In this document: piece after piece, positions 1-64,000 of the stretch
Layout: each line of letters begins with the position of its first letter
How positions within the stretch are numbered: position 1 is the first letter of the stretch
Source of the DNA: Arthrobacter gandavensis
GTDB lineage: Bacteria; Actinomycetota; Actinomycetes; Actinomycetales; Micrococcaceae
Assembly: GCF_009192735.1 (NCBI RefSeq)
Contig: NZ_VTFU01000001.1
Span: forward strand, 930,001-994,000
DNA: 64,000 nucleotides
Direction of reading: 5' to 3'
Notes under the pieces: model-generated
The model's input: only the letters and a program-made list of their open reading frames with translations
The model's database searches: none
Told to the model about the DNA's origin: nothing
Translations under genes and position numbers: made by a program

Positions 1-1372
<1,372 letters not shown>

Positions 1373-1380
<8 letters not shown>

Positions 1381-4300
1381 CGGTTACCTCCAAGATTCGG
1401 GTCCATGCCTCGGCGCCGTCGGGGTCAAGACCCGCTTCGGCGGCGGAGGCGCGGGCATCCAGCACGGCCGCGTAGTCGCGCGGCAGCACTTTGGTCATGC
1501 GGCGGACAGTGGCATCGAAGTCTTCCAACAGGGAAGCAGCCAGGGCGGACTCAGTCTCCTCGACGTGCCGGATGAGCAGGCCGCGGACAATGTCGGCGTC
1601 CTCGGCATCCAGCGGTTCCAGCCGGAGTTCGCCCTTTTCGATCGAGTCCTTGTTCATGCGTTCGGGCGCCAGGTCCAGCAGATACGCGGTGCCGCCGGAC
1701 ATCCCCGCACCGAAGTTGCGTCCGGTGGGGCCCAGGATCAGGGCCTGCCCGCCGGTCATGTACTCGCACCCGTGGTCGCCGATGCCTTCGGCGACGGCGG
1801 TGGCTCCGGAGTTGCGGACCAGGAATCGTTCGCCCACCTGGCCGCGCAGGAACATTTCGCCGCTGGTGGCGCCGTAGCCAATCACGTTTCCGGCAATGAC
1901 GTTGCGTGCCGCGTCAAAGACGTTGGCGCGGTCCGGACGGACAATGATGCGGCCGCCGGAGAGGCCCTTGCCCACGTAGTCATTGGAGTCTCCGAGCAGG
2001 CGCAGCGTGATGCCGGCCGGCAGGAACGCGCCGAGCGACTGGCCGGCCTGGCCGGTGAGGGTCACGTCGATGGTGTCGGTGGCCAGGGTGTCGACGCCGA
2101 ACGTCTTGGTCACGGTGTGCCCGAGCATGGTGCCGACGGACCGGTCGGTGTTCACCACGTCCAGGGTGATGCGCACCGGGTTCCGGCTGGCCAGCGCGTC
2201 GGCGCTCATCTCGATCAGCTTGTTGTCGAAGTGCGACTCCAGGTCATGGTTCTGCGGCACCATGTTGCGCAGCGGCGCACCGGATTCGGCAACCTCGGAG
2301 CCGCGCAGCACGGGCTCCAGGTCCAGGCCGTCGGCCTTCCAGTGGTCGATGGCCGCTTTGGTGTCCAGCAGCTCCGTGCGGCCGATGGCCTCCTCGAGTG
2401 AGCGGAAGCCCAGCTCGGCGAGGATCTCGCGGACTTCCTCGGCCAGGAACTCGAAGAAGTTCACCACGAATTCAGGCTTGCCGGAGAAGCGTGCGCGCAG
2501 TTCAGGGTTCTGCGTCGCCACGCCCACCGGGCAGGTGTCCAGGTGGCACACGCGCATCATGATGCAGCCGGAGACGACCAGCGGAGCAGTGGCGAAACCG
2601 AACTCCTCGCCGCCGAGCAGCGCGGCAATGACGACGTCGCGCCCGGTCTTGAGCTGTCCGTCCACCTGCACCACCACGCGGTCGCGCAGGCCGTTGATCA
2701 TCAGTGTCTGCTGGGTCTCGGCCAGGCCGAGCTCCCACGGCGCGCCGGCATGCTTGAGCGAGTTCAGCGGCGAGGCGCCGGTGCCGCCGTCGTGCCCGGA
2801 CACGAGGACGACGTCGGCCTTGGCCTTGGTCACGCCCGCCGCCACGGTGCCGATTCCGGCCTCGGACACCAGCTTCACGTGGACCCGGGCGCTCGGGTTG
2901 GAGCGTTTGAGGTCGTAGATCAGCTGGGCGAGGTCCTCGATGGAGTAAATGTCATGGTGCGGAGGCGGGGAAATTAGCCCGACGCCGGGTGTCGAGTGAC
3001 GGGTGCGGGCCACCCACGGGTAGACCTTCTGCGCCATCAGCTGGCCGCCCTCGCCGGGCTTGGCGCCCTGGGCCATCTTGATCTGGATGTCATCGGCGTT
3101 GGTCAGGTACAGGCTGGTGACGCCAAAGCGTCCGGAGGCAACCTGCTTGATCGCTGAGCGGCGCTCGGGATCGAGCAGCCGTTCCACATCCTCGCCGCCC
3201 TCGCCGGTGTTGGACTTGCCGCCCAGCCGGTTCATCGCAATGGCAATGGTTTCGTGCGCCTCCTGGGAGATGGAGCCGTAGCTCATCGCGCCGGTGGAGA
3301 AACGCTTGACGATGCTGGAAACGGGCTCCACTTCATCGATGGGCACCGGAGTGCGGCCGGCGGTGTCGAACTCCAGCAGCCCGCGGAGAGTCATCAGTGA
3401 CTTGGACTGGTCATCCACGCCTGAGGTGTAGGCCTTGAAGATGTCATAGCGGCGTTCGCGGGTGGCGTGCTGAAGCCGGAAGACGGTCTCGGGGTTGAAC
3501 AGGTGCGGCGGGCCCTCCCGGCGCCACTGGTATTCCCCGCCGTTCTCCAGCGGCCGGTGCGGATCCTCGATTTCGTCGTCGGGGTAGGCGCTGGCGTGCC
3601 GGGCCGCGGCTTCGGCGGCTATGACGTCCAGACCGACGCCGCCGAGCTGGGACTGCGTGCCGTGGAAGAACTCGTCCACCAGTTCCTGGCCCAGGCCGAG
3701 GGCCTCGAAGGTCTGCGCTCCGCAGTAGGAGGCCACCGTGGAGATGCCCATCTTGGACATGATTTTCAGGACGCCCTTGCCCAGGCCCTTGATCAGGTTG
3801 GACACGGCCTCCTCGCGGCTGACGCCGGTGATGTCGCCGTTGCGGACCAGTTCCTCGCAGCTTTCCATGGCCAGGTACGGGTTGACCGCGGATGCGCCGT
3901 AGCCCATCAGGACCGCCACGTGGTGGACCTCGCGGACGTCGCCGGCTTCCACCAGCAGCGAGATCTTGGTGCGGTTGGCGCTCTTGAGCAGGTGGTGGTG
4001 CACGGCGGACAGCAGCAGCAGCGACGGGATGGGCGCCCACTGGGCGCTGGAATCACGGTCGGAGAGCACGATGTATTCGATGCCGCGGTTGACCGCGCCG
4101 GAGACCTTTTCGCAGATCTCGGCGATCCGGGCGCGCAGCTCGGATTCCCCGCCCTGGGGCCGGTACAGTCCGCGGACCTTCAGCGCGATCTTCTCGCCGT
4201 CGCTGTTGGTCAGCTTGGCGATCTTGGCCAGCTGGTCATTGGTGATGACCGGGAAGTTCAGTGCGATCTGGTGGTTGCGGACCTGGCCGGTGGCCAGCAG

Positions 4301-5962
4301 GTTGCCCACCGGTCCAATTGACGCGCGCATGGAGGTGACCAGTTCCTCGCGGATGGCGTCCAGCGGCGGGTTGGTGACCTGGGCGAAGGACTGCACGAAG
4401 TAGTCGAACAGCAGCCTCGGGCGCTGGGACAGCACCGCAATGGGGGTGTCCGAGCCCATGGCGCCGAGGGGCTCGGCGCCGGTGCGGGCCATCGGGCCGA
4501 GCAGGATGCGCAGTTCCTCCTGGGTGTAGCCGAAGGTCCGCTGGCGGCGGTTGATCGAGGCCTTGGTGTGCAGGACGTGTTCGCGTTCGGGCAGTTCCTC
4601 CAGGGACACCTGGTTTTCCCGGACCCAATCAGCCCACGGGTTCGCGGCGGCCATCTCTGCCTTGATCTCGGCATCCTCGATCAGGCGGCCGGCATCGGTG
4701 TCCACCAGGAACATCTTGCCGGGGGAAACGCGCCCCTTGCGGACCACCTTGGCCGGATCAATGTCCACCACGCCCACCTCGGAGGCCAGGACCACCAGGC
4801 CGTCCTCCATCACCCAGTAACGGGCCGGACGGAGGCCGTTGCGGTCCAGGACCGCACCCACCTGGGTGCCGTCGGTGAAGGAAACGGCGGCGGGCCCGTC
4901 CCACGGCTCCATGAGCATGGAGTGGTACTGGTAAAAGGCGCGGCGTGCCGGATCCATGGTGGCGTGGTTTTCCCAGGCCTCGGGGATCATCATCATGATC
5001 GCGTGCGTGATCGGCCGGCCGGAGAGCATCAGCAGCTCGGCAACCTCGTCGAAGGACGCCGAGTCGGAGGCACCCGGGGTGCAGATGGGAAACAGCTCTT
5101 CGGGGGTGTCGCCGAGCAGCGGGTTCTTCAGCTGGGACTGCCGGGCCCGCATCCAGTTCCGGTTGCCCTTGACCGTGTTGATTTCACCGTTGTGCGCAAT
5201 GGTGCGGAACGGCTGGGCCAGCGGCCAGGACGGGAAGGTGTTCGTGGAGAACCGCGAGTGGACAATGCCCAGCCGGGTCTTGAACCGGGGGTCGGAGAGG
5301 TCCGGGTAGAACGGCTCCAGCTGGGCGGTGGTGAGCATGCCCTTGTAGACCATGGTCTTGGAGGACAGCGAGGGGAAGTAGACGCCGAACTTATTCTGGG
5401 AACGCTTCCGGACGCGGAAGGCGCGGGCATCCAGGTCGGAGGCATCGCCGTCGGCCGGAGCAAGGAACACCTGGACGAAGTGCGGCATGCAGGCCCGGGA
5501 CATGGCGCCCACCAGGTCTGCGACGATTGGGACCTCACGCCAGCCCAGGACGGTGAGCCCTTCGGATTCGGCGATGGATTCCACGCCGGCGCGGGCGGTG
5601 TCCTGTTCCCGGCCCTCGGTGGGCAGGAACGCGGTGCCCACGGCGTAAGTGCCGGCGGCGGGCAGTTCGAAGGCGGTGACCGCGCGGAAGAATTCGTCGG
5701 GGACCTGGGTCAGCAGCCCGGCGCCGTCGCCGGTTCCTTCGTCGGCGCCCACGGCGCCCCGGTGTTCCAGGTTGCGCAGGGCGGTGAGGGCGGCGTCCAC
5801 GATGTCGTGTCCGGGTTCACCGCGCAGGGTGGCAATAACGGCCAGCCCGCAGGCATCTTTTTCGTTCTCGGCGCGGTACAGCCCGGTGTCCGCCGGAAAT
5901 GCGGCAAAGCGGGTGAACGGCGAGACAGCGGATGCTCCGCCGGGCGGAAACTGATCAGTCAT
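1373..5962 (-). CDS. gltB: glutamate synthase large subunit GltB
   Basis: Large (alpha) subunit of glutamate synthase (glutamine + 2-oxoglutarate to 2 glutamate), 1529 aa, the normal family length. Domain order: N-terminal class-II glutamine amidotransferase whose nucleophile is expected to be Cys38 in KDACGLA (a 37-residue propeptide would be cleaved), central domain, FMN/2-oxoglutarate domain, the 3Fe-4S motif C-x5-C-x4-C ([12 protein letters not shown]), and a C-terminal glycine-rich beta-helix. The frame is open further upstream, but MTDQF is preferred because it gives a usual propeptide and has GAAGGA upstream. Its stop overlaps the gltD start. It is the first gene of a gltBD pair behind a 189-bp gap after lgt. 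Confidence 0.96.
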
Positions 5963-6120
5963 GAGAGGTAAGTCCTTCCCCCTGATTGAGCGGTGGGAGG
6001 GGACAACGCTGGCCCCACGGCGGAAGGTAAAACGTTCCGCGGTGCTTAGTAATTCACCAAAAGGGTGTCCGGGGTTGTTCCTGGAATCCCTCAAGGGGCG
6101 GCCACTGCTACGTGGCGGAA

Positions 6121-6152
6121 GCACCCTCCCGGGAGGTAACCCGGCCGGGTGC
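6121..6152 (-). terminator. possible hairpin at the 3' end of lgt
   Basis: GCACCC (6121-6126) and GGGTGC (6147-6152) form an inverted repeat with an inner CTCCCGGGAG palindrome, directly at the lgt stop codon. No T-run follows, so it may only protect or pause the transcript. The rest of the lgt-gltB gap (down to 5963) holds a second short inverted repeat, GCGGAA/TTCCGC at about 6018-6038. I could not define the gltB promoter with confidence. Confidence 0.35.
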
Positions 6153-7192
6153 TACTTGGCAGTACCCGGTGTCCCGGGCTTGCGAGAATCGGTGTCCTCG
6201 TTTTTTGTCTCTGCGAGATTAGCACGCTGCTGTGACGCGGAAGACTCCGCGACGGAATTCCGCTGTTCTGTTTCGATCTTGTGATCTTCCGGTAACGTGC
6301 CCGTTTCCGCCGCCGGTTCGTGGCCGGGCAGGTAGAGGGACTCATTTCCGCCTTTTCGGGCGCGGAAAGTCAGGAAAATGAACATGGCCACAGAGAACAC
6401 GAGCAGCGCAACACTGGTCCAGACGTTCAGCCGCTGTGTGACGCCGAAGAGGGTAATCATTTCGGCGTCGTCGATGCGCAGGTTCTCGATCCACAGCCGG
6501 CCGAGGGTGTAGTAGGCGGCGTAAAGCCAGAACAGGCGTCCCCCGCGCAGCTTGAACCGTTTATCCAGTGCCAGCAGCAGTATGACGCCGGCGAGGCACC
6601 AGAGCGATTCATACAGGAAGGTGGGATGGAACAGCGTTCCGGGTGCTGTTCCACTGGGGAAGTTGGCGTTGTTGGCGTCGATTTCCAGTCCCCAGGGCCG
6701 GTCAGTGGGGCTGCCGAAAAGTTCCTGGTTGAACCAGTTGCCCCAGCGGCCCACCGCCTGAGCCAGCAGAAGCCCGGGAACGCCGGCGTCGGCGAAGGTG
6801 GAGAGCTTGATGCCCGCGCGCCGGCAGCCGATCCAGGCGCCCACGGCGCCAAGCGCCACGGCGCCCCAGATGCCCAGGCCGCCCCGCCAGATCTGCGGGA
6901 TCAGGGACAGGTCTCCGTTGACGCCGAAGTATGCGTCCGGGGACGAGATCACGTGATAGAGCCGGCCGCCGATGATGCCGAACGGAATGGCCCAGATGGC
7001 AATGTCCCAGACGGCCTCTTCGGGCAGTCCGCGGCGCTTCCACCGCACCGACGTCATCCACAGGGCGAGGATGATGCCGGCCAGGATGCACAGGGCATAG
7101 GTGTGGATGGTCAGGGGGCCCAGCGAGAAGCTGCTGAAGTCCGCGGGCGGGCTGGGAATGCTGGCCGGAGCCGTCACGGACATCAGGTTCAT
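6152..7192 (-). CDS. lgt: prolipoprotein diacylglyceryl transferase Lgt
   Basis: Membrane enzyme that moves a diacylglyceryl group from phosphatidylglycerol to the lipobox cysteine of prelipoproteins. The protein (346 aa) has about seven hydrophobic segments, the GGRLYHV motif, RGGLGIWG, and the family signature GRWGNWFNQELFG near residue 170. A hydrophilic tail of about 60 residues after the last membrane segment is common in actinobacterial homologues. The ATG overlaps the trpA stop (TAATG), pointing to coupled translation at the end of the trp operon; an in-frame ATG three codons later is an alternative start. The trp-lgt link is a known actinobacterial arrangement with no obvious functional reason. 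Confidence 0.96.
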   Translation of the reverse strand: MNLMSVTAPASIPSPPADFSSFSLGPLTIHTYALCILAGIILALWMTSVRWKRRGLPEEAVWDIAIWAIPFGIIGGRLYHVISSPDAYFGVNGDLSLIPQIWRGGLGIWGAVALGAVGAWIGCRRAGIKLSTFADAGVPGLLLAQAVGRWGNWFNQELFGSPTDRPWGLEIDANNANFPSGTAPGTLFHPTFLYESLWCLAGVILLLALDKRFKLRGGRLFWLYAAYYTLGRLWIENLRIDDAEMITLFGVTQRLNVWTSVALLVFSVAMFIFLTFRARKGGNESLYLPGHEPAAETGTLPEDHKIETEQRNSVAESSASQQRANLAETKNEDTDSRKPGTPGTAK

Positions 7193-8025
7193 TAAATGCT
7201 CTTTCGGGTTCCGGTGCTGAGTTCACGGGTGAGTTCGGCGACGGCGGGGACTCCGCCGTCGCGCAGTGCGGCCACCAGCGCCGTGCCAACGATCACGCCG
7301 TCGGCGTACGCGCCGATTTCGCGGACGTGGCCGGAGTTCGAGACACCCAGGCCAACGCAGACGCGCTGGGCACCGGCCGCGCGGGCTGCTGAGACAACAT
7401 CCTTGGCCGCGGTGCTCACCGAAGTGCGGGCGCCGGTAACGCCCATGATGGACACCGCGTAGACAAAGCCGCGGCTGGCCGCGACGGTGCTCTTCATGCG
7501 TTCGGGGGTCGAGGACGGAGCCACCAGGAACACCCGGTCCAGGCCGTACTTATCCGAAGCCTCCATCCATTCCGAGGCTTCATCGGGAATGAGGTCGGGA
7601 GTGATCAGGCCCGCTCCCCCGGCCTCGGCCAGGCGGCGGGAGAATTCCTCCACGCCCATCCGGACCACGGGGTTCCAGTAGGTCATGACCAGCACGGCGG
7701 CGTCGGTGGCGGCGGTAATGCCGGCGACGACGTCAAACACCTCGGACACGCGGAAGCCCTGCGACAGGGCCTGCGTGGTGGCAGCCTGGATGACGTGCCC
7801 GTCCATGACCGGATCGGAATACGGGATGCCGATTTCAATGAGGTCGGCACCGTTCCGCGCGAGTGCGATCCCGGCGTCGATGGTCTCCTGGACGGAGGGG
7901 TACCCGGCGGGCAGGTAGCCAATCAGCGCGGCGCGGCCGTCGGCGGCGGCGCGGTCAATGGCTGCGGCAGCCTTGCTGCGGGAGTTTGTTCCCGCGCCGG
8001 ACGTGTCGTGAACGGCGGTGCTCAC
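7192..8025 (-). CDS. trpA: tryptophan synthase alpha chain TrpA
   Basis: Cleaves indole-3-glycerol phosphate to indole and glyceraldehyde 3-phosphate and works as an alpha2beta2 complex with TrpB. TIM-barrel protein of 277 aa with the active-site block [15 protein letters not shown] (catalytic Glu and Asp) and the phosphate-binding region GVTGAR...GLGVSN near the C-terminus. The start is GTG, overlapping the trpB stop as GTGA with AGAGGGAGA upstream; the open frame extends 21 codons further but that stretch overlaps trpB and is not conserved-looking. Confidence 0.96.
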
Positions 8026-9437
8026 AGCTGTTCTCCCTCTTTGGCGATTTCGGCTTCGGCGGACTTGTCGTCCAGCAGGTTGAACCATTCGGCGGCGGTG
8101 GCAACGTCCTTGTCACCGCGGCCGGAGAGGTTCACCAGCACGATCTTGTCCGAGACATCCGCAGTGCCTGCGGCGGCGGCCTCGTCAGCGAGCCGCCGGC
8201 CAACCTTGATGGCTCCGGCGAGGGCGTGTGCGGATTCGATGGCCGGGATGATGCCCTCGGTGCGGCACAGCAGCTGGAAGGCGTCCATGGCTTCGGTGTC
8301 GGTGACGGGTTCGTAGGAGACCCGCCCAATGTCCGAGAGGTAGGAGTGCTCGGGGCCGACGCCCGGGTAGTCCAGGCCGGCGGAGATGGAGTGCGATTCC
8401 ACGGTCTGGCCGTCTTCGTCCTGCATCAGGTAGGACCGGGCGCCGTGCAGCACGCCGGGCCTTCCCAGCGTGATGGTGGCCGCGTGGCGGCCGGTGTCCA
8501 CGCCGTCGCCGCCGGCCTCAAAGCCATAGATCTTGACCTCGGGATCGTCCAGGAAGCCGTGGAAGATGCCAATGGCGTTGGAGCCTCCGCCGATGCAGGC
8601 ACACACGGCGTCGGGCAGCCGGCCGGTCTGTTCCAGCATCTGCGCCCGTGCTTCATCGCCGATGACCTCGTGGAAGAAGCGGACCATGGCCGGGAACGGA
8701 TGTGCTCCGGCGGCGGTGCCGAGCAGGTAGTGGGTGTTGTCCACGTTGGCCACCCAGTCCCGCAGAGCCTCGTTGATGGCGTCCTTCAGGGTCTGGGAGC
8801 CGTGTGTCACGGGAATGACGGTGGCGCCAAGCAGTTCCATCCGGGCAACGTTCAGAGCCTGCCGCCGGCAGTCCTCGGCTCCCATGTAGACCACGCATTC
8901 CAGGCCCAGCAGGGCAGCGGCGGTGGCGCTGGCGACGCCGTGCTGGCCGGCTCCGGTTTCGGCGATGACCCGTGTCTTCCCCATGCGCTTGGCCAGGAGG
9001 GCCTGTCCGAGGACGTTGTTGATCTTGTGCGAACCGGTGTGGTTCAGGTCTTCGCGCTTGAGGAAAATCCGGACTCCGCCGGCATGCTCGGCGAAGCGCT
9101 TGGCCTCGGTCAGCAGGGAGGGACGGCCGGAGTAATTCTTGTTCAGGTCAGCGATCTGGGCGCGGAACTCCGGGTCGGCCTTGGCCTTCTCGAAGGTGTC
9201 TTCCAGCTCATCCAGTGCAGCAATCAGGGATTCGGGCATCCATCGTCCGCCGTACTCGCCAAAGTACGGTCCGGGAGCATGGCGCAGTGAACCGTGGGTA
9301 TTCAGGAACGCGTCGGCCACCTCCTCGGTGACGGCATTCGCCGCGGCACGCTCTGCAGCGTCCGTCGGGGCGGTGGATGCGTCGGTGGACGTGGGTGCAG
9401 CAGCTGCTGCGCCTGTCTGTTCCGGATTCCCGGTCAT
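8022..9437 (-). CDS. trpB: tryptophan synthase beta chain TrpB
   Basis: PLP enzyme that condenses indole with serine to tryptophan. It has the PLP-lysine motif [17 protein letters not shown], and the glycine-rich phosphate-binding loop [10 protein letters not shown]. At 471 aa it is about 50 residues longer than typical TrpB, because of an Ala/Thr-rich N-terminal extension before the conserved [23 protein letters not shown] lies 8-12 nt before the ATG. A later start inside the low-complexity extension cannot be ruled out. It lies 68 bp after trpC and overlaps trpA by 4 nt. Confidence 0.96.
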
Positions 9438-9505
9438 GGGGCTGGTTCCTGTCCTGCTTTGGTCCGGGCGGCGGGCCGCCCGGACAGGGAATTGTTGCGT
9501 TTGTG

Positions 9506-10336
9506 TCAGCCTTTGCCGTGTGCGCGCGCGGCCAGCGCGTCACTGCCGGTCCGCATGAACTCGGCGATGGTCGCTGCGGGGTCGTCGTGGCGCACCAGGG
9601 CTTCACCCACGAGGACGGCGTTGGCGCCTTCCGAAGCGTACTGTTCAACGTCGGCGGCGCCGCGGACACCCGATTCGGCCACCATGACGGCCCCGGCGGG
9701 GATGCTGCCGGCCAGGGATGCGAAGACGGACCGGTCAACGTCCAGGGTTTTCAGGTTGCGCACGTTCACGCCGATGATCTTCGCGCCAACTGCCACGGCG
9801 CGCTCGACTTCTTCGGCGGTGTGCGTTTCCACGAGCGCGTTCATGCCCAGTTCATGGGTGAGCGCCAGGAAGTCTTTCAGCCGGGCGTCGTCCAGGGCTG
9901 CCACGATCAGCAGCACCAGGTCGGCGCCGTGGGCCCGGGCTTCCCAGATCTGGTACTCATCGACGGTGAAGTCCTTGCGCAGCAGCGGGATGTTTACTGC
10001 TTTACGGACGGCATCGAAGTCCGCCAGAGAACCGCCAAAGCGCCGCTGCTCGGTGAGCACGCTGATGACCGCGGCACCGCCCGCCTCGTAGCTGGCGGCC
10101 AAGGCTGCCGGGTCGGTGATGTCGGCGAGGGCACCCTTGGAAGGGCTGCTGCGCTTGACCTCGGCGATGACCTTCAGCTGCGTGCGCGGAGCGTCATTTC
10201 CGCCCAGAGCGGCAAAGGCGTCCAGCGCGGGAGCCGCCGCACGGGCGCGTTCCCGCATCTGGTCCAGCGGAACCGTGCGCCGGCGTGCCTCGAGATCTTC
10301 GGCAACACCGGCGACGATGTCATCCAGAACGCTCAT
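9506..10336 (-). CDS. trpC: indole-3-glycerol phosphate synthase TrpC
   Basis: Ring closure of CdRP to indole-3-glycerol phosphate, 276 aa TIM barrel. Visible family motifs in order: [12 protein letters not shown] (catalytic Lys), LRKDF, LVETHT, GVNVRNL, and AESGV with the phosphate-binding end. Monofunctional, as usual in actinobacteria (no fused TrpF; no trpF or trpD occurs in the window). The ATG directly abuts the TAA of the upstream HGxxPAAW gene (TAAATG), so the two are co-translated. Confidence 0.96.
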
Positions 10337-10630
10337 TTAGTGACCGTTGTTGGAGAGCTTCGAGCCGCCTACGCCGTAGCCGGCCTTCCGCAGGACGTAG
10401 CCAACAATCAGGCCGACGACCATGACGCCCAGGCCCACGACGAACCACAGGGTGCTGGCGGCAATGAAGGCGATGCTGGACACCAGGGCGCCGGCCATCA
10501 TGATCAGCACGCAGGTCCATGCGGCGGGGGTGTTGCCGTGACCGATGGTCTCATCGTGGATGCTGGCGTGACGCTCGGCCTCGTTTTCCGGCTTGGTGTC
10601 GACGTTGTTGGTGGTGGCGTTTGAGCCCAT
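10337..10630 (-). CDS. HGxxPAAW family small membrane protein
   Basis: Protein of 97 aa found between trp genes in many actinobacteria; function unknown. It contains the family motif HGNTPAAW at about residues 31-38, followed by two hydrophobic segments (about 39-60 and 63-82) and a short basic C-terminus. GGAGATTTACC lies before the ATG. The gene abuts trpC without a gap, and a roughly 180-bp gap with 11-bp tandem repeats lies upstream. The conserved neighbourhood is why it has been linked to tryptophan metabolism, but I see no catalytic motif. Confidence 0.85.
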   Translation of the reverse strand: MGSNATTNNVDTKPENEAERHASIHDETIGHGNTPAAWTCVLIMMAGALVSSIAFIAASTLWFVVGLGVMVVGLIVGYVLRKAGYGVGGSKLSNNGH

Positions 10631-10720
10631 GGTAAATCTCCTCTAAACGAATCTGTTTCCATTCTGCCATTGACTGGCGGAAACTCTTTCACATATTGCG
10701 TCCCCGCGTCGGCCGTGCCG

Positions 10721-10786
10721 GTGGATCGGGGGTGGATCTGGGGTGGATCTGGGGTGGATCTGGGGTGGATCGGCGGTGGATCCGAA
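10721..10786. repeat. six tandem 11-bp repeats between trp genes
   Basis: The unit GTGGATCTGGG is repeated six times with exact 11-bp spacing (starts 10721, 10732, 10743, 10754, 10765, 10776); three copies are identical and the outer ones vary in the last four bases. The array lies in the 182-bp gap between the Trp-associated membrane gene and the HGxxPAAW gene. Eleven bp is close to a helical turn, so all copies face the same side of the DNA. Confidence 0.9.
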
Positions 10787-10812
10787 GTCGAACCGGCGGG
10801 GCGGCGCAGGTA

Positions 10813-11502
10813 TCAGCGGTAGTTCGTGGGGTCGTCTCCGCGGGTCAGGCGGTCCCAGCTGTCGATATCATCGATGGGCTCAGGCCCGTTGTCCTCCTCG
10901 GCGGACGCGGCACCGGCTTCCGTGCCCTTGTTCGAGGCACTGGCGGACGGCGTCCCAGCCGTATCGGCGGACGCCGTCGCCGCAGCCGGAGCGGCTGCCG
11001 GGGAGGGAGCGTAACGGCGCGATGACTTCCAGCCGCGGCTCGCAACCGCCAGCCAGACGCCGGTGATGGCGATCAGGATGCCGGACACGAGTGCCGCCCA
11101 TGGCAGCGCCGTGAGCGTGACCACGGTGCCCGTCGCGCCGCTGACACCGATGGCCTGCCCGATGGCGCCGGCCGCGCCCTGCTCCGGATCGGCGATCACG
11201 GTGTAGCTGGCGGCGGCCACGCCGACGCCGGAGATCATCAGGATCACGCTGACAATCCAGCGGGCCACCGGGCCGGCGATGGAGGCTGCCAGGCCTGCCG
11301 TGATGGCGACGACGGCGAAGGCGGTCACCGCGGTGGCGGCGTCGGATCCGGACACGGCCAGGTCCGGGGTTTGGACGGCCGTCCGCGGCAGCTGGACGTT
11401 CAGCCAGGTGCGCGTGGTCGTGGCAAAGGCTGCGATGCCGAAGAGCACCGCTGCCATAATGACGGTTCCCTTGCGCTGCCACCTCTTCATGGGTGTGCTC
11501 AC
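10813..11502 (-). CDS. Trp biosynthesis-associated membrane protein (TIGR02234 type)
   Basis: Protein of 229 aa matching the conserved membrane protein found next to trpE in actinobacteria; biochemical role unknown. Four hydrophobic segments (about residues 12-30, 50-72, 79-99 and 125-148) are followed by an Ala/Ser-rich acidic cytoplasmic tail ending in DRLTRGDDPTNYR. The start is GTG (VSTPMKRW), chosen for AGGAAG 8 nt upstream; an ATG four codons later is possible. It lies 34 bp after trpE in the same direction, within the trp operon. Confidence 0.85.
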   Translation of the reverse strand: MSTPMKRWQRKGTVIMAAVLFGIAAFATTTRTWLNVQLPRTAVQTPDLAVSGSDAATAVTAFAVVAITAGLAASIAGPVARWIVSVILMISGVGVAAASYTVIADPEQGAAGAIGQAIGVSGATGTVVTLTALPWAALVSGILIAITGVWLAVASRGWKSSRRYAPSPAAAPAAATASADTAGTPSASASNKGTEAGAASAEEDNGPEPIDDIDSWDRLTRGDDPTNYR

Positions 11503-11536
11503 TGCGGTACTTCCTGCTCTGGTGGTGGGGCTGTGA

Positions 11537-13117
<1,581 letters not shown>

Positions 13118-13195
13118 GTGTCTGGTTTCTTTCCGGGTCAGCGCGCCGGTACGGGGTGGCGGCGGCGTGTGGGATTCGGCGCTGGGCGGTGCGGT

Positions 13196-13633
13196 CTAGC
13201 TCTGCGGCTCAGTGGCCGACTGCGTTTCGGTGTCTGCCTGCGGCCCGGTGGCGGCCAGGACCGGCAGCTCCCGGCCGTCAAAACAGGTGCGGGTGCCGGT
13301 GTGGCACGCTGCGCCCACCTGGTCCACGCGGACCAGCAGGGCATCGCCGTCGCAGTCCAGTGCCACGGACTTGACCCACTGGACGTGTCCGGAGGTGTCG
13401 CCCTTGCGCCAGTATTCCTGCCGGGAGCGCGACCAGAAGGTCACCCGGCCGGTGGTCAGGGTGCGGTGCAGGGCTTCGTCGTCCATCCAGCCAAGCATCA
13501 GCACGTCACCGGTGTCGTATTGCTGGACGACGGCGGCCACCAGACCGGCGTCGTCGCGCTTCAGGGACGCACTGATCGCGGGGTCCAGGCCGGGTGCCGG
13601 CGGGAATTCGGAGGGAGAAATTATGGAAGACAT
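13196..13633 (-). CDS. hisI: phosphoribosyl-AMP cyclohydrolase HisI
   Basis: Opens the adenine ring of PR-AMP in histidine synthesis (third step). 145 aa with [30 protein letters not shown], the metal site [15 protein letters not shown] and the zinc cysteine in [10 protein letters not shown]. Monofunctional (HisE is separate at 25.1 kb). It heads the trp gene block, so histidine and tryptophan genes share a transcript here. No Shine-Dalgarno is evident and a -10-like hexamer sits 7 nt before the ATG, so the message may be leaderless. Confidence 0.94.
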
Positions 13634-13640
13634 CGTATCG

Positions 13641-13646
13641 ATTCTA
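13641..13646 (-). promoter_or_regulatory. candidate -10 element of hisI-trp transcript
   Basis: TAGAAT reading on the minus strand, separated from the hisI ATG by 7 nt, so transcription would start at or next to the A of the ATG. No good -35 is visible 17 nt upstream. Sequence pattern only; needs start-site mapping. Confidence 0.45.
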
Positions 13647-13722
13647 GTAGGTCCGGGTGCGGTGTATTCCCTGCGCCTGTCACCCGAGCCAAAAGACAGT
13701 TAACGTGCTAGTTTCAGCAGTG

Positions 13723-14367
13723 ATGCGATTTGTAGAACCCTCCCGTGAAGTCCTGGCCGAAACGTTGCTTGCGGCCGGTCCTCAAGCACCCACTTTATGC
13801 GAAGGCTGGCTCACCAAGGACCTGGCCGCGCACCTCTATTTGCGGGAGCACCGCCCCGCCGCGGCCCTCGGCTTTTTCCTGAAGCCGTTCGCGGCCAAGA
13901 CCGACAAGGCCATGGAAGAGACCGCCGCCAAGGCGTCCACCGTCGAGGGCTACAACAAGCTCGTCCGCGCCTTCCGTGCCGGCCCGCCGCGCCTGTCCCC
14001 CATGCACCTGAAAGCCGTGGACAACAGCGCCAACCTCGTGGAGTACTTCATCCACACCGAAGACGTGCGCCGCGCCGGTGACCGCTGGGCGCCGCGCGCC
14101 CTGGATTCCGGCTACTCCGATGCCCTGTGGGCCGACCTGATCAAGCGTGCCGCCCTGCTGTACCGCGGCGTGGACCTGGGCATTGTCCTGGTTCGTCCCG
14201 ACGGCCCCCGCCATGTTGCCAAGCGTGCTCCGGTTTCAGTGGCCATCATTGGCGAGCCGGGTGAGCTGCTGATGCACGCCCACGGCCGCACCAAGCAGGC
14301 CCTGGTCATGTTCGAGGGCCAGCCGGACGCCGTCGCGCTCCTGGAAAGCGCCGATATCGGACTCTAG
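13723..14367 (+). CDS. TIGR03085-type metal-binding (MDMPI-like) protein
   Basis: 214-aa protein of the DinB/MDMPI fold seen across actinobacteria. It begins MRFVEPSREVLAETLL, has CEGWLTKDLAAHLYLREHRP (the histidine of the first helix) and a second metal-site region EYFIHTEDVRRA, matching the three-histidine arrangement of mycothiol-dependent enzymes. The substrate is unknown. Divergent from hisI. The ATG is preceded by an in-frame GTG (13720) and there is no Shine-Dalgarno; the frame is open further upstream but that part overlaps the promoter region and looks non-coding. Confidence 0.8.
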   Translation: MRFVEPSREVLAETLLAAGPQAPTLCEGWLTKDLAAHLYLREHRPAAALGFFLKPFAAKTDKAMEETAAKASTVEGYNKLVRAFRAGPPRLSPMHLKAVDNSANLVEYFIHTEDVRRAGDRWAPRALDSGYSDALWADLIKRAALLYRGVDLGIVLVRPDGPRHVAKRAPVSVAIIGEPGELLMHAHGRTKQALVMFEGQPDAVALLESADIGL

Positions 14368-14393
14368 CGCCCCCTTTTAGCAAAGGCACACCG

Positions 14394-14891
14394 GTGGAAA
14401 ACACGCGTCCTGACCCGTCAGTAATCCGCCTCTTTCCCGGCTGGGCGAATTCTCCGGTGTGGATTCCGGGTGGTCCGGTGGAGCTGCAGGATTCGCTGCT
14501 GACCCGTGAGCTCATTGAGGACCTGCTGGTTTGGGAAACCCGTTATTACGACGCCGGTCCGCAGGACCCGGCAGAGCGCCAAAGCACGGGAAGTCAGCCG
14601 GGGCCCCGGGAACGGCAACACATTGCCGGCGGAAAGGACCTGGCCGATCGGCTGGCCGCGGAATTGGGACACTCCTTCGCTGTTACTTTTGAATCAGGGC
14701 TTGACCACTATGCCGCCCGGAGCCGCACTCCTGCCACCAATCCCGCCGCGGCGCGCTTCTTCGCCCGGGAGTTCGAGGAAGCGGCGGCTGAGGAGGAAAG
14801 ACTCCGGACTGCCGGACCGCTGCAGGCCCATGCGCCCCTCTCGGGTAAGTCCTTCGGTCCGTCTCCCCGGGACGACGGTGAACGGATGTGA
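14394..14891 (+). CDS. hypothetical protein
   Basis: 165 aa, not recognised. It starts with GTG (AAAGG upstream), 26 bp after the MDMPI-like gene and in the same direction, so probably co-transcribed. It has no signal peptide or membrane segment. The N-terminal half (RLFPGWANSPVWIPGGPVEL, LTRELIEDLLVWETRYYD) looks folded; the C-terminal third is Ala/Glu-rich (about residues 115-145) and likely helical. Codon use with GC-rich third positions is like that of its neighbours, which supports coding. Function unknown. Confidence 0.6.
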   Translation: MENTRPDPSVIRLFPGWANSPVWIPGGPVELQDSLLTRELIEDLLVWETRYYDAGPQDPAERQSTGSQPGPRERQHIAGGKDLADRLAAELGHSFAVTFESGLDHYAARSRTPATNPAAARFFAREFEEAAAEEERLRTAGPLQAHAPLSGKSFGPSPRDDGERM

Positions 14892-15011
14892 GCTGCGCTG
14901 ATCAGCGGTGAGCGGCCCCGAGCAGGTTTGGGCGGCAGTCTTTACTGATGGCCCTCCGGCTCCACGCATGCGACCTTCCGGCGCGCGGCCGGATCATGAG
15001 CCCGGGGTTCC

Positions 15012-15584
15012 TTATCCGTCAGTACCCACCGGAACGGATAAAGCCGAAGGCGGGATGAACGCAGCCAGCCAGACGCCCGACGCCGATCGGTGGAAGGTAA
15101 CCCCGTGGGATGCTGCTGTGCCGGTATCAATGCCGAGGATCACTGGAGCAGTGTCCTTGCGCAGTCCCACTTGGCGTGCCTGCTCCGCCGTCTCTGCCAA
15201 GTGAACAAACTGCCGCTGCATGGGAAGAATCCCGGCGTCCAGAATGGCGCCGACACTGGCGCGGGACGTTCCGTGGAACAGTGTGTGCGGAGGCTCGGCG
15301 GTTTCGGCCTCCGCCACAATGCTGACGGAGTGACCGTGGACAGCACGTATCCGGCCGTCGCGTATTTGGTGCCGTTTTTTTGCCGCCGCATCCACCACCT
15401 GGTGGAGCAGCGGCACGTCAACGGCTTCCCATTCCGGCCCCATCAGCCGCAGGGCTCGAATGACGTCCACCACCGGTGTCCAGCCTTCCGGGTCCAACTC
15501 CAGGCCGTATTCCTGAGGAGCATGGCGCAGGGCGTGGGACAGCACGCGGCTGATCTCGGATCGGCTTGGTCTATTCACAGGCAC
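15012..15584 (-). CDS. RNA 2'-phosphotransferase KptA/Tpt1 family
   Basis: 190-aa homologue of Tpt1/KptA, which removes a 2'-phosphate from RNA using NAD+ and forms ADP-ribose 1'',2''-cyclic phosphate. Conserved blocks in order: LSHALRHAPQEYGLELDPEGW (catalytic Arg region), KKRHQI, RIRAVHGHS, and LFHGTS with the NAD-contacting His-Gly-Thr. In yeast the enzyme completes tRNA splicing; bacteria have no matching splicing pathway, so the substrate here is unknown. The start is GTG at 15584 (a second GTG two codons on); TATAGT lies 5 nt upstream, so the mRNA may be leaderless. It is isolated from RNA-processing genes. Confidence 0.88.
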   Translation of the reverse strand: MPVNRPSRSEISRVLSHALRHAPQEYGLELDPEGWTPVVDVIRALRLMGPEWEAVDVPLLHQVVDAAAKKRHQIRDGRIRAVHGHSVSIVAEAETAEPPHTLFHGTSRASVGAILDAGILPMQRQFVHLAETAEQARQVGLRKDTAPVILGIDTGTAASHGVTFHRSASGVWLAAFIPPSALSVPVGTDG

Positions 15585-15589
15585 GCACC

Positions 15590-15595
15590 ACTATA
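15590..15595 (-). promoter_or_regulatory. candidate -10 element of kptA homologue
   Basis: TATAGT on the minus strand, ending 5 nt before the GTG at 15584 and 11 nt before the next in-frame GTG at 15578. There is no Shine-Dalgarno before either, consistent with a leaderless transcript. No clear -35. Confidence 0.4.
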
Positions 15596-15626
15596 GGGGT
15601 TCCTTGCCCCGGCTGGGACCGCGGGT

Positions 15627-16649
15627 CTAGCCGGCAGGATCAGTGTCAGGTTTCTCCGGACGGTGTCCGGCAATTGCCGCCCGGGTGTCACCGGTTTCGT
15701 GCCCGTCCTTCTTCTTGCCGAACGGCAGCACCTTCATCAGCGGGTGCAGGATCGCCATGACAACCAGGCCCCAGACCAGACCGACAACAGCCGAGCACAG
15801 CGTATTCACGAGCCAGCCGAGGAATCCGCCCACAACCGCAAGACCGGCCACGGGGTGCTCGAGAGCATGCACCAGGTCATACGGGGCATGCCAGCCGAGG
15901 TCTGACACGCCTACCAGCATGATGTGCCCACCCACCCAGAGCATGGCGATGGTTCCCACGAAGGTGATGGCCGCCAGCACGGCCGGCATTCCCTTGACCA
16001 GCAAACCACCCACGCGCTGGGCGCCGGCTGATTCCTTTTTGGCGAGATGCAGGCCTATGTCGTCCATCTTGACGATGAGGCCAACTGCCCCGTACACGAG
16101 AACGGTGATCGCAATAGCCACGACCACGAGGATGACCGCACGGACCCAGATGGAGGCATCGCCCACCTCGTTCATGGAAATGACCATGATTTCGCAGGAG
16201 AGGATGAAGTCGGTGGTGATGGCGCCCTTGACCACTTTGGACTCGGCGCCGGGCCCCCGTTCCACGGCGGGTTCCTTCTTGGCCTCATGGTGGCCAAAGA
16301 ACTTGTGCCAGACCTTTTCCGCACCTTCGTAGCAAAGATAGGTTCCGCCCAGCATCAGGATAAACGGAATGATCCATGGGACGAAGGCGCTGATCAGCAA
16401 CAGTGCGGGCAGGATGATGAGCAGCTTATTGCGCAGCGATCCCCAGAAAATCTTCTTGATCATCGGCAGTTCACGGGACGGGTCCGCGCCGGACACGTAC
16501 TGCGGGGTGACGGCCGCGTCATCGATAACGACGCCGGCGGCTTTGGCTCCGGCTTTCGCGGCTCCGGCGGCGATGTCATCCACTGAGGCTGCGGCGATAC
16601 GTGCCAGGGCGGCTACGTCGTCCAGCAGCGCGACGAGTCCGCCGCTCAA
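15627..16649 (-). CDS. DUF808 family inner membrane protein (YedI-like)
   Basis: 340-aa membrane protein of the DUF808 family, function unknown. It has the typical opening SGGLVALLDDVAALARIAAAS, then GAAKAGAKAAGVVIDDAAVTPQYV, and several hydrophobic segments (about residues 77-105, 155-200, 225-260 and 275-315). The start is TTG, chosen because an ideal GGAGGAG lies 5 nt upstream; an in-frame GTG five codons earlier lies inside that ribosome site and is rejected. Transcribed alone, with TATAAT on its strand at 16721-16726. Confidence 0.88.
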   Translation of the reverse strand: MSGGLVALLDDVAALARIAAASVDDIAAGAAKAGAKAAGVVIDDAAVTPQYVSGADPSRELPMIKKIFWGSLRNKLLIILPALLLISAFVPWIIPFILMLGGTYLCYEGAEKVWHKFFGHHEAKKEPAVERGPGAESKVVKGAITTDFILSCEIMVISMNEVGDASIWVRAVILVVVAIAITVLVYGAVGLIVKMDDIGLHLAKKESAGAQRVGGLLVKGMPAVLAAITFVGTIAMLWVGGHIMLVGVSDLGWHAPYDLVHALEHPVAGLAVVGGFLGWLVNTLCSAVVGLVWGLVVMAILHPLMKVLPFGKKKDGHETGDTRAAIAGHRPEKPDTDPAG

Positions 16650-16720
16650 CGAACTCCTCCGCACTGAAGGCGGATCTGGGCATGGAAGCCTCGGCTGAAA
16701 TATGTGAATGGCATAGTGGG

Positions 16721-16726
16721 ATTATA
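16721..16726 (-). promoter_or_regulatory. candidate -10 element of DUF808 gene
   Basis: Perfect TATAAT on the minus strand, about 70 nt upstream of the TTG start, within the otherwise featureless 16650-16817 gap. The -35 position is poor. Confidence 0.4.
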
Positions 16727-16817
16727 GGTCCGCAGGATTACCGTTTCCTGAAAACTCCCGTCCGGCATGTCAGTGGGAGCCATCATGCCGGCGCATCGTC
16801 TGGGAACTGCTGCGCGG

Positions 16818-17204
16818 CTATGGACGAAGAATCTCATCGCCGTCACTGACTAGAGCGACGGCCACGCCATGTTTTGAAGCCAGCGACGTAAAGAGAGCCC
16901 TCGCCTGGGAATCTTGACTCCAGGCAAAGGCCCCGTAAACCACTGATGCCCCAATCGAATAATCAGTCAGCCGAACTTCCAGATCAGGGTCCGCGTCGAT
17001 TTCTTCGATCATCGGGGAATCAGGGCCGTTCATCGGTGGAAACGTTTGAATAAGCTCTTTGTAAAACGCCCTTAATGATGGAGTTGTCACGGCTGCGTCG
17101 TCGTAAGAATGGTCCTCGGACCATGCCGACTGACTCTCCCACCACACCGGGAAATCCGCATCGGTCACGCTGTCCGGATCAAATGCCAACATATCATAAG
17201 TCAT
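16818..17204 (-). CDS. hypothetical protein
   Basis: 128 aa from the ATG at MTYDMLAFDP; not recognised. No signal peptide or membrane segment. The protein is acidic and aromatic-rich (FPVWWESQSAWSEDHSYDD), with YSIGASVVYGAFAWSQ and FTSLASKHGVAVALVSDGDEI at the C-terminus. This style resembles small cytosolic proteins found singly in actinobacteria, some of them immunity-like, but I see no partner toxin gene, so that is only a thought. Base composition is a little lower in GC than its neighbours. Divergent from the permease gene. Confidence 0.55.
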   Translation of the reverse strand: MTYDMLAFDPDSVTDADFPVWWESQSAWSEDHSYDDAAVTTPSLRAFYKELIQTFPPMNGPDSPMIEEIDADPDLEVRLTDYSIGASVVYGAFAWSQDSQARALFTSLASKHGVAVALVSDGDEILRP

Positions 17205-17391
17205 GCTCCGCACAATACCGCCCGGTGGAATTCATTCCGGTTGCGCGACACGGGTTCGCACCGCTTTGGGAGGCGGCCTTCCTGATGTCCTGAGTGATCA
17301 CCATCCGACAGCCGGCATCTCCCCGGGAGGTCCGGCCAGCATCCTTTCAATCGTCACAAACCCACGCAGGACAGCTCAGACGCGCTGTGAC

Positions 17392-17421
17392 TTGACTCAC
17401 CCTTTCCCCGTCTGCAACGAT
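17392..17421 (+). promoter_or_regulatory. predicted promoter of permease operon
   Basis: TTGACT (17392-17397), 18-bp spacer, AACGAT (17416-17421). The predicted start lands at about 17428, the first base of the palindrome below. Confidence 0.5.
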
Positions 17422-17427
17422 GATCCC

Positions 17428-17449
17428 GCCGACCAACCAGTTGGTCGGC
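17428..17449. promoter_or_regulatory. 22-bp perfect palindrome, likely TetR-family operator
   Basis: GCCGACCAAC, CA, GTTGGTCGGC: 10-bp arms with a 2-bp centre, placed over the predicted transcription start and 34 bp before the permease ATG. Size and symmetry fit a TetR-family site, and the only regulator nearby is the TetR protein two genes downstream. No second copy was noticed elsewhere in the window. Confidence 0.7.
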
Positions 17450-17482
17450 CGTCCTCTCTTCGCACAACCACACGGGGGTCCC

Positions 17483-18997
17483 ATGAGCAGTTCCACGCAC
17501 CGTCCGCCAACTGCTTCCCTGCAGCCCGGCGGGAAAGGCCTTGCTTCGGGCAAGCTGGGGCTATTCCCCTCAACGGTGATCGGCCTCGCCTCCACTGCCC
17601 CGCTCTATTCACTGGCAGCCACACTGGGCTTTATCGTGATGGCCGCCGGCTCCCAGGCACCTGCCGCGCTGATCGTGGCCTTCATTCCGATGTGCCTGAC
17701 AGCCTTTGCCTACCGCGAGCTGAACACGGCCATACCGGACAGCGGCACCGCGTTCACGTGGGCATCCAAGGCGTTCGGTCCCCGGACCGGGTGGATGGCC
17801 GGGTGGGGGGTCATGGTGGCCGGGGTGATCGTCATGGCAAGCCAGACCGAGGTCGCCTCCAAGTACCTGCTGCTCCTGATCGGGGACGGGTCGATTGCCC
17901 AGAACAAGACGCTGGTGACGGCCTTTGGTGCGCTGATCATCGTGGTCATGACGTGGGTCTCCTACCGGAACGTGGAGACCGGCGCGTGGACCCAGTATCT
18001 GCTGATGGCACTGCAGTACGCAGCGATCATTGCCTTCTGCATCGGCCTGTACTTCGCCATCACCGCAGCCCCGAGCCTCGGCCTGGCGTTTTCCTGGGAC
18101 TGGTTCAACCCCTTCGCCACGGACAACCCTGCGGGCTTCATCCAAGCGGTACTGATTGCCATCTTTATCTACTGGGGCTGGGACACCTGCCTGGCCCTCG
18201 CCGAGGAGACGAAAAATCCGCGCACCACGCCGGGTTTTGCCGCACTGCTGTCCACCGTGATGCTGCTCGTCACCTACATCGGCATCACAGTGCTGGCGAT
18301 GTTGTTCGCCGGCGTGGGCACCGATGGCAAGGGGCTGGCCAATCCGGACGGCGCGGAGGACGTCTTCTTCGCCCTGCGGACCGATGCCCTCGGTTCCTGG
18401 GGCTGGCTGCTGGTCTTCGCCGTCGCAGTCTCAGCGCTGGCGACCTGCCAGACGACCATCCTGCCGACGGCCCGCGGCACTCTGGCGATGGGAGTGTACG
18501 GCGCCCTGCCCAAACGGTTCTCGGTCATCAACACTCTCTTCAAGACCCCCAGCTATTCAACGGTCTTCACCGGGGCGGCGTCACTGGTGTTCTACGTGGG
18601 AATGACCATTGTCTCCGGGGACATTCTGGCCGACACCATCGAGAGCACCTCCCTCGCCGTGGCCATGTACTACGCCATCACCTCGTTCGCCTGCATCTGG
18701 TGGTTCCGCTCGAGCCTGTTCTCGTCGGCGCGCAACCTGCTGCTGCGCTTCATCCTTCCGCTGGTCGGCGGCCTGATGATGGCCGGCGTGTTCCTCTTCT
18801 CCGCCGTCAGCATGCTGGATCCGGAGTACGGCACCACCACGGTGCTGGGCATCAGCGGAACCTTCGTGATGGGCGTCGGCTCCCTGGCGGCGGGCGTCGT
18901 CGTCATGGCCGTCTGGTCCCGCATGCCGGCCGCACGCGAGTTTTTCGAGGGCCGTTCGCTCAACAAGGACACTCCGGTCCTGGTGCCCGAGCACTGA
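17483..18997 (+). CDS. APC superfamily amino acid/amine permease
   Basis: 504-aa transporter with about 12 membrane helices. The first-helix motif GLASTAPLYSLAATLG and the sequences SGTAFTWASKAFGP, FIYWGWDTCLALAEETKNP and GTLAMGVYGALPKRF are typical of the amino acid-polyamine-organocation superfamily. The start is ATG (MSSSTH) with GGGGG 5 nt upstream; the frame is open upstream but that would run through the operator. It is co-transcribed with a saccharopine-dehydrogenase-like gene 51 bp downstream, so lysine or a related amino acid or amine is a plausible substrate (inference). Confidence 0.88.
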   Translation: MSSSTHRPPTASLQPGGKGLASGKLGLFPSTVIGLASTAPLYSLAATLGFIVMAAGSQAPAALIVAFIPMCLTAFAYRELNTAIPDSGTAFTWASKAFGPRTGWMAGWGVMVAGVIVMASQTEVASKYLLLLIGDGSIAQNKTLVTAFGALIIVVMTWVSYRNVETGAWTQYLLMALQYAAIIAFCIGLYFAITAAPSLGLAFSWDWFNPFATDNPAGFIQAVLIAIFIYWGWDTCLALAEETKNPRTTPGFAALLSTVMLLVTYIGITVLAMLFAGVGTDGKGLANPDGAEDVFFALRTDALGSWGWLLVFAVAVSALATCQTTILPTARGTLAMGVYGALPKRFSVINTLFKTPSYSTVFTGAASLVFYVGMTIVSGDILADTIESTSLAVAMYYAITSFACIWWFRSSLFSSARNLLLRFILPLVGGLMMAGVFLFSAVSMLDPEYGTTTVLGISGTFVMGVGSLAAGVVVMAVWSRMPAAREFFEGRSLNKDTPVLVPEH

Positions 18998-19048
18998 CAG
19001 ACGCACCACATTAAGCCAACTCACCAATCAATTCGAAAGCGATTCATT

Positions 19049-20272
19049 ATGCACATCCTCATTCTCGGTGCCGGCGGCGTTGGATCCGCCGCTGCCCGCA
19101 TCGCCTCCCGCCGCCCTTTCTTCGACCGGATGACCATCGCGGACTACGATCCGTCCCGCCCCGAGGCCCTGGTCGCAGCCGTCGGCGACAGCCGCTACAG
19201 CGCAGCTCAGGTGGATGCCTCCAACGAAGAGAGCATCGTGGAGCTGATCCGCTCCACCAATGCCACCCACGTGCTTAACGCGGTGGACCCCCGGTTCGTG
19301 ATGCCCATCTTCAACGCCTGCAAGGCCGCCGGTGTCACATACGTGGACATGGCCATGAGCCTGTCCGTCCGCCACCCCGAGGAACCCTTCACCAAAACGA
19401 ACGTCATGCTCGGGGACGACCAGTTTGCCGTTGCGGAAAAGTGGGAGCAGGACGGACAGCTGGCTCTGGTGGGCATGGGCGTGGAGCCCGGTCTTTCCGA
19501 TGTCCTGGCCCGCTATGCCGCCGATGAGCTCTTTACCGAAATCGATGAGCTCAGTGTCCGCGACGGGGCCAACCTGACAGTGGAGGGCTATGACTTCGCA
19601 CCCTCCTTCTCGATTTGGACCACCATCGAGGAGTGCCTGAACCCACCGGTGCTTTTCGACAAGGACAAGGGCGGCTGGTTTGCCCGTGAGCCTTTCTCCG
19701 ATCCCGTCACTTTCGAGTTCCCCGAAGGAATCGGCGAAGTTGAGTGCGTGAATGTCGAGCACGAGGAAGTCTCCCTGATGCCGCGGTGGATCGACGCCAA
19801 GCGGGTGGACTTCAAGTACGGTCTGGGCAACGAGTTCATCGAGGTGCTCCAAACCCTGCACAAGCTGGGCCTGGATTCCACCGAGCCGGTGACCGTGCGC
19901 GGCCAGCAGGTATCTCCCCGCGACGTAGTGGCCGCGTGCCTTCCCGATCCGGCCACGCTGGGTCCCCTGATGAAGGGAAAGACCTGTGCAGGTGTCCTGG
20001 TGAGCGGCACCCGCAAGGACGGTTCCAAGGGTTCGCTGTACCTGTACCACGTTGCCGACAATGAAGAGACCATGGCGCGTGACGACTCGCAGGCCGTGGT
20101 GTGGCAGACCGCCATCAATCCCGTGATTGCCCTCGAGCTGATGGCCAACGGAACATGGTCGGGGGCAGGCGTTCTGGGCCCGGAGGCTTTCGACGCCAAG
20201 CCGTTCCTGGACCTCCTGGCTGCCGAGGAGCCGGCAGGGTACGGTTCCGCCTGGGGTATCGTCGAGAAGTAG
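19049..20272 (+). CDS. saccharopine dehydrogenase family oxidoreductase
   Basis: 407-aa NAD(P)-dependent enzyme. It has an N-terminal Rossmann motif HILILGAGGVGSAAA, the family block LNAVDPRFVMPIFNACKAAGVTYVDMA, and GMGVEPGLSDVLARYAADE, followed by a large substrate domain. The family includes saccharopine reductase, carboxynorspermidine dehydrogenase and lysine 6-dehydrogenase; with a permease upstream and no partner enzyme, a lysine-type dehydrogenase used in catabolism is my best guess, not proven. The ribosome site (GAAAG) is weak. A strong terminator follows, before the tetR gene. Confidence 0.82.
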   Translation: MHILILGAGGVGSAAARIASRRPFFDRMTIADYDPSRPEALVAAVGDSRYSAAQVDASNEESIVELIRSTNATHVLNAVDPRFVMPIFNACKAAGVTYVDMAMSLSVRHPEEPFTKTNVMLGDDQFAVAEKWEQDGQLALVGMGVEPGLSDVLARYAADELFTEIDELSVRDGANLTVEGYDFAPSFSIWTTIEECLNPPVLFDKDKGGWFAREPFSDPVTFEFPEGIGEVECVNVEHEEVSLMPRWIDAKRVDFKYGLGNEFIEVLQTLHKLGLDSTEPVTVRGQQVSPRDVVAACLPDPATLGPLMKGKTCAGVLVSGTRKDGSKGSLYLYHVADNEETMARDDSQAVVWQTAINPVIALELMANGTWSGAGVLGPEAFDAKPFLDLLAAEEPAGYGSAWGIVEK

Positions 20273-20282
20273 ACCCTGAGTG

Positions 20283-20330
20283 CGGCGGCGCACACCATCC
20301 GAGAGGTGGGTGCGCCGCCGTTTCTATTTT
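20283..20330 (+). terminator. intrinsic terminator after saccharopine dehydrogenase-like gene
   Basis: Arms CGGCGGCGCAC (20283-20293) and GTGCGCCGCCG (20310-20320) followed by TTTCTATTTT. It would reduce read-through into the regulator gene. Confidence 0.85.
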
Positions 20331-20348
20331 CCGGAAGAGCCGCAGGTA

Positions 20349-20891
20349 ATGAGCACAGACAGCAAGCAGGACCAGATTATTGACGCCTACGTGGCGCTGC
20401 TCTGCGGGCACGGATCCCAAGAGGCAACCATCGATGCAACCGCCCGGCGCAGCGGGCTGTCCAAGGCGGGCCTGCTGCATCATTTTCCGTCGCGGCAGGC
20501 CCTCGACGACGGGCTGGTCAGCCGGCTGCAGGCCCTGATTGATGCCGACGTGGCAGCCATGGCACGGGAACCTGAGAACGCCGTTCATTACTACCTGTCG
20601 TCGTCGCTGGAGGAAGCATCACCGTTGGAACGCATGGTTGTGGCAGCCACCCGCCTTGCCCAGCGGGGGCATGAGGAGGCAGCCCGGACCCTGCGCATCG
20701 GGCGTGACCGCTGGTACGCCATCCTGGTGGAGGCCTTGGGTGATCCGGCCCTGGCCAAACTGGCGCTGCTGGCCGGAGACGGCTTGAGCTATCACTTGGA
20801 CATCACGCGCGGGGCCGGCGACGCGTTTGTCACCAACGGCACCGTCGAGGAACTGGTCGCGCTGCTGCAGAGCCGCCAGCCCGCCGGGTAG
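20349..20891 (+). CDS. TetR family transcriptional regulator
   Basis: 180 aa. The N-terminal helix-turn-helix is visible as EATIDATARRSGLSKAGLLHHFPSRQAL (residues about 25-52); the rest is the helical ligand domain with DGLSYHLDITRG. The start is ATG (MSTDSKQD), with GGAAGAG and AGG upstream; in-frame sequence further upstream belongs to the terminator. It probably represses the permease/dehydrogenase operon through the 22-bp palindrome at 17428; the intervening terminator may keep its level low unless it has its own promoter, which I could not identify. Confidence 0.9.
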   Translation: MSTDSKQDQIIDAYVALLCGHGSQEATIDATARRSGLSKAGLLHHFPSRQALDDGLVSRLQALIDADVAAMAREPENAVHYYLSSSLEEASPLERMVVAATRLAQRGHEEAARTLRIGRDRWYAILVEALGDPALAKLALLAGDGLSYHLDITRGAGDAFVTNGTVEELVALLQSRQPAG

Positions 20892-20911
20892 GACCTCCGG
20901 AAAACTGCCAA

Positions 20912-20948
20912 GGGCGCCGCACCCCGTCGGGGTGCGGCGCCCTCTTCT
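20912..20948. terminator. bidirectional intrinsic terminator
   Basis: A perfect 14-bp stem GGGCGCCGCACCCC / GGGGTGCGGCGCCC with a GTC loop, then TCTTCT. It lies between the convergent tetR and alcohol dehydrogenase genes and can serve both. Confidence 0.88.
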
Positions 20949-20959
20949 GCGGTCAGGAC

Positions 20960-22000
20960 CTAGATGGTGGCCGCGTCAATGACGAACCGGTAGCGGACGT
21001 CGGACTTCAGCACGCGCTCGTAGGCGGTGTTGATCTCCTTGGCGTCGATCAGTTCAATTTCCGGGGCAATGTTGTGCTCGGCGCAGAAGTCCAGCATCTC
21101 CTGGGTTTCGCGGATGCCGCCGATGTTCGAGGCGGCGTAGGAGCGGCGCTTGCCCATCAGGGTGAACACCGAGATCGGCAGGGCCTCGGGCGGGGCGCCA
21201 ACACTGACCATGGTGCCGTCCAGGCGCAGCAGCGAGAGGTACTGCTGCAGGTCGATCGGCGCGCTGACCGTGTTGATGATCAGGTCGAAGCGGTTGGACA
21301 GCTTCTCGAAGGTGCTCTCGTCACTGGTGGCGTAGTAGTCCTTCGCGCCGAAACGCAGCCCGTCCTCCTGCTTGCTCAGGGTCTGGGACAGGACAGTCAC
21401 GTCGGCGCCCATGGCAACGGCGATCTTGACGGCCATGTGTCCCAGTCCGCCCATGCCGACGACGGCGACGCGCTTGCCCGGGCCTGCATTCCAGTGCGCG
21501 AGCGGCGAGTAGGTGGTGATGCCGGCGCAGAGCAGCGGAGCCGCGGCCTCGTACGGAATACTTTCCGGCACACTCAGCACAAAGTCATCGTTGACCACCA
21601 CGGAGGTGGAGTAACCGCCCTGGGTGATGCTGCCGTCCACGTCCTTGCTGGCGTAGGTGCCGATATTGCCGTTGAGGCAGTACTGCTCCATGCCGGCCTG
21701 GCAGTTTTCACACTCGCGGCATGAGTTGACCAGGCAGCCGACGCCCACGCGGTCGCCGACCTTGTGCTTGGTGACCTCGGAGCCAACCTCGGCCACAGTG
21801 CCGACGATTTCGTGGCCGACCACCTGCGGGTAGGCGATGGGTCCCCATTCCCCGCGGACGGTATGAATATCCGAGTGGCAGACCCCGGCGTAGGCGATGT
21901 CGATCAGGACATCATGCGCACCGACGTCGCGGCGTTCAATCGTTGTGGCGACCAGCGGGTCGGTGGCAGAGGTGGCTGCGTAAGCGCGTGCGGTAGTCAT
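20960..22000 (-). CDS. zinc-dependent NAD(P) alcohol dehydrogenase (CAD/YahK type)
   Basis: 346-aa medium-chain dehydrogenase. Catalytic zinc ligands are in [16 protein letters not shown] and GHEIVG; structural zinc cysteines in [15 protein letters not shown]; the nucleotide fold is [14 protein letters not shown]. The ASNIGG block near residue 290 is typical of the cinnamyl-alcohol/YahK aldehyde-reductase branch, usually NADPH-linked with broad aldehyde range. GGAG sits 4 nt before the ATG. An inverted repeat GTGCC-ATAG-GGCAC at 22025-22038 lies just upstream and could be a regulator site. Confidence 0.92.
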
Positions 22001-22066
22001 AATTCTCCAAGCTGTGGGGGAACAGTGCCATAGGGCACTTAGTGCACAAGTCCCCCGCGGCGTCGT

Positions 22067-22270
22067 TTATTTCCGCAGGCTTCCCCCGGCACCGGTTCCG
22101 GACCGTTCCGAGCCCATCCGCAGGGTCTGGAAACCGGCCCACGGCAGCGCCACCAGTGCAAAGGCCATCAGGGGAATCGCCAAGCCCAGTTCGTCACAGC
22201 CTGAGCCGTACCCGGTTTCCGGTGTGCAGACCATGCGGGTCGGATAGACCCCAGTGCGTTCATCCGTCAA
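22067..22270 (-). CDS. possible small membrane protein
   Basis: Open frame of 67 codons from TTG (or 55 from an internal ATG, MVCTPETG) with one convincing hydrophobic segment, LGLAIPLMAFALVALPWAGFQ, after a short Cys-containing N-terminus. It fills the gap between the GNAT and alcohol dehydrogenase genes. No strong ribosome site. Small single-TM proteins of this form are common, but coding is not certain. Confidence 0.35.
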   Translation of the reverse strand: MTDERTGVYPTRMVCTPETGYGSGCDELGLAIPLMAFALVALPWAGFQTLRMGSERSGTGAGGSLRK

Positions 22271-22276
22271 ATGTAT

Positions 22277-22768
22277 TTATCCCGCTGATGCCCGGTTATG
22301 CTCATCGCTCGGGCTGAGCGTCTTGCGCAACAGCAAATACCCGCCGTCCTCTTCGCCCGTGGCTTCATAGCCCGATGCCAGGTACAGCTGATAGGCCTGC
22401 CGGTTGCTCTGGTAAACACCGAATTCCGCCACGCGGGCTCCGGTTGCGCGTTCAGCCTGCTCAAACGCGTCCAGGAGGAGCCGCCCGATCCCTTGGCGGC
22501 GGTGGCTGGCCAGGACACTGATCGCGATCAGGGTTTCAGAGTCACCCGCGAAGCCCCGCATCGCATACCCGAGCCGGTTCCCCTCTGCATCAACACAGAC
22601 GACCGTTTGCGGAAGGCAATCAATCCAGACTTCCAGATTCTGGTCGAGAACCGTCAGCCACCCGAGCAGCGCATGCGGCTCGATGGTCTCCATGTATTCA
22701 CGCTCCTGGCGGAGGATGAAGGGGAGATCGCTGACTTCGGCGGGTCGCAGGGCGGTGTTCTCGGTCAT
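22277..22768 (-). CDS. GNAT family N-acetyltransferase
   Basis: 163 aa from MTENTALRP (AGG 5 nt upstream; an ATG four codons earlier is an alternative). The acetyl-CoA binding motif A is clear as ISVLASHRRQGIGRLLLDAFEQA, followed by the family's motif B region VYQSNRQAYQLYLASGYEATGEE. Substrate unknown. Monocistronic by appearance. Confidence 0.88.
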   Translation of the reverse strand: MTENTALRPAEVSDLPFILRQEREYMETIEPHALLGWLTVLDQNLEVWIDCLPQTVVCVDAEGNRLGYAMRGFAGDSETLIAISVLASHRRQGIGRLLLDAFEQAERATGARVAEFGVYQSNRQAYQLYLASGYEATGEEDGGYLLLRKTLSPSDEHNRASAG

Positions 22769-22828
22769 GGACCTGAGCATGCCACATTATTCCGCGTTCA
22801 CGGCGAAGGCTTGCGATCATGGCTACCG

Positions 22829-23326
22829 TCAGGACATGGCCCGCAGGCCGAGGATCGCAAAGGCATTGGCAGTGAAGACCAGGAATACCTCGTCTGTGAC
22901 GGCAAAGATGGCCGGAAGTGAGTCCACGGCAAAGACGACGTCCGTGGCTGCCACAAGAACCAATACCGCCAGGAGCGGGGTGGCCAGCAGGAGCCTGTTC
23001 TTCCGCACGAGGAATTGTTGGCCGTGGAAGCCCTCGGCCATGGGAACGTTTCGGCGAAAGACTGGCGATGATGGATGGTCCTGCAGCGATGAAAATGCCG
23101 CTGAACACGAGGGCCCCCACCCCGCCGAAGAACAGTACCCGGTGGTACTCGCGGGGCAGCGCAAAGAAGGTAAAAATGATGGCCCAGATGAAAACGTTGT
23201 CAAACTGCGGACCAGGCAGCCGCTTCCCGCACCTTGATGACCTGCGCTTGGCGGTGGGCAACCACGTCGATGACCAACACGAGGAGGATAAAACCAATGA
23301 CTGTGAGCCATGAGCGGAACGTTCAT
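22829..23326 (-). pseudogene. decayed terC family membrane protein gene
   Basis: Pieces of a TerC protein in three registers: a start resembling the usual MNVP opening, then after a shift LTVIGFILLVLVIDVVAHR and KVREAAAWSAV, a stop, then in another frame QFDNVFIWAIIFTFFALP and RVLFFGGVGALVFSGIFIAAG, and again shifted RKNRLLLATPLLAVLVLVAATDVVFAVDSLPAIFAV ending FAILGLRAMS. The middle (the segment that normally precedes SVDNVF) and about 80 C-terminal residues are absent. At least two frameshifts plus deletions make an intact product impossible. The fragments are still very readable, so decay looks recent. Confidence 0.85.
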
Positions 23327-23415
23327 GTGGAGCCTGCTGAAGGGCAGCCGATCATGGCGGCTTTCAACGGGTGGCCGCCGAGCGGTTTGCCCGGCAACCA
23401 CCCCCGGCTGGCCGC

Positions 23416-24186
23416 TTAGCGGACCGGGTAGCCGGCGTCGCGGATGGCCTGCTTGACCTGCTGGATCGCATCGTCGGGTCCAAAGTGGAACACCGAGGCG
23501 GCCAGGACCGCATCCGCACCGGCGATCACTGCGGCCGGGAAATGCTCCGGCTTGCCGGCTCCCCCGGAAGCAATCAGCGGCACCTGCACGGCGGCGCGGA
23601 CGGCCTTGATCATTTCGATGTCGAAGCCCTCGCGGGTGCCGTCGGCGTCGATGGAGTTCAGCAGGATCTCCCCCACGCCGCGGTCCGCTGCCTCGCGGGC
23701 CCAGGCGACGGCGTCGATCCCGGTCCCCCGGCGGCCACCGTGCGTGGTGATTTCGAAGCCCGACGGCGTGGCGCCGTCGTGCGTGCGCCGGGCGTCCACG
23801 GAGAGCACCAGCACCTGCGAGCCGAAGTGCCGGGTGATCTCATCGATAACGTCGGGGCGCGCCACGGCGGCTGAGTTGATCGAGGCCTTGTCAGCGCCGG
23901 AACGCAGCAGCCGGTCCACGTCGGCAATGCCGCGCACGCCCCCGCCGACGGTCAGCGGAATGAAGACCTCCTCGGCGGTGCGGGAGACGACGTCGAACAC
24001 GTTGTCCCGCTCCCCCGAGGATGCCGTGACGTCAAGGAAGGTCAGCTCGTCGGCGCCGGCGCGGTCATAGCGGTGCGCCAGCTCGACGGGGTCTCCGGCG
24101 TCGCGCAGGCCCTCAAAGTTGATGCCCTTGACGACTCGGCCGGCGTCGACGTCCAGGCAGGGAATGACACGGATGGCAACACTCAT
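23416..24186 (-). CDS. hisF: imidazole glycerol phosphate synthase cyclase subunit HisF
   Basis: 256-aa (beta/alpha)8 barrel that makes IGP and AICAR from PRFAR and ammonia delivered by HisH. It has [16 protein letters not shown] (catalytic Asp), [22 protein letters not shown] (second catalytic Asp) and [11 protein letters not shown]. HisH and HisA are not in the window. It lies 12 bp after hisG; the upstream neighbours hisG and hisE complete the operon. Confidence 0.96.
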
Positions 24187-24198
24187 GGTCTGGCTTCC

Positions 24199-25041
24199 CT
24201 AGATCCGGCAGGCGTGGATGGTGCTCACGAGGATGGCGCGGGCGCCGAGGTCATACAGCTCGTCCATGATCCGGTTGGTGTCCGACTTCTTGATCATGGA
24301 GCGCACCGCCACCCAGCCGCTGTCCTGCAGGGGCGACACGGTGGGCGATTCCAGGCCCGGCGTCAGTGCGGCAGCCTGATCCACGAGCTCGCGGCGCACG
24401 TCATAGTCCATCATCACGTACTGGTGGGCCACCTGGACGCCGCGCAGGCGGCGGATCAGGACGTCGACGCCGGCGGGGCTGGCTCCGCGGCGGCCGATCA
24501 GGATGGCCTCGGAGTTGAGGATGGGTTCGCCGAAGATTTCCATGCCGGCGGCGCGCAGGGTGGTTCCGGTTTCGACGACGTCGGCAATGGCGTCGGCGAC
24601 GCCGAGGCGCACCGAGGATTCCACGGCGCCGTCGAGCCGGACCACCGAGGCGTTGATGCCGCGATCAGCCAGGTAGTTGCGCAGCAGGCCGTCATAGCTG
24701 GTGGCGAGGCGCTTGCCTTCAAGCTGTTCGACGGCGGTGAAGTCGCCTGCCGGTCCGGCGAAGCGGAAGGTGGACTTGGCGAAGCCCAGCTGCATCAGCT
24801 CTTCGGCATCCACCTCGGCGTCCAGGAACAGGTCCCGGCCGGTGATGCCGACGTCAAGCGTTCCGGCACCGACGTACACGGCGATGTCGCGGGGGCGGAG
24901 GAAGAAGAATTCAATGTCATTGTCCGGATCCACCAGGACCAGTTCGCGGCTGTCGCGGCGCTGGCGGTAACCCGCCTCGGAGAGCATGGCGGAGGCGGAT
25001 TCGGAGAGGGATCCCTTGTTGGGGACGGCTACACGGAGCAT
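24199..25041 (-). CDS. hisG: ATP phosphoribosyltransferase HisG (long form)
   Basis: First enzyme of histidine synthesis (ATP + PRPP to PR-ATP), 280 aa. MLRVAVPNKGSLSE, VGAGTLDVGITGRDL, and the PRPP loop region DVVETGTTLRAAG are clear; the C-terminal MIKKSDTNRIMDEL...ILVSTIHACRI belongs to the regulatory domain of the long, histidine-inhibited form that works without HisZ. The start MLRVAV is chosen for GAAAG 8 nt upstream and homology; the open frame runs on upstream into the hisE gap. Confidence 0.96.
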   Translation of the reverse strand: MLRVAVPNKGSLSESASAMLSEAGYRQRRDSRELVLVDPDNDIEFFFLRPRDIAVYVGAGTLDVGITGRDLFLDAEVDAEELMQLGFAKSTFRFAGPAGDFTAVEQLEGKRLATSYDGLLRNYLADRGINASVVRLDGAVESSVRLGVADAIADVVETGTTLRAAGMEIFGEPILNSEAILIGRRGASPAGVDVLIRRLRGVQVAHQYVMMDYDVRRELVDQAAALTPGLESPTVSPLQDSGWVAVRSMIKKSDTNRIMDELYDLGARAILVSTIHACRI

Positions 25042-25119
25042 GGGGTATCTTTCGCTGGAAGTCACTGTTGTTATGGGGTGAGATTTGCCGGCGGGGCCAC
25101 GCACTAAGAAAGCGCGCGG

Positions 25120-25383
25120 CTAGAGATGCTTGTAGACGTCCTGCAGGGTCAGGCCTTTGGCGAGCATCAGGACCTGGAGGTGGTAGAGCAGCTGGGAGAT
25201 TTCTTCGGCGCATTCGGCATCAGATTCGTATTCGGCGGCCATCCATACTTCGGCGGCCTCCTCAACAACCTTCTTACCGATGCCATGCACGCCCGACTCG
25301 AATTCGGCCACGGTGCGTGACCCGGCGGGGCGGTCCTGAACTTTCTGGCTCAGCTCGGCAAAGAGGTCTTCGAAGGTTTTCAC
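25120..25383 (-). CDS. hisE: phosphoribosyl-ATP pyrophosphatase HisE
   Basis: 87-aa all-helical pyrophosphohydrolase, second histidine step (PR-ATP to PR-AMP). [29 protein letters not shown] (metal-binding Glu residues) and the final [19 protein letters not shown] are characteristic. The start is GTG (VKTFEDLF), which gives the usual length; the frame is open for about 37 codons upstream, but that section has no family similarity. First gene of hisEGF, 78 bp before hisG. Confidence 0.95.
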
Positions 25384-25697
25384 AGTGACAAGGGTACGCT
25401 GTGCCGCGCGGTGCGGCGGAATCGGGTGGCGGGGTGTGACGGTAACTGACCATCGAGGCCATGGCCGGAAGGGTGACAGCTGATACGGGCACAAGGCCTG
25501 CCCAGCTGCGAAGGCTCAGCAGCCTGCGGCGTCTTCCCGTGTCCTGCAGGCAACCACGCCAACTCACGACGCCTATTCCACTTAGGTGTTTCCCCCTCCA
25601 GATAACGCTTTTGTATTCATTTATCCCGCACCGGCTGTCACCATGAACCGATGAATATAATGCGCAAAACAACAACCGCCACTTATATGGTTGAGTT

Positions 25698-25718
25698 TTC
25701 GTTTCCCGGGAACACGAA
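25698..25718. promoter_or_regulatory. 21-bp imperfect inverted repeat upstream of pelF-like operon
   Basis: Left arm TTCGTTTCCC, right arm GGGAACACGAA; they match when one base is bulged. The centre is CCCGGG. It looks like a regulator site, about 230 bp upstream of the operon start. Binding protein unknown. Confidence 0.4.
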
Positions 25719-25851
25719 TGAATGCAAAACCTTCCATGTTTGACGGGTCATACCGAACCTGGGGACCACTCGCCCGGCCCGTCATCAAAGAGGGAAGCGC
25801 ACCAACACGCAACGTTTGCGAAATATTCCGGCAATTCCTCCCAAACGCTAC

Positions 25852-25880
25852 TTGAAGCTTCAATTTGGACGAGTAAAACT
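25852..25880 (+). promoter_or_regulatory. candidate promoter of pelF-like operon
   Basis: TTGAAG (25852-25857), 17-bp spacer, AAAACT (25875-25880); the -35 lies inside the palindrome TTGAAGCTTCAA. Predicted start near 25887, leaving a leader of about 60 nt. Confidence 0.4.
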
Positions 25881-25948
25881 TACGCGTGCCCCCGCAGGCC
25901 GGAGCGTATCTACTGGCAGATGTCGTCCATCGCTTATGAGGTCTCGAA

Positions 25949-27589
25949 ATGCTAATCACGCGGTTCTGCCGTCCTGCCCACAACCACATTCCTGCTGCCG
26001 TTCCCGTCCCGCTGCGGGACCGGAACGGGCCCCTGAAAATAGCTTTGATCACCGAAGGCACCTATCCGGTCGTGACGGGAGGGGTCAGCACCTGGTGCGA
26101 CCAGCTGATTTCCGGAATGCCCCACCACGATTTCGAGGTGGTCGCCCTGACCGGAAGCGGCACGGACGCACCGGTCTGGAAGTTACCCGAAAACGTACGC
26201 TCGCTTCGAACCGTCCCGGTCTGGGGCCCACCGGCCTCCCCTCTTCGCCCCGGAGCCCGGCGCCGGGAATGGGTGGACCGCACCCAGGCCGACCTGACCC
26301 TGCTGTGGGACGCCGCCCTCGGTTCCGACGACGCAGACCCGGTGGGCCGGACAACCACCGCGCTGCGGAATCTGGTGACGATCAGCAACCGCATCGGCTT
26401 GGCCCACTCGCTGGCTACCCGCGGCTCAGTGGCGCCTATCCTGGCCGCATGGAACCGGCACCTGGTCAGCTCCGGCGAGTCGCCCATGTCGGTGGCTGAC
26501 GCGGTGATGGCGGCCAGCATTGTGGACCGAGCACTTGCCCTGGTGGACCAGCGTCCGGCCGGCGCGGATGTCATCCACGCCTCCAGCAACGGCCCGTCCT
26601 CCCTGATTGCGCTGGCCCACTCCTGGCGGCATGGCACCCCCATTCTCCTGACCGAACACGGCGTCTACCTGCGCGAACGGTATCTGGCCCTGCATGGCGC
26701 CAACTTCTCCTGGCCGGTGCGCCGGGCGGTCACGGCATTCCTGCGCCGGCTGTGCCAAGTGGTGGTTGCGAACGCCCACATGGTCCTGCCGGTCAATCAG
26801 TTCAACGCCCGCTGGGAGCGTCGCCTTGGCGCCCTCCCCGAACGCATCCACACCATCTCCAACGGCGTGGACCCGGACAAGTTCCAACCCATCACCACGG
26901 AGCCGGACCTGCCCACCATCAGCTTTGTGGGCCGCATCGACCCGTTGAAGGACCTTGAGACCCTGATCTCGGCCTTTGCTCTCGTCCGCCGCCAGGTACC
27001 CAACGCTCAGCTGCGGCTCTTCGGGCCCACCCCCACGGAAAACCACGCCTATAAGCAGGGCGTCGTGGAGCTGGCCGAAACCCTCGGCGTCACTGACGCA
27101 GTGCATTGGGAAGGCCCCAGCAAGGGCAGCCGTCCGGCCATTGAGGCCGGACACGTGGTGGCACTGTCCAGCGTGTCCGAGGGACTGCCCTTTACCCTCA
27201 TCGAATCCATGATGTGCGGCCGCGCCACCGTCAACACCGACGTCGGCGGCGTGGCGGAGTGCCTGGATGAGGACCGGACCACGGGCATGCTGGTGCCGGC
27301 ACGGGACCCGGCCGCATTCGCCGAAGCCTGCATCACGCTGCTTTCCGATGACCGCCTGCGGGCCGACATGGGCGCCGCAGCACGGCGTCGCGCCCTCGCG
27401 GAATTCACCCTGGAGCGCTGTCTGACCCGGTACCGTGACGCCTATGCAGCAGCCCGGGATGGGCGGCTGTTCGAGCACCCGCCGGCAGCCGGCCTACGGC
27501 CCGCAGAGGACACCGGCGGCACCGGCGCCCATCCTGAACCGCATTTTCACAGTGTCCCCGCCAATAAATCCCTGAGGTTGTCCGCATGA
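25949..27589 (+). CDS. PelF-family GT4 glycosyltransferase
   Basis: 546-aa GT-B enzyme of the PelF type. The N-terminal domain opens IALITEGTYPVVTGGVSTWCDQLI (residues 31-54), the diagnostic PelF block with the Gly-Gly-Val-Ser loop; then TEHGVYLRERYLAL (235-248), the linker FVGRIDPLKDLETLI, and the GT4 EX7E pair E411/E419 in SEGLPFTLIE. In Pseudomonas, PelF is the cytosolic polymerase of the cationic GalNAc-rich Pel exopolysaccharide using UDP-sugars. Here it is the first of four genes joined by 4-nt overlaps. GAGG sits 7 nt before the ATG. The roughly 28-residue N-terminal extension and the last 45 residues are poorly conserved. Confidence 0.9.
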   Translation: MLITRFCRPAHNHIPAAVPVPLRDRNGPLKIALITEGTYPVVTGGVSTWCDQLISGMPHHDFEVVALTGSGTDAPVWKLPENVRSLRTVPVWGPPASPLRPGARRREWVDRTQADLTLLWDAALGSDDADPVGRTTTALRNLVTISNRIGLAHSLATRGSVAPILAAWNRHLVSSGESPMSVADAVMAASIVDRALALVDQRPAGADVIHASSNGPSSLIALAHSWRHGTPILLTEHGVYLRERYLALHGANFSWPVRRAVTAFLRRLCQVVVANAHMVLPVNQFNARWERRLGALPERIHTISNGVDPDKFQPITTEPDLPTISFVGRIDPLKDLETLISAFALVRRQVPNAQLRLFGPTPTENHAYKQGVVELAETLGVTDAVHWEGPSKGSRPAIEAGHVVALSSVSEGLPFTLIESMMCGRATVNTDVGGVAECLDEDRTTGMLVPARDPAAFAEACITLLSDDRLRADMGAAARRRALAEFTLERCLTRYRDAYAAARDGRLFEHPPAAGLRPAEDTGGTGAHPEPHFHSVPANKSLRLSA

Positions 27590-28917
27590 GCGCCGATAGT
27601 GTCATGGTGCCCGCTGCGGGTGCTGCCGTTCCTCACCTCAAGAACAACTTGGTGGCTTACGACGCCGTGGACACCTTTGAAATTACCGCCAGACTGGAGG
27701 CTTCCGGCCTCAGCGACCGCACCGTCCGCCAGCGTCACGGTGCCAGGGATGTGTTCGACTACGCCCAGTCCCTGACCCAGGTGCGCGGCGAGACCCAACC
27801 CACCAGCGAGCTCCAGGGCTGGCTCGGACGCGGGGCACTGTTGGAGTCTGTCCGGCGCGGCATCATCCTGATACTCGGCGCAGTGCTGGGCGGCCTCACC
27901 GCCACGGTCTTGGCTGCCAGCACCCGGGAGGTTCTCGTTGCCGGTATTGGGGCGTGGATCATTGGGCAGTCCATCTCTGGAATTGTCTGGACCCATGCGG
28001 GCACCGGACACCTGAAACTCGGTATTGCCCGCGGCACCGGAGCCACGGCCCTGGTGATGGCGGTCCTGGCCTGCTTTGTGGGGGTGTCCCTGCTTCTTCC
28101 CGCTCACGACGCAACCCTGGCCGGCCTGCTGATGGTCTGGTGCTGGTACTCCTGCGTGGTGTCCATGCTGCTGATCCTGGGCCGCTCCTGGTTCCTCCTT
28201 ACGGTTCTCGCCTGTGGAGTGGCCATTGTGACGGTGACCCTTGCGCTCAGGGACAGCTCCGCCGGGCTCATTGTGCCCGGGACCGCATTGCTGGTGATCG
28301 CCGCAGCAACGGCAGTGTTCGCCTTCCATCTTCGTCCCATCAAGGAAAGCCTGCGGCCCCGGAGGGAAGACGGCCGGGCCGCCGTCTTTCCCGCGGCGCA
28401 GGCGGGCTTCCTTGCCGCAGCGCTGACCCTGGCCCTGACCCGGCTGCCGGCCTGGGAGGGCACTGCACTGGTCGCCGCCACAGTGGTGGCCGCCGCTGCC
28501 ACCGATCCAGCCCTGATGCTGATGCGCCAAAGGCTTCAGTGGTCCTCCCACCGCACGCCGCTGCTGCGGCGCGCGGCATGGAACGCCTGGCTGCTGACCA
28601 TGTCCATCTCGTCCACCATTGTGGTGATCTCCGCCGGGGTTTCGTCCCTGGTGGTCATCTTCCTGGTGGAGGACAGCAAGGTGGCCACCACAGTGGTGGT
28701 GGCCGCGGCCTTCAGCGCCCTGGCCACCACATCCACTGCCCTGAGCGCGTTCGGACTGCCGCACCGGGGCGTCATTTTTGCCGCGGCGGCCTGCCTCGCG
28801 GCGGTGTCGTGGCTGCTCGTCGGAAACTTTGCCGGCCTCCTGGTGGAAGCATCGTTCCTGGTGGCGGGATTACTGGCGCTGCTGGCGCTGGTGGCCGATC
28901 CGAGGACCTACGCGTGA
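27586..28917 (+). CDS. multi-spanning membrane protein, candidate PelG-like partner
   Basis: 443 aa. A soluble N-terminal region of about 90 residues carries VDTFEITARLEASGLSDRTVRQRHGARDVF; about 12 hydrophobic segments follow (from about residue 90 to 435), with a basic loop after the sixth (HLRPIKESLRPRRED). PelG of the Pel system is also a roughly 12-TM inner-membrane protein needed for export, so position and topology suggest an analogous role; I do not recognise true PelG sequence motifs, so this is inference. The start overlaps pelF as ATGA and the stop overlaps the next gene as GTGA, indicating tight translational coupling. Confidence 0.7.
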   Translation: MSADSVMVPAAGAAVPHLKNNLVAYDAVDTFEITARLEASGLSDRTVRQRHGARDVFDYAQSLTQVRGETQPTSELQGWLGRGALLESVRRGIILILGAVLGGLTATVLAASTREVLVAGIGAWIIGQSISGIVWTHAGTGHLKLGIARGTGATALVMAVLACFVGVSLLLPAHDATLAGLLMVWCWYSCVVSMLLILGRSWFLLTVLACGVAIVTVTLALRDSSAGLIVPGTALLVIAAATAVFAFHLRPIKESLRPRREDGRAAVFPAAQAGFLAAALTLALTRLPAWEGTALVAATVVAAAATDPALMLMRQRLQWSSHRTPLLRRAAWNAWLLTMSISSTIVVISAGVSSLVVIFLVEDSKVATTVVVAAAFSALATTSTALSAFGLPHRGVIFAAAACLAAVSWLLVGNFAGLLVEASFLVAGLLALLALVADPRTYA

Positions 28918-29600
28918 AGGCACCCCAACTGGCTCTGCCCTGGTACATCCATCCCGCCGAAGGCACCCGGGAATGGGAGTGGCTTGCCGGACAGAACGTG
29001 TCCTTCGCCGTTATCAACGTGCACAACGGGCCGGGCGGAGACCGCGATCCCTACTACCCGGACGCAGTGGCCGGCCTGGGGCAGACCCGGTTGATCGGGT
29101 ATGTCCCGGTCCACTATGGGCGGCGGTCCCCGGCGGACGTGGTCCGGGACATCCGGGCATGGCAGCGGATGTACCGGCTGGACGGCATCATGCTGGATGA
29201 GCTTCCGTCCGGCGAGGACAGCCTGCGCGTGTGCAGCGAGTACGCGGCGTCCGCCCGGGCATCAGGCATCCGCTTCCTGGCTGCGAACCCCGGCGTGTTT
29301 CCGACGGCGGATCACGTGCGGCTGTTCAATGTCACCTGCGTGTTTGAAGGAACCGCCGCGGACTACGACGGTTTCCGGCATCCGGCCTGGGCACAAAACG
29401 TCCCGCCGGCCCGCCTGTGGCATCTGGTGCACAGCAGCGATCCGGCCCGGCTCAGCCAACTCCGGCTGGCTGCCGGCCACCGCGGCGCCGGACATGCGTA
29501 CGTCACGGACCGATTCATGCCAAACCCGTGGCTCGGCCCCCCGTCCGGCGTGTCTGCCGCTTTGGCCTCCGCTCCTCCGGCTGCACCGGCTGCACCATGA
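28914..29600 (+). CDS. spherulin-4-like (GH114-related) protein
   Basis: 228 aa, GTG start overlapping the membrane-protein stop. The sequence LALPWYIHPAEGTREWEWLAG, INVHNGPGGDRDPYY, IGYVPVHYGRR, DIRAWQRMYRLDGIMLDELPSG and ANPGVF fit the spherulation-specific family 4, a TIM-barrel family related to GH114 polygalactosaminidases. The acidic residues in IMLDELPSG are at the usual active-site strand. No signal peptide is visible, unlike the next gene, so it may act inside the cell or leave by another route. The Ala/Pro-rich C-terminus is probably disordered. Role proposed: hydrolysis or trimming of the PelF product (inference). Confidence 0.78.
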   Translation: MKAPQLALPWYIHPAEGTREWEWLAGQNVSFAVINVHNGPGGDRDPYYPDAVAGLGQTRLIGYVPVHYGRRSPADVVRDIRAWQRMYRLDGIMLDELPSGEDSLRVCSEYAASARASGIRFLAANPGVFPTADHVRLFNVTCVFEGTAADYDGFRHPAWAQNVPPARLWHLVHSSDPARLSQLRLAAGHRGAGHAYVTDRFMPNPWLGPPSGVSAALASAPPAAPAAP

Positions 29601-30466
29601 GTCGGATCCGACTGATGCTGGCCGTCGTCCTGATGGTTACCGCGGCCATGGCCGGATGCACGGGGGCAACCCACGGCGGTACCCCCGCCGCCCCGGCCGC
29701 GTCCGCCGCCCCACCCACATCCGGCTCCACGCCAGCCGCCGCAGCGCAACCCACTGTCCGGCCCGAACCCTTGTGGGCCCCCGCCCCCGGGGAGGGTTGG
29801 CAGTGGCAACTGACCGGCGATCTTGACCTCGACGTCGATGTGCCCGTCTACGATGTCGATTTCGAGACCACCTCCGCCGCCGACGTTGCCGCCCTGAAGC
29901 AACAGGACCGGGGGGTGATCTGCTACCTGTCCGCTGGATCCTGGGAGGACTTCCGCGGTGATGCCGAAGCGTTCCCGGAAACTGTCCTGGGCAAGGAACT
30001 GGCTGGCTGGCCGGACGAGCGGTGGCTGGACATCCGCCGGCTGGACCTGCTCCTGCCGATCATGGCCGCACGAATGGACACGTGCGTGGCCAAGGGCTTT
30101 GACGCCGTCGAACCGGACAATGTGGACGGTTACCGCAATGCCTCCGGTTTTCCCCTCACGCCCGATGACCAGCTCGCCTATAACCGGGCCATAGCGGCGC
30201 TGGCCCATGAGCGCGGACTGTCAGTGGGCCTGAAAAACGACCTCGAACAGATTCAGCAGTTGGCCGGGAACTTTGATTTTGCCGTGAACGAGGAATGCGT
30301 CCGGTACGGGGAATGCGACCGCTATCTGCCCTTCACCCAAGCGGGCAAGGCAGTGCTGCACGTGGAGTATGAAGGCCCCCTGGACTTCTGCGACGCCTCT
30401 GCGGGCCTCGGGCTCTCCTCGATGCTCAAACCACTGGATTTGGGAGTGGACCGGCAGGCCTGCTGA
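29597..30466 (+). CDS. GH114-like endo-alpha-1,4-polygalactosaminidase lipoprotein
   Basis: 289 aa with a lipoprotein signal: hydrophobic IRLMLAVVLMVTAAMAGC, lipobox MAGC with Cys21, then a Pro/Ala/Ser-rich linker to about residue 55. The GH114 domain follows: WQWQL, DVPVYDVDFET, GVICYLSAGSWED, DEPL-like WLDIRRLDLLLPIM, the acidic active-site strand KGFDAVEPDNVDGY, GLKNDLEQI and NEECVRYGECDRY. The family cleaves alpha-1,4-galactosaminoglycans such as Pel. Anchored outside the cell, it could trim or release polymer, as PelA does in Gram-negatives. ATGA overlap with the upstream gene. No deacetylase domain is present. Confidence 0.87.
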   Translation: MSRIRLMLAVVLMVTAAMAGCTGATHGGTPAAPAASAAPPTSGSTPAAAAQPTVRPEPLWAPAPGEGWQWQLTGDLDLDVDVPVYDVDFETTSAADVAALKQQDRGVICYLSAGSWEDFRGDAEAFPETVLGKELAGWPDERWLDIRRLDLLLPIMAARMDTCVAKGFDAVEPDNVDGYRNASGFPLTPDDQLAYNRAIAALAHERGLSVGLKNDLEQIQQLAGNFDFAVNEECVRYGECDRYLPFTQAGKAVLHVEYEGPLDFCDASAGLGLSSMLKPLDLGVDRQAC

Positions 30467-30494
30467 CATTTTCCCGACAGAGTGTCGGTATAAT
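30464..30494 (+). promoter_or_regulatory. promoter of heme-monooxygenase gene with internal operator
   Basis: Perfect TATAAT at 30489-30494 and TGACAT at 30464-30469 (long 19-bp spacer). Between them lies the perfect inverted repeat CCGACA-GAG-TGTCGG (30474-30488). A protein bound there would sit exactly in the promoter spacer. The -35 overlaps the stop codon of the GH114 gene. Confidence 0.7.
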
Positions 30495-30539
30495 AGGAGT
30501 GCGAGACACAGCGCCCCGCATTTGCTGAAAGGACCCGCC

Positions 30540-30842
30540 ATGTACGTAGTGGTTAACACTCTGGAAGTTGGCCCAGAAACCGCCGAGGCTTTCGAAAAGG
30601 CCTTTATCGACAGCATGGCCAACCTTGAGGGCGTACCGGGTCTGGGCCGCAGTACGCTGATGCGTCCCGAGGGTAAGAGCAACACCTATCTTTCCACCAT
30701 GGAGTTCGATTCCAAGGAAAGCTTTTTCGCATGGCTGAAGTCGGATTCCTTCAAAGCATCGCACTCGGACGATCAGGCGCCGGGAATGCAGGCACCCAAC
30801 GCGGTTGCGTCCTACACCGTCATCAAGGACACCGCGGCTTAA
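30540..30842 (+). CDS. IsdG/HmoA-type heme-degrading monooxygenase (ABM domain)
   Basis: 100-aa dimeric ferredoxin-like fold of the antibiotic-biosynthesis-monooxygenase family. It starts MYVVVNTLEV and has LEGVPGLGRSTLMRPEG and SFFAWLKSDSFKASHS. The residues that form the Asn-Trp-His catalytic triad in IsdG-type enzymes are all at the right spacing: N6, W65, H75. This points to iron release from heme rather than a generic ABM protein. Strong ribosome site GAAAGGA 7 nt before the ATG. It has its own promoter with an operator-like repeat in the spacer, consistent with iron or heme control (inference). Confidence 0.85.
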   Translation: MYVVVNTLEVGPETAEAFEKAFIDSMANLEGVPGLGRSTLMRPEGKSNTYLSTMEFDSKESFFAWLKSDSFKASHSDDQAPGMQAPNAVASYTVIKDTAA

Positions 30843-30890
30843 GGAAGCACGCTTGCCCGGTCCGGGCATCCCAGTTTCGGCTCCCGGCGT

Positions 30891-30992
30891 CTTGCTGAAC
30901 CAGGTGCCTCACTGGACCAGGCACCTTACTGGACCCGGCGCCTTACTGGACCCGGCGCCTTACTGAATCAGGCACCTTACTGAATTATCAGT
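30891..30992. repeat. six tandem 17-bp repeats between convergent genes
   Basis: Unit CTTACTGGACCCGGCGC, with copies starting at 30891, 30908, 30925, 30942, 30959 and 30976; two copies are identical, others read CAGGCAC or CAGGTGC at the 3' half. The first copies can also fold (AGGTGCC/GGCACCT), so the array may double as a transcription stop between the heme-monooxygenase gene and the convergent SDR gene. The last copy contains the SDR stop codon. Confidence 0.92.
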
Positions 30993-31719
30993 CCAGTGAG
31001 ACGCCGGTGTGCTTAGCCAGGGAAGCCAGCAGATCTTTCTGAAAAGCCGCATCATGCACTGCGGGATGCGGGCGCTGCGGCTTCCGGTGGAACCAGTACC
31101 GGCCGCTCTCCAGGGCTACGGGATCATCAGTAACGGCAAGCCATGCCTGGGTGACGTCCGCGAGGTCCAGCTCATCCGTTGCCGAAGGGCCGCCCATTCT
31201 CGTTGGCACCCATCCGGGATCGACGGCGTGTGACAGGACGTCCGGCCACAGCCCCGCCACCGCGGCCATAAGCGTGGTGACGAACAGCTTCGAGTCGGAA
31301 TAGGAGCGCGTCGCATGCATTCCGCTCCAGTCAACGCCGGCAAGGTCGGGCCTCCCGCTGCGGTGCATGCCGCTGCTGAGGTAGATCAGCCGCCCCGGGC
31401 GCTCCATCTCCGCGGTGAGGACATACGGGGCCACCACGTTGACCGGCAGGACCAGCGGGCCGTCCATGGTGCCGGCGTTGTGGATCACCGCATCGAACCG
31501 TCCCAGCCCGTTGGCCTGCTGCGCCAGCTCCCGGACCTCGGTCAGATGGCTCAGGTCACCGAAAACGGTCCTGGCACCGCGGTCAACGAGGTCCTGGACC
31601 GCGCTCAGCCGCGCGGGCGTGCGGGCGTGGACAACGACGTCGTGCCCCTGGTCCATCAGCCGCTGGGCGGTGGCCCGCCCAATGCCGTCGGTGGATCCCG
31701 TCGCCAGAACACGTGTCAC
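30988..31719 (-). CDS. short-chain dehydrogenase/reductase
   Basis: 243-aa Rossmann enzyme: nucleotide motif TGSTDGIGRA at residues 8-17, HNAG at about 80, catalytic YSDSK (Tyr-x3-Lys), then VDPGWVPTRMGG. Substrate unknown. The start is GTG, with GGGGAAGAAAA upstream. It stands alone; tandem repeats lie at both ends of the gene. Confidence 0.88.
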   Translation of the reverse strand: MTRVLATGSTDGIGRATAQRLMDQGHDVVVHARTPARLSAVQDLVDRGARTVFGDLSHLTEVRELAQQANGLGRFDAVIHNAGTMDGPLVLPVNVVAPYVLTAEMERPGRLIYLSSGMHRSGRPDLAGVDWSGMHATRSYSDSKLFVTTLMAAVAGLWPDVLSHAVDPGWVPTRMGGPSATDELDLADVTQAWLAVTDDPVALESGRYWFHRKPQRPHPAVHDAAFQKDLLASLAKHTGVSLD

Positions 31720-31774
31720 GATTTTCTTCCCCGTTCACTTTGCCGCTGCTCGCCGCAGCCATCCCACCGGAAGA

Positions 31775-31841
31775 CACCAGCACAGATACTGGCACCAGCA
31801 CAGATACCAGTACAGATACTGGCACCAGCGCAGATACTTGG
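31775..31841. repeat. degenerate tandem repeat, 15-18 bp units
   Basis: Four units based on CACCAGCACAGATACTGG (18 bp), two of them shortened to 15 bp (for example CAGTACAGATACTGG). It lies in the 236-bp gap 5' of the SDR gene. A run of C9-C10 at about 31945-31954 lies in the same gap, just after the SRPBCC stop. Confidence 0.8.
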
Positions 31842-31955
31842 TAACAGACTAAGGCGTGTCCGGGGTTTCGTTCCCGGGAAAGAGCGTCGAGTACTGGCGC
31901 TGTGATGCCTTCCGCGCCCGGCGGGCCGGTTCACGTCACTCAGCCCCCCCCCCTG

Positions 31956-32429
31956 TCAGCTCCCGCCGCAGAGCGCCTCGAAGGTGCCATGCAGCGGCCA
32001 AAACTGGGATAAGGGAACCGGCGTCCCGTTCAGGGCCGCCTCCAAATAGGACAAATGCGTAATCCACCCGGGTCCGTAGGAGTTCATGAGTCCGCCCAGC
32101 TCATGGTGCGCAAAGTCCATCCTGCTTCCCGCTTCTTCGGGATGGAGCGTGATGGTGATCCGGGAATCGGGCTCGTCGGGGAATTCCCACGTCAGGCTCA
32201 GCCGATGCGGCGAATCCGCCTCCGTGACGATGCTGCGGGAGATGTATCCCTCGCCGTGATCGACGACGAGGTTTCCGCCCGCTGTTACGTCCCATTCAGC
32301 GGGGCTTCCCAACCACAGGGAAACGGTCTCCCGGTCCTGGAACCCGGACCAGACGGACTCCGGCGGAACGGCGAAGAACCAGGAGATGGCGAGGACGTCG
32401 TTGTCGGTTGATATGGAAGTCAGCGGCAT
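31956..32429 (-). CDS. SRPBCC/AHSA1 family protein
   Basis: 157-aa START-like fold: ISWFFAVPPESVWSGFQDRETVSLWLGSP at the N-terminus, VVDHGEGYISRSIVTEADSPHRLSLTWEF in the middle, and a C-terminal helix GWITHLSYLEAALNG. Such proteins bind hydrophobic ligands or act on Hsp90-like partners; the specific role is unknown. No Shine-Dalgarno; TAGCTT lies 7 nt before the ATG, compatible with a leaderless message. Confidence 0.83.
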   Translation of the reverse strand: MPLTSISTDNDVLAISWFFAVPPESVWSGFQDRETVSLWLGSPAEWDVTAGGNLVVDHGEGYISRSIVTEADSPHRLSLTWEFPDEPDSRITITLHPEEAGSRMDFAHHELGGLMNSYGPGWITHLSYLEAALNGTPVPLSQFWPLHGTFEALCGGS

Positions 32430-32595
32430 GGGTACGAAGCTAACAGGCGCCGCCCAGCCGCTGTCGGATCCACCCCTTGAGATTCTGCGGTGAGTCGCTG
32501 AAGCCGCACGCTGGGCACAGCCCGGGAGCTGGCCCTCTGGAGGTCCTCAAGGTCGAACTGCGCGACCGCATCCTTGAGCGTGATCCGGCATCGGT

Positions 32596-33396
32596 TTACG
32601 AAGTCGAGGGCTGGGAACTGCCGGACATCCCGGCACGCCCGTACCGCAGAAGCAGCGTGTCGCCGCCGCGGAGCACCTGCACCAGCGACAGCCGGTGGGG
32701 CGCCAGCTCGCGCGTTCCAGCTGTAATCCGGGTGGCGGTGCCTGCGGTCAGCAGCGGACTTACGGTCAGGCACAGCTCATCCACCAGGCCGGCGGCCTGG
32801 AAGGACCCAAAAAGCTGCGGTCCGCCCTCGCACAGGACACGGTGAAAACCACGGTCCGCCAGCGCACGGGCCGCCTGCTCCGGTTCCACTGTCCGCTCCC
32901 CCGCCACGACGACGTCGGCCACCCGCTCCAGCGCTGCCCGCCGTTCCTCCGGGGCGGTGGCCGCGGTGAGAAGCAACGGACGGACCGGAGCCTCCCGGAA
33001 CAAGGCACTGTCCGGGTCCAGGTCCAGTGACCCGGAGACAATGGCCAGGGCGGGATGGGCAGTTCTGTCCTGTCCAACCCGCCACGATTGCCGGGACGGG
33101 GCCAGGAGCTCCCCGGAGTAGCCTTCGGCCCGCACCGTGCCAGCCCCCACCAGGATGACGTCAGCGGTTTGCCGGAGCAGCGCGAACACCCGGTTGTCCG
33201 CCCCGTCGCCAAGGCCTCCGGAACGGCCGTCCAGTGCTGCTGCCCCGTCGACGGAGGCCACAAAATTGAACCGAAACCGCGGCCCCTCGCCCCGAAGACA
33301 CGGGAAATCCCAGGCATAGGCGTCGAGCAGCTCGTCGTCGCTGAGCTCAGCCCCGCAACCCGCAGCCGTAATGGCAGCGGCAACGGGCGCGGTCAT
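32596..33396 (-). CDS. pyrimidine reductase family protein (RibD C-terminal domain)
   Basis: 266-aa protein of the RibD-C / dihydrofolate-reductase-like fold: FNFVASVDGAAALDGRSGGLG, DVILVGAGTVRAEGY, and VLCEGGPQLFGSFQAAGLVDELCLTVSPLL. It lacks the deaminase domain of RibD, and a full RibD is present at 56.6 kb, so it is not the only riboflavin reductase here. It overlaps folP as ATGA and is translated with it, suggesting a pterin or folate link (inference). NADPH use is likely from the family. Confidence 0.85.
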   Translation of the reverse strand: MTAPVAAAITAAGCGAELSDDELLDAYAWDFPCLRGEGPRFRFNFVASVDGAAALDGRSGGLGDGADNRVFALLRQTADVILVGAGTVRAEGYSGELLAPSRQSWRVGQDRTAHPALAIVSGSLDLDPDSALFREAPVRPLLLTAATAPEERRAALERVADVVVAGERTVEPEQAARALADRGFHRVLCEGGPQLFGSFQAAGLVDELCLTVSPLLTAGTATRITAGTRELAPHRLSLVQVLRGGDTLLLRYGRAGMSGSSQPSTS

Positions 33397-34388
33397 GGCC
33401 GCACGGCCGGTTCATTGACAGCGCCCATGTTGTGGCGGAGGTGCGCCGGCGCCCGCCACCCGAGGATGGCCTCGGTCATGCGGATGGCGCTCAGGGCCGC
33501 TGTTACGTTATGCATCCGCAGTATGCGGGCACCGTTCATGATGCTGACGACGCCGGCAGCGAGGGACCCTTCCACCCGTGCCGTTTTCGGTGCGTCCAGC
33601 GTCTCGCCAATGAAGTCCTTATTGGAGACGGCGGCCAGCACCGGATATCCGAGTGCCGCGATTTCGGCGAGCCGGCGGGTGAGCTCAAGGGAATGAAGGG
33701 TGTTCTTGTTCAGGTCATGGCCCGGATCAATGATGATCTTGTCCGCTGGCACGCCCAGTTCCTGGGCGTACTCGGCGCGCCCGCGCAGGAATTCCGCCAC
33801 CTCAGCCACCACATCTGCATACTGCGGCCGGGGATAAACGGTGCGTGGCGCCGCGAGGCTGTGGGTGATCACCAAATGCACTCCAGCATCAGCGGCCACC
33901 CGGGCCAGATCCGGGTTGGACAGACCCGTGGTGTCATTGATGACCGTGGCTCCGGCAAGGATGGCCGCTTCGGCCACGGCCGGCAGGAAAGTATCAGCGG
34001 AAATGATGACGTCGGAGTGATCCCTGACGGCTTGGATCACGGGAACCACCCGGGCCGCCTCCTCAGCGGCGTCCAGCGCGGGACCCGGGGCGAACGGAAC
34101 ACCACCGATATCCACCCAGTCCGCGCCGTCGTCGGCCGCCTTGACCGCCGCCGCCACTGCCGCGTCGAGCGCAAAGGTGCGGCCGGCGTCGTAAAAGGAA
34201 TCCGGGGTCCGGTTGATGACCGCCATCAGGGCAACCTGACGGCCAAAATCCATGGTGCGCTGCCCGATCCGATGGACCGGGTGCAGCAGCGGCGGCTCAT
34301 AGGGGCCGTCCATTCGGACGGGAACCGGGAGACCTCCGGTGCCTTCCGGAGCGGTCTCCGCGTTTGGTGCCGCACTGTCCAGACTCAT
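33393..34388 (-). CDS. folP: dihydropteroate synthase FolP family
   Basis: 331-aa TIM barrel with the DHPS signatures MAVINRTPDSFYD, DWVDIGGVPFAPG, ISADTFLPAVAEAA, INDTTGL and IIIDPGHDLNKN. Standard DHPS has MGVLNVTPDSFSDGG and DIGGESTRPG; the changes here (INRT, GGVPFAPG) match the divergent second-paralogue type known from mycobacteria (FolP2-like), which may not make folate efficiently. An extra N-terminal stretch of about 45 residues precedes the barrel. TAAGAT lies 6 nt before the ATG with no ribosome site, so it is probably leaderless. Confidence 0.85.
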   Translation of the reverse strand: MSLDSAAPNAETAPEGTGGLPVPVRMDGPYEPPLLHPVHRIGQRTMDFGRQVALMAVINRTPDSFYDAGRTFALDAAVAAAVKAADDGADWVDIGGVPFAPGPALDAAEEAARVVPVIQAVRDHSDVIISADTFLPAVAEAAILAGATVINDTTGLSNPDLARVAADAGVHLVITHSLAAPRTVYPRPQYADVVAEVAEFLRGRAEYAQELGVPADKIIIDPGHDLNKNTLHSLELTRRLAEIAALGYPVLAAVSNKDFIGETLDAPKTARVEGSLAAGVVSIMNGARILRMHNVTAALSAIRMTEAILGWRAPAHLRHNMGAVNEPAVRP

Positions 34389-34394
34389 GATTGC

Positions 34395-34400
34395 ATCTTA
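34395..34400 (-). promoter_or_regulatory. candidate -10 element of folP
   Basis: TAAGAT on the minus strand, 6 nt before the folP ATG; the transcript would begin at the start codon. The -35 is weak. Confidence 0.4.
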
Positions 34401-34438
34401 CGTTGGAGGTCCGGCCCCTCTGACCCCGCCCCCGGCCA

Positions 34439-34744
34439 CTAGCTGTCTTCCACCTCCGAGAACAGGGCACGGAAAGTGGTCTCGGTACCTTTCAGCTGAC
34501 CCATGAGGTCCGCGAACGGAGGCGTTGTGACCGCTGCTGAAGCGTCGTCATAACTCTCGAAGTACAGATCCAGCGTCCGGTGGGCGGGAGTGGGACTGCC
34601 ATCCTCCTTCGGCCAGACCTTTCCCCCTTCGTACCGCTGAAGCTTCGGGAGCTGCTTGGCGCGCTCAGCGATGCCTTTGTAGGCGGCCTCAAAGGCATCG
34701 GGGTCTGACGGGTTGTCGATGACGAACGTGATCTTGGTGGGCAT
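34439..34744 (-). CDS. EthD family reductase-like protein
   Basis: 101-aa ferredoxin-like (dimeric alpha-beta barrel) protein: KITFVIDNPSDPDAFEAAYKGIAERAKQLPKLQRYEGGKV, DLYFESYDDASAAVTTPPFADLMGQL. The family is named for a gene of ethyl tert-butyl ether use but is widespread with unclear function. Two ATGs are possible; MPTKITF is preferred because GAAAGG lies 8-9 nt before it, while it would touch the upstream ATG (MSTMPTK). Confidence 0.83.
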   Translation of the reverse strand: MPTKITFVIDNPSDPDAFEAAYKGIAERAKQLPKLQRYEGGKVWPKEDGSPTPAHRTLDLYFESYDDASAAVTTPPFADLMGQLKGTETTFRALFSEVEDS

Positions 34745-34805
34745 GGTGCTCATCCTTTCGCGGGTTGGCGGTGGGAGAAGTCTCTAAGGTGCCGGGACCG
34801 ATTGT

Positions 34806-35369
34806 CTACCGTTCGGAAGGTTCGGCCGCGGCAGCCTGTCCTGCGTCGGCTATCCAAGCCTCCAGATCCCGGGGACGCCGAAAGCTGATGACCGGCGGCA
34901 TGTCAGGATCCGCCTTCATCGCCGCCAGCGACTTGCGCTTGGCGGCAAAGCTGCGGAAATGCCACACAATGATCGAGTGCCGGGACAGCACGAGACGCCA
35001 GGTCTCGGTGTTGCCGTTGCAGACGAGCTCCCCGGTGATGCAGCGGCGGACGGTCCTGCGCAGCAGACGGCCCAGCGACAGCCACCGCGGATAGTCCAGT
35101 GCGACGACCAGCTCGGCCCTGGCCAGCAGCAGGTCACCCACGGACGACCAGGCGCTGTCCATCACCCACCGGTCCCCCGCGGCGATGGCTGCCGCTATCT
35201 TCCGCTGTTCCTCGACCGGACGCTTCCGCCATTCCGGAAGCCAGCCCAGGACGTCGTCGGCTGAGTGGAACGGCAGACCCACCGCCTGAGCGTAGGCACG
35301 GGCGGCGGATGTTTTTCCACTTCCGGTCACACCGTGGAAGAGGACGCGCTGGGCGGAGTTGGCAGCCAT
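34806..35369 (-). CDS. P-loop NTPase (topology-modulation / adenylate-kinase-like)
   Basis: 187 aa with Walker A GVTGSGKT at residues 13-20, then LPFHSADDVLGWLPEWRKRP, GDRWVMDSAWSS and a lid-like basic region LDYPRWLSLGRLLRRTVRR. This layout is that of the small kinase-like proteins often labelled AAA family or DNA topology modulation protein; the real substrate is unknown. TAGATT lies 6 nt before the ATG and no Shine-Dalgarno is visible (leaderless candidate). Confidence 0.8.
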   Translation of the reverse strand: MAANSAQRVLFHGVTGSGKTSAARAYAQAVGLPFHSADDVLGWLPEWRKRPVEEQRKIAAAIAAGDRWVMDSAWSSVGDLLLARAELVVALDYPRWLSLGRLLRRTVRRCITGELVCNGNTETWRLVLSRHSIIVWHFRSFAAKRKSLAAMKADPDMPPVISFRRPRDLEAWIADAGQAAAAEPSER

Positions 35370-35420
35370 GGCTTTAATCTATCGCCGCGTGGGAACGGCT
35401 GGGTTCAACGGATTTCCGGC

Positions 35421-35437
35421 CCCGGGTTTCACCCGGG
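35421..35437. promoter_or_regulatory. inverted repeat in divergent intergenic region
   Basis: CCCGGGT-TTC-ACCCGGG, perfect 7-bp arms, in the 264-bp gap between the divergent P-loop and MFS genes. A two-copy 12-bp repeat GGCGGATCTGGA/G follows at 35455-35478. It could be an operator or a hairpin. Confidence 0.35.
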
Positions 35438-35633
35438 AATGCCCGACGGCGGGCGGCGGATCTGGAGGCGGATCTGGGGGCAGGGCGGCGGCGCCGCTTT
35501 TGGGTTTCAGCACACAGTAGAGGCTGGCCACGCACCAGTCCGAAATAGTGGACAGTGCTGATACGCAGTACACGGCTGTGCAACACCGGCCGGAGGTGCC
35601 AGCATTAGGCAACGCCCGGCAGGAGGATCCCAG

Positions 35634-37019
35634 ATGGCAGGTGCGGATGCCGGCCCGGCCGGTCACGGAAGACTTTTGGCCGTAGCCGTCCTGGCATCCT
35701 TTGTGGCGTTCCTGGACGGCTCCATCGTCACAGTGGCCCTGCCCTCCATCAGCGCGGATCTGGGCGGCGGACTGTCCACTCAGCAGTGGACCGTGAACGC
35801 CTACCTGCTCACGCTGGGCACCCTGATCCTGCTGGCGGGGTCCCTCTCGGATTCCTTCGGACGGCTGAGGATCCTCCGCATCGGGCTGATCGGGTTTGCC
35901 GCCGCATCTGTTGCCTGCGCCCTGGCCTGGAACCCCGGCTTCCTGATCCTGGCCCGCGCCGTCCAGGGAACGACAGCGGCACTCCTGGTGCCGAGCTCAC
36001 TGGCCCTGATCACGACGGCGTACCGGGAGCCGGGACTGTCCCGCGCCATTGGCCGGTGGACCGCATGGACCGGAACAGCCGCCATCATTGGTCCACTGCT
36101 GGGCGGTGTCCTGGTGGACTTAGTCAGCTGGCGGCTGATCTTCGCAGTGAATGTGCTGCCGGTGGCTCTCACTTTGTTCCTGATGGCGGGGATGCAGGAC
36201 CGTCAGGCGCAGCGGAAAGCCGCCCTCGATCTGCCCGGGGCGCTGCTGGCCGTCGCGGGACTCGCCGGACCGGTGTATGCCCTGATCGAACAGGACCGCC
36301 TCGGCTGGTCCCATCCCGCCGTCGCCGTTCCCCTCGCTGCGGGGTTCCTGGCGCTCGGGCTCTTCGTTCTCCGCGAGTCCCGCGCGCCCGCACCCATGAT
36401 GCCGCTGTCCCTGTTCCGCGCCCGCAACTTCCGCTACGGAAACCTGGTAACCGCAGCCGCCTATGCGGGCATCTCGCTGGGGACATTTTCGGTCACCGTC
36501 TTTATCCAGGAAACGGGTGGATTTTCCGCTACGGAGGCCGGACTTGCCGCTCTTCCCCTGCCGGTGGTGATGCTGCTGCTCGCGGCACAGTTTGGAAAGC
36601 TGGCCGGCCTTTACGGACCCCGGCTGTTCATGACTGCGGGACCGCTTATTTGCGGCGCGGGTTTCGCGCTCATGCTCGCGGTGAGCCCGACGCTGGACTT
36701 CCTCACACAGATGCTGCCCGGCCTGCTGGTGTTCAGCGTGGGGCTGGCAGTCATGGTGGCCCCGCTAACCTCGGCCGTCCTTGGTTCGCTTCGCCCGGAG
36801 GAGGCCGGGATCGGTTCGGCGGTCAACAACGCCGTATCGCGGGTGGCCGGTCTGGTGGCAATTGCCATGGCCGGCACGATTTCCGGCGGGTCCCTGGATT
36901 TCCCCGGCTTTCACCGCACCGTGCTGGCCACGGCAGTTTTGTTCGCCGCCGCGGGACTCATCGCGTTCGTCGGGATCCGCACCCAGCCCAGCCAGGTCAG
37001 CGGTGCAGATGCTCCCTGA
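35634..37019 (+). CDS. MFS drug:H+ antiporter (DHA2/EmrB-QacA type)
   Basis: 461-aa exporter, about 14 hydrophobic segments. DHA2 hallmarks: FLDGSIVTVALPSISADLG in the first helix, SLSDSFGRLRILR (motif A), and RAVQGTTAALLVPSSLALITTAY (motif C-like region), then GPLLGGVLVDLVSWRLIFAVNV. Excellent ribosome site AGGAGG 7 nt before the ATG. It ends tail-to-tail with the UvrA-like gene, with 23 bp of overlap; both families occur in drug self-resistance, so the pairing is suggestive. Confidence 0.9.
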   Translation: MAGADAGPAGHGRLLAVAVLASFVAFLDGSIVTVALPSISADLGGGLSTQQWTVNAYLLTLGTLILLAGSLSDSFGRLRILRIGLIGFAAASVACALAWNPGFLILARAVQGTTAALLVPSSLALITTAYREPGLSRAIGRWTAWTGTAAIIGPLLGGVLVDLVSWRLIFAVNVLPVALTLFLMAGMQDRQAQRKAALDLPGALLAVAGLAGPVYALIEQDRLGWSHPAVAVPLAAGFLALGLFVLRESRAPAPMMPLSLFRARNFRYGNLVTAAAYAGISLGTFSVTVFIQETGGFSATEAGLAALPLPVVMLLLAAQFGKLAGLYGPRLFMTAGPLICGAGFALMLAVSPTLDFLTQMLPGLLVFSVGLAVMVAPLTSAVLGSLRPEEAGIGSAVNNAVSRVAGLVAIAMAGTISGGSLDFPGFHRTVLATAVLFAAAGLIAFVGIRTQPSQVSGADAP

Positions 37020-39525
37020 GATAGCGGCCGGTGCTGCTGGCAGGATTCCCGGCGACGTCGTCGGGCGTACCGGTCGCGATAATCCGCCCGCCGGCCGCAC
37101 CCCCGCCCGGACCCACGTCAATGACGTGATCGGCATTGGCGATCAGGTCCAGGTCATGTTCGATCACCACAATCGTGGCTCCCTTGGCCAGGAGCCGGTC
37201 CAGCACGCCGATCAGCACCCGGGTGTCCAGGGGGTGCAGCCCGACAGTGGGTTCATCCAGGACAAACAGCGTGCCGGACTGGTCCCGGCCCAGTTCCCCG
37301 GCGAGCTTGAGGCGTTGGGCTTCCCCGCCGGAGAGGGCCGGAGTGTCCTCCCCCAGGGTCAGGTACCCAAGTCCAAGGTCGATGAGGGTCTGCAGTTTCC
37401 GGCGTGCCTTGGGCAGCGCGGCCAGGGCCTCCCGCGCTTCGCGCACGGTCAGGGCGAGCAGTCCCGGCAGCGGGAAATCTCCTTTCGCTGTGGGGAGGAC
37501 GACGGCGTCGGCTGCCGGGGCGTAGCGCGACCCGCCACAGTCGGGGCAGGGGATGTCGACGTCGGGCAGGAACTGCACGTCCAGGACCACCTGCCCCGTT
37601 CCCTCGCAGCGCGGGCAGCGCAGGGATCCGGTGTTGTAGGAGAAGTCGCCCGCCTTCAGCCGGCGCTCCTTCGCGGTTTCGGTGGCAGCATAGGCCCGGC
37701 GCAGGTCATCCAGGATGCCGGAGTAGGTGGCAACCGTGGAGCGGATGTTCACTCCGATGGGCGTTGCATCCACCACATCCACCCGGGACAGGCCGGCGGG
37801 ATCAACCGACAGCACGTGTGCCGGCAGTGCCGTGTCGTGTTCCACCGCTTTAATGGCCGGCACGAGGCTTTCCAGGACGAGAGTGGTTTTCCCCGATCCA
37901 GACATACCAGTGACCGCGGTGAGCCGCCCTTTCGGGATGACGACGTCGAGGGAGTGGACGGTGTGCAGCTGAGATGTCGCCAGGTGGATGGCGCCGAGGT
38001 CGAAGAGACTCCCGCCGCCGGCGCGTTTGCGCACCAGAACGTCCGTGGCGTTGCCGCCAAGGAAGGGGGCAATCAATGAACCCGGAGTGGCCGTCACCTG
38101 GGCTATGGTGCCTTGGGCGATGATGGACCCGCCCTCGGCTCCGGAGCCGGGACCCAGTTCGATCATCCAGTCCGCTTCGCGCAGCACCTGCACGTCGTGG
38201 TCGACCAGCACCACTGAGTTTCCGCCGTCGAGCAGATCACGCATCACCCCGAGTAGCCCGTCCACATTGACGGGATGAAGGCCGATGGAGGGCTCGTCGA
38301 GGACGTACAGCACCCCGGTGGTTTCATTGCGCACCGCCCGGGCCAGCTGCACCCGCTGCCGCTCCCCCGTGGACAGGGTAGAGCCGGCCCGGTCCAGGCT
38401 GAGGTAACCCAGGCCCAGCTGGATGAGGCGGCGGGCCATGTCCTCGAACTGCGTAATAAGCATGCGTGCCATGGAGCGCATGTCCCCGGGCAGCCGGCCA
38501 GGAATTGTTGGCACCCAGGCGAGCGCCTCATCCAGCGTTTTTGCCGACGCTTCCGCCAGATTGATGCCGTCCAGCTGTGTCCCGAGTGCCTTTGGCGAAA
38601 GCCGTGTGCCGCCGCAGGCGGGGCATGTCTGCGCAATGGTGAAGCGCGAAACGCGCGCCAGGCCCTTCTCGCTCGTGGCGTTGTTCAGAGCTTCCCGCAC
38701 CGCCAGGCGGGCATTGCGGTAGGTGAAGTTCAGCTCGAAGAGTTTGCCGCTCTTTGATGGCACGCTGATGTGCCGCTTTTCCTCCGGCCCCTCCATCACG
38801 ATGTGCTTCTCCTCCGCCGTGAGCTCGGAGTACTGCACATCGGTCCGCACGCCGAATTCCGCCACGACCTGCGGCATGACCGTCAGTCCGAACATGCCCC
38901 AGGGCGCCACCGCGCCGTCGTTAATGGTTTTGGAGGGGTCCGGGACCAGGGCGGCGTCGTTCACATCGCGGACGGTGCCGGTGCCCCCGCACCTGGGACA
39001 GGCGCCGTCGGAATTGAAGGCCAGGGACTCAGCGCCGGGCGGACGGAACGCCGCGCCGCACTCGGGGCATACCAGCTCCCTGTCGGCGGCAACGTCGATG
39101 GTCGGGGGCAGCCGGTGGCCGTTGGGACACAAATGCGAGCCGAGCCGGGAGAACATCACGCGCAGCACGTTCAGCAACTCGGTGGACGTACCGAAGGTGG
39201 AGCGGACCCCCGGCACCCCGGGCCGCTGGCGCAGGGCGAGTGCGGCGGGAACATGGCAGACGGAATCCACCGATGCACGGGCGGCGTGCGACATCCGGCG
39301 GCGGGTATAGGTGGAGAGCGCCTCAATGTACCGGCGCGACCCCTCGGCATACAGCACACCCATGGCGAGTGAGGACTTCCCGGACCCGGACACCCCCGCG
39401 ACGGCCACCAGCCGATCAAGGGGGACGTCGGCGTCGATCTCCTTCAGGTTGTGGACCCGGGCTCCGCGGATCTGAACCGCACCCGGTGCATGAGTGCGTT
39501 CTCGGACGGGCGTTGGTTCGACCAT
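36997..39525 (-). CDS. class II UvrA-like ABC ATPase (drug-resistance type)
   Basis: 842-aa tandem ABC protein of the UvrA family. First P-loop [11 protein letters not shown] near residue 35, zinc fingers CPECG...CPRCGG and CPRCEG...CPDCGG, signature loops [14 protein letters not shown] and [14 protein letters not shown], second P-loop [10 protein letters not shown]. At about 840 residues it is over 100 shorter than canonical UvrA, as in the class II proteins (such as DrrC) tied to resistance against DNA-binding drugs and lacking the UvrB-contact insert. MVEPTPV is chosen as start for GGGAG 6 nt upstream. Confidence 0.88.
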
Positions 39526-39633
39526 GGATTCTCCCTGCTGCCTCATGCCTCATGCCGCGGCGAACGGCACCGGGGCGTGTTTCCACGCTACCCCGGGGTT
39601 TGAGGGGACGCCCGCGGTATATCCTCTTTTGCC

Positions 39634-40299
39634 ATGACACGAGATCGGTGGGGCGCCGCCCTGTGGGTCCTCTGCTTGGTGACGTTTCCCGCGCAGATCA
39701 TCGCGGCCGTGCAGTGGCCGCGCCCCTACTCCTGGGGATCCAACACGATTAGCGATCTTGGCGTCACCGCCTGCGCCATCTTCGACCCGGGGACCCCGGT
39801 GGAGCGGTACATCTGCTCGCCCGCGCACCTGCTCGCGAATGCCGGAACCGTGGCCAACGGGTTGCTGCTGGCGGCCGGTGCACTCCTGCTGTGGTCGGCA
39901 TGGCCCCAGCGGCGTTCCGGCCACGCCGCCATGACTCTCCTCACGGTCAGCGGGTTCCTGCTGCTGCTGGTGGGCGTCTTCCCCTGGGACCTGCAGCCTG
40001 AAGCCCACAACATCGCCGCCCTTGTCCAGGCGCCGGTCCAGTGGGCGGGCATGATTGTTCTGGTTTTTGCGCTCCGCGGCAGTCCCGCCGGCCGCTGGAC
40101 TGCGGCACTGACCATTGTCTGTGTGGTGATCTCCATAGCCGGGTTCGTGATGTTCATTGATGCGATTGCCGGCGGCCCCTCAGCATCCATGGGTCCAGGC
40201 CTGGCTGAGCGGATCTCCTTCGACATCCTCACCCTGTGGAGCGCGGCCGTTGGCGTGATCCTGCTGGTTTCGAGAACCCGTGCCGTCGCGGCGGCGTGA
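39634..40299 (+). CDS. DUF998 family membrane protein
   Basis: 221 aa with six hydrophobic segments. YSWGSNTISDLGVTAC after the first helix is the conserved DUF998 extracellular block; FPWDLQPEAHNIAAL is the second. Function unknown. The start ATG is 8 nt after TATCCT, and no ribosome site is visible, so it is probably leaderless. Confidence 0.83.
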   Translation: MTRDRWGAALWVLCLVTFPAQIIAAVQWPRPYSWGSNTISDLGVTACAIFDPGTPVERYICSPAHLLANAGTVANGLLLAAGALLLWSAWPQRRSGHAAMTLLTVSGFLLLLVGVFPWDLQPEAHNIAALVQAPVQWAGMIVLVFALRGSPAGRWTAALTIVCVVISIAGFVMFIDAIAGGPSASMGPGLAERISFDILTLWSAAVGVILLVSRTRAVAAA

Positions 40300-40347
40300 G
40301 GGAGGCGGTTGCGCCCGGAGCCGGATGGCGCCGGCAGCAGAGCATTG

Positions 40348-40902
40348 CTACGCCAGCAGTTGTTTGATGAGCGGTGTTAGGGCGCCTTCCAGCTGCGCCG
40401 ACCGGTCTGGATCGTAGAGCATTCGCAGGGCGAAACCGTCGGAGACGGCAATGATGCCGGCGGCCGTTTCCTCCGGCAACGCGTTGCCCATCGATCGCAG
40501 CACGTCCGCAAGCTGATTCAGCACGGCTTCATCCTGCTGAATGAGGATCTCCGCGATCCACGGGGTGTGTGCCGCTTCGGCAGCGAACGTATTCCAGACA
40601 ATGGCTTCGTCCCGGCGAACAGGATCCAGCGGAAGCGTCTCCTTGACCAGAGTCGCCAGGTATTCGACGACGTCTCCATTGAAGGGCACAGCGTCCATCC
40701 GTTGTTCCACCCGGGACACCATCAGTTCCACAGCCGCCTTCAGGAGAGCCTCCTTGGTGGCGAAGGTCTTTTGCAGAGCACCCGCGGACCATCCGGCTGC
40801 GGCTGCCACGGAGCGGACGCTGACGGCTTGGATGCCTGATTCCGCAATCAGTGCCAGGCCAGCCGACGCGAAGGCTTCGCTCTTGTTTTCGGACCTCTTC
40901 AC
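40348..40902 (-). CDS. TetR family repressor (divergent from MFS)
   Basis: 184 aa from the GTG at 40902 (VKRSENKSEAF). An ATG five codons upstream lies inside the 26-bp palindrome; the GTG is preferred because a -10-like TATTCT is centred to start transcription on it. The HTH reads SVRSVAAAAGWSAGALQKTFATKEALLKAA (about residues 30-60). It very likely represses itself and the MFS gene through the shared palindrome; the inducer is unknown. Confidence 0.88.
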   Translation of the reverse strand: MKRSENKSEAFASAGLALIAESGIQAVSVRSVAAAAGWSAGALQKTFATKEALLKAAVELMVSRVEQRMDAVPFNGDVVEYLATLVKETLPLDPVRRDEAIVWNTFAAEAAHTPWIAEILIQQDEAVLNQLADVLRSMGNALPEETAAGIIAVSDGFALRMLYDPDRSAQLEGALTPLIKQLLA

Positions 40903-40904
40903 CA

Positions 40905-40930
40905 GTTCAGAATACATGTGTATTCTGAAC
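40905..40930. promoter_or_regulatory. 26-bp perfect palindromic operator, divergent tetR/MFS promoters
   Basis: GTTCAGAATACA-TG-TGTATTCTGAAC: 12-bp perfect arms. Each arm contains TATTCT in -10 position for one of the two divergent genes (40909-40914 minus, 40921-40926 plus), 6 nt before the GTG at 40902 and the ATG at 40933 respectively. TTCACC at 40898-40903 is a plausible -35 for the MFS gene. One bound repressor would cover both promoters. Confidence 0.85.
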
Positions 40931-40932
40931 CG

Positions 40933-42534
40933 ATGAGTGCATCCACCGTCTTAGCGGCACGGCGCCAGTCCGCTGTCAGATGGGCTTCCGCCCTTGTCGG
41001 TGGCCCCGGCGAACTTCTGGACTTCCTGATTCCGCTGTGGGCGGGCGCAGCCCTTGGACTCGACTCCTCCCTGATCGGTGCATTAATTGCCGCCGAGCTG
41101 GTGGTTTCCTTCGCCGCAAGATATCCGGCCGGGATACTCGCGGACCGCTGGGAACGGCGTTACATAGCGGGCGTGGGAGCTGCGCTGTACGCCCTCTCAT
41201 GCGTCGGGTATGCGTTCGCAGAGGGGCCGCCCCTTGCTTTCCTGTCCGCGGTGCTGGGCGGGATTGGTGGTGCACTGTTCTGGGTTACCGCCCGGGCTAT
41301 CGTCAGTGAATCAATCACGATCGACTCCGGCGCCTATGCCACGCTTCTGTCCTGGCGGGAGACTGGCTCCTGGATAGCCTTTGTGGCGGGAATGACCCTG
41401 CTGGGCAGCATCGACTACCGGGGTGTCTTTCTCGCTGCGGCCGCAGCGTGTGCGGTTGCCGCCGTCGCTCTCGCCCTCACCGCCGGCATTCCCCCGGCGT
41501 CCGCCGCGGGTGCGCCGGTGTCGGCCGCTTCGCCGTCGTCCGCGCCGCTCCACCCGGGTCGGCTGAGGCCGATGGTGCTGGCAACAGCAGTGACATCGCT
41601 GGCCGAGGCCGCCGTGGGCCTGCTGCTGTTACTGCATCTGCAGCAGACCTTCGACCTCGATGTCATCTCCATTGCCCTGGTATTCCTGCCCGGGGCAATA
41701 GCGGTGGCCGTACTTCCCGGACCCGCGCACCGCTTGGTGCTGCGCATCGGCCGCAGAAGAGTTGCCGCCACAGCAGCGCTGGCGAGTGCCAGCTTTGCCG
41801 CAGCGCTGGCCTTCGCGCCGTCGCCACTGTGGATTGCGGTCCTGTGGGTCCTCAGCGGCGCGGCGTGGGCGGCGATCATCCCGATTGAGCAGGCGGTGAT
41901 CGCGGAAACTGCCGGCACCCATGCCGGCCGGGGTTTTGGCATGTATGAGTCAGCCAGCCTTGCCGGAGCGGCCGCCGGAACCCTGCTGGCCGGATTCGCC
42001 CATGGATCCGCGTCCTGGACAGCAGCCTGCCTGATTTTCGCCGCAGTGATTGCCGCGGGCGCCGTGATTACTCCGTGGGCTATCCGGCGGTCCGGCGTTG
42101 ACGACCGGCCCTCTCCCGGCACACCCCTCCCACCTGCCGTTCCCGCTGTCCCCGCAGTCCCCGCAGTCCCCGCAGTCCCCGCAGTCCCCGCAGTCCCCGC
42201 ACCAGCGTCCCCGGAAGAACCCGCCGCACCCGCGGAAGAACCCTCGGCACCCCCGAAAGACGCCCGAGGCCGGTGGAGCGACCTGGGCTGGCATACTGCA
42301 CTCTTTGCCGCGGCCCAGTTCAGTCTGGTCATCACCGGATTTTCCTGGCTGGCCGATCTTGCCGCCAGCGGTGAACTGGGCGCGTTCCTCGCCTCCGGCG
42401 GATCATCCGGCACTGAGGGTCCCGGCAACTTCTTCTATCACGCCGGGAAAATCTGGGTCATCGTTTTCATGGTTGACGTTGCGTGGACCATTCTCACCGG
42501 CACCAGGCAGGGCAGTGGCGATCGACAGCGGTGA
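40933..42534 (+). CDS. MFS transporter with Pro-Ala-Val linker and C-terminal TM extension
   Basis: 533 aa. The first about 385 residues form a 12-TM MFS core (GGPGELLDFLIPLWAGAALG, RYPAGILADRWERRYIAG motif A). A linker then contains seven VPA repeats and a Pro/Glu-rich stretch (about residues 400-445), followed by two further hydrophobic segments (ALFAAAQFSLVITGFSWL and IWVIVFMVDVAWTIL), unusual for MFS proteins. The start is ATG (MSASTV) six bases after the -10 element; an in-frame GTG five codons earlier sits in the operator. Substrate unknown; probably an exporter induced through the adjacent TetR protein. Confidence 0.85.
   Translation: MSASTVLAARRQSAVRWASALVGGPGELLDFLIPLWAGAALGLDSSLIGALIAAELVVSFAARYPAGILADRWERRYIAGVGAALYALSCVGYAFAEGPPLAFLSAVLGGIGGALFWVTARAIVSESITIDSGAYATLLSWRETGSWIAFVAGMTLLGSIDYRGVFLAAAAACAVAAVALALTAGIPPASAAGAPVSAASPSSAPLHPGRLRPMVLATAVTSLAEAAVGLLLLLHLQQTFDLDVISIALVFLPGAIAVAVLPGPAHRLVLRIGRRRVAATAALASASFAAALAFAPSPLWIAVLWVLSGAAWAAIIPIEQAVIAETAGTHAGRGFGMYESASLAGAAAGTLLAGFAHGSASWTAACLIFAAVIAAGAVITPWAIRRSGVDDRPSPGTPLPPAVPAVPAVPAVPAVPAVPAVPAPASPEEPAAPAEEPSAPPKDARGRWSDLGWHTALFAAAQFSLVITGFSWLADLAASGELGAFLASGGSSGTEGPGNFFYHAGKIWVIVFMVDVAWTILTGTRQGSGDRQR
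42139..42201 (+). repeat. in-gene 9-bp tandem repeat (GTCCCCGCA), seven copies
   Basis: Six exact copies of GTCCCCGCA preceded by one variant (GTTCCCGCT), encoding VPA seven times in the linker of the MFS protein. Copy changes keep the frame, so linker length may vary between strains. Confidence 0.93.
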
Positions 42535-42559
42535 CGAACCGGCGGTATAGCCTGACGTC

Positions 42560-43195
42560 ATGAGCACCTACCAACGCCCGGCACTGTCGCTGAAGGAATA
42601 CCGGGATGATCTCGGCCTCCCCATCAGGTATGGCCACCGCTGGGATGGGTCACCGCCCGAGGACGCCTACAGCCGGATCAGCAACACGGAGCGTTTTGCA
42701 CCCCTCCATGCTGTGGCTGATGCCCTTATCGAATGGCTCCAAGGGACGTTTGACGTCGCCGTCGATGAGTCCGCGGGTGTTGCGTCGGATCTGCTGCGCC
42801 CTCCGGAGGAAGTGGTCCGCGCGGTGCGCATTGTTCCCCGCGATTCCAGTGCAGCACCGCTGACCTTTGTCCTGACCGGATTCCCGGGCGTTTACCTGCA
42901 CGCAGGTGTGCTGCATGACTTCCAGTTCCCCGTCTGCGGCTGTGATGCCTGCGATGAGGGCGTTGTGGAGCTTGCGGATGATCTCGAGTGGACTGTCCGA
43001 ACCGTGGTGAACGGCGGTTTTTCGGAGCAGTTCGCTGCCGATCGGCAGTGGATCGAGTACCGGCTTGAGGACGATGGCTTGGGGACGCGGTCCGGTCGGA
43101 GCCGGCGCGATGAGTATCCGGCTGAACGGGTGCACGCCGCAGAGACTGCACTGCCTCCCGCCGGGCACTGGACACGCTGGCCTGAGCTTCACTAA
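42560..43195 (+). CDS. DUF6226-like hypothetical protein
   Basis: 211-aa cytosolic protein. It has SRISNTERFAPLHAVADALIEWLQGTFDV, VRIVPRDSSAAPLTFVLTGFPGVYLHAG, and a cysteine cluster FPVCGCDACDEGVVELADDLEWTVRTVVNGGF that could bind metal. I associate this pattern with actinobacterial DUF6226, from memory only; function unknown. TATAGC is 8 nt before the ATG and there is no ribosome site, so it may be leaderless. It begins 25 bp after the MFS gene. Confidence 0.65.
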   Translation: MSTYQRPALSLKEYRDDLGLPIRYGHRWDGSPPEDAYSRISNTERFAPLHAVADALIEWLQGTFDVAVDESAGVASDLLRPPEEVVRAVRIVPRDSSAAPLTFVLTGFPGVYLHAGVLHDFQFPVCGCDACDEGVVELADDLEWTVRTVVNGGFSEQFAADRQWIEYRLEDDGLGTRSGRSRRDEYPAERVHAAETALPPAGHWTRWPELH

Positions 43196-43234
43196 GCCGC
43201 GGCTTGCGGTCCCTCATGAGTCCCCTCCAACCCC

Positions 43235-44342
43235 CTACGAGGACCAGACCTGCCGCCGGGAACGGACCGCCGTTCCGGTGGCCGCTGCCTCCTTCATCAG
43301 AAGTGACAGGTAATGGTCCTGGCTCGCTTCGGCAAGGCTGTACAGATCGGGGCCGCCCTGCACATGCTCATCCATGCGGACAAGGCATTCGGCAATTGCG
43401 AGCTCATCATCGTTCAGGCGGGCGGGCATGAAGTCATTGGTGTAGACCCACTCGTCACCGGCGAGTATTCCCCGCAGGAACAACCCTTCCATGTTCCCGC
43501 CCGCCCCCGTCATGATCCGGCGGAAATCGGAAAAAATCGGCGTCTGGAAGTCTGCCAGGTACCGAAGATCCAGGTTGTTGATCTCCCCTCTGTGACCTCT
43601 GATCAGCAGACGGTTCCCCCTTATCCAGGAGTAGTACTGTTCCGGGGCGAAATCGTAAACACCCAGCCGGCCGCCGAAGTCGAACCGGGCCTGCAGCGCC
43701 GATGCTGTGACAACCTCTTCCTCCCGGGGATCCCCTTTTCTGCCAGGCCCTTTCGTCAGCGGCGACTCGAACACCGACGCCGTGATGGACACATCCTCGA
43801 ATCCCACCCCCAGGGCACGGCGCATGATGCTCACCCCGTGATAGTCATGGCACTGGGCAACCTGCGCCTCACTAATGTTGCCCAGCCGTCCCGATGCCGC
43901 AACGAAAAGTTGAGACCGAAGGAGCGGAGACAGATGGTACTGCTCGGCCACTTGGATCACGGCTCCCCTGCCCACCAGCTCATACAGGCTGGTCAACGCT
44001 TCCAGGTCTGCCGCAGGAGGGGTTTCCGAGAGCACCGGAACCCGCTGTTCGGCGAGGCTGCCAATAATCCGGGGGGGCCACCTGCCGCGGGACGGACACG
44101 ACCACGAAAGAAGGCGACGTTGACGCCACCAGGTCATCGACGGAGGCAAACGCCTGCACGTTCCATTCCGCCTCTATCCGGCGGCCGGTTTCTTCATCCC
44201 GCGTCACCAGGCCCGTCACCGCGAAGCGGTCGGGAAGTGCCCGGGCAACACGAAGGAAAAACTCGCTCCTCCAGCCGCTCCCGACGATCCCAAACCGGAT
44301 TTTTCCTGCGGCACCATCACCGGCACCGGGTTTTGATTCCAT
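43235..44342 (-). pseudogene. Gfo/Idh/MocA family oxidoreductase, frameshifted at a G7 run
   Basis: The N-terminal 90 or so residues (IRFGIVGSGWRSEFFLRVARALP, VTGLVTRDEETGRR, FVVVSVPRQVAP) are in one frame, and the rest (IIGSLAEQRVPVLSETPPAADLEAL, AEQYHLSPLLRSQ, to the C-terminus) is in another. The switch falls in the homopolymer G7 at 44071-44077 (C7 on the coding strand). With six instead of seven bases, the frames join as VAPRIIGSLAEQ, giving a normal protein of about 368 aa. This is a one-base insertion: sequencing error, recent mutation or slippage. The start ATG has AAGGAAG 6-7 nt upstream. The family oxidises sugars or related polyols. Confidence 0.82.
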
Positions 44343-44588
44343 GAGTGCTTCCTTTTCGCAGTCCGTCATCCGCATCCATGCATCCGGATCACGGCCCACC
44401 GTGCCACATGCCGGGAAGAGCCGCGACTGGACGCGCGCTGCGACGGAAAGATTACTGCCGCAGACCATTACAGCCGCGGAGAAATTATCGGGCGACGACG
44501 CCCGGACTCCTGCGCGGGCACGCGTAAACTTCAGCACGATCACCGCCCCGCCCCGGGCCCAGCCGGGACCGTTCGAAAGGACAACATC

Positions 44589-45443
44589 ATGACCACTGCA
44601 ATCTTCGGCGCCACCGGACAGCTCGGCGGCCTTATCATCGACTCCCTGCTGGAACGGAACATCCACTCCGGCGACATTCTGGCCCTTGGCCGCAACCACG
44701 AGCGCCTCTCCGAATTAGCCGACCACGGCCTGCGCACTGCCCGCGTCGACCTTGACGACACCGCCGGAACGGCGGCAACACTGGCCGGTGTGGATACTGT
44801 GCTGCTCATTTCCCTGAGCGAGCCCGGAGGGCGGGTCCAGCTTCACGCGAACGCGGTGCAGGCGGCAAAGGAAGCGGGCGTCGGGCGCCTGGTCTACACC
44901 TCAGCGCTGCAGGCCCCGACGACGACCCTCGCCCTGGCCCCGGACCACAAAGCCACCGAGGAGCTCATCACCGCTTCCGGGATTCCCGCGACCTTTCTGC
45001 GCAACGGTTGGTACACCGAAAACCACCGGCAGGAGTTCGACGGCGCCCGCCACAGCGGAGTTATCGCCAACAGCGTCGGTGCCGGCCGAATCGCCACCGC
45101 GCCGCGCCGGGACTATGCCGAAGCCGCCGCCGTCGTTCTGAGCACGCCCGGCCACGAGGGCAAGGCCTACGAACTCTCCGGTGACACGGCCTGGAACTAC
45201 ACCGAATTCGCCGCCGCCGCACAGGACGTGCTTGGCACTCCGGTCCGCTACCAGGCACTGACACCCGAACAGGAGCATGAGCAGCTCCTCGGGTTTGGCA
45301 TGGATGAGGAAACGGCAGCGTTTGTCGGCATGCTGAACGCCAACATGCGCGACGGCGTCTTGGCCGCCACCCCGGGCGACTTGTCCAGACTGATCGGGCA
45401 CCCCACCCAGCCGCTGATCGAGACACTGCGGTCCTGGGTGTAG
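44589..45443 (+). CDS. NmrA/QorB-like NAD(P)-binding oxidoreductase
   Basis: 284-aa atypical SDR with TTAIFGATGQLGGLIIDSLLE (nucleotide motif GATGQLG), RLVYTSALQAP, and FLRNGWYTENH, the last matching the NAD(P)H:quinone oxidoreductase QorB/NmrA-like subgroup that senses or reduces with NADPH. AAAGGA lies 9 nt before the ATG. Divergent from the frameshifted oxidoreductase gene; the 246-bp gap between them holds no gene I can support. Confidence 0.87.
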   Translation: MTTAIFGATGQLGGLIIDSLLERNIHSGDILALGRNHERLSELADHGLRTARVDLDDTAGTAATLAGVDTVLLISLSEPGGRVQLHANAVQAAKEAGVGRLVYTSALQAPTTTLALAPDHKATEELITASGIPATFLRNGWYTENHRQEFDGARHSGVIANSVGAGRIATAPRRDYAEAAAVVLSTPGHEGKAYELSGDTAWNYTEFAAAAQDVLGTPVRYQALTPEQEHEQLLGFGMDEETAAFVGMLNANMRDGVLAATPGDLSRLIGHPTQPLIETLRSWV

Positions 45444-45597
45444 CTGGAGTTCCCTTCCGTCAACGGAGCCTGTTGAAAAAATGGGTGGCGGGTATGTCGG
45501 CAGAGGGGCAGCAACATTGTCGGGATTCGATCTTTTATCCGCCCGAATCATCTAGCGAGGCGCCCAAAAATACATTAAATAAATGCCGATAATTCCC

Positions 45598-45625
45598 TTG
45601 ACGGGAGATCACAGAGTGGTAACGT
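45598..45625 (+). promoter_or_regulatory. promoter of the secreted-protein gene
   Basis: TTGACG (45598-45603), 16-bp spacer, TAACGT (45620-45625). Predicted start near 45632, giving a leader of about 45 nt. The gap before it (45444-45597) holds no gene. Confidence 0.55.
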
Positions 45626-45676
45626 GGATGCCTTCTACCGAGGTACCGGGAAATTCTTGGTACACAAAGGAGAGAC

Positions 45677-46192
45677 ATGATGCGCACGACAAAGAAAACA
45701 GCGATCTTCCTGTCAACTGCCGGCCTCGTTGCAGGATCCGCGATTCTCCCCTCAGCAGCATCTGCATATACAACCGAATGTGAACCCGGCACCGTGCATA
45801 CGACTTTCAATCACGCCGCGGTTGCCAACAGCCAGGTACCTGCCGGCTCAGTAACAGCCAACAACGTCAACGGGACCAACAACTCCGTTACCGCCGTCGT
45901 GGACCGCACTACTACGCTGAGCGCGTCAGTGAGTGGATCCGTTTCCTTCGACTCGATTATCGCGCCGCTCCAGGCTGAAATCAGCGCGGAGGTCTCCAAT
46001 TCCGCCACATGGAGCGCAGGCGGAACAATTGGACCATTCTCCGTGCCTGCCGGCCAGTCCTATATTGTGACCTACGGATTCAATCAGGTGTCCTTTAGCG
46101 GCACACAGTCCACCTGCCAGCTCAATGGAATGGCCGGTCCCGTGCAGCAGTTCAGTGGTACCGCTCCCGCTGGCGTCTACATCAATTACTGA
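45677..46192 (+). CDS. orphan secreted protein of unknown function
   Basis: 171 aa with a classical Sec signal: MMRTTKK, hydrophobic TAIFLSTAGLVAGSAIL, cleavage likely after ASA (ASA/YTTE). The mature part (about 140 residues) is rich in Ser, Thr, Asn and Val with repeated beta-like stretches (SVTAVVDRTTTLSASVSGSVSFDS, FSVPAGQSYIVTYGFNQVSFSG), has just two cysteines, and is acidic to neutral. No enzyme motif. Ribosome site GGAGAG before tandem ATGs. Own promoter and strong terminator make it a single-gene unit. I do not recognise the family. Confidence 0.8.
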   Translation: MMRTTKKTAIFLSTAGLVAGSAILPSAASAYTTECEPGTVHTTFNHAAVANSQVPAGSVTANNVNGTNNSVTAVVDRTTTLSASVSGSVSFDSIIAPLQAEISAEVSNSATWSAGGTIGPFSVPAGQSYIVTYGFNQVSFSGTQSTCQLNGMAGPVQQFSGTAPAGVYINY

Positions 46193-46207
46193 TACTTTCA
46201 GCGGTAA

Positions 46208-46246
46208 GGAAAGGGCGGGTGCATTGCGCCCGCCCTTTCCCTTTTA
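46208..46246. terminator. intrinsic terminator, usable in both directions
   Basis: Perfect 12-bp stem GGAAAGGGCGGG / CCCGCCCTTTCC with a 9-nt loop, followed by CTTTTAA. It ends the secreted-protein gene and faces the convergent acyl-CoA-dehydrogenase-like gene. Confidence 0.88.
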
Positions 46247-46292
46247 ATACCGACCCCGCCCTTTTTACCGCTCCGGCCGGAACGGAAACTTG

Positions 46293-47531
46293 TCAGCGCT
46301 TGGCGGCGCCGACAGCCCAGTCGCGTTCGGGCACCCGGCCGTTCACCGCCCAATCCCCGACAATCCTGGCCTTGTAAACCCATGGATTGTGGTTGCCGGC
46401 AGTCCGCGCGTTGCGCCAGTGCCGGTCCAGGGCCTTGGATTCACTGGTGGCCGATGCGGCCAGCGCATCGAAGGCGTGGGCTATTGCCGTCGTCGCCAGC
46501 CCGGTCAGCGCCACCTGGCCCTGAGCCGAAGCCAACTCCGCGGCGTCGTTCGCTGCTATATCTTCCGCCGCTGTCACGCTGCCGCTGTGGATCCCCACCG
46601 CGCTCTCATGGGCGGCCTGCAGCGCAACGGCCACCTGTCGGACGATTGCCCGGGCCGCAAACGCCGCGGCCGTAACTTCCCCAATCACCTGCAGGAGCTG
46701 CGGATCCCCGGCCGCGGTGGAAGCCGACCCGTGGCTGAAAGTCCGGGTACGGGCCGCCAGGGCAGCTGCGAATTCCTGCTGCGCCCCGAGGACGCTGCCC
46801 GCCATGACGGCCAGCAACACCGCCTGGTAAAAGGCGGTCTGGAACGGGAACCGCGCCTCGTAATCGGTAATCTCGGCCTCCGCAACAGCGGCGTTGACAA
46901 AGGTGCTGGTTCCCGTGCCGGTGGTGCGCTGGCCGAATCCATCCCAGTCGTCGTCAACGGAAACACCCGGCTGGTCAGCGCGCACCACCGCAATCACCGT
47001 TTTTCCGGTGTCCGTCCGTTCCGCAAGCGTGTCGATCCAGTCCGCGAAGATGCTGCCCGTCGAGTAGTACTTGGTGCCGTTAAGGCGAAAGCCGCCCGCT
47101 CCGTCCGGACTGACCTTCGTGCCCACCGTGCCCACATCCACCGGTCCAACCTCAGTCCAGGAGTTTCCCACCACTTCTCCCGCCGCAAAACGGCGCAGCC
47201 ACTGATCGCGGTGCGGACCGGGTGCCGCTGCGAGGCGGTCCTCCACGAAGGCAAAGTGCCCGCGCAGCGCTTGGGCAATGTTCGAATCAGCCGCAGCAAG
47301 GGCCGTCAGCATTTCAAACAGCTGCGGCATGCTCGCCCCGAAGCCGCCGTACGTGACCGGTACACGGAGAGCACCAAAACCGGCGCCTATGAGCGCTGTG
47401 ATTTCCCGGTGCGGCAGGCTGCGGCTGCGGTCGCGTTCCACGGCGCCGGCAGCGATGTCGGCAAAATAGGGACTGAAGCGTTCAAGGAGTTCTGCGGTGG
47501 TTGGTGCTGCTGCACCGGTTTCAAGGCTCAT
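46293..47531 (-). CDS. DszC/SfnB-like acyl-CoA dehydrogenase-fold monooxygenase
   Basis: 412 aa with the acyl-CoA dehydrogenase fold: LIGAGFGALRVPVTYGGFGASMPQLFEMLTALAAADSNIAQALRGH, VGTKVSPDGAGGFRLNGTKYYSTGSIFADWI, and the C-terminal HWRNARTAGNHNPWVYKARIVGDW. The last block (RNxRTHxxHxP-type) marks the flavin-dependent DszC/SfnB group that oxygenates sulfur compounds rather than acyl-CoA. The start ATG has AGAAAG 8 nt upstream; the frame is open well upstream, but homology begins here. Last gene of the riboswitch-controlled operon. Confidence 0.82.
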   Translation of the reverse strand: MSLETGAAAPTTAELLERFSPYFADIAAGAVERDRSRSLPHREITALIGAGFGALRVPVTYGGFGASMPQLFEMLTALAAADSNIAQALRGHFAFVEDRLAAAPGPHRDQWLRRFAAGEVVGNSWTEVGPVDVGTVGTKVSPDGAGGFRLNGTKYYSTGSIFADWIDTLAERTDTGKTVIAVVRADQPGVSVDDDWDGFGQRTTGTGTSTFVNAAVAEAEITDYEARFPFQTAFYQAVLLAVMAGSVLGAQQEFAAALAARTRTFSHGSASTAAGDPQLLQVIGEVTAAAFAARAIVRQVAVALQAAHESAVGIHSGSVTAAEDIAANDAAELASAQGQVALTGLATTAIAHAFDALAASATSESKALDRHWRNARTAGNHNPWVYKARIVGDWAVNGRVPERDWAVGAAKR

Positions 47532-47640
47532 GCGGGACTTTCTGTAGTAGCGGAAATCTGGCCCGGCGGAAGGTGTGCCGCGGGTGTGCCGGCTCTGCCC
47601 CGGAAGGGCGGGAGGCCGGGAGCGCGCCGGATGCGGGGCT

Positions 47641-47707
47641 CTCAGGTGTAGAGGACCCTCATATCTAGAGGGCCTCAGGCATGGAGGGACCTCAGGTGTA
47701 AAGGGAC
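47641..47707. repeat. four tandem 16-17-bp repeats spanning a gene's stop
   Basis: Units CTCAGGTGTAGAGGACC, CTCATATCTAGAGGGC, CTCAGGCATGGAGGGAC and CTCAGGTGTAAAGGGAC. The last unit contains the stop codon and final codons of the upstream monooxygenase gene (on the minus strand), so the array looks like repeated copies of that 3' end. Confidence 0.85.
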
Positions 47708-48915
47708 AGCGGCTGGGCGGTCCCGTCCAGGTAGAAGGCGCCAACTTCGATCTTCTTGTAGTCCACGGGGTCGTGCAGTGCGTGGGTCCGGATGTTGCGC
47801 CAGTACAGGTCCAGGCCAACGTGCGATGCGGTGGAGCTGGCGCCGGTCACCTCGTAGATGCGGTTGGCTACTTCCAGCCCGGTTTCGGTCGCCACGACTT
47901 TGAGCTCGGCAACGGCCACGGCAAACTCAGCCCGCTGGGCTGCCGTGAGCTGGCCGGAGCGGTTTACCTCGACGTCGAACCGCCTGTTCAGCTTCTCCGC
48001 CAGGGCGGCTACGGCCGCGGTACGCGCTTTCAGTTCGCCGAGCACCCGCTGGAACACGGGGTCCTCGGCGTAGGTTCGGGCATTCGACAGGAACCAGGCG
48101 TTTTTCCGGGCCAGCAGGATCTCCCGGCCGCGGGCCAAGGCTCCCTCAGCAATCCCGAGGTAGAAGTTTCCGAAACACAGCTGAACCCCTGGGGTCAGGA
48201 GGGACGCAATGGGTTCGTCGGTCACCTCACCCAAGATATCCTCGGGATCAACCTGCACATCGGTGTAGCGCACGGAGCCCGACGCCGTCAGCCGCTGGCC
48301 AAGATGGTCCCAGTCGTCCAGCAGTTCCACTCCGGGACGGTCTGTTTCGATGACGAAGGCGTAAACCCGGCCGGTTTGGGGACCACCCTGCACCACCGCG
48401 TTCACGATGATCACCTCACCCACGCCGGAACCGGTGGAGTACCGCTTGAGGCCGTTCAGGCGGTAGCCGCCGCCGTGCGGAACCAACACCAGCGTGGGGT
48501 CGACGGGATTGACTGAGTCTCCCCACAGCCAGTTTCCCCGCACCGTCCGCTCCCACCAGCCGCCCTGCCGTTCGGGGGCAGCGTAAAAGGCGATGCCGGC
48601 CTGGTTGAAGTAGTGGTACGCCAGCAGCTGGGCTACTGAACCGTCGACCCGTGCCAGGATGCGCACCGTCTCGAATGCGGACTCGAAATGTCCTCCCCCA
48701 CCGCCAAACTCGGCGGGAACCAGCAAGTTAACCAGGCCCGAGTCCTTGAGGAGCTCGGCTTCGGTGCGGGGTGCCGCGTTGGCGCGGTCCCGCGCCAGGA
48801 CGTCGGTTGCCAGCGCCTCGGCTACGGATTCGGCTGTTGTCCTCCACCGGCGCAGTTCGCCGTCATCAGCGGCACCGGCCCATGGGGTGCGGGGAAGGGT
48901 GTGGATTAGCGTCAT
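47692..48915 (-). CDS. SfnB/DszC-like acyl-CoA dehydrogenase-fold enzyme
   Basis: 407 aa, paralogous to the next gene but well diverged. LLKDSGLVNLLVPAEFGGGGGHFESAFETVRILARVDGSVAQLLAYHYFNQ, YRLNGLKRYSTGSGVGEVIIV, and LYWRNIRTHALHDPVDYKK (the RNxRTHxxHDPxxYK motif of SfnB/DszC-type flavin enzymes). These use reduced flavin from a reductase to oxygenate sulfur- or nitrogen-containing substrates. It lies 33 bp after the flavin monooxygenase gene in the same operon. No dedicated flavin reductase gene is seen nearby. Confidence 0.84.
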   Translation of the reverse strand: MTLIHTLPRTPWAGAADDGELRRWRTTAESVAEALATDVLARDRANAAPRTEAELLKDSGLVNLLVPAEFGGGGGHFESAFETVRILARVDGSVAQLLAYHYFNQAGIAFYAAPERQGGWWERTVRGNWLWGDSVNPVDPTLVLVPHGGGYRLNGLKRYSTGSGVGEVIIVNAVVQGGPQTGRVYAFVIETDRPGVELLDDWDHLGQRLTASGSVRYTDVQVDPEDILGEVTDEPIASLLTPGVQLCFGNFYLGIAEGALARGREILLARKNAWFLSNARTYAEDPVFQRVLGELKARTAAVAALAEKLNRRFDVEVNRSGQLTAAQRAEFAVAVAELKVVATETGLEVANRIYEVTGASSTASHVGLDLYWRNIRTHALHDPVDYKKIEVGAFYLDGTAQPLSLYT

Positions 48916-48948
48916 GAGTGGTTCTCCTTCAAAGTTGGATGGTCGGGA

Positions 48949-50388
48949 CTAGCTGGTGCTGCCCAGGACGGCCTCCGGCGTACGGGTCGCCCGTGCGTCA
49001 GCTGCCGAGGGCAGTCCGGCGTACGCTCCCCGGTAGCGGGCGGCGGGGTGGGTGTCCGCTACTCGGTTTTCGCCGGGACCCGAGATGTACTCACGCAGGG
49101 TTCCGCCGTCGTAGTCCTCCCACACGCGGCCACGTTTCCTGAGCTCGGGCACCACGAGGTCCACAAACTGCTCAAAGGAACCGGGTGTCACGGCGTACGC
49201 CAGGTTGATGCCGTCAAGCCCGGCTTCATCCACCCAGCGTTCCACTTCGTCGGCCACCGTCTCGGGTGAGCCCACCAGGACCGGGCCGATGCCTCCGATG
49301 CCCAGATAATCGGCGACAGCGTTCGGTGTCCAGGACCGCTTCGGATCCGCCGTCGTAAAGATCGACAGCGCCGAGCGCGCCGCATTTGTGTCCAGGTACT
49401 TCAGTTCTTCATCGGAGGCGTAACGGCTCAGGTCGAGTCCGGACCATCCACCATAGAACGTCATGGCGCCCTCGCGGGAGGAATAGGACAGGTACTCGCG
49501 GTGGAGCTTTTCAGCCGCCGCGTCGGAATCTGCGACGACGGCCGTCACCAGGGCGTAAATCTTCGCAGCGCCGCGCGGCCTCCCGGCGGCTTCGAACGCA
49601 TCCCGGGTGGCGTCGGTTGTTTTCCGGGTCAGGTCCGGGCGGATGGAGTTGAGGAAAATCCCCTCGGCGTGCTCCGCCCCGAACCGGCGTCCACGCGCCG
49701 AGGCGCCAGCCTGAAAGATGGCCGGCGTGCGCTGGGGCGAAGGCTCGGCCAAGTGGATGCCCGGTACCCGAAAGTACTCCCCCTCATGATTGATGGGATG
49801 CACCTTGGCCGGATCGGTGTAAATGCCGCGGTTGCGGTCCTTGACCACCGCGCCCTCTTCCCAGGAACCCTCCCACAGCTTGTACACCACGTCCATGAAT
49901 TCGTCCGCCAGATCGTAGCGGGCGTCGTGGTCCAGCTGCCGTTCCAAACCGAGGTTCCGGGCTGCCGACTCGAGATAACTGGTGACGACGTTCCAGCCGA
50001 TCCGGCCATCGGTGAGGTGGTCCAGTGTGGAGAATTTCCTGGCCAGCGCGTACGGCTGTTCGTAGGTCAGCGCGCTCGTGACGGCAAAGCCCAGCCGCGT
50101 TGTCACGGCCGCCATGGCCGAGATCTGCATGAAGGGGTCATTCAGCGGCACCTGGTCAGCGTCCAGCAGAGCGGGCGCGGAGGAGTTCTTATAGACGTCG
50201 TAGACGCCCAGGACATCCGCCAGGAACAAGGCGTCAAAAGTTCCCCGCTCCAGGGTCGAGGCGAGTCCGGTCCAATACCCCAGGGTGTTGTAGGTGTCCG
50301 CCCTGTTATCCGGATGGCGCCACAGACCTGGGCTTTGATGGGTTGGCGTGGTCATATCGAAGGCGTTGAGGCTGATCCGTTTGCTCAC
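48949..50388 (-). CDS. LLM-class flavin-dependent monooxygenase (NtaA/SnaA/DszA family)
   Basis: 479-aa bacterial-luciferase-like enzyme. ISLNAFDMTTPTHQSPGLWRHP, FDALFLADVLGVYDVY, LSTLDHLTDGRIGWNVVTSYLESAARNLG and the AIFQAGASARGRRFGAEHAEGIF region are diagnostic of the NtaA/SnaA/DszA branch, which uses FMNH2 to cleave C-N or C-S bonds (nitrilotriacetate, dibenzothiophene sulfone, sulfonates). Substrate here unknown; the operon's SAM-type riboswitch points to a sulfur compound. It lies 52 bp after the second permease. Confidence 0.92.
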   Translation of the reverse strand: MSKRISLNAFDMTTPTHQSPGLWRHPDNRADTYNTLGYWTGLASTLERGTFDALFLADVLGVYDVYKNSSAPALLDADQVPLNDPFMQISAMAAVTTRLGFAVTSALTYEQPYALARKFSTLDHLTDGRIGWNVVTSYLESAARNLGLERQLDHDARYDLADEFMDVVYKLWEGSWEEGAVVKDRNRGIYTDPAKVHPINHEGEYFRVPGIHLAEPSPQRTPAIFQAGASARGRRFGAEHAEGIFLNSIRPDLTRKTTDATRDAFEAAGRPRGAAKIYALVTAVVADSDAAAEKLHREYLSYSSREGAMTFYGGWSGLDLSRYASDEELKYLDTNAARSALSIFTTADPKRSWTPNAVADYLGIGGIGPVLVGSPETVADEVERWVDEAGLDGINLAYAVTPGSFEQFVDLVVPELRKRGRVWEDYDGGTLREYISGPGENRVADTHPAARYRGAYAGLPSAADARATRTPEAVLGSTS

Positions 50389-50440
50389 GGGGTCAGTCCT
50401 TTCTCATGGCTTAATGCGGTTCTTCAAACGGTCAAGGGGC

Positions 50441-51382
50441 TTATTTACCGACACCGCTGGTCAGTCCATCGACCATCCAGCGCTGGAGGATGGTTGCGGC
50501 GGCAAAGACCGGAACGACGACGACGCAGCTGGCCGCGGCGATCTTGCCAAAGTGCGGCGTCCTGTCCCCGTAGTAGAGCGACAGGACCACCGGCGCTGTC
50601 TGTGTCTCCGGGCTCTGGGTCAGGACCGTGGCCAGCAGGAATTCGTTGTAGTTGAGGATCGCGAGGATCGTTCCGACAGCAATCAGGGCCGGCAGCATCA
50701 GCGGCAGCACCACGTAGGCGAGTTGGCGCCACAAACCGGCACCGTCCATCGCTGCGGCCTCGAACAGCTCACCCGGCAACCGCCGGACAAAACCCTCCAG
50801 CAGCCAGACGGCCACGGGCAGGTTAAGCAGCGCGTACACCAGGGTGAGTCCGGCCAGGGTGTCGTTCAGGCCGAGCACCCGCAGGAGCGTGAACAGGGGA
50901 ATCACGGCCACAATGGGTGGCAGGAGCCACGGACTGGTCAGCACGCTGGCAAGTGTCCTTCCGCCGGTTGAGTTGCGGACCATCGCCAAGGCGCCGGGCA
51001 GGGCGAAAACCAGCGACAGGGCCGTGCCGCACAGCGCGGCGGTGGCCGAATTTGCTATCGAGCGCACCAGGTCGGTTCCCTGCACCGCTTCCGTCCAGTT
51101 GGAAAACCGGGGCTGAGGGCTGAAGAGGATGCCGGAGACGGTTTCATCCCGACCCATCAGGGAGACTGAGAACAGATAGGCCAAGGGGAGCAGTGTCGCC
51201 GCAAGAGCAAGCACCACCACTGTCACCGACCATCCCGAAGCATGTCGGCTGCGCGCACCGAGGGACCGGCCGGTGAAAGGGCGCGGGTGAATGGTCCGGC
51301 GGCTGATGTTCGCAGGGAAGCGCGGGGTGTCGGTGACGGGCGCGGCAACTGTCATGTTTTGTTGCGTCGTTTCAGTGCTCAC
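50441..51382 (-). CDS. ABC transporter permease, MalG-type
   Basis: 313 aa with six hydrophobic segments and the EAA-type loop VRRLPGELFEAAAMDGAGLWRQLAYVVLPLMLPAL in the second half, as in MalG-type permeases. The first about 45 residues are hydrophilic. Its GTG start overlaps the stop of the MalF-type gene (GTGA). Forms the inner-membrane channel with the neighbouring permease. No ATPase gene is in the operon, so a shared MsmK-like ATPase encoded elsewhere is probably used (inference). Confidence 0.9.
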   Translation of the reverse strand: MSTETTQQNMTVAAPVTDTPRFPANISRRTIHPRPFTGRSLGARSRHASGWSVTVVVLALAATLLPLAYLFSVSLMGRDETVSGILFSPQPRFSNWTEAVQGTDLVRSIANSATAALCGTALSLVFALPGALAMVRNSTGGRTLASVLTSPWLLPPIVAVIPLFTLLRVLGLNDTLAGLTLVYALLNLPVAVWLLEGFVRRLPGELFEAAAMDGAGLWRQLAYVVLPLMLPALIAVGTILAILNYNEFLLATVLTQSPETQTAPVVLSLYYGDRTPHFGKIAAASCVVVVPVFAAATILQRWMVDGLTSGVGK

Positions 51383-52338
51383 GCGGCCGCTCCGTCTCTG
51401 TGGCGAAGCTTGGCGGAGACTGCCGCCACCGGAAGGGTCAGCGCGGCAACCAGCGCTGCCAGCAGCACAGTGATGGCGGCTGCCCGGCCCACATCGAATT
51501 CCCGGAATGCCGCCTGGTAAATGAGCAGCGACGTCGTGGTGGTGGCCTGCCCGGGTCCTCCGGACGTCATCATGAACACGAGGTCAAAGACCTTCAATGC
51601 CAGGACAAGGCGGATGAAGGCGGCGGCTGCCACGGTCGCGGCGATGGTGGGCCATGTGACGGAGCGGAACAGACGCCAGCCGTGCGCGCCGTCGAGCCTT
51701 GCCGCCTCGATCACGGACCGGTCCTGGGCTAGTAAGGCCGCGAAAACCAGGAGGAACACCAGCGGCGTCCATTCCCAGACATCTGCCACCATCACCGCTC
51801 CCAGGGCGAAGCGCCGGTCCGACAGCAGGGCGGGAGCTTCAACGCCCACATATCGGAGCAGCGTGGCGAGCAGGCCGCCGGCCGGATTAAAGATCAGCTT
51901 CCACAGTGTTCCGACAATCACCGGGGGCACGATCAGCGGCAGAAGGAGCATCGTGCGCACCAGTGACCCGGAACGGGCAGCCTGGTGGACTGCTGCAGCC
52001 GTGATGACGCCAAGGACCACGCTCGCGGCGGATACACCGATTGCATACAGCCCCGTCCGCCACAGGCTGGCCACGATATCCGAGTCCGCCAGCACCGCGG
52101 TGAAATTGGCGGTTCCGGCGAACTCCTTGAAGGGCTTGCCCAGGGACGATTCAGTAAAGGCGGCGCCTATGAGGAACGCCAGCGGAAAGACGCCGAGCAC
52201 CAGCAGGGACAGGACCGTGGGTGAGACGAAGATCCTTCCGGTCCGTGCGTCCGCGGCATTGACCCGGATACCGCCATGTCCGGCCGTCAGGCCGCGGCGG
52301 CGGGCCACGCTCGCCGCGGTCAAAGTATCTGCTCCCAT
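51379..52338 (-). CDS. ABC transporter permease, MalF-type
   Basis: 319 aa, six hydrophobic segments, EAA loop near LLAQDRSVIEAARLDGAHGWRLFRSVTWPTIAAT, and the MalF-like C-terminal VFDLVFMMTSGGPGQATTTTSLLIYQAAFREF. It overlaps the binding-protein gene by 19 nt upstream and the MalG-type gene by 4 nt downstream. This transporter subfamily usually takes up sugars or glycerophosphodiesters; in this operon a sulfur-bearing or sugar-like organosulfur substrate is possible. Confidence 0.9.
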   Translation of the reverse strand: MGADTLTAASVARRRGLTAGHGGIRVNAADARTGRIFVSPTVLSLLVLGVFPLAFLIGAAFTESSLGKPFKEFAGTANFTAVLADSDIVASLWRTGLYAIGVSAASVVLGVITAAAVHQAARSGSLVRTMLLLPLIVPPVIVGTLWKLIFNPAGGLLATLLRYVGVEAPALLSDRRFALGAVMVADVWEWTPLVFLLVFAALLAQDRSVIEAARLDGAHGWRLFRSVTWPTIAATVAAAAFIRLVLALKVFDLVFMMTSGGPGQATTTTSLLIYQAAFREFDVGRAAAITVLLAALVAALTLPVAAVSAKLRHRDGAAA

Positions 52339-53633
52339 TCAGCCTGTACCCGGTCCATGGTTTCCTCGGCGGTTCCTCCCTGTCCGGCCAGGAGTTTGGC
52401 CAGTTCATCCGTGAGGATCTGTGCCGCCTGATTGGCGTTCTCTCCGGTGGGCCAGGCCAGCGCACCGTTCAGAGTGGTCCGGTTGACTTCCTGCAGCTCA
52501 GGGTAGGCGTCACCGTAGGTGGAGCTTTCCAGCGAGGACTGGCGGTTTGGGTCGATTCCCGTGGGTGGGTCGGCGGTCAGCAGCGCTTCGTTGACTTCGG
52601 ATGAAGCGGCCCAGGCAATGAATTCCTTTGCCAGCTCTTCCTTTTCCGTGTTCTCCGCCACCACCCAGGTGAACCCGGCCACAAGGGATGCCCTGGCTTC
52701 TGCCTGCTGTCCGCCAACGGGCAGCGTGGTCACTCCCCATTTGCCGGCGACTTTGGAGTCTTCGTTGAGTTCGGAACCGACGCCAAGGTCCGTCCAGTTC
52801 TCGATGAACCCCACCTTGCCGTCGAACCAGGCACCGTTACCAACCCCAAAATCAGTTTCGGAGGCCGTCGGATACGCAACTTTCGCTGATTGCTGCAGGT
52901 TTTCGGCTGCTGCAACGGCTGCCGGGGTGTTGATGGTGGGCCGTCCGTCGCCGTCCACGAATTCCCCGCCGAACCCGGCGAGCCGGTTGGCGTAGGAGGC
53001 GCCCAGGATCAGCGGTGATTTTTGACCGAAAACAGCAGCACCGTAGGTTCCCTCGGCTTGCTCGTTTTCGGTGATGACACGCGACTGGTGAAGGTATTCG
53101 TCCCAGGTGGCCGGCGGCGTTTCGAATCCGTTCCGAGCCAAAATCTCGGTGTTGTAGAAAAGGACGTGAGTGTCGCCGTCGAACGGCAATCCGTACCGCT
53201 TCTCCCCCACCAGCGTGTACTGGTCATAGATGGAGGGAATGAAATCCCCGGTGTCCAGCTCATCCGATGCGTCGATCCACTCGGTCAGGTCCTTGATCGA
53301 GTCATCCGCCGCCAGATCGCCGATGGACACATACCAGGGTGCCGCGACGTCGAATTTGTTGGCCCCCGACTGCTGATCCAGTGCCAGCGTGGACCCGATC
53401 TCGTCGTACGGCACGATGGTGGGCTTGATGGTCGCGCCCGTCTTTTTCTTGAACTCCTCGCTCAACCACTCTGAGGCCCCTTCATGGGACGTGATCAGCA
53501 GGACGTTCAGCTCTTCGCCTTCGAAAGGCGCGCCGCTTCCCTCACCGGCCGTTGATGGTGCGGCGCAGGATGCAAGCGACAGTGCCAGCAAGGGCAGGGC
53601 TGTCAGGACGAACGATGTGGTGCGGGCAGTCAT
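52320..53633 (-). CDS. family-1 extracellular solute-binding lipoprotein
   Basis: 437 aa. Lipoprotein signal MTARTTSFVLTALPLLALSLASCAAPS (lipobox LASC), then a family-1 binding protein: ELNVLLITSHEGASEWLSEEFKKKTGATIKPTIVPYDEI, YGLPFDGDTHVLFYNTEILARNGFETPPATWDEY, and WAASSEVNEALLTADPPTGI. The ATG at MTARTT is chosen from the signal peptide; the frame is open far upstream but that is the riboswitch leader. AGGAG is 12 nt before the ATG. First gene of the operon, so its translation is the likely control point of the riboswitch. Confidence 0.9.
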   Translation of the reverse strand: MTARTTSFVLTALPLLALSLASCAAPSTAGEGSGAPFEGEELNVLLITSHEGASEWLSEEFKKKTGATIKPTIVPYDEIGSTLALDQQSGANKFDVAAPWYVSIGDLAADDSIKDLTEWIDASDELDTGDFIPSIYDQYTLVGEKRYGLPFDGDTHVLFYNTEILARNGFETPPATWDEYLHQSRVITENEQAEGTYGAAVFGQKSPLILGASYANRLAGFGGEFVDGDGRPTINTPAAVAAAENLQQSAKVAYPTASETDFGVGNGAWFDGKVGFIENWTDLGVGSELNEDSKVAGKWGVTTLPVGGQQAEARASLVAGFTWVVAENTEKEELAKEFIAWAASSEVNEALLTADPPTGIDPNRQSSLESSTYGDAYPELQEVNRTTLNGALAWPTGENANQAAQILTDELAKLLAGQGGTAEETMDRVQAEWEQIL

Positions 53634-53645
53634 GGCTGAGCTGAA

Positions 53646-53694
53646 CTCCTGTGGCAGGGGCGCAGCTGTGCCACTCGTGGCAGGCGCATGCGCC
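53646..53694 (-). promoter_or_regulatory. predicted expression platform of the SAM-type riboswitch
   Basis: On the minus strand: palindrome GGCGCATGCGCC (53683-53694), then TGCCAC-GA-GTGGCA (53669-53682), then a second TGCCAC (53651-53656) that abuts the ribosome site AGGAG (53646-53650). The single GTGGCA can pair with either TGCCAC, so two exclusive folds exist, one of which closes a hairpin against the ribosome site. This suggests control of translation start (inference). Confidence 0.5.
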
Positions 53695-53699
53695 GTACT

Positions 53700-53810
53700 T
53701 GCCGGAAGGAGGTTTCCCGCCGGCCCAATCTTCACCTGGAGCACCCCGCTACGGCGAGAGGGTTGCTGTCCAGCCGGCCAGGGCCGATGGCTGGAACTCT
53801 TGATTGCTGG
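53700..53810 (-). ncRNA. SAM-I/SAM-IV clan riboswitch
   Basis: The leader of the binding-protein operon reads, on the minus strand, GAGTTCCAGCC...GGCTGGACAGCAACCCTC...GCGGGGTGCTCCAGGTGAAGATTG. This matches the SAM-IV arrangement remembered from mycobacterial examples: GAGUGCCAGC...GCUGGCCGGCAACCCUCC...GUGGGGUGCCCCGGGUGAUGACC. P1 is CAATC (53802-53806) with GATTG (53726-53730); a P2-type stem is CCAGCC/GGCTGG; a 3' stem GCCGG...CCGGC follows as in SAM-IV. It should turn the operon down when S-adenosylmethionine is plentiful. Subclass (SAM-IV or the SAM-I/IV variant) not settled by eye; exact ends are approximate. Confidence 0.85.
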
Positions 53811-53814
53811 TATC

Positions 53815-53843
53815 AGGCTAGGTGCGCCGGTCCCGGTTGCCAA
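53815..53843 (-). promoter_or_regulatory. promoter of the riboswitch-controlled operon
   Basis: On the minus strand TTGGCA (53838-53843), 17-bp spacer, TAGCCT (53815-53820). Predicted start near 53808, just before the 5' strand of the riboswitch P1 stem. Confidence 0.65.
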
Positions 53844-53927
53844 AGCTCCGCGTCGCATGACGCAAAGCGGCATCAAACGACGTCAGAGAGGGAAACACGG
53901 CGTCACACTTGCGTTTTATGACCTGCG

Positions 53928-54410
53928 CTAGACGCCGGCGCCGCGCAGCGCAGCCACAGTGTTGACGGCTGCGGCCACCGCCTCGTAGCCCTTGTCTTCC
54001 GAAGACCCGGGCAGGCCTGCCCGGTCCAGGCCCTGCTGTTCGGTGTCACAGGTGAGCACCCCGAAACCGATGGGCGTTCCAGTCCGGACGCTGACGTCGG
54101 TCAGTCCCGTGGTGGCCGCCGAGCACACGTAATCAAAGTGCGGCGTACCGCCGCGGATAACGACGCCGAGCGCCACCACGGCGTCGTAGTGCGGTGCCAG
54201 CCGGGCGGCGGCGACCGGAAGCTCGAAGCTGCCCGGAACACGGATCAGCTTCGGTGTGAGTCCGGCATCCTCGACGGCACGAAGGGCTCCGCCGATAAGT
54301 CCGTCCATGATCTCGGTATGCCAGCTGGCGGCCACGATGGCCACCCGTATGTTCAGGGCCGCTGCCCTAATGCTGCTGACGTCGTTGTCGGGTGCGCCGT
54401 GTCCGCTCAT
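53928..54410 (-). CDS. ribH: 6,7-dimethyl-8-ribityllumazine synthase RibH
   Basis: 160-aa lumazine synthase, penultimate step of riboflavin synthesis, usually a 60-mer capsid or pentamer. [34 protein letters not shown], and the catalytic-histidine segment [15 protein letters not shown], then [20 protein letters not shown]. Last gene of the rib operon, 39 bp after ribBA. No clear terminator was seen between its stop and the promoter of the sulfur operon. Confidence 0.96.
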
Positions 54411-54449
54411 GGGTTGTGCTCCTTAGTGGTGGTGGGAAGGTTGTGCTGT

Positions 54450-55832
54450 TCAAATCTGATGGACCGGCTCGGTCCGCCGCAACGACAAGTGATGGTTCAT
54501 GCGGTCCCGCTTGGTCTGCAGATAACGCTCGTTCTCCGCCCGGAGCGGGACTTCGGAGGGAACCATGGCTTCCACGGTGATTCCGAATTCCCGCAGCCGG
54601 TCCCGCTTGAGCGGGTTATTGCTCAACAGCCGGATCCGGTCCAAACCCAGAGCATGCAGGATCTCGGCCGCAGCCTGGTAGTTCCGCGCATCAACCGGAA
54701 GGCCCAGCTGCTCGTTGGCCTCCACCGTGTCTGCACCGGCTTCCTGCAACGCATAGGCCCGCAGTTTGTTTGCCAGGCCGATTCCCCGCCCTTCATGTCC
54801 GCGCAGATAAATGACCGTTCCGCCATGCATGCTGATCAGGTCCAGCGCCTGTTCCAGCTGTTCCCCGCAGTCGCAGCGGTAGGAGGCAAAGACGTCTCCG
54901 GTCAAGCATTCCGAATGCAGCCGCACGAGCGGGGCACGGTTGCCGTTTCCGGCCGGTCCGGGCCACTCGGCATGGTGCCGCAGCCCGGTTCCCGGCGCGG
55001 AGATGCTCATGTGCTCGGCGCCGGTGCGCGGGTCGGTCCAGGCCCGGGCGGTGAAGTTGCCAAAGGCTGTGGGCAAATGGACTTCGGGACCCGGCACGAC
55101 GGCGGCGGCCGACTCCAGGGGATCCGCTGGTTCCCCGGCGGTGGTGCTTGGTTCTGGAAGCTTTGCAGCCGGGTACGCGGTATCCGGGTTCGCTGTATTT
55201 AGGCTTGCTGTTTCCAAGTCCAGTGTTTCCAGGTAAACCACCAAATCCTCGATGGAGACCAGCGGAAGGCCGTGGGCGTCGGCGAATTCCCGCAGGGCCG
55301 GCAGCCGCATCATGGTCCCCTCGTCATGCACGAGTTCAGCGATGACACCCACCGGGGTGCACCCGGCCAGCCGGGCCAGTTCCACGGCTGCCTCGGTGTG
55401 GCCGCGGCGGCCGCGGACGCCGTCGTCGTGTGCCCTCAGCGGGAAAATATGTCCCGGGCGCGTCAGTTCAGATGCAGCGGCGCCGGGGTCGGCCAGAATG
55501 CGCGACGTGACAGCGCGGTCGCCGGCGCTGATGCCGGTGGTGATGCTAGCCGCCGCGTCGCAGGAGACCGTGTAGGCGGTGCCCTTCGCGTCCTCATTGA
55601 CGGCAGTCATGGGCGGCAGCATCAACCGGTCGGCGTAGGAGTTCGGCAACGGCACGCAGATCACGCCCGAGGTGTAGCGGACCGTCCAACCCATCAGCTC
55701 CGGTGTGGCGTGCTGCGCCGCGAAGATGATGTCCCCCTCGTTTTCGCGGTCCTCATCATCAACAACCAGGACGGGACGGCCTGCGGCGATCGCCGTGATG
55801 GCTGCCGGAATGTCATCGAGACGGACGCTCAT
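54450..55832 (-). CDS. ribBA: bifunctional DHBP synthase / GTP cyclohydrolase II RibBA
   Basis: 460 aa. The N-terminal RibB half has VLVVDDEDRENEGDIIFAAQ, TGISAGDRAVT and GHIFPLRAHDDGVRGRRGHTEAAVELARLAG; a variable Glu/Pro/Thr linker follows at about residues 205-240; the C-terminal RibA half has the zinc cysteines in HSECLTGDVFASYRCDCGEQLEQAL and GHEGRGIGLANK. Makes both starting precursors of riboflavin. It overlaps ribE as ATGA. Confidence 0.95.
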   Translation of the reverse strand: MSVRLDDIPAAITAIAAGRPVLVVDDEDRENEGDIIFAAQHATPELMGWTVRYTSGVICVPLPNSYADRLMLPPMTAVNEDAKGTAYTVSCDAAASITTGISAGDRAVTSRILADPGAAASELTRPGHIFPLRAHDDGVRGRRGHTEAAVELARLAGCTPVGVIAELVHDEGTMMRLPALREFADAHGLPLVSIEDLVVYLETLDLETASLNTANPDTAYPAAKLPEPSTTAGEPADPLESAAAVVPGPEVHLPTAFGNFTARAWTDPRTGAEHMSISAPGTGLRHHAEWPGPAGNGNRAPLVRLHSECLTGDVFASYRCDCGEQLEQALDLISMHGGTVIYLRGHEGRGIGLANKLRAYALQEAGADTVEANEQLGLPVDARNYQAAAEILHALGLDRIRLLSNNPLKRDRLREFGITVEAMVPSEVPLRAENERYLQTKRDRMNHHLSLRRTEPVHQI

Positions 55833-56491
55833 GAGGCGTCCCCGTCCTGCCGCCCGCCGGCAGCGTGCGCCGGTTGACGCGGATTGGTGAACGCCAGCAG
55901 CCGTTCGGCGTACTTGGCCAGCACATCCACTTCCAGGTTAACCGCTCCCCCGGGCTTCAGCTGCCCCAGCCCGGTTTCGGCCAGCGTGGTGGGAATCAGG
56001 CCAACCTCAAACCACTGCTCCGGTTCGCCGGCGTCGCTGACCCCGGTCACTGTGAGCGATACTCCGTCCACTGCAATCGAGCCCTTTTCCGCAATGTAGC
56101 GGGCGAGCCGCTGCGGAACCGCGAACCGCAGCCGCTCCCAGGTTCCCCTGTTTTCACGTTCGAGCAGTTCCCCGACGCCGTCCACATGTCCCTGGACCAC
56201 GTGGCCGTCCAGCCGGCCACCGGCCGGGACGCAGCGTTCCAGGTTCACTGCCGCTCCGGGCCGCAAATTGCCTGTCGTGGTGCGGTTCAGGGTTTCCCCC
56301 ATGACATCGAGCGAAATCCGTTCGCCATGAACGGCAGTGGCGGTGAGGCATACGCCGTTGACCGCTAGGGAACCGCCCGGTTCGAGTCCTGCTCCCGTTT
56401 GCGGAGCCTTGATCACCAGCACCACGGAGTCGTCGTTGTTTGGTTCCAGGGATTCAACGCTGCCCTGCTCAGCCACAATTCCGGTAAACAT
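55829..56491 (-). CDS. ribE: riboflavin synthase alpha subunit
   Basis: 220-aa enzyme with two lumazine-binding repeats: MFTGIVAEQGSVESLEP..LAVNGVCLTATAV..GETL and VQGHVDGVGELLERE..IAVDGVSLTVTGV..VGLIPTT. It dismutates two lumazines to riboflavin plus pyrimidinedione. The C-terminal 15 residues are a non-conserved tail overlapping ribBA. In E. coli naming this is ribC. It lies 93 bp after ribD, across a two-copy 23-bp repeat. Confidence 0.95.
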   Translation of the reverse strand: MFTGIVAEQGSVESLEPNNDDSVVLVIKAPQTGAGLEPGGSLAVNGVCLTATAVHGERISLDVMGETLNRTTTGNLRPGAAVNLERCVPAGGRLDGHVVQGHVDGVGELLERENRGTWERLRFAVPQRLARYIAEKGSIAVDGVSLTVTGVSDAGEPEQWFEVGLIPTTLAETGLGQLKPGGAVNLEVDVLAKYAERLLAFTNPRQPAHAAGGRQDGDAS

Positions 56492-56524
56492 GTGTGCTCC
56501 TTCTACGGTGGATTAGTTGCGCAT

Positions 56525-56570
56525 GCGGCACGCGGGAGGGGACGGCTGCGGCACGCGGGAGGGGGCGGCT
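56525..56570. repeat. two-copy 23-bp direct repeat between ribD and ribE
   Basis: GCGGCACGCGGGAGGGGACGGCT followed directly by a second copy with one change (GGGGGCGG), at 56525-56547 and 56548-56570. It lies in the 93-bp ribD-ribE spacer. Confidence 0.85.
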
Positions 56571-56584
56571 GCGGACGCCGGGGC

Positions 56585-57619
56585 TTAAAGCGGCTGCGGC
56601 TCGAGCCGCAGCAACAGGTCCGGCCCCACAGCGCTGACGGCACCGCCGCCGGTTTCGTCCCAGCGCCAGCGGGACGCATCGGTGAGCGTGTGCACACCAA
56701 CTGCGGTAACCGCGGATGTGCCGGCACCAAGCAGGAGCGGCGCAACATAGGTCACCAGTTCGTCGGCCAGTCCGGCGCGCAGAAACGCGGACGCAACGGT
56801 TGCTCCGCCCTCCACCATCAGGTGACGCGCGCCCCGGCCATACAGTTCGCGGCAAACAGCCGCCGGTTCGTGCTCTTTCAGCTGCAGGAAACGGCCGTCG
56901 GTTCCGCGGATCGCTGCCTCCGCGGGTACCGTCCGATGCCCGACGGCGACGCGCAGCGGCTGCCGCTGCGCCGGTGCCCCGCGCTCATCACGAGCTGTCA
57001 GCTGCGGATCGTCGGCCAGAACTGTTCCTGTCCCGATGACGACGGCGTCCGCGCGCGAGCGGATGCGGTGCCCGTCGGTACGGGCTGCACTGCCGGTAAT
57101 CCACTGGCTGGTTCCGTCCTTTGCGGCAGTCCTGCCGTCCAGCGACTGCGCAATTTTGACGGTCACGAACGGGCGGTGCTCCTGCATGGCCCGGGTCCAG
57201 CGGTGATTCAGTTCCGCGGATTCGGCAGCCATGAGACCGGCTTCGGTGTCCACTCCGGCTGCTGCCAGAACCTCGGCTCCGCCGGCGGCTTCGGCAGTTG
57301 GATCAGCAGCCGCGTAGACCACACGGGATATTCCGGCCTTTCGGATTGCCTGCGAACAGGGTCCGGTCCGTCCCGTGTGGTTGCACGGTTCCAGGGTGAC
57401 AACCATGGTGGCGCCGGTGACGTCCGTTCCGGAAGCTGCCGCCGCCGCCAGGGCGTCAGCCTCGGCATGCGGTGTGCCCGCGCCGCGGTGGTAGCCGGTG
57501 CTGAGGATCCGCCCGGACGGGTCCAGGAGAACGGCCCCCACCAGCGGGTTCGCTCCACGGACTCCACGGCGTGCGAGTTCCAGGGCGAGGGCCATCGCTT
57601 CGGCCTCCGTGTGCCCCAC
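56585..57619 (-). CDS. ribD: bifunctional riboflavin deaminase/reductase RibD
   Basis: 344 aa. The N-terminal deaminase has the zinc site H51AE...PC79NHTGRTGPC88 with Glu53 as proton shuttle; the C-terminal reductase has VKIAQSLDGRTAAKDGTSQWITG, VVIGTGTVLADDPQLTAR and HLMVEGGATVASAFLRAGLADEL. Start GTG (VGHTEAEAM), 2 bp after the ribM stop; the ribosome site is weak, so translation is probably coupled to ribM. Confidence 0.94.
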   Translation of the reverse strand: MGHTEAEAMALALELARRGVRGANPLVGAVLLDPSGRILSTGYHRGAGTPHAEADALAAAAASGTDVTGATMVVTLEPCNHTGRTGPCSQAIRKAGISRVVYAAADPTAEAAGGAEVLAAAGVDTEAGLMAAESAELNHRWTRAMQEHRPFVTVKIAQSLDGRTAAKDGTSQWITGSAARTDGHRIRSRADAVVIGTGTVLADDPQLTARDERGAPAQRQPLRVAVGHRTVPAEAAIRGTDGRFLQLKEHEPAAVCRELYGRGARHLMVEGGATVASAFLRAGLADELVTYVAPLLLGAGTSAVTAVGVHTLTDASRWRWDETGGGAVSAVGPDLLLRLEPQPL

Positions 57620-57621
57620 TG

Positions 57622-58305
57622 TTAGCGGACCCGAGGGTCCGGCATCAGGACGTCCACCTGCGGCTTTTCGTTGTTTTTGGCCTTCCACCAGACGAAGAAG
57701 CCAATCAGTGTGAAGATGCCGTAGAACAGGTACATAAACGCCGTCGCGTAGTAGCCCGCGCTGAAGAGCAGCGGTACGCCGACAATGTCCACGGCCACCC
57801 AGATGAGCCAGAACTCCACCCATCCCTTGGCCATGCCGTAGGTCGCGAGCAGGGACCCGACGAAGGTCCAGGCATCGGCCCATACCGGTTCGTAGGAACC
57901 CAGACGGGCAAACACGGGAGTGAGCGCCACGGTGCCGATCAGCATGATGGCCACCAGGCCAAGGCGTTGCTTGCCGGAGGCCCACTGCGGAGTGACGGCC
58001 TCTCCGCCGTCGTCCTTGCTCTGCTTCCAGCGGCGCCAGCCGTAGACCGCAACGGCAATGAACATGACCTGCCGGCCTGCCTGGCCAATCAGGGTTGCCG
58101 TGTCCGCGCTGCCAAAAAGGGAGCCGAGGAAGACGGTCAGGAGCAGGAGGTTGCCGATGATTCCCACCGGCCAGGCCCAGATTTTACGGCGCATGCCGCC
58201 GAAGGCGCTGAGGAGCCCGAAGATGTTGCCTACGACCTCACGGACCAGAAGGGATGAAGATCCCACCGGTACCTGAGCGTCAAAGAGCCACCGCAAAAAA
58301 TCCAT
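57622..58305 (-). CDS. ribM: riboflavin transporter RibM (PnuC family)
   Basis: 227-aa membrane protein of the PnuC fold with about seven hydrophobic segments; LVREVVGNIFGLLSAFGGMRRKIWAWPVGIIGNLLLLTVF is the conserved PnuC opening, and FWLIWVAVDIVGVPLLFSAGYYATAFMYLFYGIF the C-terminal block with the transport-domain Trp/Asp. Placement directly behind the FMN riboswitch and ahead of ribD identifies it as the riboflavin-specific RibM (PnuX) of actinobacteria rather than a nicotinamide-riboside carrier. AGGA lies 6 nt before the ATG. Confidence 0.9.
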   Translation of the reverse strand: MDFLRWLFDAQVPVGSSSLLVREVVGNIFGLLSAFGGMRRKIWAWPVGIIGNLLLLTVFLGSLFGSADTATLIGQAGRQVMFIAVAVYGWRRWKQSKDDGGEAVTPQWASGKQRLGLVAIMLIGTVALTPVFARLGSYEPVWADAWTFVGSLLATYGMAKGWVEFWLIWVAVDIVGVPLLFSAGYYATAFMYLFYGIFTLIGFFVWWKAKNNEKPQVDVLMPDPRVR

Positions 58306-58410
58306 GTCGTTCCTATCCCCTTAGCGGCGGCTCCGGGGTACGACAGTACGATGCATCGAGGTTAGACGTCCGCGCTTGCGGGACGTTTAACCGTCGGTTC
58401 AACAAACTGC

Positions 58411-58552
58411 ACGTGCTTCTCCCATCCAGACTTTAACTGTCGGTACTGGAATTTCACCAGTTCAACCGCACCGCTTTTCCCGAGGTTCGGGAGCTGCAGT
58501 GCGGGTCGCGGACTATAACCGCCGGTTCGGAATTACACCGACCCCGGAGCAC
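58411..58552 (-). ncRNA. FMN riboswitch (RFN element)
   Basis: On the minus strand the element runs from GTGCTCCGGGGTCGGTG (P1 5' strand and conserved junction) through AATTCCGAACCGGCGGTTATAGTCCGCGACCC, ...GGTTGAACTGGTGAAATTCCAGTACCGACAGTTAAAGTCTGGATGGGAGAAGCAC. These are the hallmark RFN sequences. P1 pairs GTGCT with AGCAC. About 105 nt separate it from the ribM start; that stretch includes ACGTCC/GGACGT (58367-58386), which could form part of the expression platform. It controls the whole rib operon; FMN binding lowers expression. Confidence 0.97.
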
Positions 58553-58731
58553 GATTGTTGACTCCATTCTGACACAACCCGGCCCCCTAAGCGGCAATAT
58601 CCCTTGAAGCATCAAGTAACATTGCGCACGCTTGCCGGGTTTGGCGCTCCGGTTTCGGAGGCGGGAGTGGGCGCGCCGGGGAGGGCGCGGCCTAGTGTGC
58701 GCGGCACCGGGGACGGGTCGCGGCACCGGCC

Positions 58732-58848
58732 CTAGGGATCCAGCAGGTAACCCAAGGCTCCGGACACAATCACAACGCACACCAGGCCCACGAGCAGAAA
58801 AACTCCGCCACCCAGTAACCAGAAGAAGCGTCTCTCATTAGGGGTCAT
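58732..58848 (-). CDS. 38-aa single-TM membrane peptide
   Basis: Short frame ATG to TAG encoding 38 aa. A charged N-terminus (MTPNERR) leads into FFWLLGGGVFLLVGLVCVVIVSGALGYLL, a single long hydrophobic segment, then DP. AGGA lies 8 nt before the ATG. The clean layout (charged, TM, immediate stop) supports a real small membrane protein between the FMN riboswitch promoter region and rpe. Function unknown. Confidence 0.65.
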   Translation of the reverse strand: MTPNERRFFWLLGGGVFLLVGLVCVVIVSGALGYLLDP

Positions 58849-58944
58849 GGACGGAATCCTGCCACGAACGGGAGACTGCGGCGCGCGGCCCGCCTAGTTC
58901 AGCGGTGTCCTGCCCACTTGGAACTGCCACGGCATCTCGTTCTG

Positions 58945-59047
58945 TCGATCTCCAGGACCGCGCGGCATAGGGTTCAGCCGATCCCCAGGACCGCGAGGCA
59001 TAGGGTTCAGCCGATCCCCAGGACCGCGAGGCAGACCGCGAGGCAGA
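58945..59047. repeat. tandem 33-bp repeats downstream of rpe
   Basis: Unit CCAGGACCGCGAGGCATAGG + GTTCAGCCGATCC (33 bp), with copies beginning at 58952, 58985 and 59018; the last is truncated and followed by a short duplication of GACCGCGAGGCA. A partial copy precedes the first. It lies in the 217-bp gap between the small membrane gene and the rpe stop. The unit is a multiple of three, so reading frames run through it on both strands, but none looks like a gene. Confidence 0.92.
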
Positions 59048-59065
59048 GTACCGCTGCGCCAGACC

Positions 59066-59734
59066 CTAGACGGCGGAAACAGCCTCCGCGGCTGCACGCA
59101 GTTTACTGATGGCCTCGTTCGGGTCACCGCTGCCGTAGACCGCGGATCCCGCAACAAAGACATTGGCCCCGGCTTCGGCCGCACGCTCGATCGTGTCGGC
59201 GGAAATGCCGCCGTCCACCTGGATGGCCAGCGGCAGGCCGGAGCCGCGGACGGCCTCGGCGGCGCGGCGGATCTTCGGCAGCGTCACGTCCAGGAACTTC
59301 TGCCCGCCAAAACCCGGTTCCACGGTCATGATCAGCAGCATGTCCAGCTCGGACAGCATGTCCAGGTACGGCTCCACGGGCGTGGCCGGGCGAAGGGCCA
59401 TGCCGGCCTTGGCTCCGCGGTCGCGGAGGTCCCGCGCCAGCTTGATCGGGGCTGTTGCGGCTTCCACATGAAATGTCACTGATGCAAGGCCGAGCTCGGC
59501 GTAGGCGGGAGCCCAGCGGTCGGCGTCGGAAATCATCAGGTGCGCATCCAGCGGCAGCGCGCTGACCTCCTGGATCCGCTGCACCACGGGCAGTCCCAGA
59601 GTCAGATTCGGCACAAAGTGGTTGTCCATGACGTCCACATGGACTGCATCGGCGGTGCTGATCCGCTCCAGCTCAGCCTGAAGATTGACGAAGTCGGCCG
59701 AGAGGATGCTCGGATTGATGCAGCACTTGCTCAT
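59066..59734 (-). CDS. rpe: ribulose-phosphate 3-epimerase Rpe
   Basis: 222-aa TIM barrel interconverting ribulose 5-phosphate and xylulose 5-phosphate. [34 protein letters not shown] (metal His and Asp), [18 protein letters not shown] and [11 protein letters not shown] (catalytic Asp) are all present. AAGGAG is the ribosome site. It follows rsmB by 43 bp in the same direction. Confidence 0.96.
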
Positions 59735-59777
59735 GGTTCTCCTTGTGGACTCTGCTGGACTGTGGAAGTTGCGGAAA

Positions 59778-61304
59778 TCAGGGCTTGCGGCGGATCAGGG
59801 CCAGGAACATCGCATCGGTGGCGTGGATGTGCGGCCACAGCTGCGCGGTGAGCTCGTGGCCGGCCTCCAAGTTTCCGGTCAGGCTCACTGCATCCAGTAC
59901 GGCTCCGGCATCCAGCAGTTCCAGGTCATTACGCTGGCGCAGGACATCGGAGACGACGGCGGTGGTTTCCGCCGGGTGCGGCGAACACGTCACATACGCC
60001 ACGACACCGCCGGCTTTCACGGCGTCCACAGCCGCCAGAAGCAGTTCACGCTGCAGTGACCCCAGCTCCCCCACGTCCGACGGCTTGCGGCGCCAGCGTG
60101 ATTCAGGCCGGCGGCGCAGCGCGCCGAGGCCTGTGCAGGGGGCATCCACGAGAATGCGGTCAAAGGTGTCGGGATACTGGTTCGCAATGGTGCGGCCGTC
60201 TCCGGTGCGCACGTCCCACACCTCGCCCGGTACGGCGTCCAGCGCCTGGCGGACCAGTTTCGCGCGGTGCTCCGCCGGTTCATTGGCCAGCAGGATGGCG
60301 CCTCTTTCGTTGGCCAGCGCGGCCAGCAGTGTGGCCTTGCCGCCGGGCCCGGCGCACAGGTCCAGCCACTGCTCGCCGTCGCGGCTGCCGTCAGCGGTGC
60401 GGTCGCCGATGTCCACCCCGGCCAGGGCGCGGGCGACCAGCTGCGAGCCGGCGTCCTGCACGCGGGTGGTGCCGGCGCGCACGGAATCCAGGCGTCCGAC
60501 GTCGCCCGCTGAGTACAGGGCCGAGCCCTCCACCAATTCGCCGTCAACGGCGCCGGCTTCCCGGGCCTCGTCGAGGTTTCCGAGTCCCGGAAGGGCCACC
60601 AGGTTCACCACGGGAGCGTCGTTGTCAGCCTTCAGCAGGTCAGTGATTTCCTCGACGCTGCGGCCGTGGGCCACCAGGGACTGCCGCAGGGCACGGACGA
60701 TCCATTCCGGATGGCTGTGTTCGATCGCGGCCCGGCGCGTGGCATCGGTTTCATCCCGGGTCAGTTCCTCCACCCAAGAGTCCAGATCCCGTGCGGCCAC
60801 CTTGCGCAGGACGGCATTGATCAGTGCCGAAGGTCCGGCACCGATGACGGCACGGGCCAGGCCGACCGTCTGGTCCAGGGCCGCGTGTGGCGGAACGCGC
60901 ATGGCGAGCAGCTGGTGCGCACCGATGCGCAGGGCATCCAGCACGGCCGGATCCAGCTTATCCAGCGGCCGGTCCACGCACTTGGCCAGGATGGCGTCAT
61001 AGGTTCCCTGGCCGCGCAGTGCGCCGTAGGCCAATTCAGTGGCGAATCCGGCGTCGCGCTTGTCCAGCTGGTGCTTGCGGATGCTCTTGGGCAGCACGAG
61101 GTTCGCGTACGCGTCATCCTCGGAGACGGCGCGGAGCACCTCGAACGCCACCAACCGGGCCGGATCGGCGGCACGCGTGCGCTGTCCGGGGGCCTGCGCG
61201 GTGCGGCTGCGGACGGCCGGGCGGCTGCGTTCGTGGCCCTTCTCGTTGCGCTGCTTATTGTTGCGGGGCGCACTGTTCTGCGGAGTGTTGTTCTGCGGGG
61301 TCAT
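59778..61304 (-). CDS. rsmB: 16S rRNA (cytosine-967-C5) methyltransferase RsmB-like
   Basis: 508 aa. A basic, Gln/Asn-rich N-terminus of about 45 residues is followed by a NusB-like RNA-binding domain ([42 protein letters not shown]) and the SAM-dependent methyltransferase: [41 protein letters not shown], and the catalytic cysteine in [13 protein letters not shown]. Catalytic and release cysteines are both visible. Overlaps fmt as ATGA. The extended N-terminus is usual in actinobacteria. Confidence 0.94.
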
Positions 61305-62230
61305 TCGAAGACCACGTCCTCACGGTTGGCCAGGCCGCGGGCCCAGTCGGCCCCCGGCATCATCTTCTTGCCGGCGGGCTGCACCTGCAGCAGTTCCAGG
61401 CCCGAGGATCCGGTGCCGACCACTGCGGCAGCCTGCGTTCCGCCCGCAAACCGCACTTGGCCCGGAGCCAGATCGGTGATGTCCGGCCGCAGCACCGCGG
61501 CGCCGATCTTAAACCGCGCACCGTCCCATGTGGTCCAGGCCCCGGGTTCGGGGGTGACACCGTTAATGCGGCGGCGGATGGCCAGCGCCGGCTGGTTCCA
61601 GTTCACCCGTGCATCGTCGATCGTGAGTTTGGGTGCGAGTGTGACGTCGCCGGACTGCGGTACTGCGTGTGCCGCACCGGTCTGGATGGCGGAAAGGGTC
61701 TGCGCGAGCAGCACGGCACCGCTGTGCGACAGCCGCTCGAGCAGTGCGCCGCTGGTGTCGTCCGGAGATACCGTCTCGGTGAGCCGGCCGTAAACGGGTC
61801 CGGTGTCCAGCCCCTTTTCCAGCAGGAAGGTCGATGCTCCGGTGACGTCGTCACCGTTGATGACTGCGTGCTGCACCGGTGCGGCACCGCGCCAGGCCGG
61901 GAGCAGGGAAAAGTGCAGGTTGATCCAGCCGTGTTCGGGGATCGTGAGCGCGCGTTCCGTGATGAGTCCGCCGTATGCCACGATCGCGGCCACGTCCGGG
62001 TTGGCGGCGCGGATGGCGGCGACGGCGTCGTCATCAATCTTTGCGGCGCGGATGACGGGCAGGCCGAGCTCCTCGGCGCGGGCCGCAACGGGCGACGGCG
62101 TGAGGGTGCGTTTGCGGCCCAGCGGTGCATCGGGGCGGGTCAGCACGGCAACGACGTCGAAGCCTGCTTCCAACAGGGCGTTCAGGGAGGGAACTGCGAC
62201 AGCCGGGGTTCCGGCAAAAAGTACGCGCAT
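61301..62230 (-). CDS. fmt: methionyl-tRNA formyltransferase Fmt
   Basis: 309 aa from ATG (MRVLFAG); a GTG two codons upstream is possible. FAGTPAVAVPSLNALLEAG, and the catalytic block AAIVAYGGLITERALTIPEHGWINLHFSLLPAWRGAAPVQHAVINGDDVTG (Asn, His, later Asp), then the C-terminal tRNA-binding domain with WNQPALAIRRRING. It formylates initiator Met-tRNA, paired with the deformylase gene 12 bp upstream, a standard linkage. Confidence 0.96.
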   Translation of the reverse strand: MRVLFAGTPAVAVPSLNALLEAGFDVVAVLTRPDAPLGRKRTLTPSPVAARAEELGLPVIRAAKIDDDAVAAIRAANPDVAAIVAYGGLITERALTIPEHGWINLHFSLLPAWRGAAPVQHAVINGDDVTGASTFLLEKGLDTGPVYGRLTETVSPDDTSGALLERLSHSGAVLLAQTLSAIQTGAAHAVPQSGDVTLAPKLTIDDARVNWNQPALAIRRRINGVTPEPGAWTTWDGARFKIGAAVLRPDITDLAPGQVRFAGGTQAAAVVGTGSSGLELLQVQPAGKKMMPGADWARGLANREDVVFE

Positions 62231-62242
62231 GGCCACGGGCTG

Positions 62243-62863
62243 CTAGGCCTGTCCGCCGGCGCCCGAGCGTGTGCCCGTGCCGGCTCCGAAGGTGCCGCCG
62301 CCGAATGATGCTCCAGCACCAAAAGCTGAGCCGACCGTCTGGGCGCGTTCCGCCGTCGTGCGTCCGGCAATGGCGTCGTAGTCCGCCTGGCGAATGGCGC
62401 GAAGCGCCTTCTTGCGGTTCTCGCCCTCGAGCCGGTCGATGTACAGCACTCCGTCCAAGTGGTCGGTTTCGTGCTGGAACGCGCGGGCCAGCATGCCTTC
62501 GCCCTCAACGCTGACGGGGTTTCCGAACTTGTCGACACCGGTGACCCTCGTCCAGCGGTACCGCGGCACCGGGTAGCCCAATCCGGGAATCGACAGGCAT
62601 CCCTCCATGTGGTCTTCCTGACGGTCCTCACTCAGTTCCAGTACGGGGTTGACCACGTGTCCGGCATGGCCGTCAATCCGGTAGGTGAAAACGCGGAGAC
62701 TGACGCCAACCTGCGGTGCGGCAAGTCCGGCACCATCAACGTCCTCCATGGTTTCTTCCATGTCGGCAACGAGCTTGGCCAGTTCAGGCCCGAAGTCCGT
62801 GACTTCCTCGGCGCGGGTCCGAAGGACTGGGTCGCCGATTATCCGGATGTTCAGGATTGCCAT
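62243..62863 (-). CDS. def: peptide deformylase Def
   Basis: 206 aa. Motif 1 GAGLAAPQVG (44-53), motif 2 EGCLSIPG with metal Cys89, motif 3 QHETDHLDG with His131, Glu132 and His135: a complete metalloenzyme that removes N-formyl from nascent chains. The last about 30 residues are Gly/Ala/Thr-rich and probably disordered, an unusual tail for the family. AAGGA is 10 nt before the ATG. The 252-bp gap upstream (62864-63115) holds no gene I can support. Confidence 0.96.
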   Translation of the reverse strand: MAILNIRIIGDPVLRTRAEEVTDFGPELAKLVADMEETMEDVDGAGLAAPQVGVSLRVFTYRIDGHAGHVVNPVLELSEDRQEDHMEGCLSIPGLGYPVPRYRWTRVTGVDKFGNPVSVEGEGMLARAFQHETDHLDGVLYIDRLEGENRKKALRAIRQADYDAIAGRTTAERAQTVGSAFGAGASFGGGTFGAGTGTRSGAGGQA

Positions 62864-63115
62864 CTGGGGTTTGTTCCTTACTGTTGCTGCTGACTCTGCT
62901 GATGCTTGCTGCCTGCCGGCGGGTACTGCTGACCATCTGGTTCAGCCGGACCTGCCTGCCGGACCGATGTGACAGACGGATCTTTCCGCTTACCAGTCTA
63001 GTTGGACCGCGCGTCATCCAGCGCGCCGCAGGCAGAGTCCGTCCGGGGACATGGCACCAATGCGGATGGGAGCAGGTCAAACACGCGCCAACCGCAGGTC
63101 GTGTCGACCAGGCCG

Positions 63116-63997
63116 TTACGGCACCGAGGGCTGGGAAATCTGCACTGCGTGAGCACCGACGGGAGGCGGCGCGATCGGCAGGAGCGCTCGTCCCGCCGCC
63201 GCGACGTCGTACGAGGTTTGCCACAGTCTGCGGAGTGCGCAGAATTTGAACCAGTGCTGTGGAAGGACCGCCGGGTTGGCGCGCATGGGCCGGACTTCGG
63301 TCTGTCCGACGGCAACTCCGAGCAGCAACGGGTCCTCTCCGTAGGCCCAGGGCTCCCAAATGCCGTTTCCGGCATCGACCAGCGATTCTTTCGCCTTCAT
63401 TCCGGCAACGAGCTGCATGACAACCTTGTCATCCAGGGGCTTGACCTGCCCGTCGCGGTCGGTGTTCTTGGTCTTGTAGTCGATCAGGCAGAGCCTGCCG
63501 TTGATTCGCGCCACCAGATCCAGCGTTCCCGCGTAGCCCAGCTCGTCATTCCACACGGTGATTTCCGGCGCCAGGGGCTCAACCTGGTAGAGGTCCCACC
63601 ACTCGTCAAAGCGGTCCGCAAACTGATGCTCGCCGTGTTCCTGCAGCGCGGCACGTGCTGATTCGACCTCGTGCGGAAGGTTCAGTGCACGGAGTGATAC
63701 CTGCTCACAGTAGAAGTGAACCCGCGTTCCGCGTTCCGCCGCCTTGTCCCGATAGCGCTCGGAGGCGCGCGAAGCTTCCTTGGCCACGGAGCGAAGCGCT
63801 CCAGGGTTGCCCAGGCTTGCTGCCAGCTTGGGGTCCTTGATGACGGCATTTGCTGCCATGTGGCCATGCCAGCCGTCGAGCGAAGTGGCGCCCTGCGCGA
63901 TGACAGTGGTGATGGAGGGTACCGACGGCGGTTCCGAGAGGGAACGGGAGTACATCCGCCCAAATTCTGTTGAATGTGCCAGAGCTGGTTCAGTCAT
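63116..63997 (-). CDS. PD-(D/E)XK family nuclease
   Basis: 293 aa. The catalytic core reads LGYAGTLDLVARINGRLCLIDYKTK, with the Asp of GTLD and the DYK of the (D/E)xK motif; ERGTRVHFYCEQVSL upstream resembles the helix-1 H of Cas4/RecB-type nucleases. There are no CRISPR, terminase or recombinase genes nearby, so the role (repair or phage-derived) is open. The start lies 3 bases from the window edge, so a longer protein starting beyond the edge is possible. Confidence 0.82.
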   Translation of the reverse strand: MTEPALAHSTEFGRMYSRSLSEPPSVPSITTVIAQGATSLDGWHGHMAANAVIKDPKLAASLGNPGALRSVAKEASRASERYRDKAAERGTRVHFYCEQVSLRALNLPHEVESARAALQEHGEHQFADRFDEWWDLYQVEPLAPEITVWNDELGYAGTLDLVARINGRLCLIDYKTKNTDRDGQVKPLDDKVVMQLVAGMKAKESLVDAGNGIWEPWAYGEDPLLLGVAVGQTEVRPMRANPAVLPQHWFKFCALRRLWQTSYDVAAAGRALLPIAPPPVGAHAVQISQPSVP

Positions 63998-64000
63998 ATC

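Follow-up and report, generated by a model that had tools for sequence, protein, structure and literature searches.

Within the 64,000-nucleotide stretch of Arthrobacter gandavensis DNA analysed here (the window), four open reading frames on the plus strand form an operon:

25949..27589, + strand: gene 1, PelF-family GT4 glycosyltransferase (NF038011, PF11997, GGVS loop and E411/E419)
27586..28917, + strand: gene 2, 12-helix membrane partner with a MOP-superfamily fold predicted by modelling (AlphaFold2 model, Foldseek, VIA-align)
28914..29600, + strand: gene 3, GH135/spherulin-4 protein (Sph3-like) of the endo-alpha-1,4-N-acetylgalactosaminidase family (PF12138, family profile matched to Sph3 structure 5c5g)
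29597..30466, + strand: gene 4, GH114 (Ega3-like) lipoprotein of the endo-alpha-1,4-galactosaminidase family (PF03537, Ega3 structure 6oj1)

The genes are joined by the stop-start overlaps of the original prediction, namely ATGA at 27586-27589 (genes 1/2), GTGA at 28914-28917 (genes 2/3) and ATGA at 29597-29600 (genes 3/4). In the operon region, no RNA family was found with Rfam, the sigma-70 promoter scan gave no match and the terminator scan detected no terminator-like site on the operon strand. A search of a viral fold library returned no useful match.

Gene 1 passed the NCBIfam PelF equivalog model NF038011 with 166.8 bits (cut-off 100) and matched DUF3492 (PF11997) in Pfam with 152-155 bits. 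The residues G44-G45-V46-S47, E411 and E419 were invariant in nine out of nine close homologues of the PelF clade. Its earlier designation as a polymerase-type GT4 of the PelF family, made on the GGVS loop and E411/E419, is therefore confirmed by the HMM as well as by motif conservation. In relatives, the gene starts at the codon corresponding to L30 (window position 26036), so that residues 1-29 of gene 1 may not be translated.

Gene 2 had been described as a 12-TM partner, and its AlphaFold2 model (pLDDT 87.4, pTM 0.80) indeed contains 12 long membrane-type helices. The protein matched none of the Pfam or NCBIfam models, and 43 homologues of its family gave no credible match in Pfam. With the model as query, the top 35 rows of a Foldseek search were MATE, WzxE or MurJ proteins (MOP), as judged by their titles, and the best of them was a MATE protein with E 2e-4. 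VIA-align yielded a Z of about 21 to MATE over 344-359 residues, 15-17 to WzxE and 10-15 to MurJ (residues 74-443), with rmsd values of 4-5 Å for these matches of a predicted structure to MOP proteins. On the model, gene 2 has the fold of the MOP superfamily (MATE/Wzx/MurJ) and is a predicted polymer translocase. PelG, too, is counted among the MOP-type exporters. PelG was not found for gene 2 with Pfam, NCBIfam, a PDB-profile search or hhalign; Pfam gave no PelG match in gene 2 or 42 homologues and a PelG search of the window's genome found none, whereas a canonical PelG of the same order (locus L051), used as positive control, scored 451 bits. In hhalign, the probability against PelG (PF16933) was 0.2%. 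Judged by the model, gene 2 plausibly has the function of PelG, although its sequence is not that of a PelG.

The N-terminus of gene 2 is a conserved cytosolic-type helical segment of ~70 residues. Its motif VDxxEIAAxLEAxG...YGxxDVFxLA was almost exclusive to gene-2 proteins in a search of 16 genomes. Elsewhere in this search, it was seen in a second Streptomyces locus, as a weak match in genome G039 and as a further match in genome G141.

Gene 3 matched Spherulin4 (PF12138) with 96.5 bits, and the profile of its GH135 family matched the Sph3 structure 5c5g with E 1e-26. The residues D95, E96 and E145 align with D166, E167 and E222 of Sph3, whose catalytic pair has been described with the aspartate printed as Asp196 (PMC12054363). 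Residues matching D166 and E222 were kept in 76 of the 78 actinobacterial GH135 sequences examined. In the E167 column, the seven Arthrobacter loci and Kytococcus all have Glu, and almost every other GH135 homologue has Gln, Arg or Cys. The possibility that GH135 is a pseudo-enzyme, suggested by this column being changed outside the Arthrobacter clade, was rejected because all actinobacterial sequences except two retain the catalytic Asp/Glu pair. No signal peptide was found in GH135, and no hydrophobic leader was detected in 74 out of 74 homologues by a crude hydrophobic-leader criterion applied to in-frame starts up to 90 residues upstream. Since a possible secretion leader was missing throughout these homologues, GH135 is predicted to be a cytosolic protein with its catalytic pair kept, as the earlier description of a spherulin-4-like protein without a signal had it.

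Gene 4 matched GH114 (PF03537) with 281 bits and has Ega3 of Aspergillus fumigatus (6oj1, E 1e-49) as its closest relative in the PDB. The catalytic pair D174/E232 was assigned by alignment. The protein carries a signal and the lipobox MAG-C21, in line with the GH114-like lipoprotein proposed before, and 51 of 64 GH114 proteins have a leader when judged by that crude criterion. The substrate of Sph3 is fully acetylated galactosaminogalactan (GAG), and that of Ega3 is deacetylated stretches of it (PMC12054363, PMC7229062). With these specificities, GH135 inside and GH114 outside would fit the acetylation state expected on each side of the membrane. As GH114/Ega3 is reported to prefer deacetylated GalN stretches, it is puzzling that GH114 was retained after Agd3 was lost, unless some other deacetylase is at work.

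The neighbourhood is conserved well beyond Arthrobacter. Among 248 genomes from the order, Spherulin4 was found in 9 and DUF3492 in 22, and a PelF-type gene lay within about 6 kb in 8 of the 9 Spherulin4-bearing genomes. Gene 2 was found in 3 of 120 genomes of the family sample. A collection scan with the PelF-clade alignment gave at least 80 loci, which are the best-scoring ones and not a random sample. Among the matches listed, the loci belonged mostly to Actinomycetota, plus one Meiothermus MAG, and the genera included Arthrobacter, Blastococcus, Dietzia, Dermacoccus, Kytococcus, Kineosporia, Dactylosporangium, Actinomadura, Lentzea and many Streptomyces; altogether the neighbourhood was seen in dozens of genera. 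Considering the 66 loci with enough flank among the matches listed, the gene-2 family stood beside PelF in all of them, GH135 in 60, an Agd3-like CE18 deacetylase in 60 and GH114 in 56, and all four occurred together in 48. One locus (L085) was scored as Agd3-less at the distance cut-off used, but its genome does have Agd3. The association of these genes goes beyond chance, since it was found in eight of nine Spherulin4 genomes and recurs in dozens of genera. An SDR/epimerase-type gene was present within 6 kb of PelF in 43 of 81 and a nucleotidyltransferase in 40 of 81 of the loci among the matches listed. Many relatives' loci also have a second SDR gene. The Arthrobacter operons contain no epimerase or nucleotide-sugar gene in the locus.

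The large secreted protein adjoining most relatives' operons is Agd3-like. In an initial profile of the family (A1), FN3/Ig tails with similarity to titin prevailed, and a core alignment (A7) was used instead for this reason. The core profile matched Agd3 (6nwz) with E 1.9e-11 over a stretch that covers the CBM87 part and reaches the DD metal motif. Beyond that, the histidine motifs of Agd3 align only in stretches without significance. Single members matched Pfam's Agd3_CE in 13 of 25 and CBM87_Agd3 in 10 of 25 cases (best E about 5e-7), and a phmmer search of the PDB with a single bacterial sequence missed Agd3 and returned chance matches only. An Agd3 (CE18 and CBM87) match was found neither in the loci of the window and its Arthrobacter/Micrococcaceae relatives nor, as an Agd3-type gene, anywhere in six whole Arthrobacter-type genomes (G000, G117, G057, G639, G640 and G641), while the positive controls Blastococcus and Streptomyces were matched. 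In quick trees computed without bootstrap, the PelF sequences of the Arthrobacter/Micrococcaceae loci group into a single clade (SH-aLRT 100) that lies within a larger group of Agd3-bearing loci, and the GH135 tree agrees on the Arthrobacter clade (98). This pattern is explained most economically by a single secondary loss of Agd3 in the Arthrobacter lineage, with GH114 retained. Locus L042 is a separate Agd3-less locus that also lacks GH114. No deacetylase domain was found by Pfam in the four operon proteins. Two CE4-type matches, unlinked to the operon, are present in the window's genome (contigs C6 and C7) and a CE4-type search of genome G641 found none, so that a replacement deacetylase is possible for some of these bacteria and not evident for all.

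Taken together, the operon is probably (probability of roughly 0.7) an Agd3-less, Arthrobacter-lineage version of an actinobacterial GAG-type exopolysaccharide system, which would be the counterpart in actinobacteria of the fungal GAG cluster. The original prediction of a reduced actinobacterial galactosaminoglycan system stands with regard to the conserved actinobacterial operon with a PelF-type synthase, a polytopic partner and a cytosolic and a lipid-anchored hydrolase of galactosaminidase families; its membership of Pel is not supported, as gene 2 does not match PelG and no PelG match was found in the genome. A deacetylase domain is absent from the operon as had been claimed, but what the operon lacks is Agd3, not PelA, PelD and PelE. 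A Pel ancestor that lost PelA, PelD and PelE and kept PelF and a divergent PelG would account for the passed PelF equivalog HMM and for the modelled MOP fold that gene 2 would share with PelG. This origin is unlikely, given that the gene-2 family has no PelG similarity in searches that do recover the canonical PelG of the same order, and that long branches separate the PelF clade, whose neighbours are of the Agd3 type, from the canonical Pel PelF of L051. A PelD-type match was also missing; the PelD search (PF16963) had no working positive control and gave no match in any genome searched, the controls included.

We infer the polymer chemistry, the direction of transport, the enzyme activities and the role of each hydrolase in the GAG-type system as follows. 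The PelF-type GT4 would polymerise alpha-1,4-linked GalNAc, possibly together with Gal, from UDP-sugars at the cytosolic face. The MOP-fold partner, possibly docked via its N-terminal helical segment, would move the growing chain across the membrane, which is PelG's job in Pel. The signal-less GH135 would stay inside and cut fully acetylated chain that is stalled or piling up in the cytosol, and the lipid-anchored GH114 would cut the chain outside. In most relatives, the secreted Agd3-like CE18 enzyme would deacetylate the polymer; with Agd3 gone, the product may be either neutral poly-GalNAc or a polymer deacetylated by an unlinked enzyme. A more speculative version, which is put forward tentatively, is that actinobacterial poly-GalNAc synthesis needs an intracellular GH135 that trims the acetylated chain at a PelF-MOP pair, the membrane part of which has no Pfam model, and that the Micrococcaceae have pared this core down to a four-gene system whose exported polymer is neutral and for the most part acetylated, in contrast to Pel and GAG, which are deacetylated and cationic.

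The GH114 lipoprotein, which is kept at the membrane, would also suit a galactosamine-containing wall polysaccharide that is attached to the cell and not a free exopolysaccharide, and such wall polysaccharides have been noted for Streptomyces (PMC7229062). The operon shows no wall-ligase or lipid-carrier gene and the closest characterised counterparts, GAG and Pel, are secreted, which makes a wall-linked polymer improbable. That the hydrolases serve in scavenging or in defence against foreign GAG/Pel polymers while the synthase makes something else is very improbable: GAG-type polymers are indeed substrates of enzymes of the GH114 and GH135 families (PMC12054363), and actinobacteria of the soil do encounter fungi, but the GH135 homologues tested are leaderless, the hydrolase genes are translationally coupled and conserved beside the synthase, and the operon has no sugar-uptake genes.

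The biofilm polymers Pel and GAG are cationic and owe their stickiness to deacetylation. A lineage with the synthase, the translocase and both galactosaminidases minus Agd3 would offer a direct test of the roles of deacetylation and of the hydrolases. Furthermore, the operon provides a small two-protein synthase/translocase pair for biochemistry as well as a membrane family without a Pfam model, and its broad actinobacterial spread bears on the proposal of a bacterial origin for the fungal GAG cluster.

Concerning known systems, the set of genes had been thought undescribed. This is true for the Agd3-less arrangement only; the kind of operon is already known, as Agd3-containing operons of this type were reported in 2020, and the label of a reduced Pel system is only partly apt. 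No description was found of a Micrococcaceae clade without Agd3 nested among Agd3-bearing relatives, of a GH135 predicted to be cytosolic throughout the homologues tested with its catalytic pair kept, or of a membrane partner family without a Pfam model. The bacterial agd3 operons of Bamford et al. 2020 (PMC7229062) share with the four-gene operon GH114, a GT located in the cytoplasm and a membrane protein with multiple spans, and in some Actinobacteria also spherulin-4. The four-gene operon differs from them in that no Agd3 match was found in operon or genome and in the absence of SDR and nucleotidyltransferase genes from the locus. With the Aspergillus fumigatus GAG cluster (uge3, gtb3, agd3, sph3 and ega3), it has homologues of GH135 (Sph3) and GH114 (Ega3) and a polymer synthase in common, but it encodes synthase and membrane part by two genes and contains no epimerase or deacetylase. 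Its GH135 is signal-less, whereas fungal Sph3 has been reported as a membrane-bound protein with a role outside the cell (PMC12054363). The Pel systems (pelABCDEFG in Pseudomonas, pelDEA(DA)FG in Gram-positive bacteria) share the PelF-family GT4 and a polytopic partner with the MOP fold, which is predicted here for gene 2. The fusion of hydrolase and deacetylase that had been ascribed to known Pel systems does not apply to Gram-positive loci, in which PelA(DA) and PelA(H) are separate genes (PMC7112168). In the window operon, the partner is not PelG by sequence, a PelA-type deacetylase gene, PelD and PelE were not recognised, and the hydrolases are GH135 and GH114 and not GH166. With its synthase and the predicted fold of its exporter, the operon comes near to Pel, but it is not Pel by the defining parts.

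The GH135 protein of the operon (window:28914-29600) and its homologues were compared at the position aligned with E167 of fungal Sph3. The residue is Glu in all seven Arthrobacter loci lacking the deacetylase gene agd3 (7/7), while it is Gln, Arg or Cys across nearly all Agd3-bearing relatives. The residue at this position and the disappearance of the deacetylase co-vary, along one branch.

Beyond the operon, the window carries the following ORFs:
30541-30842, same strand as the GH114 gene, small ORF, antibiotic-biosynthesis-monooxygenase-like by eye; it starts 74 bases past the GH114 stop
35634-39546, opposite strands, an MFS-type transporter ORF and an 849-residue, UvrA-type-looking ORF that meet

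A related PelF clade (loci L053, L054 and L055) has GH114 and two separate Agd3-like ORFs per locus; GH135 was not found in these three loci, and the gene-2 family gave a very weak match at most. A second and divergent trio of PelF, gene-2 family and GH135 was observed in one Streptomyces genome (L175; genome G645, contig C10, at approx. 4127-9651 in locus coordinates), with no match to Agd3 or GH114 around it in 16 kb of the locus.

One GH135 lies away from any PelF operon, in a 627-residue ORF of locus L046 (7526-9409) with a hydrophobic segment predicted at its N-terminus and a D-D-E residue pattern by alignment. PelF and Agd3-like genes were further detected on a contig of a Meiothermus MAG and on one labelled Melainabacteria (L094 and L100), which may reflect spread beyond Actinomycetota or mis-binning.
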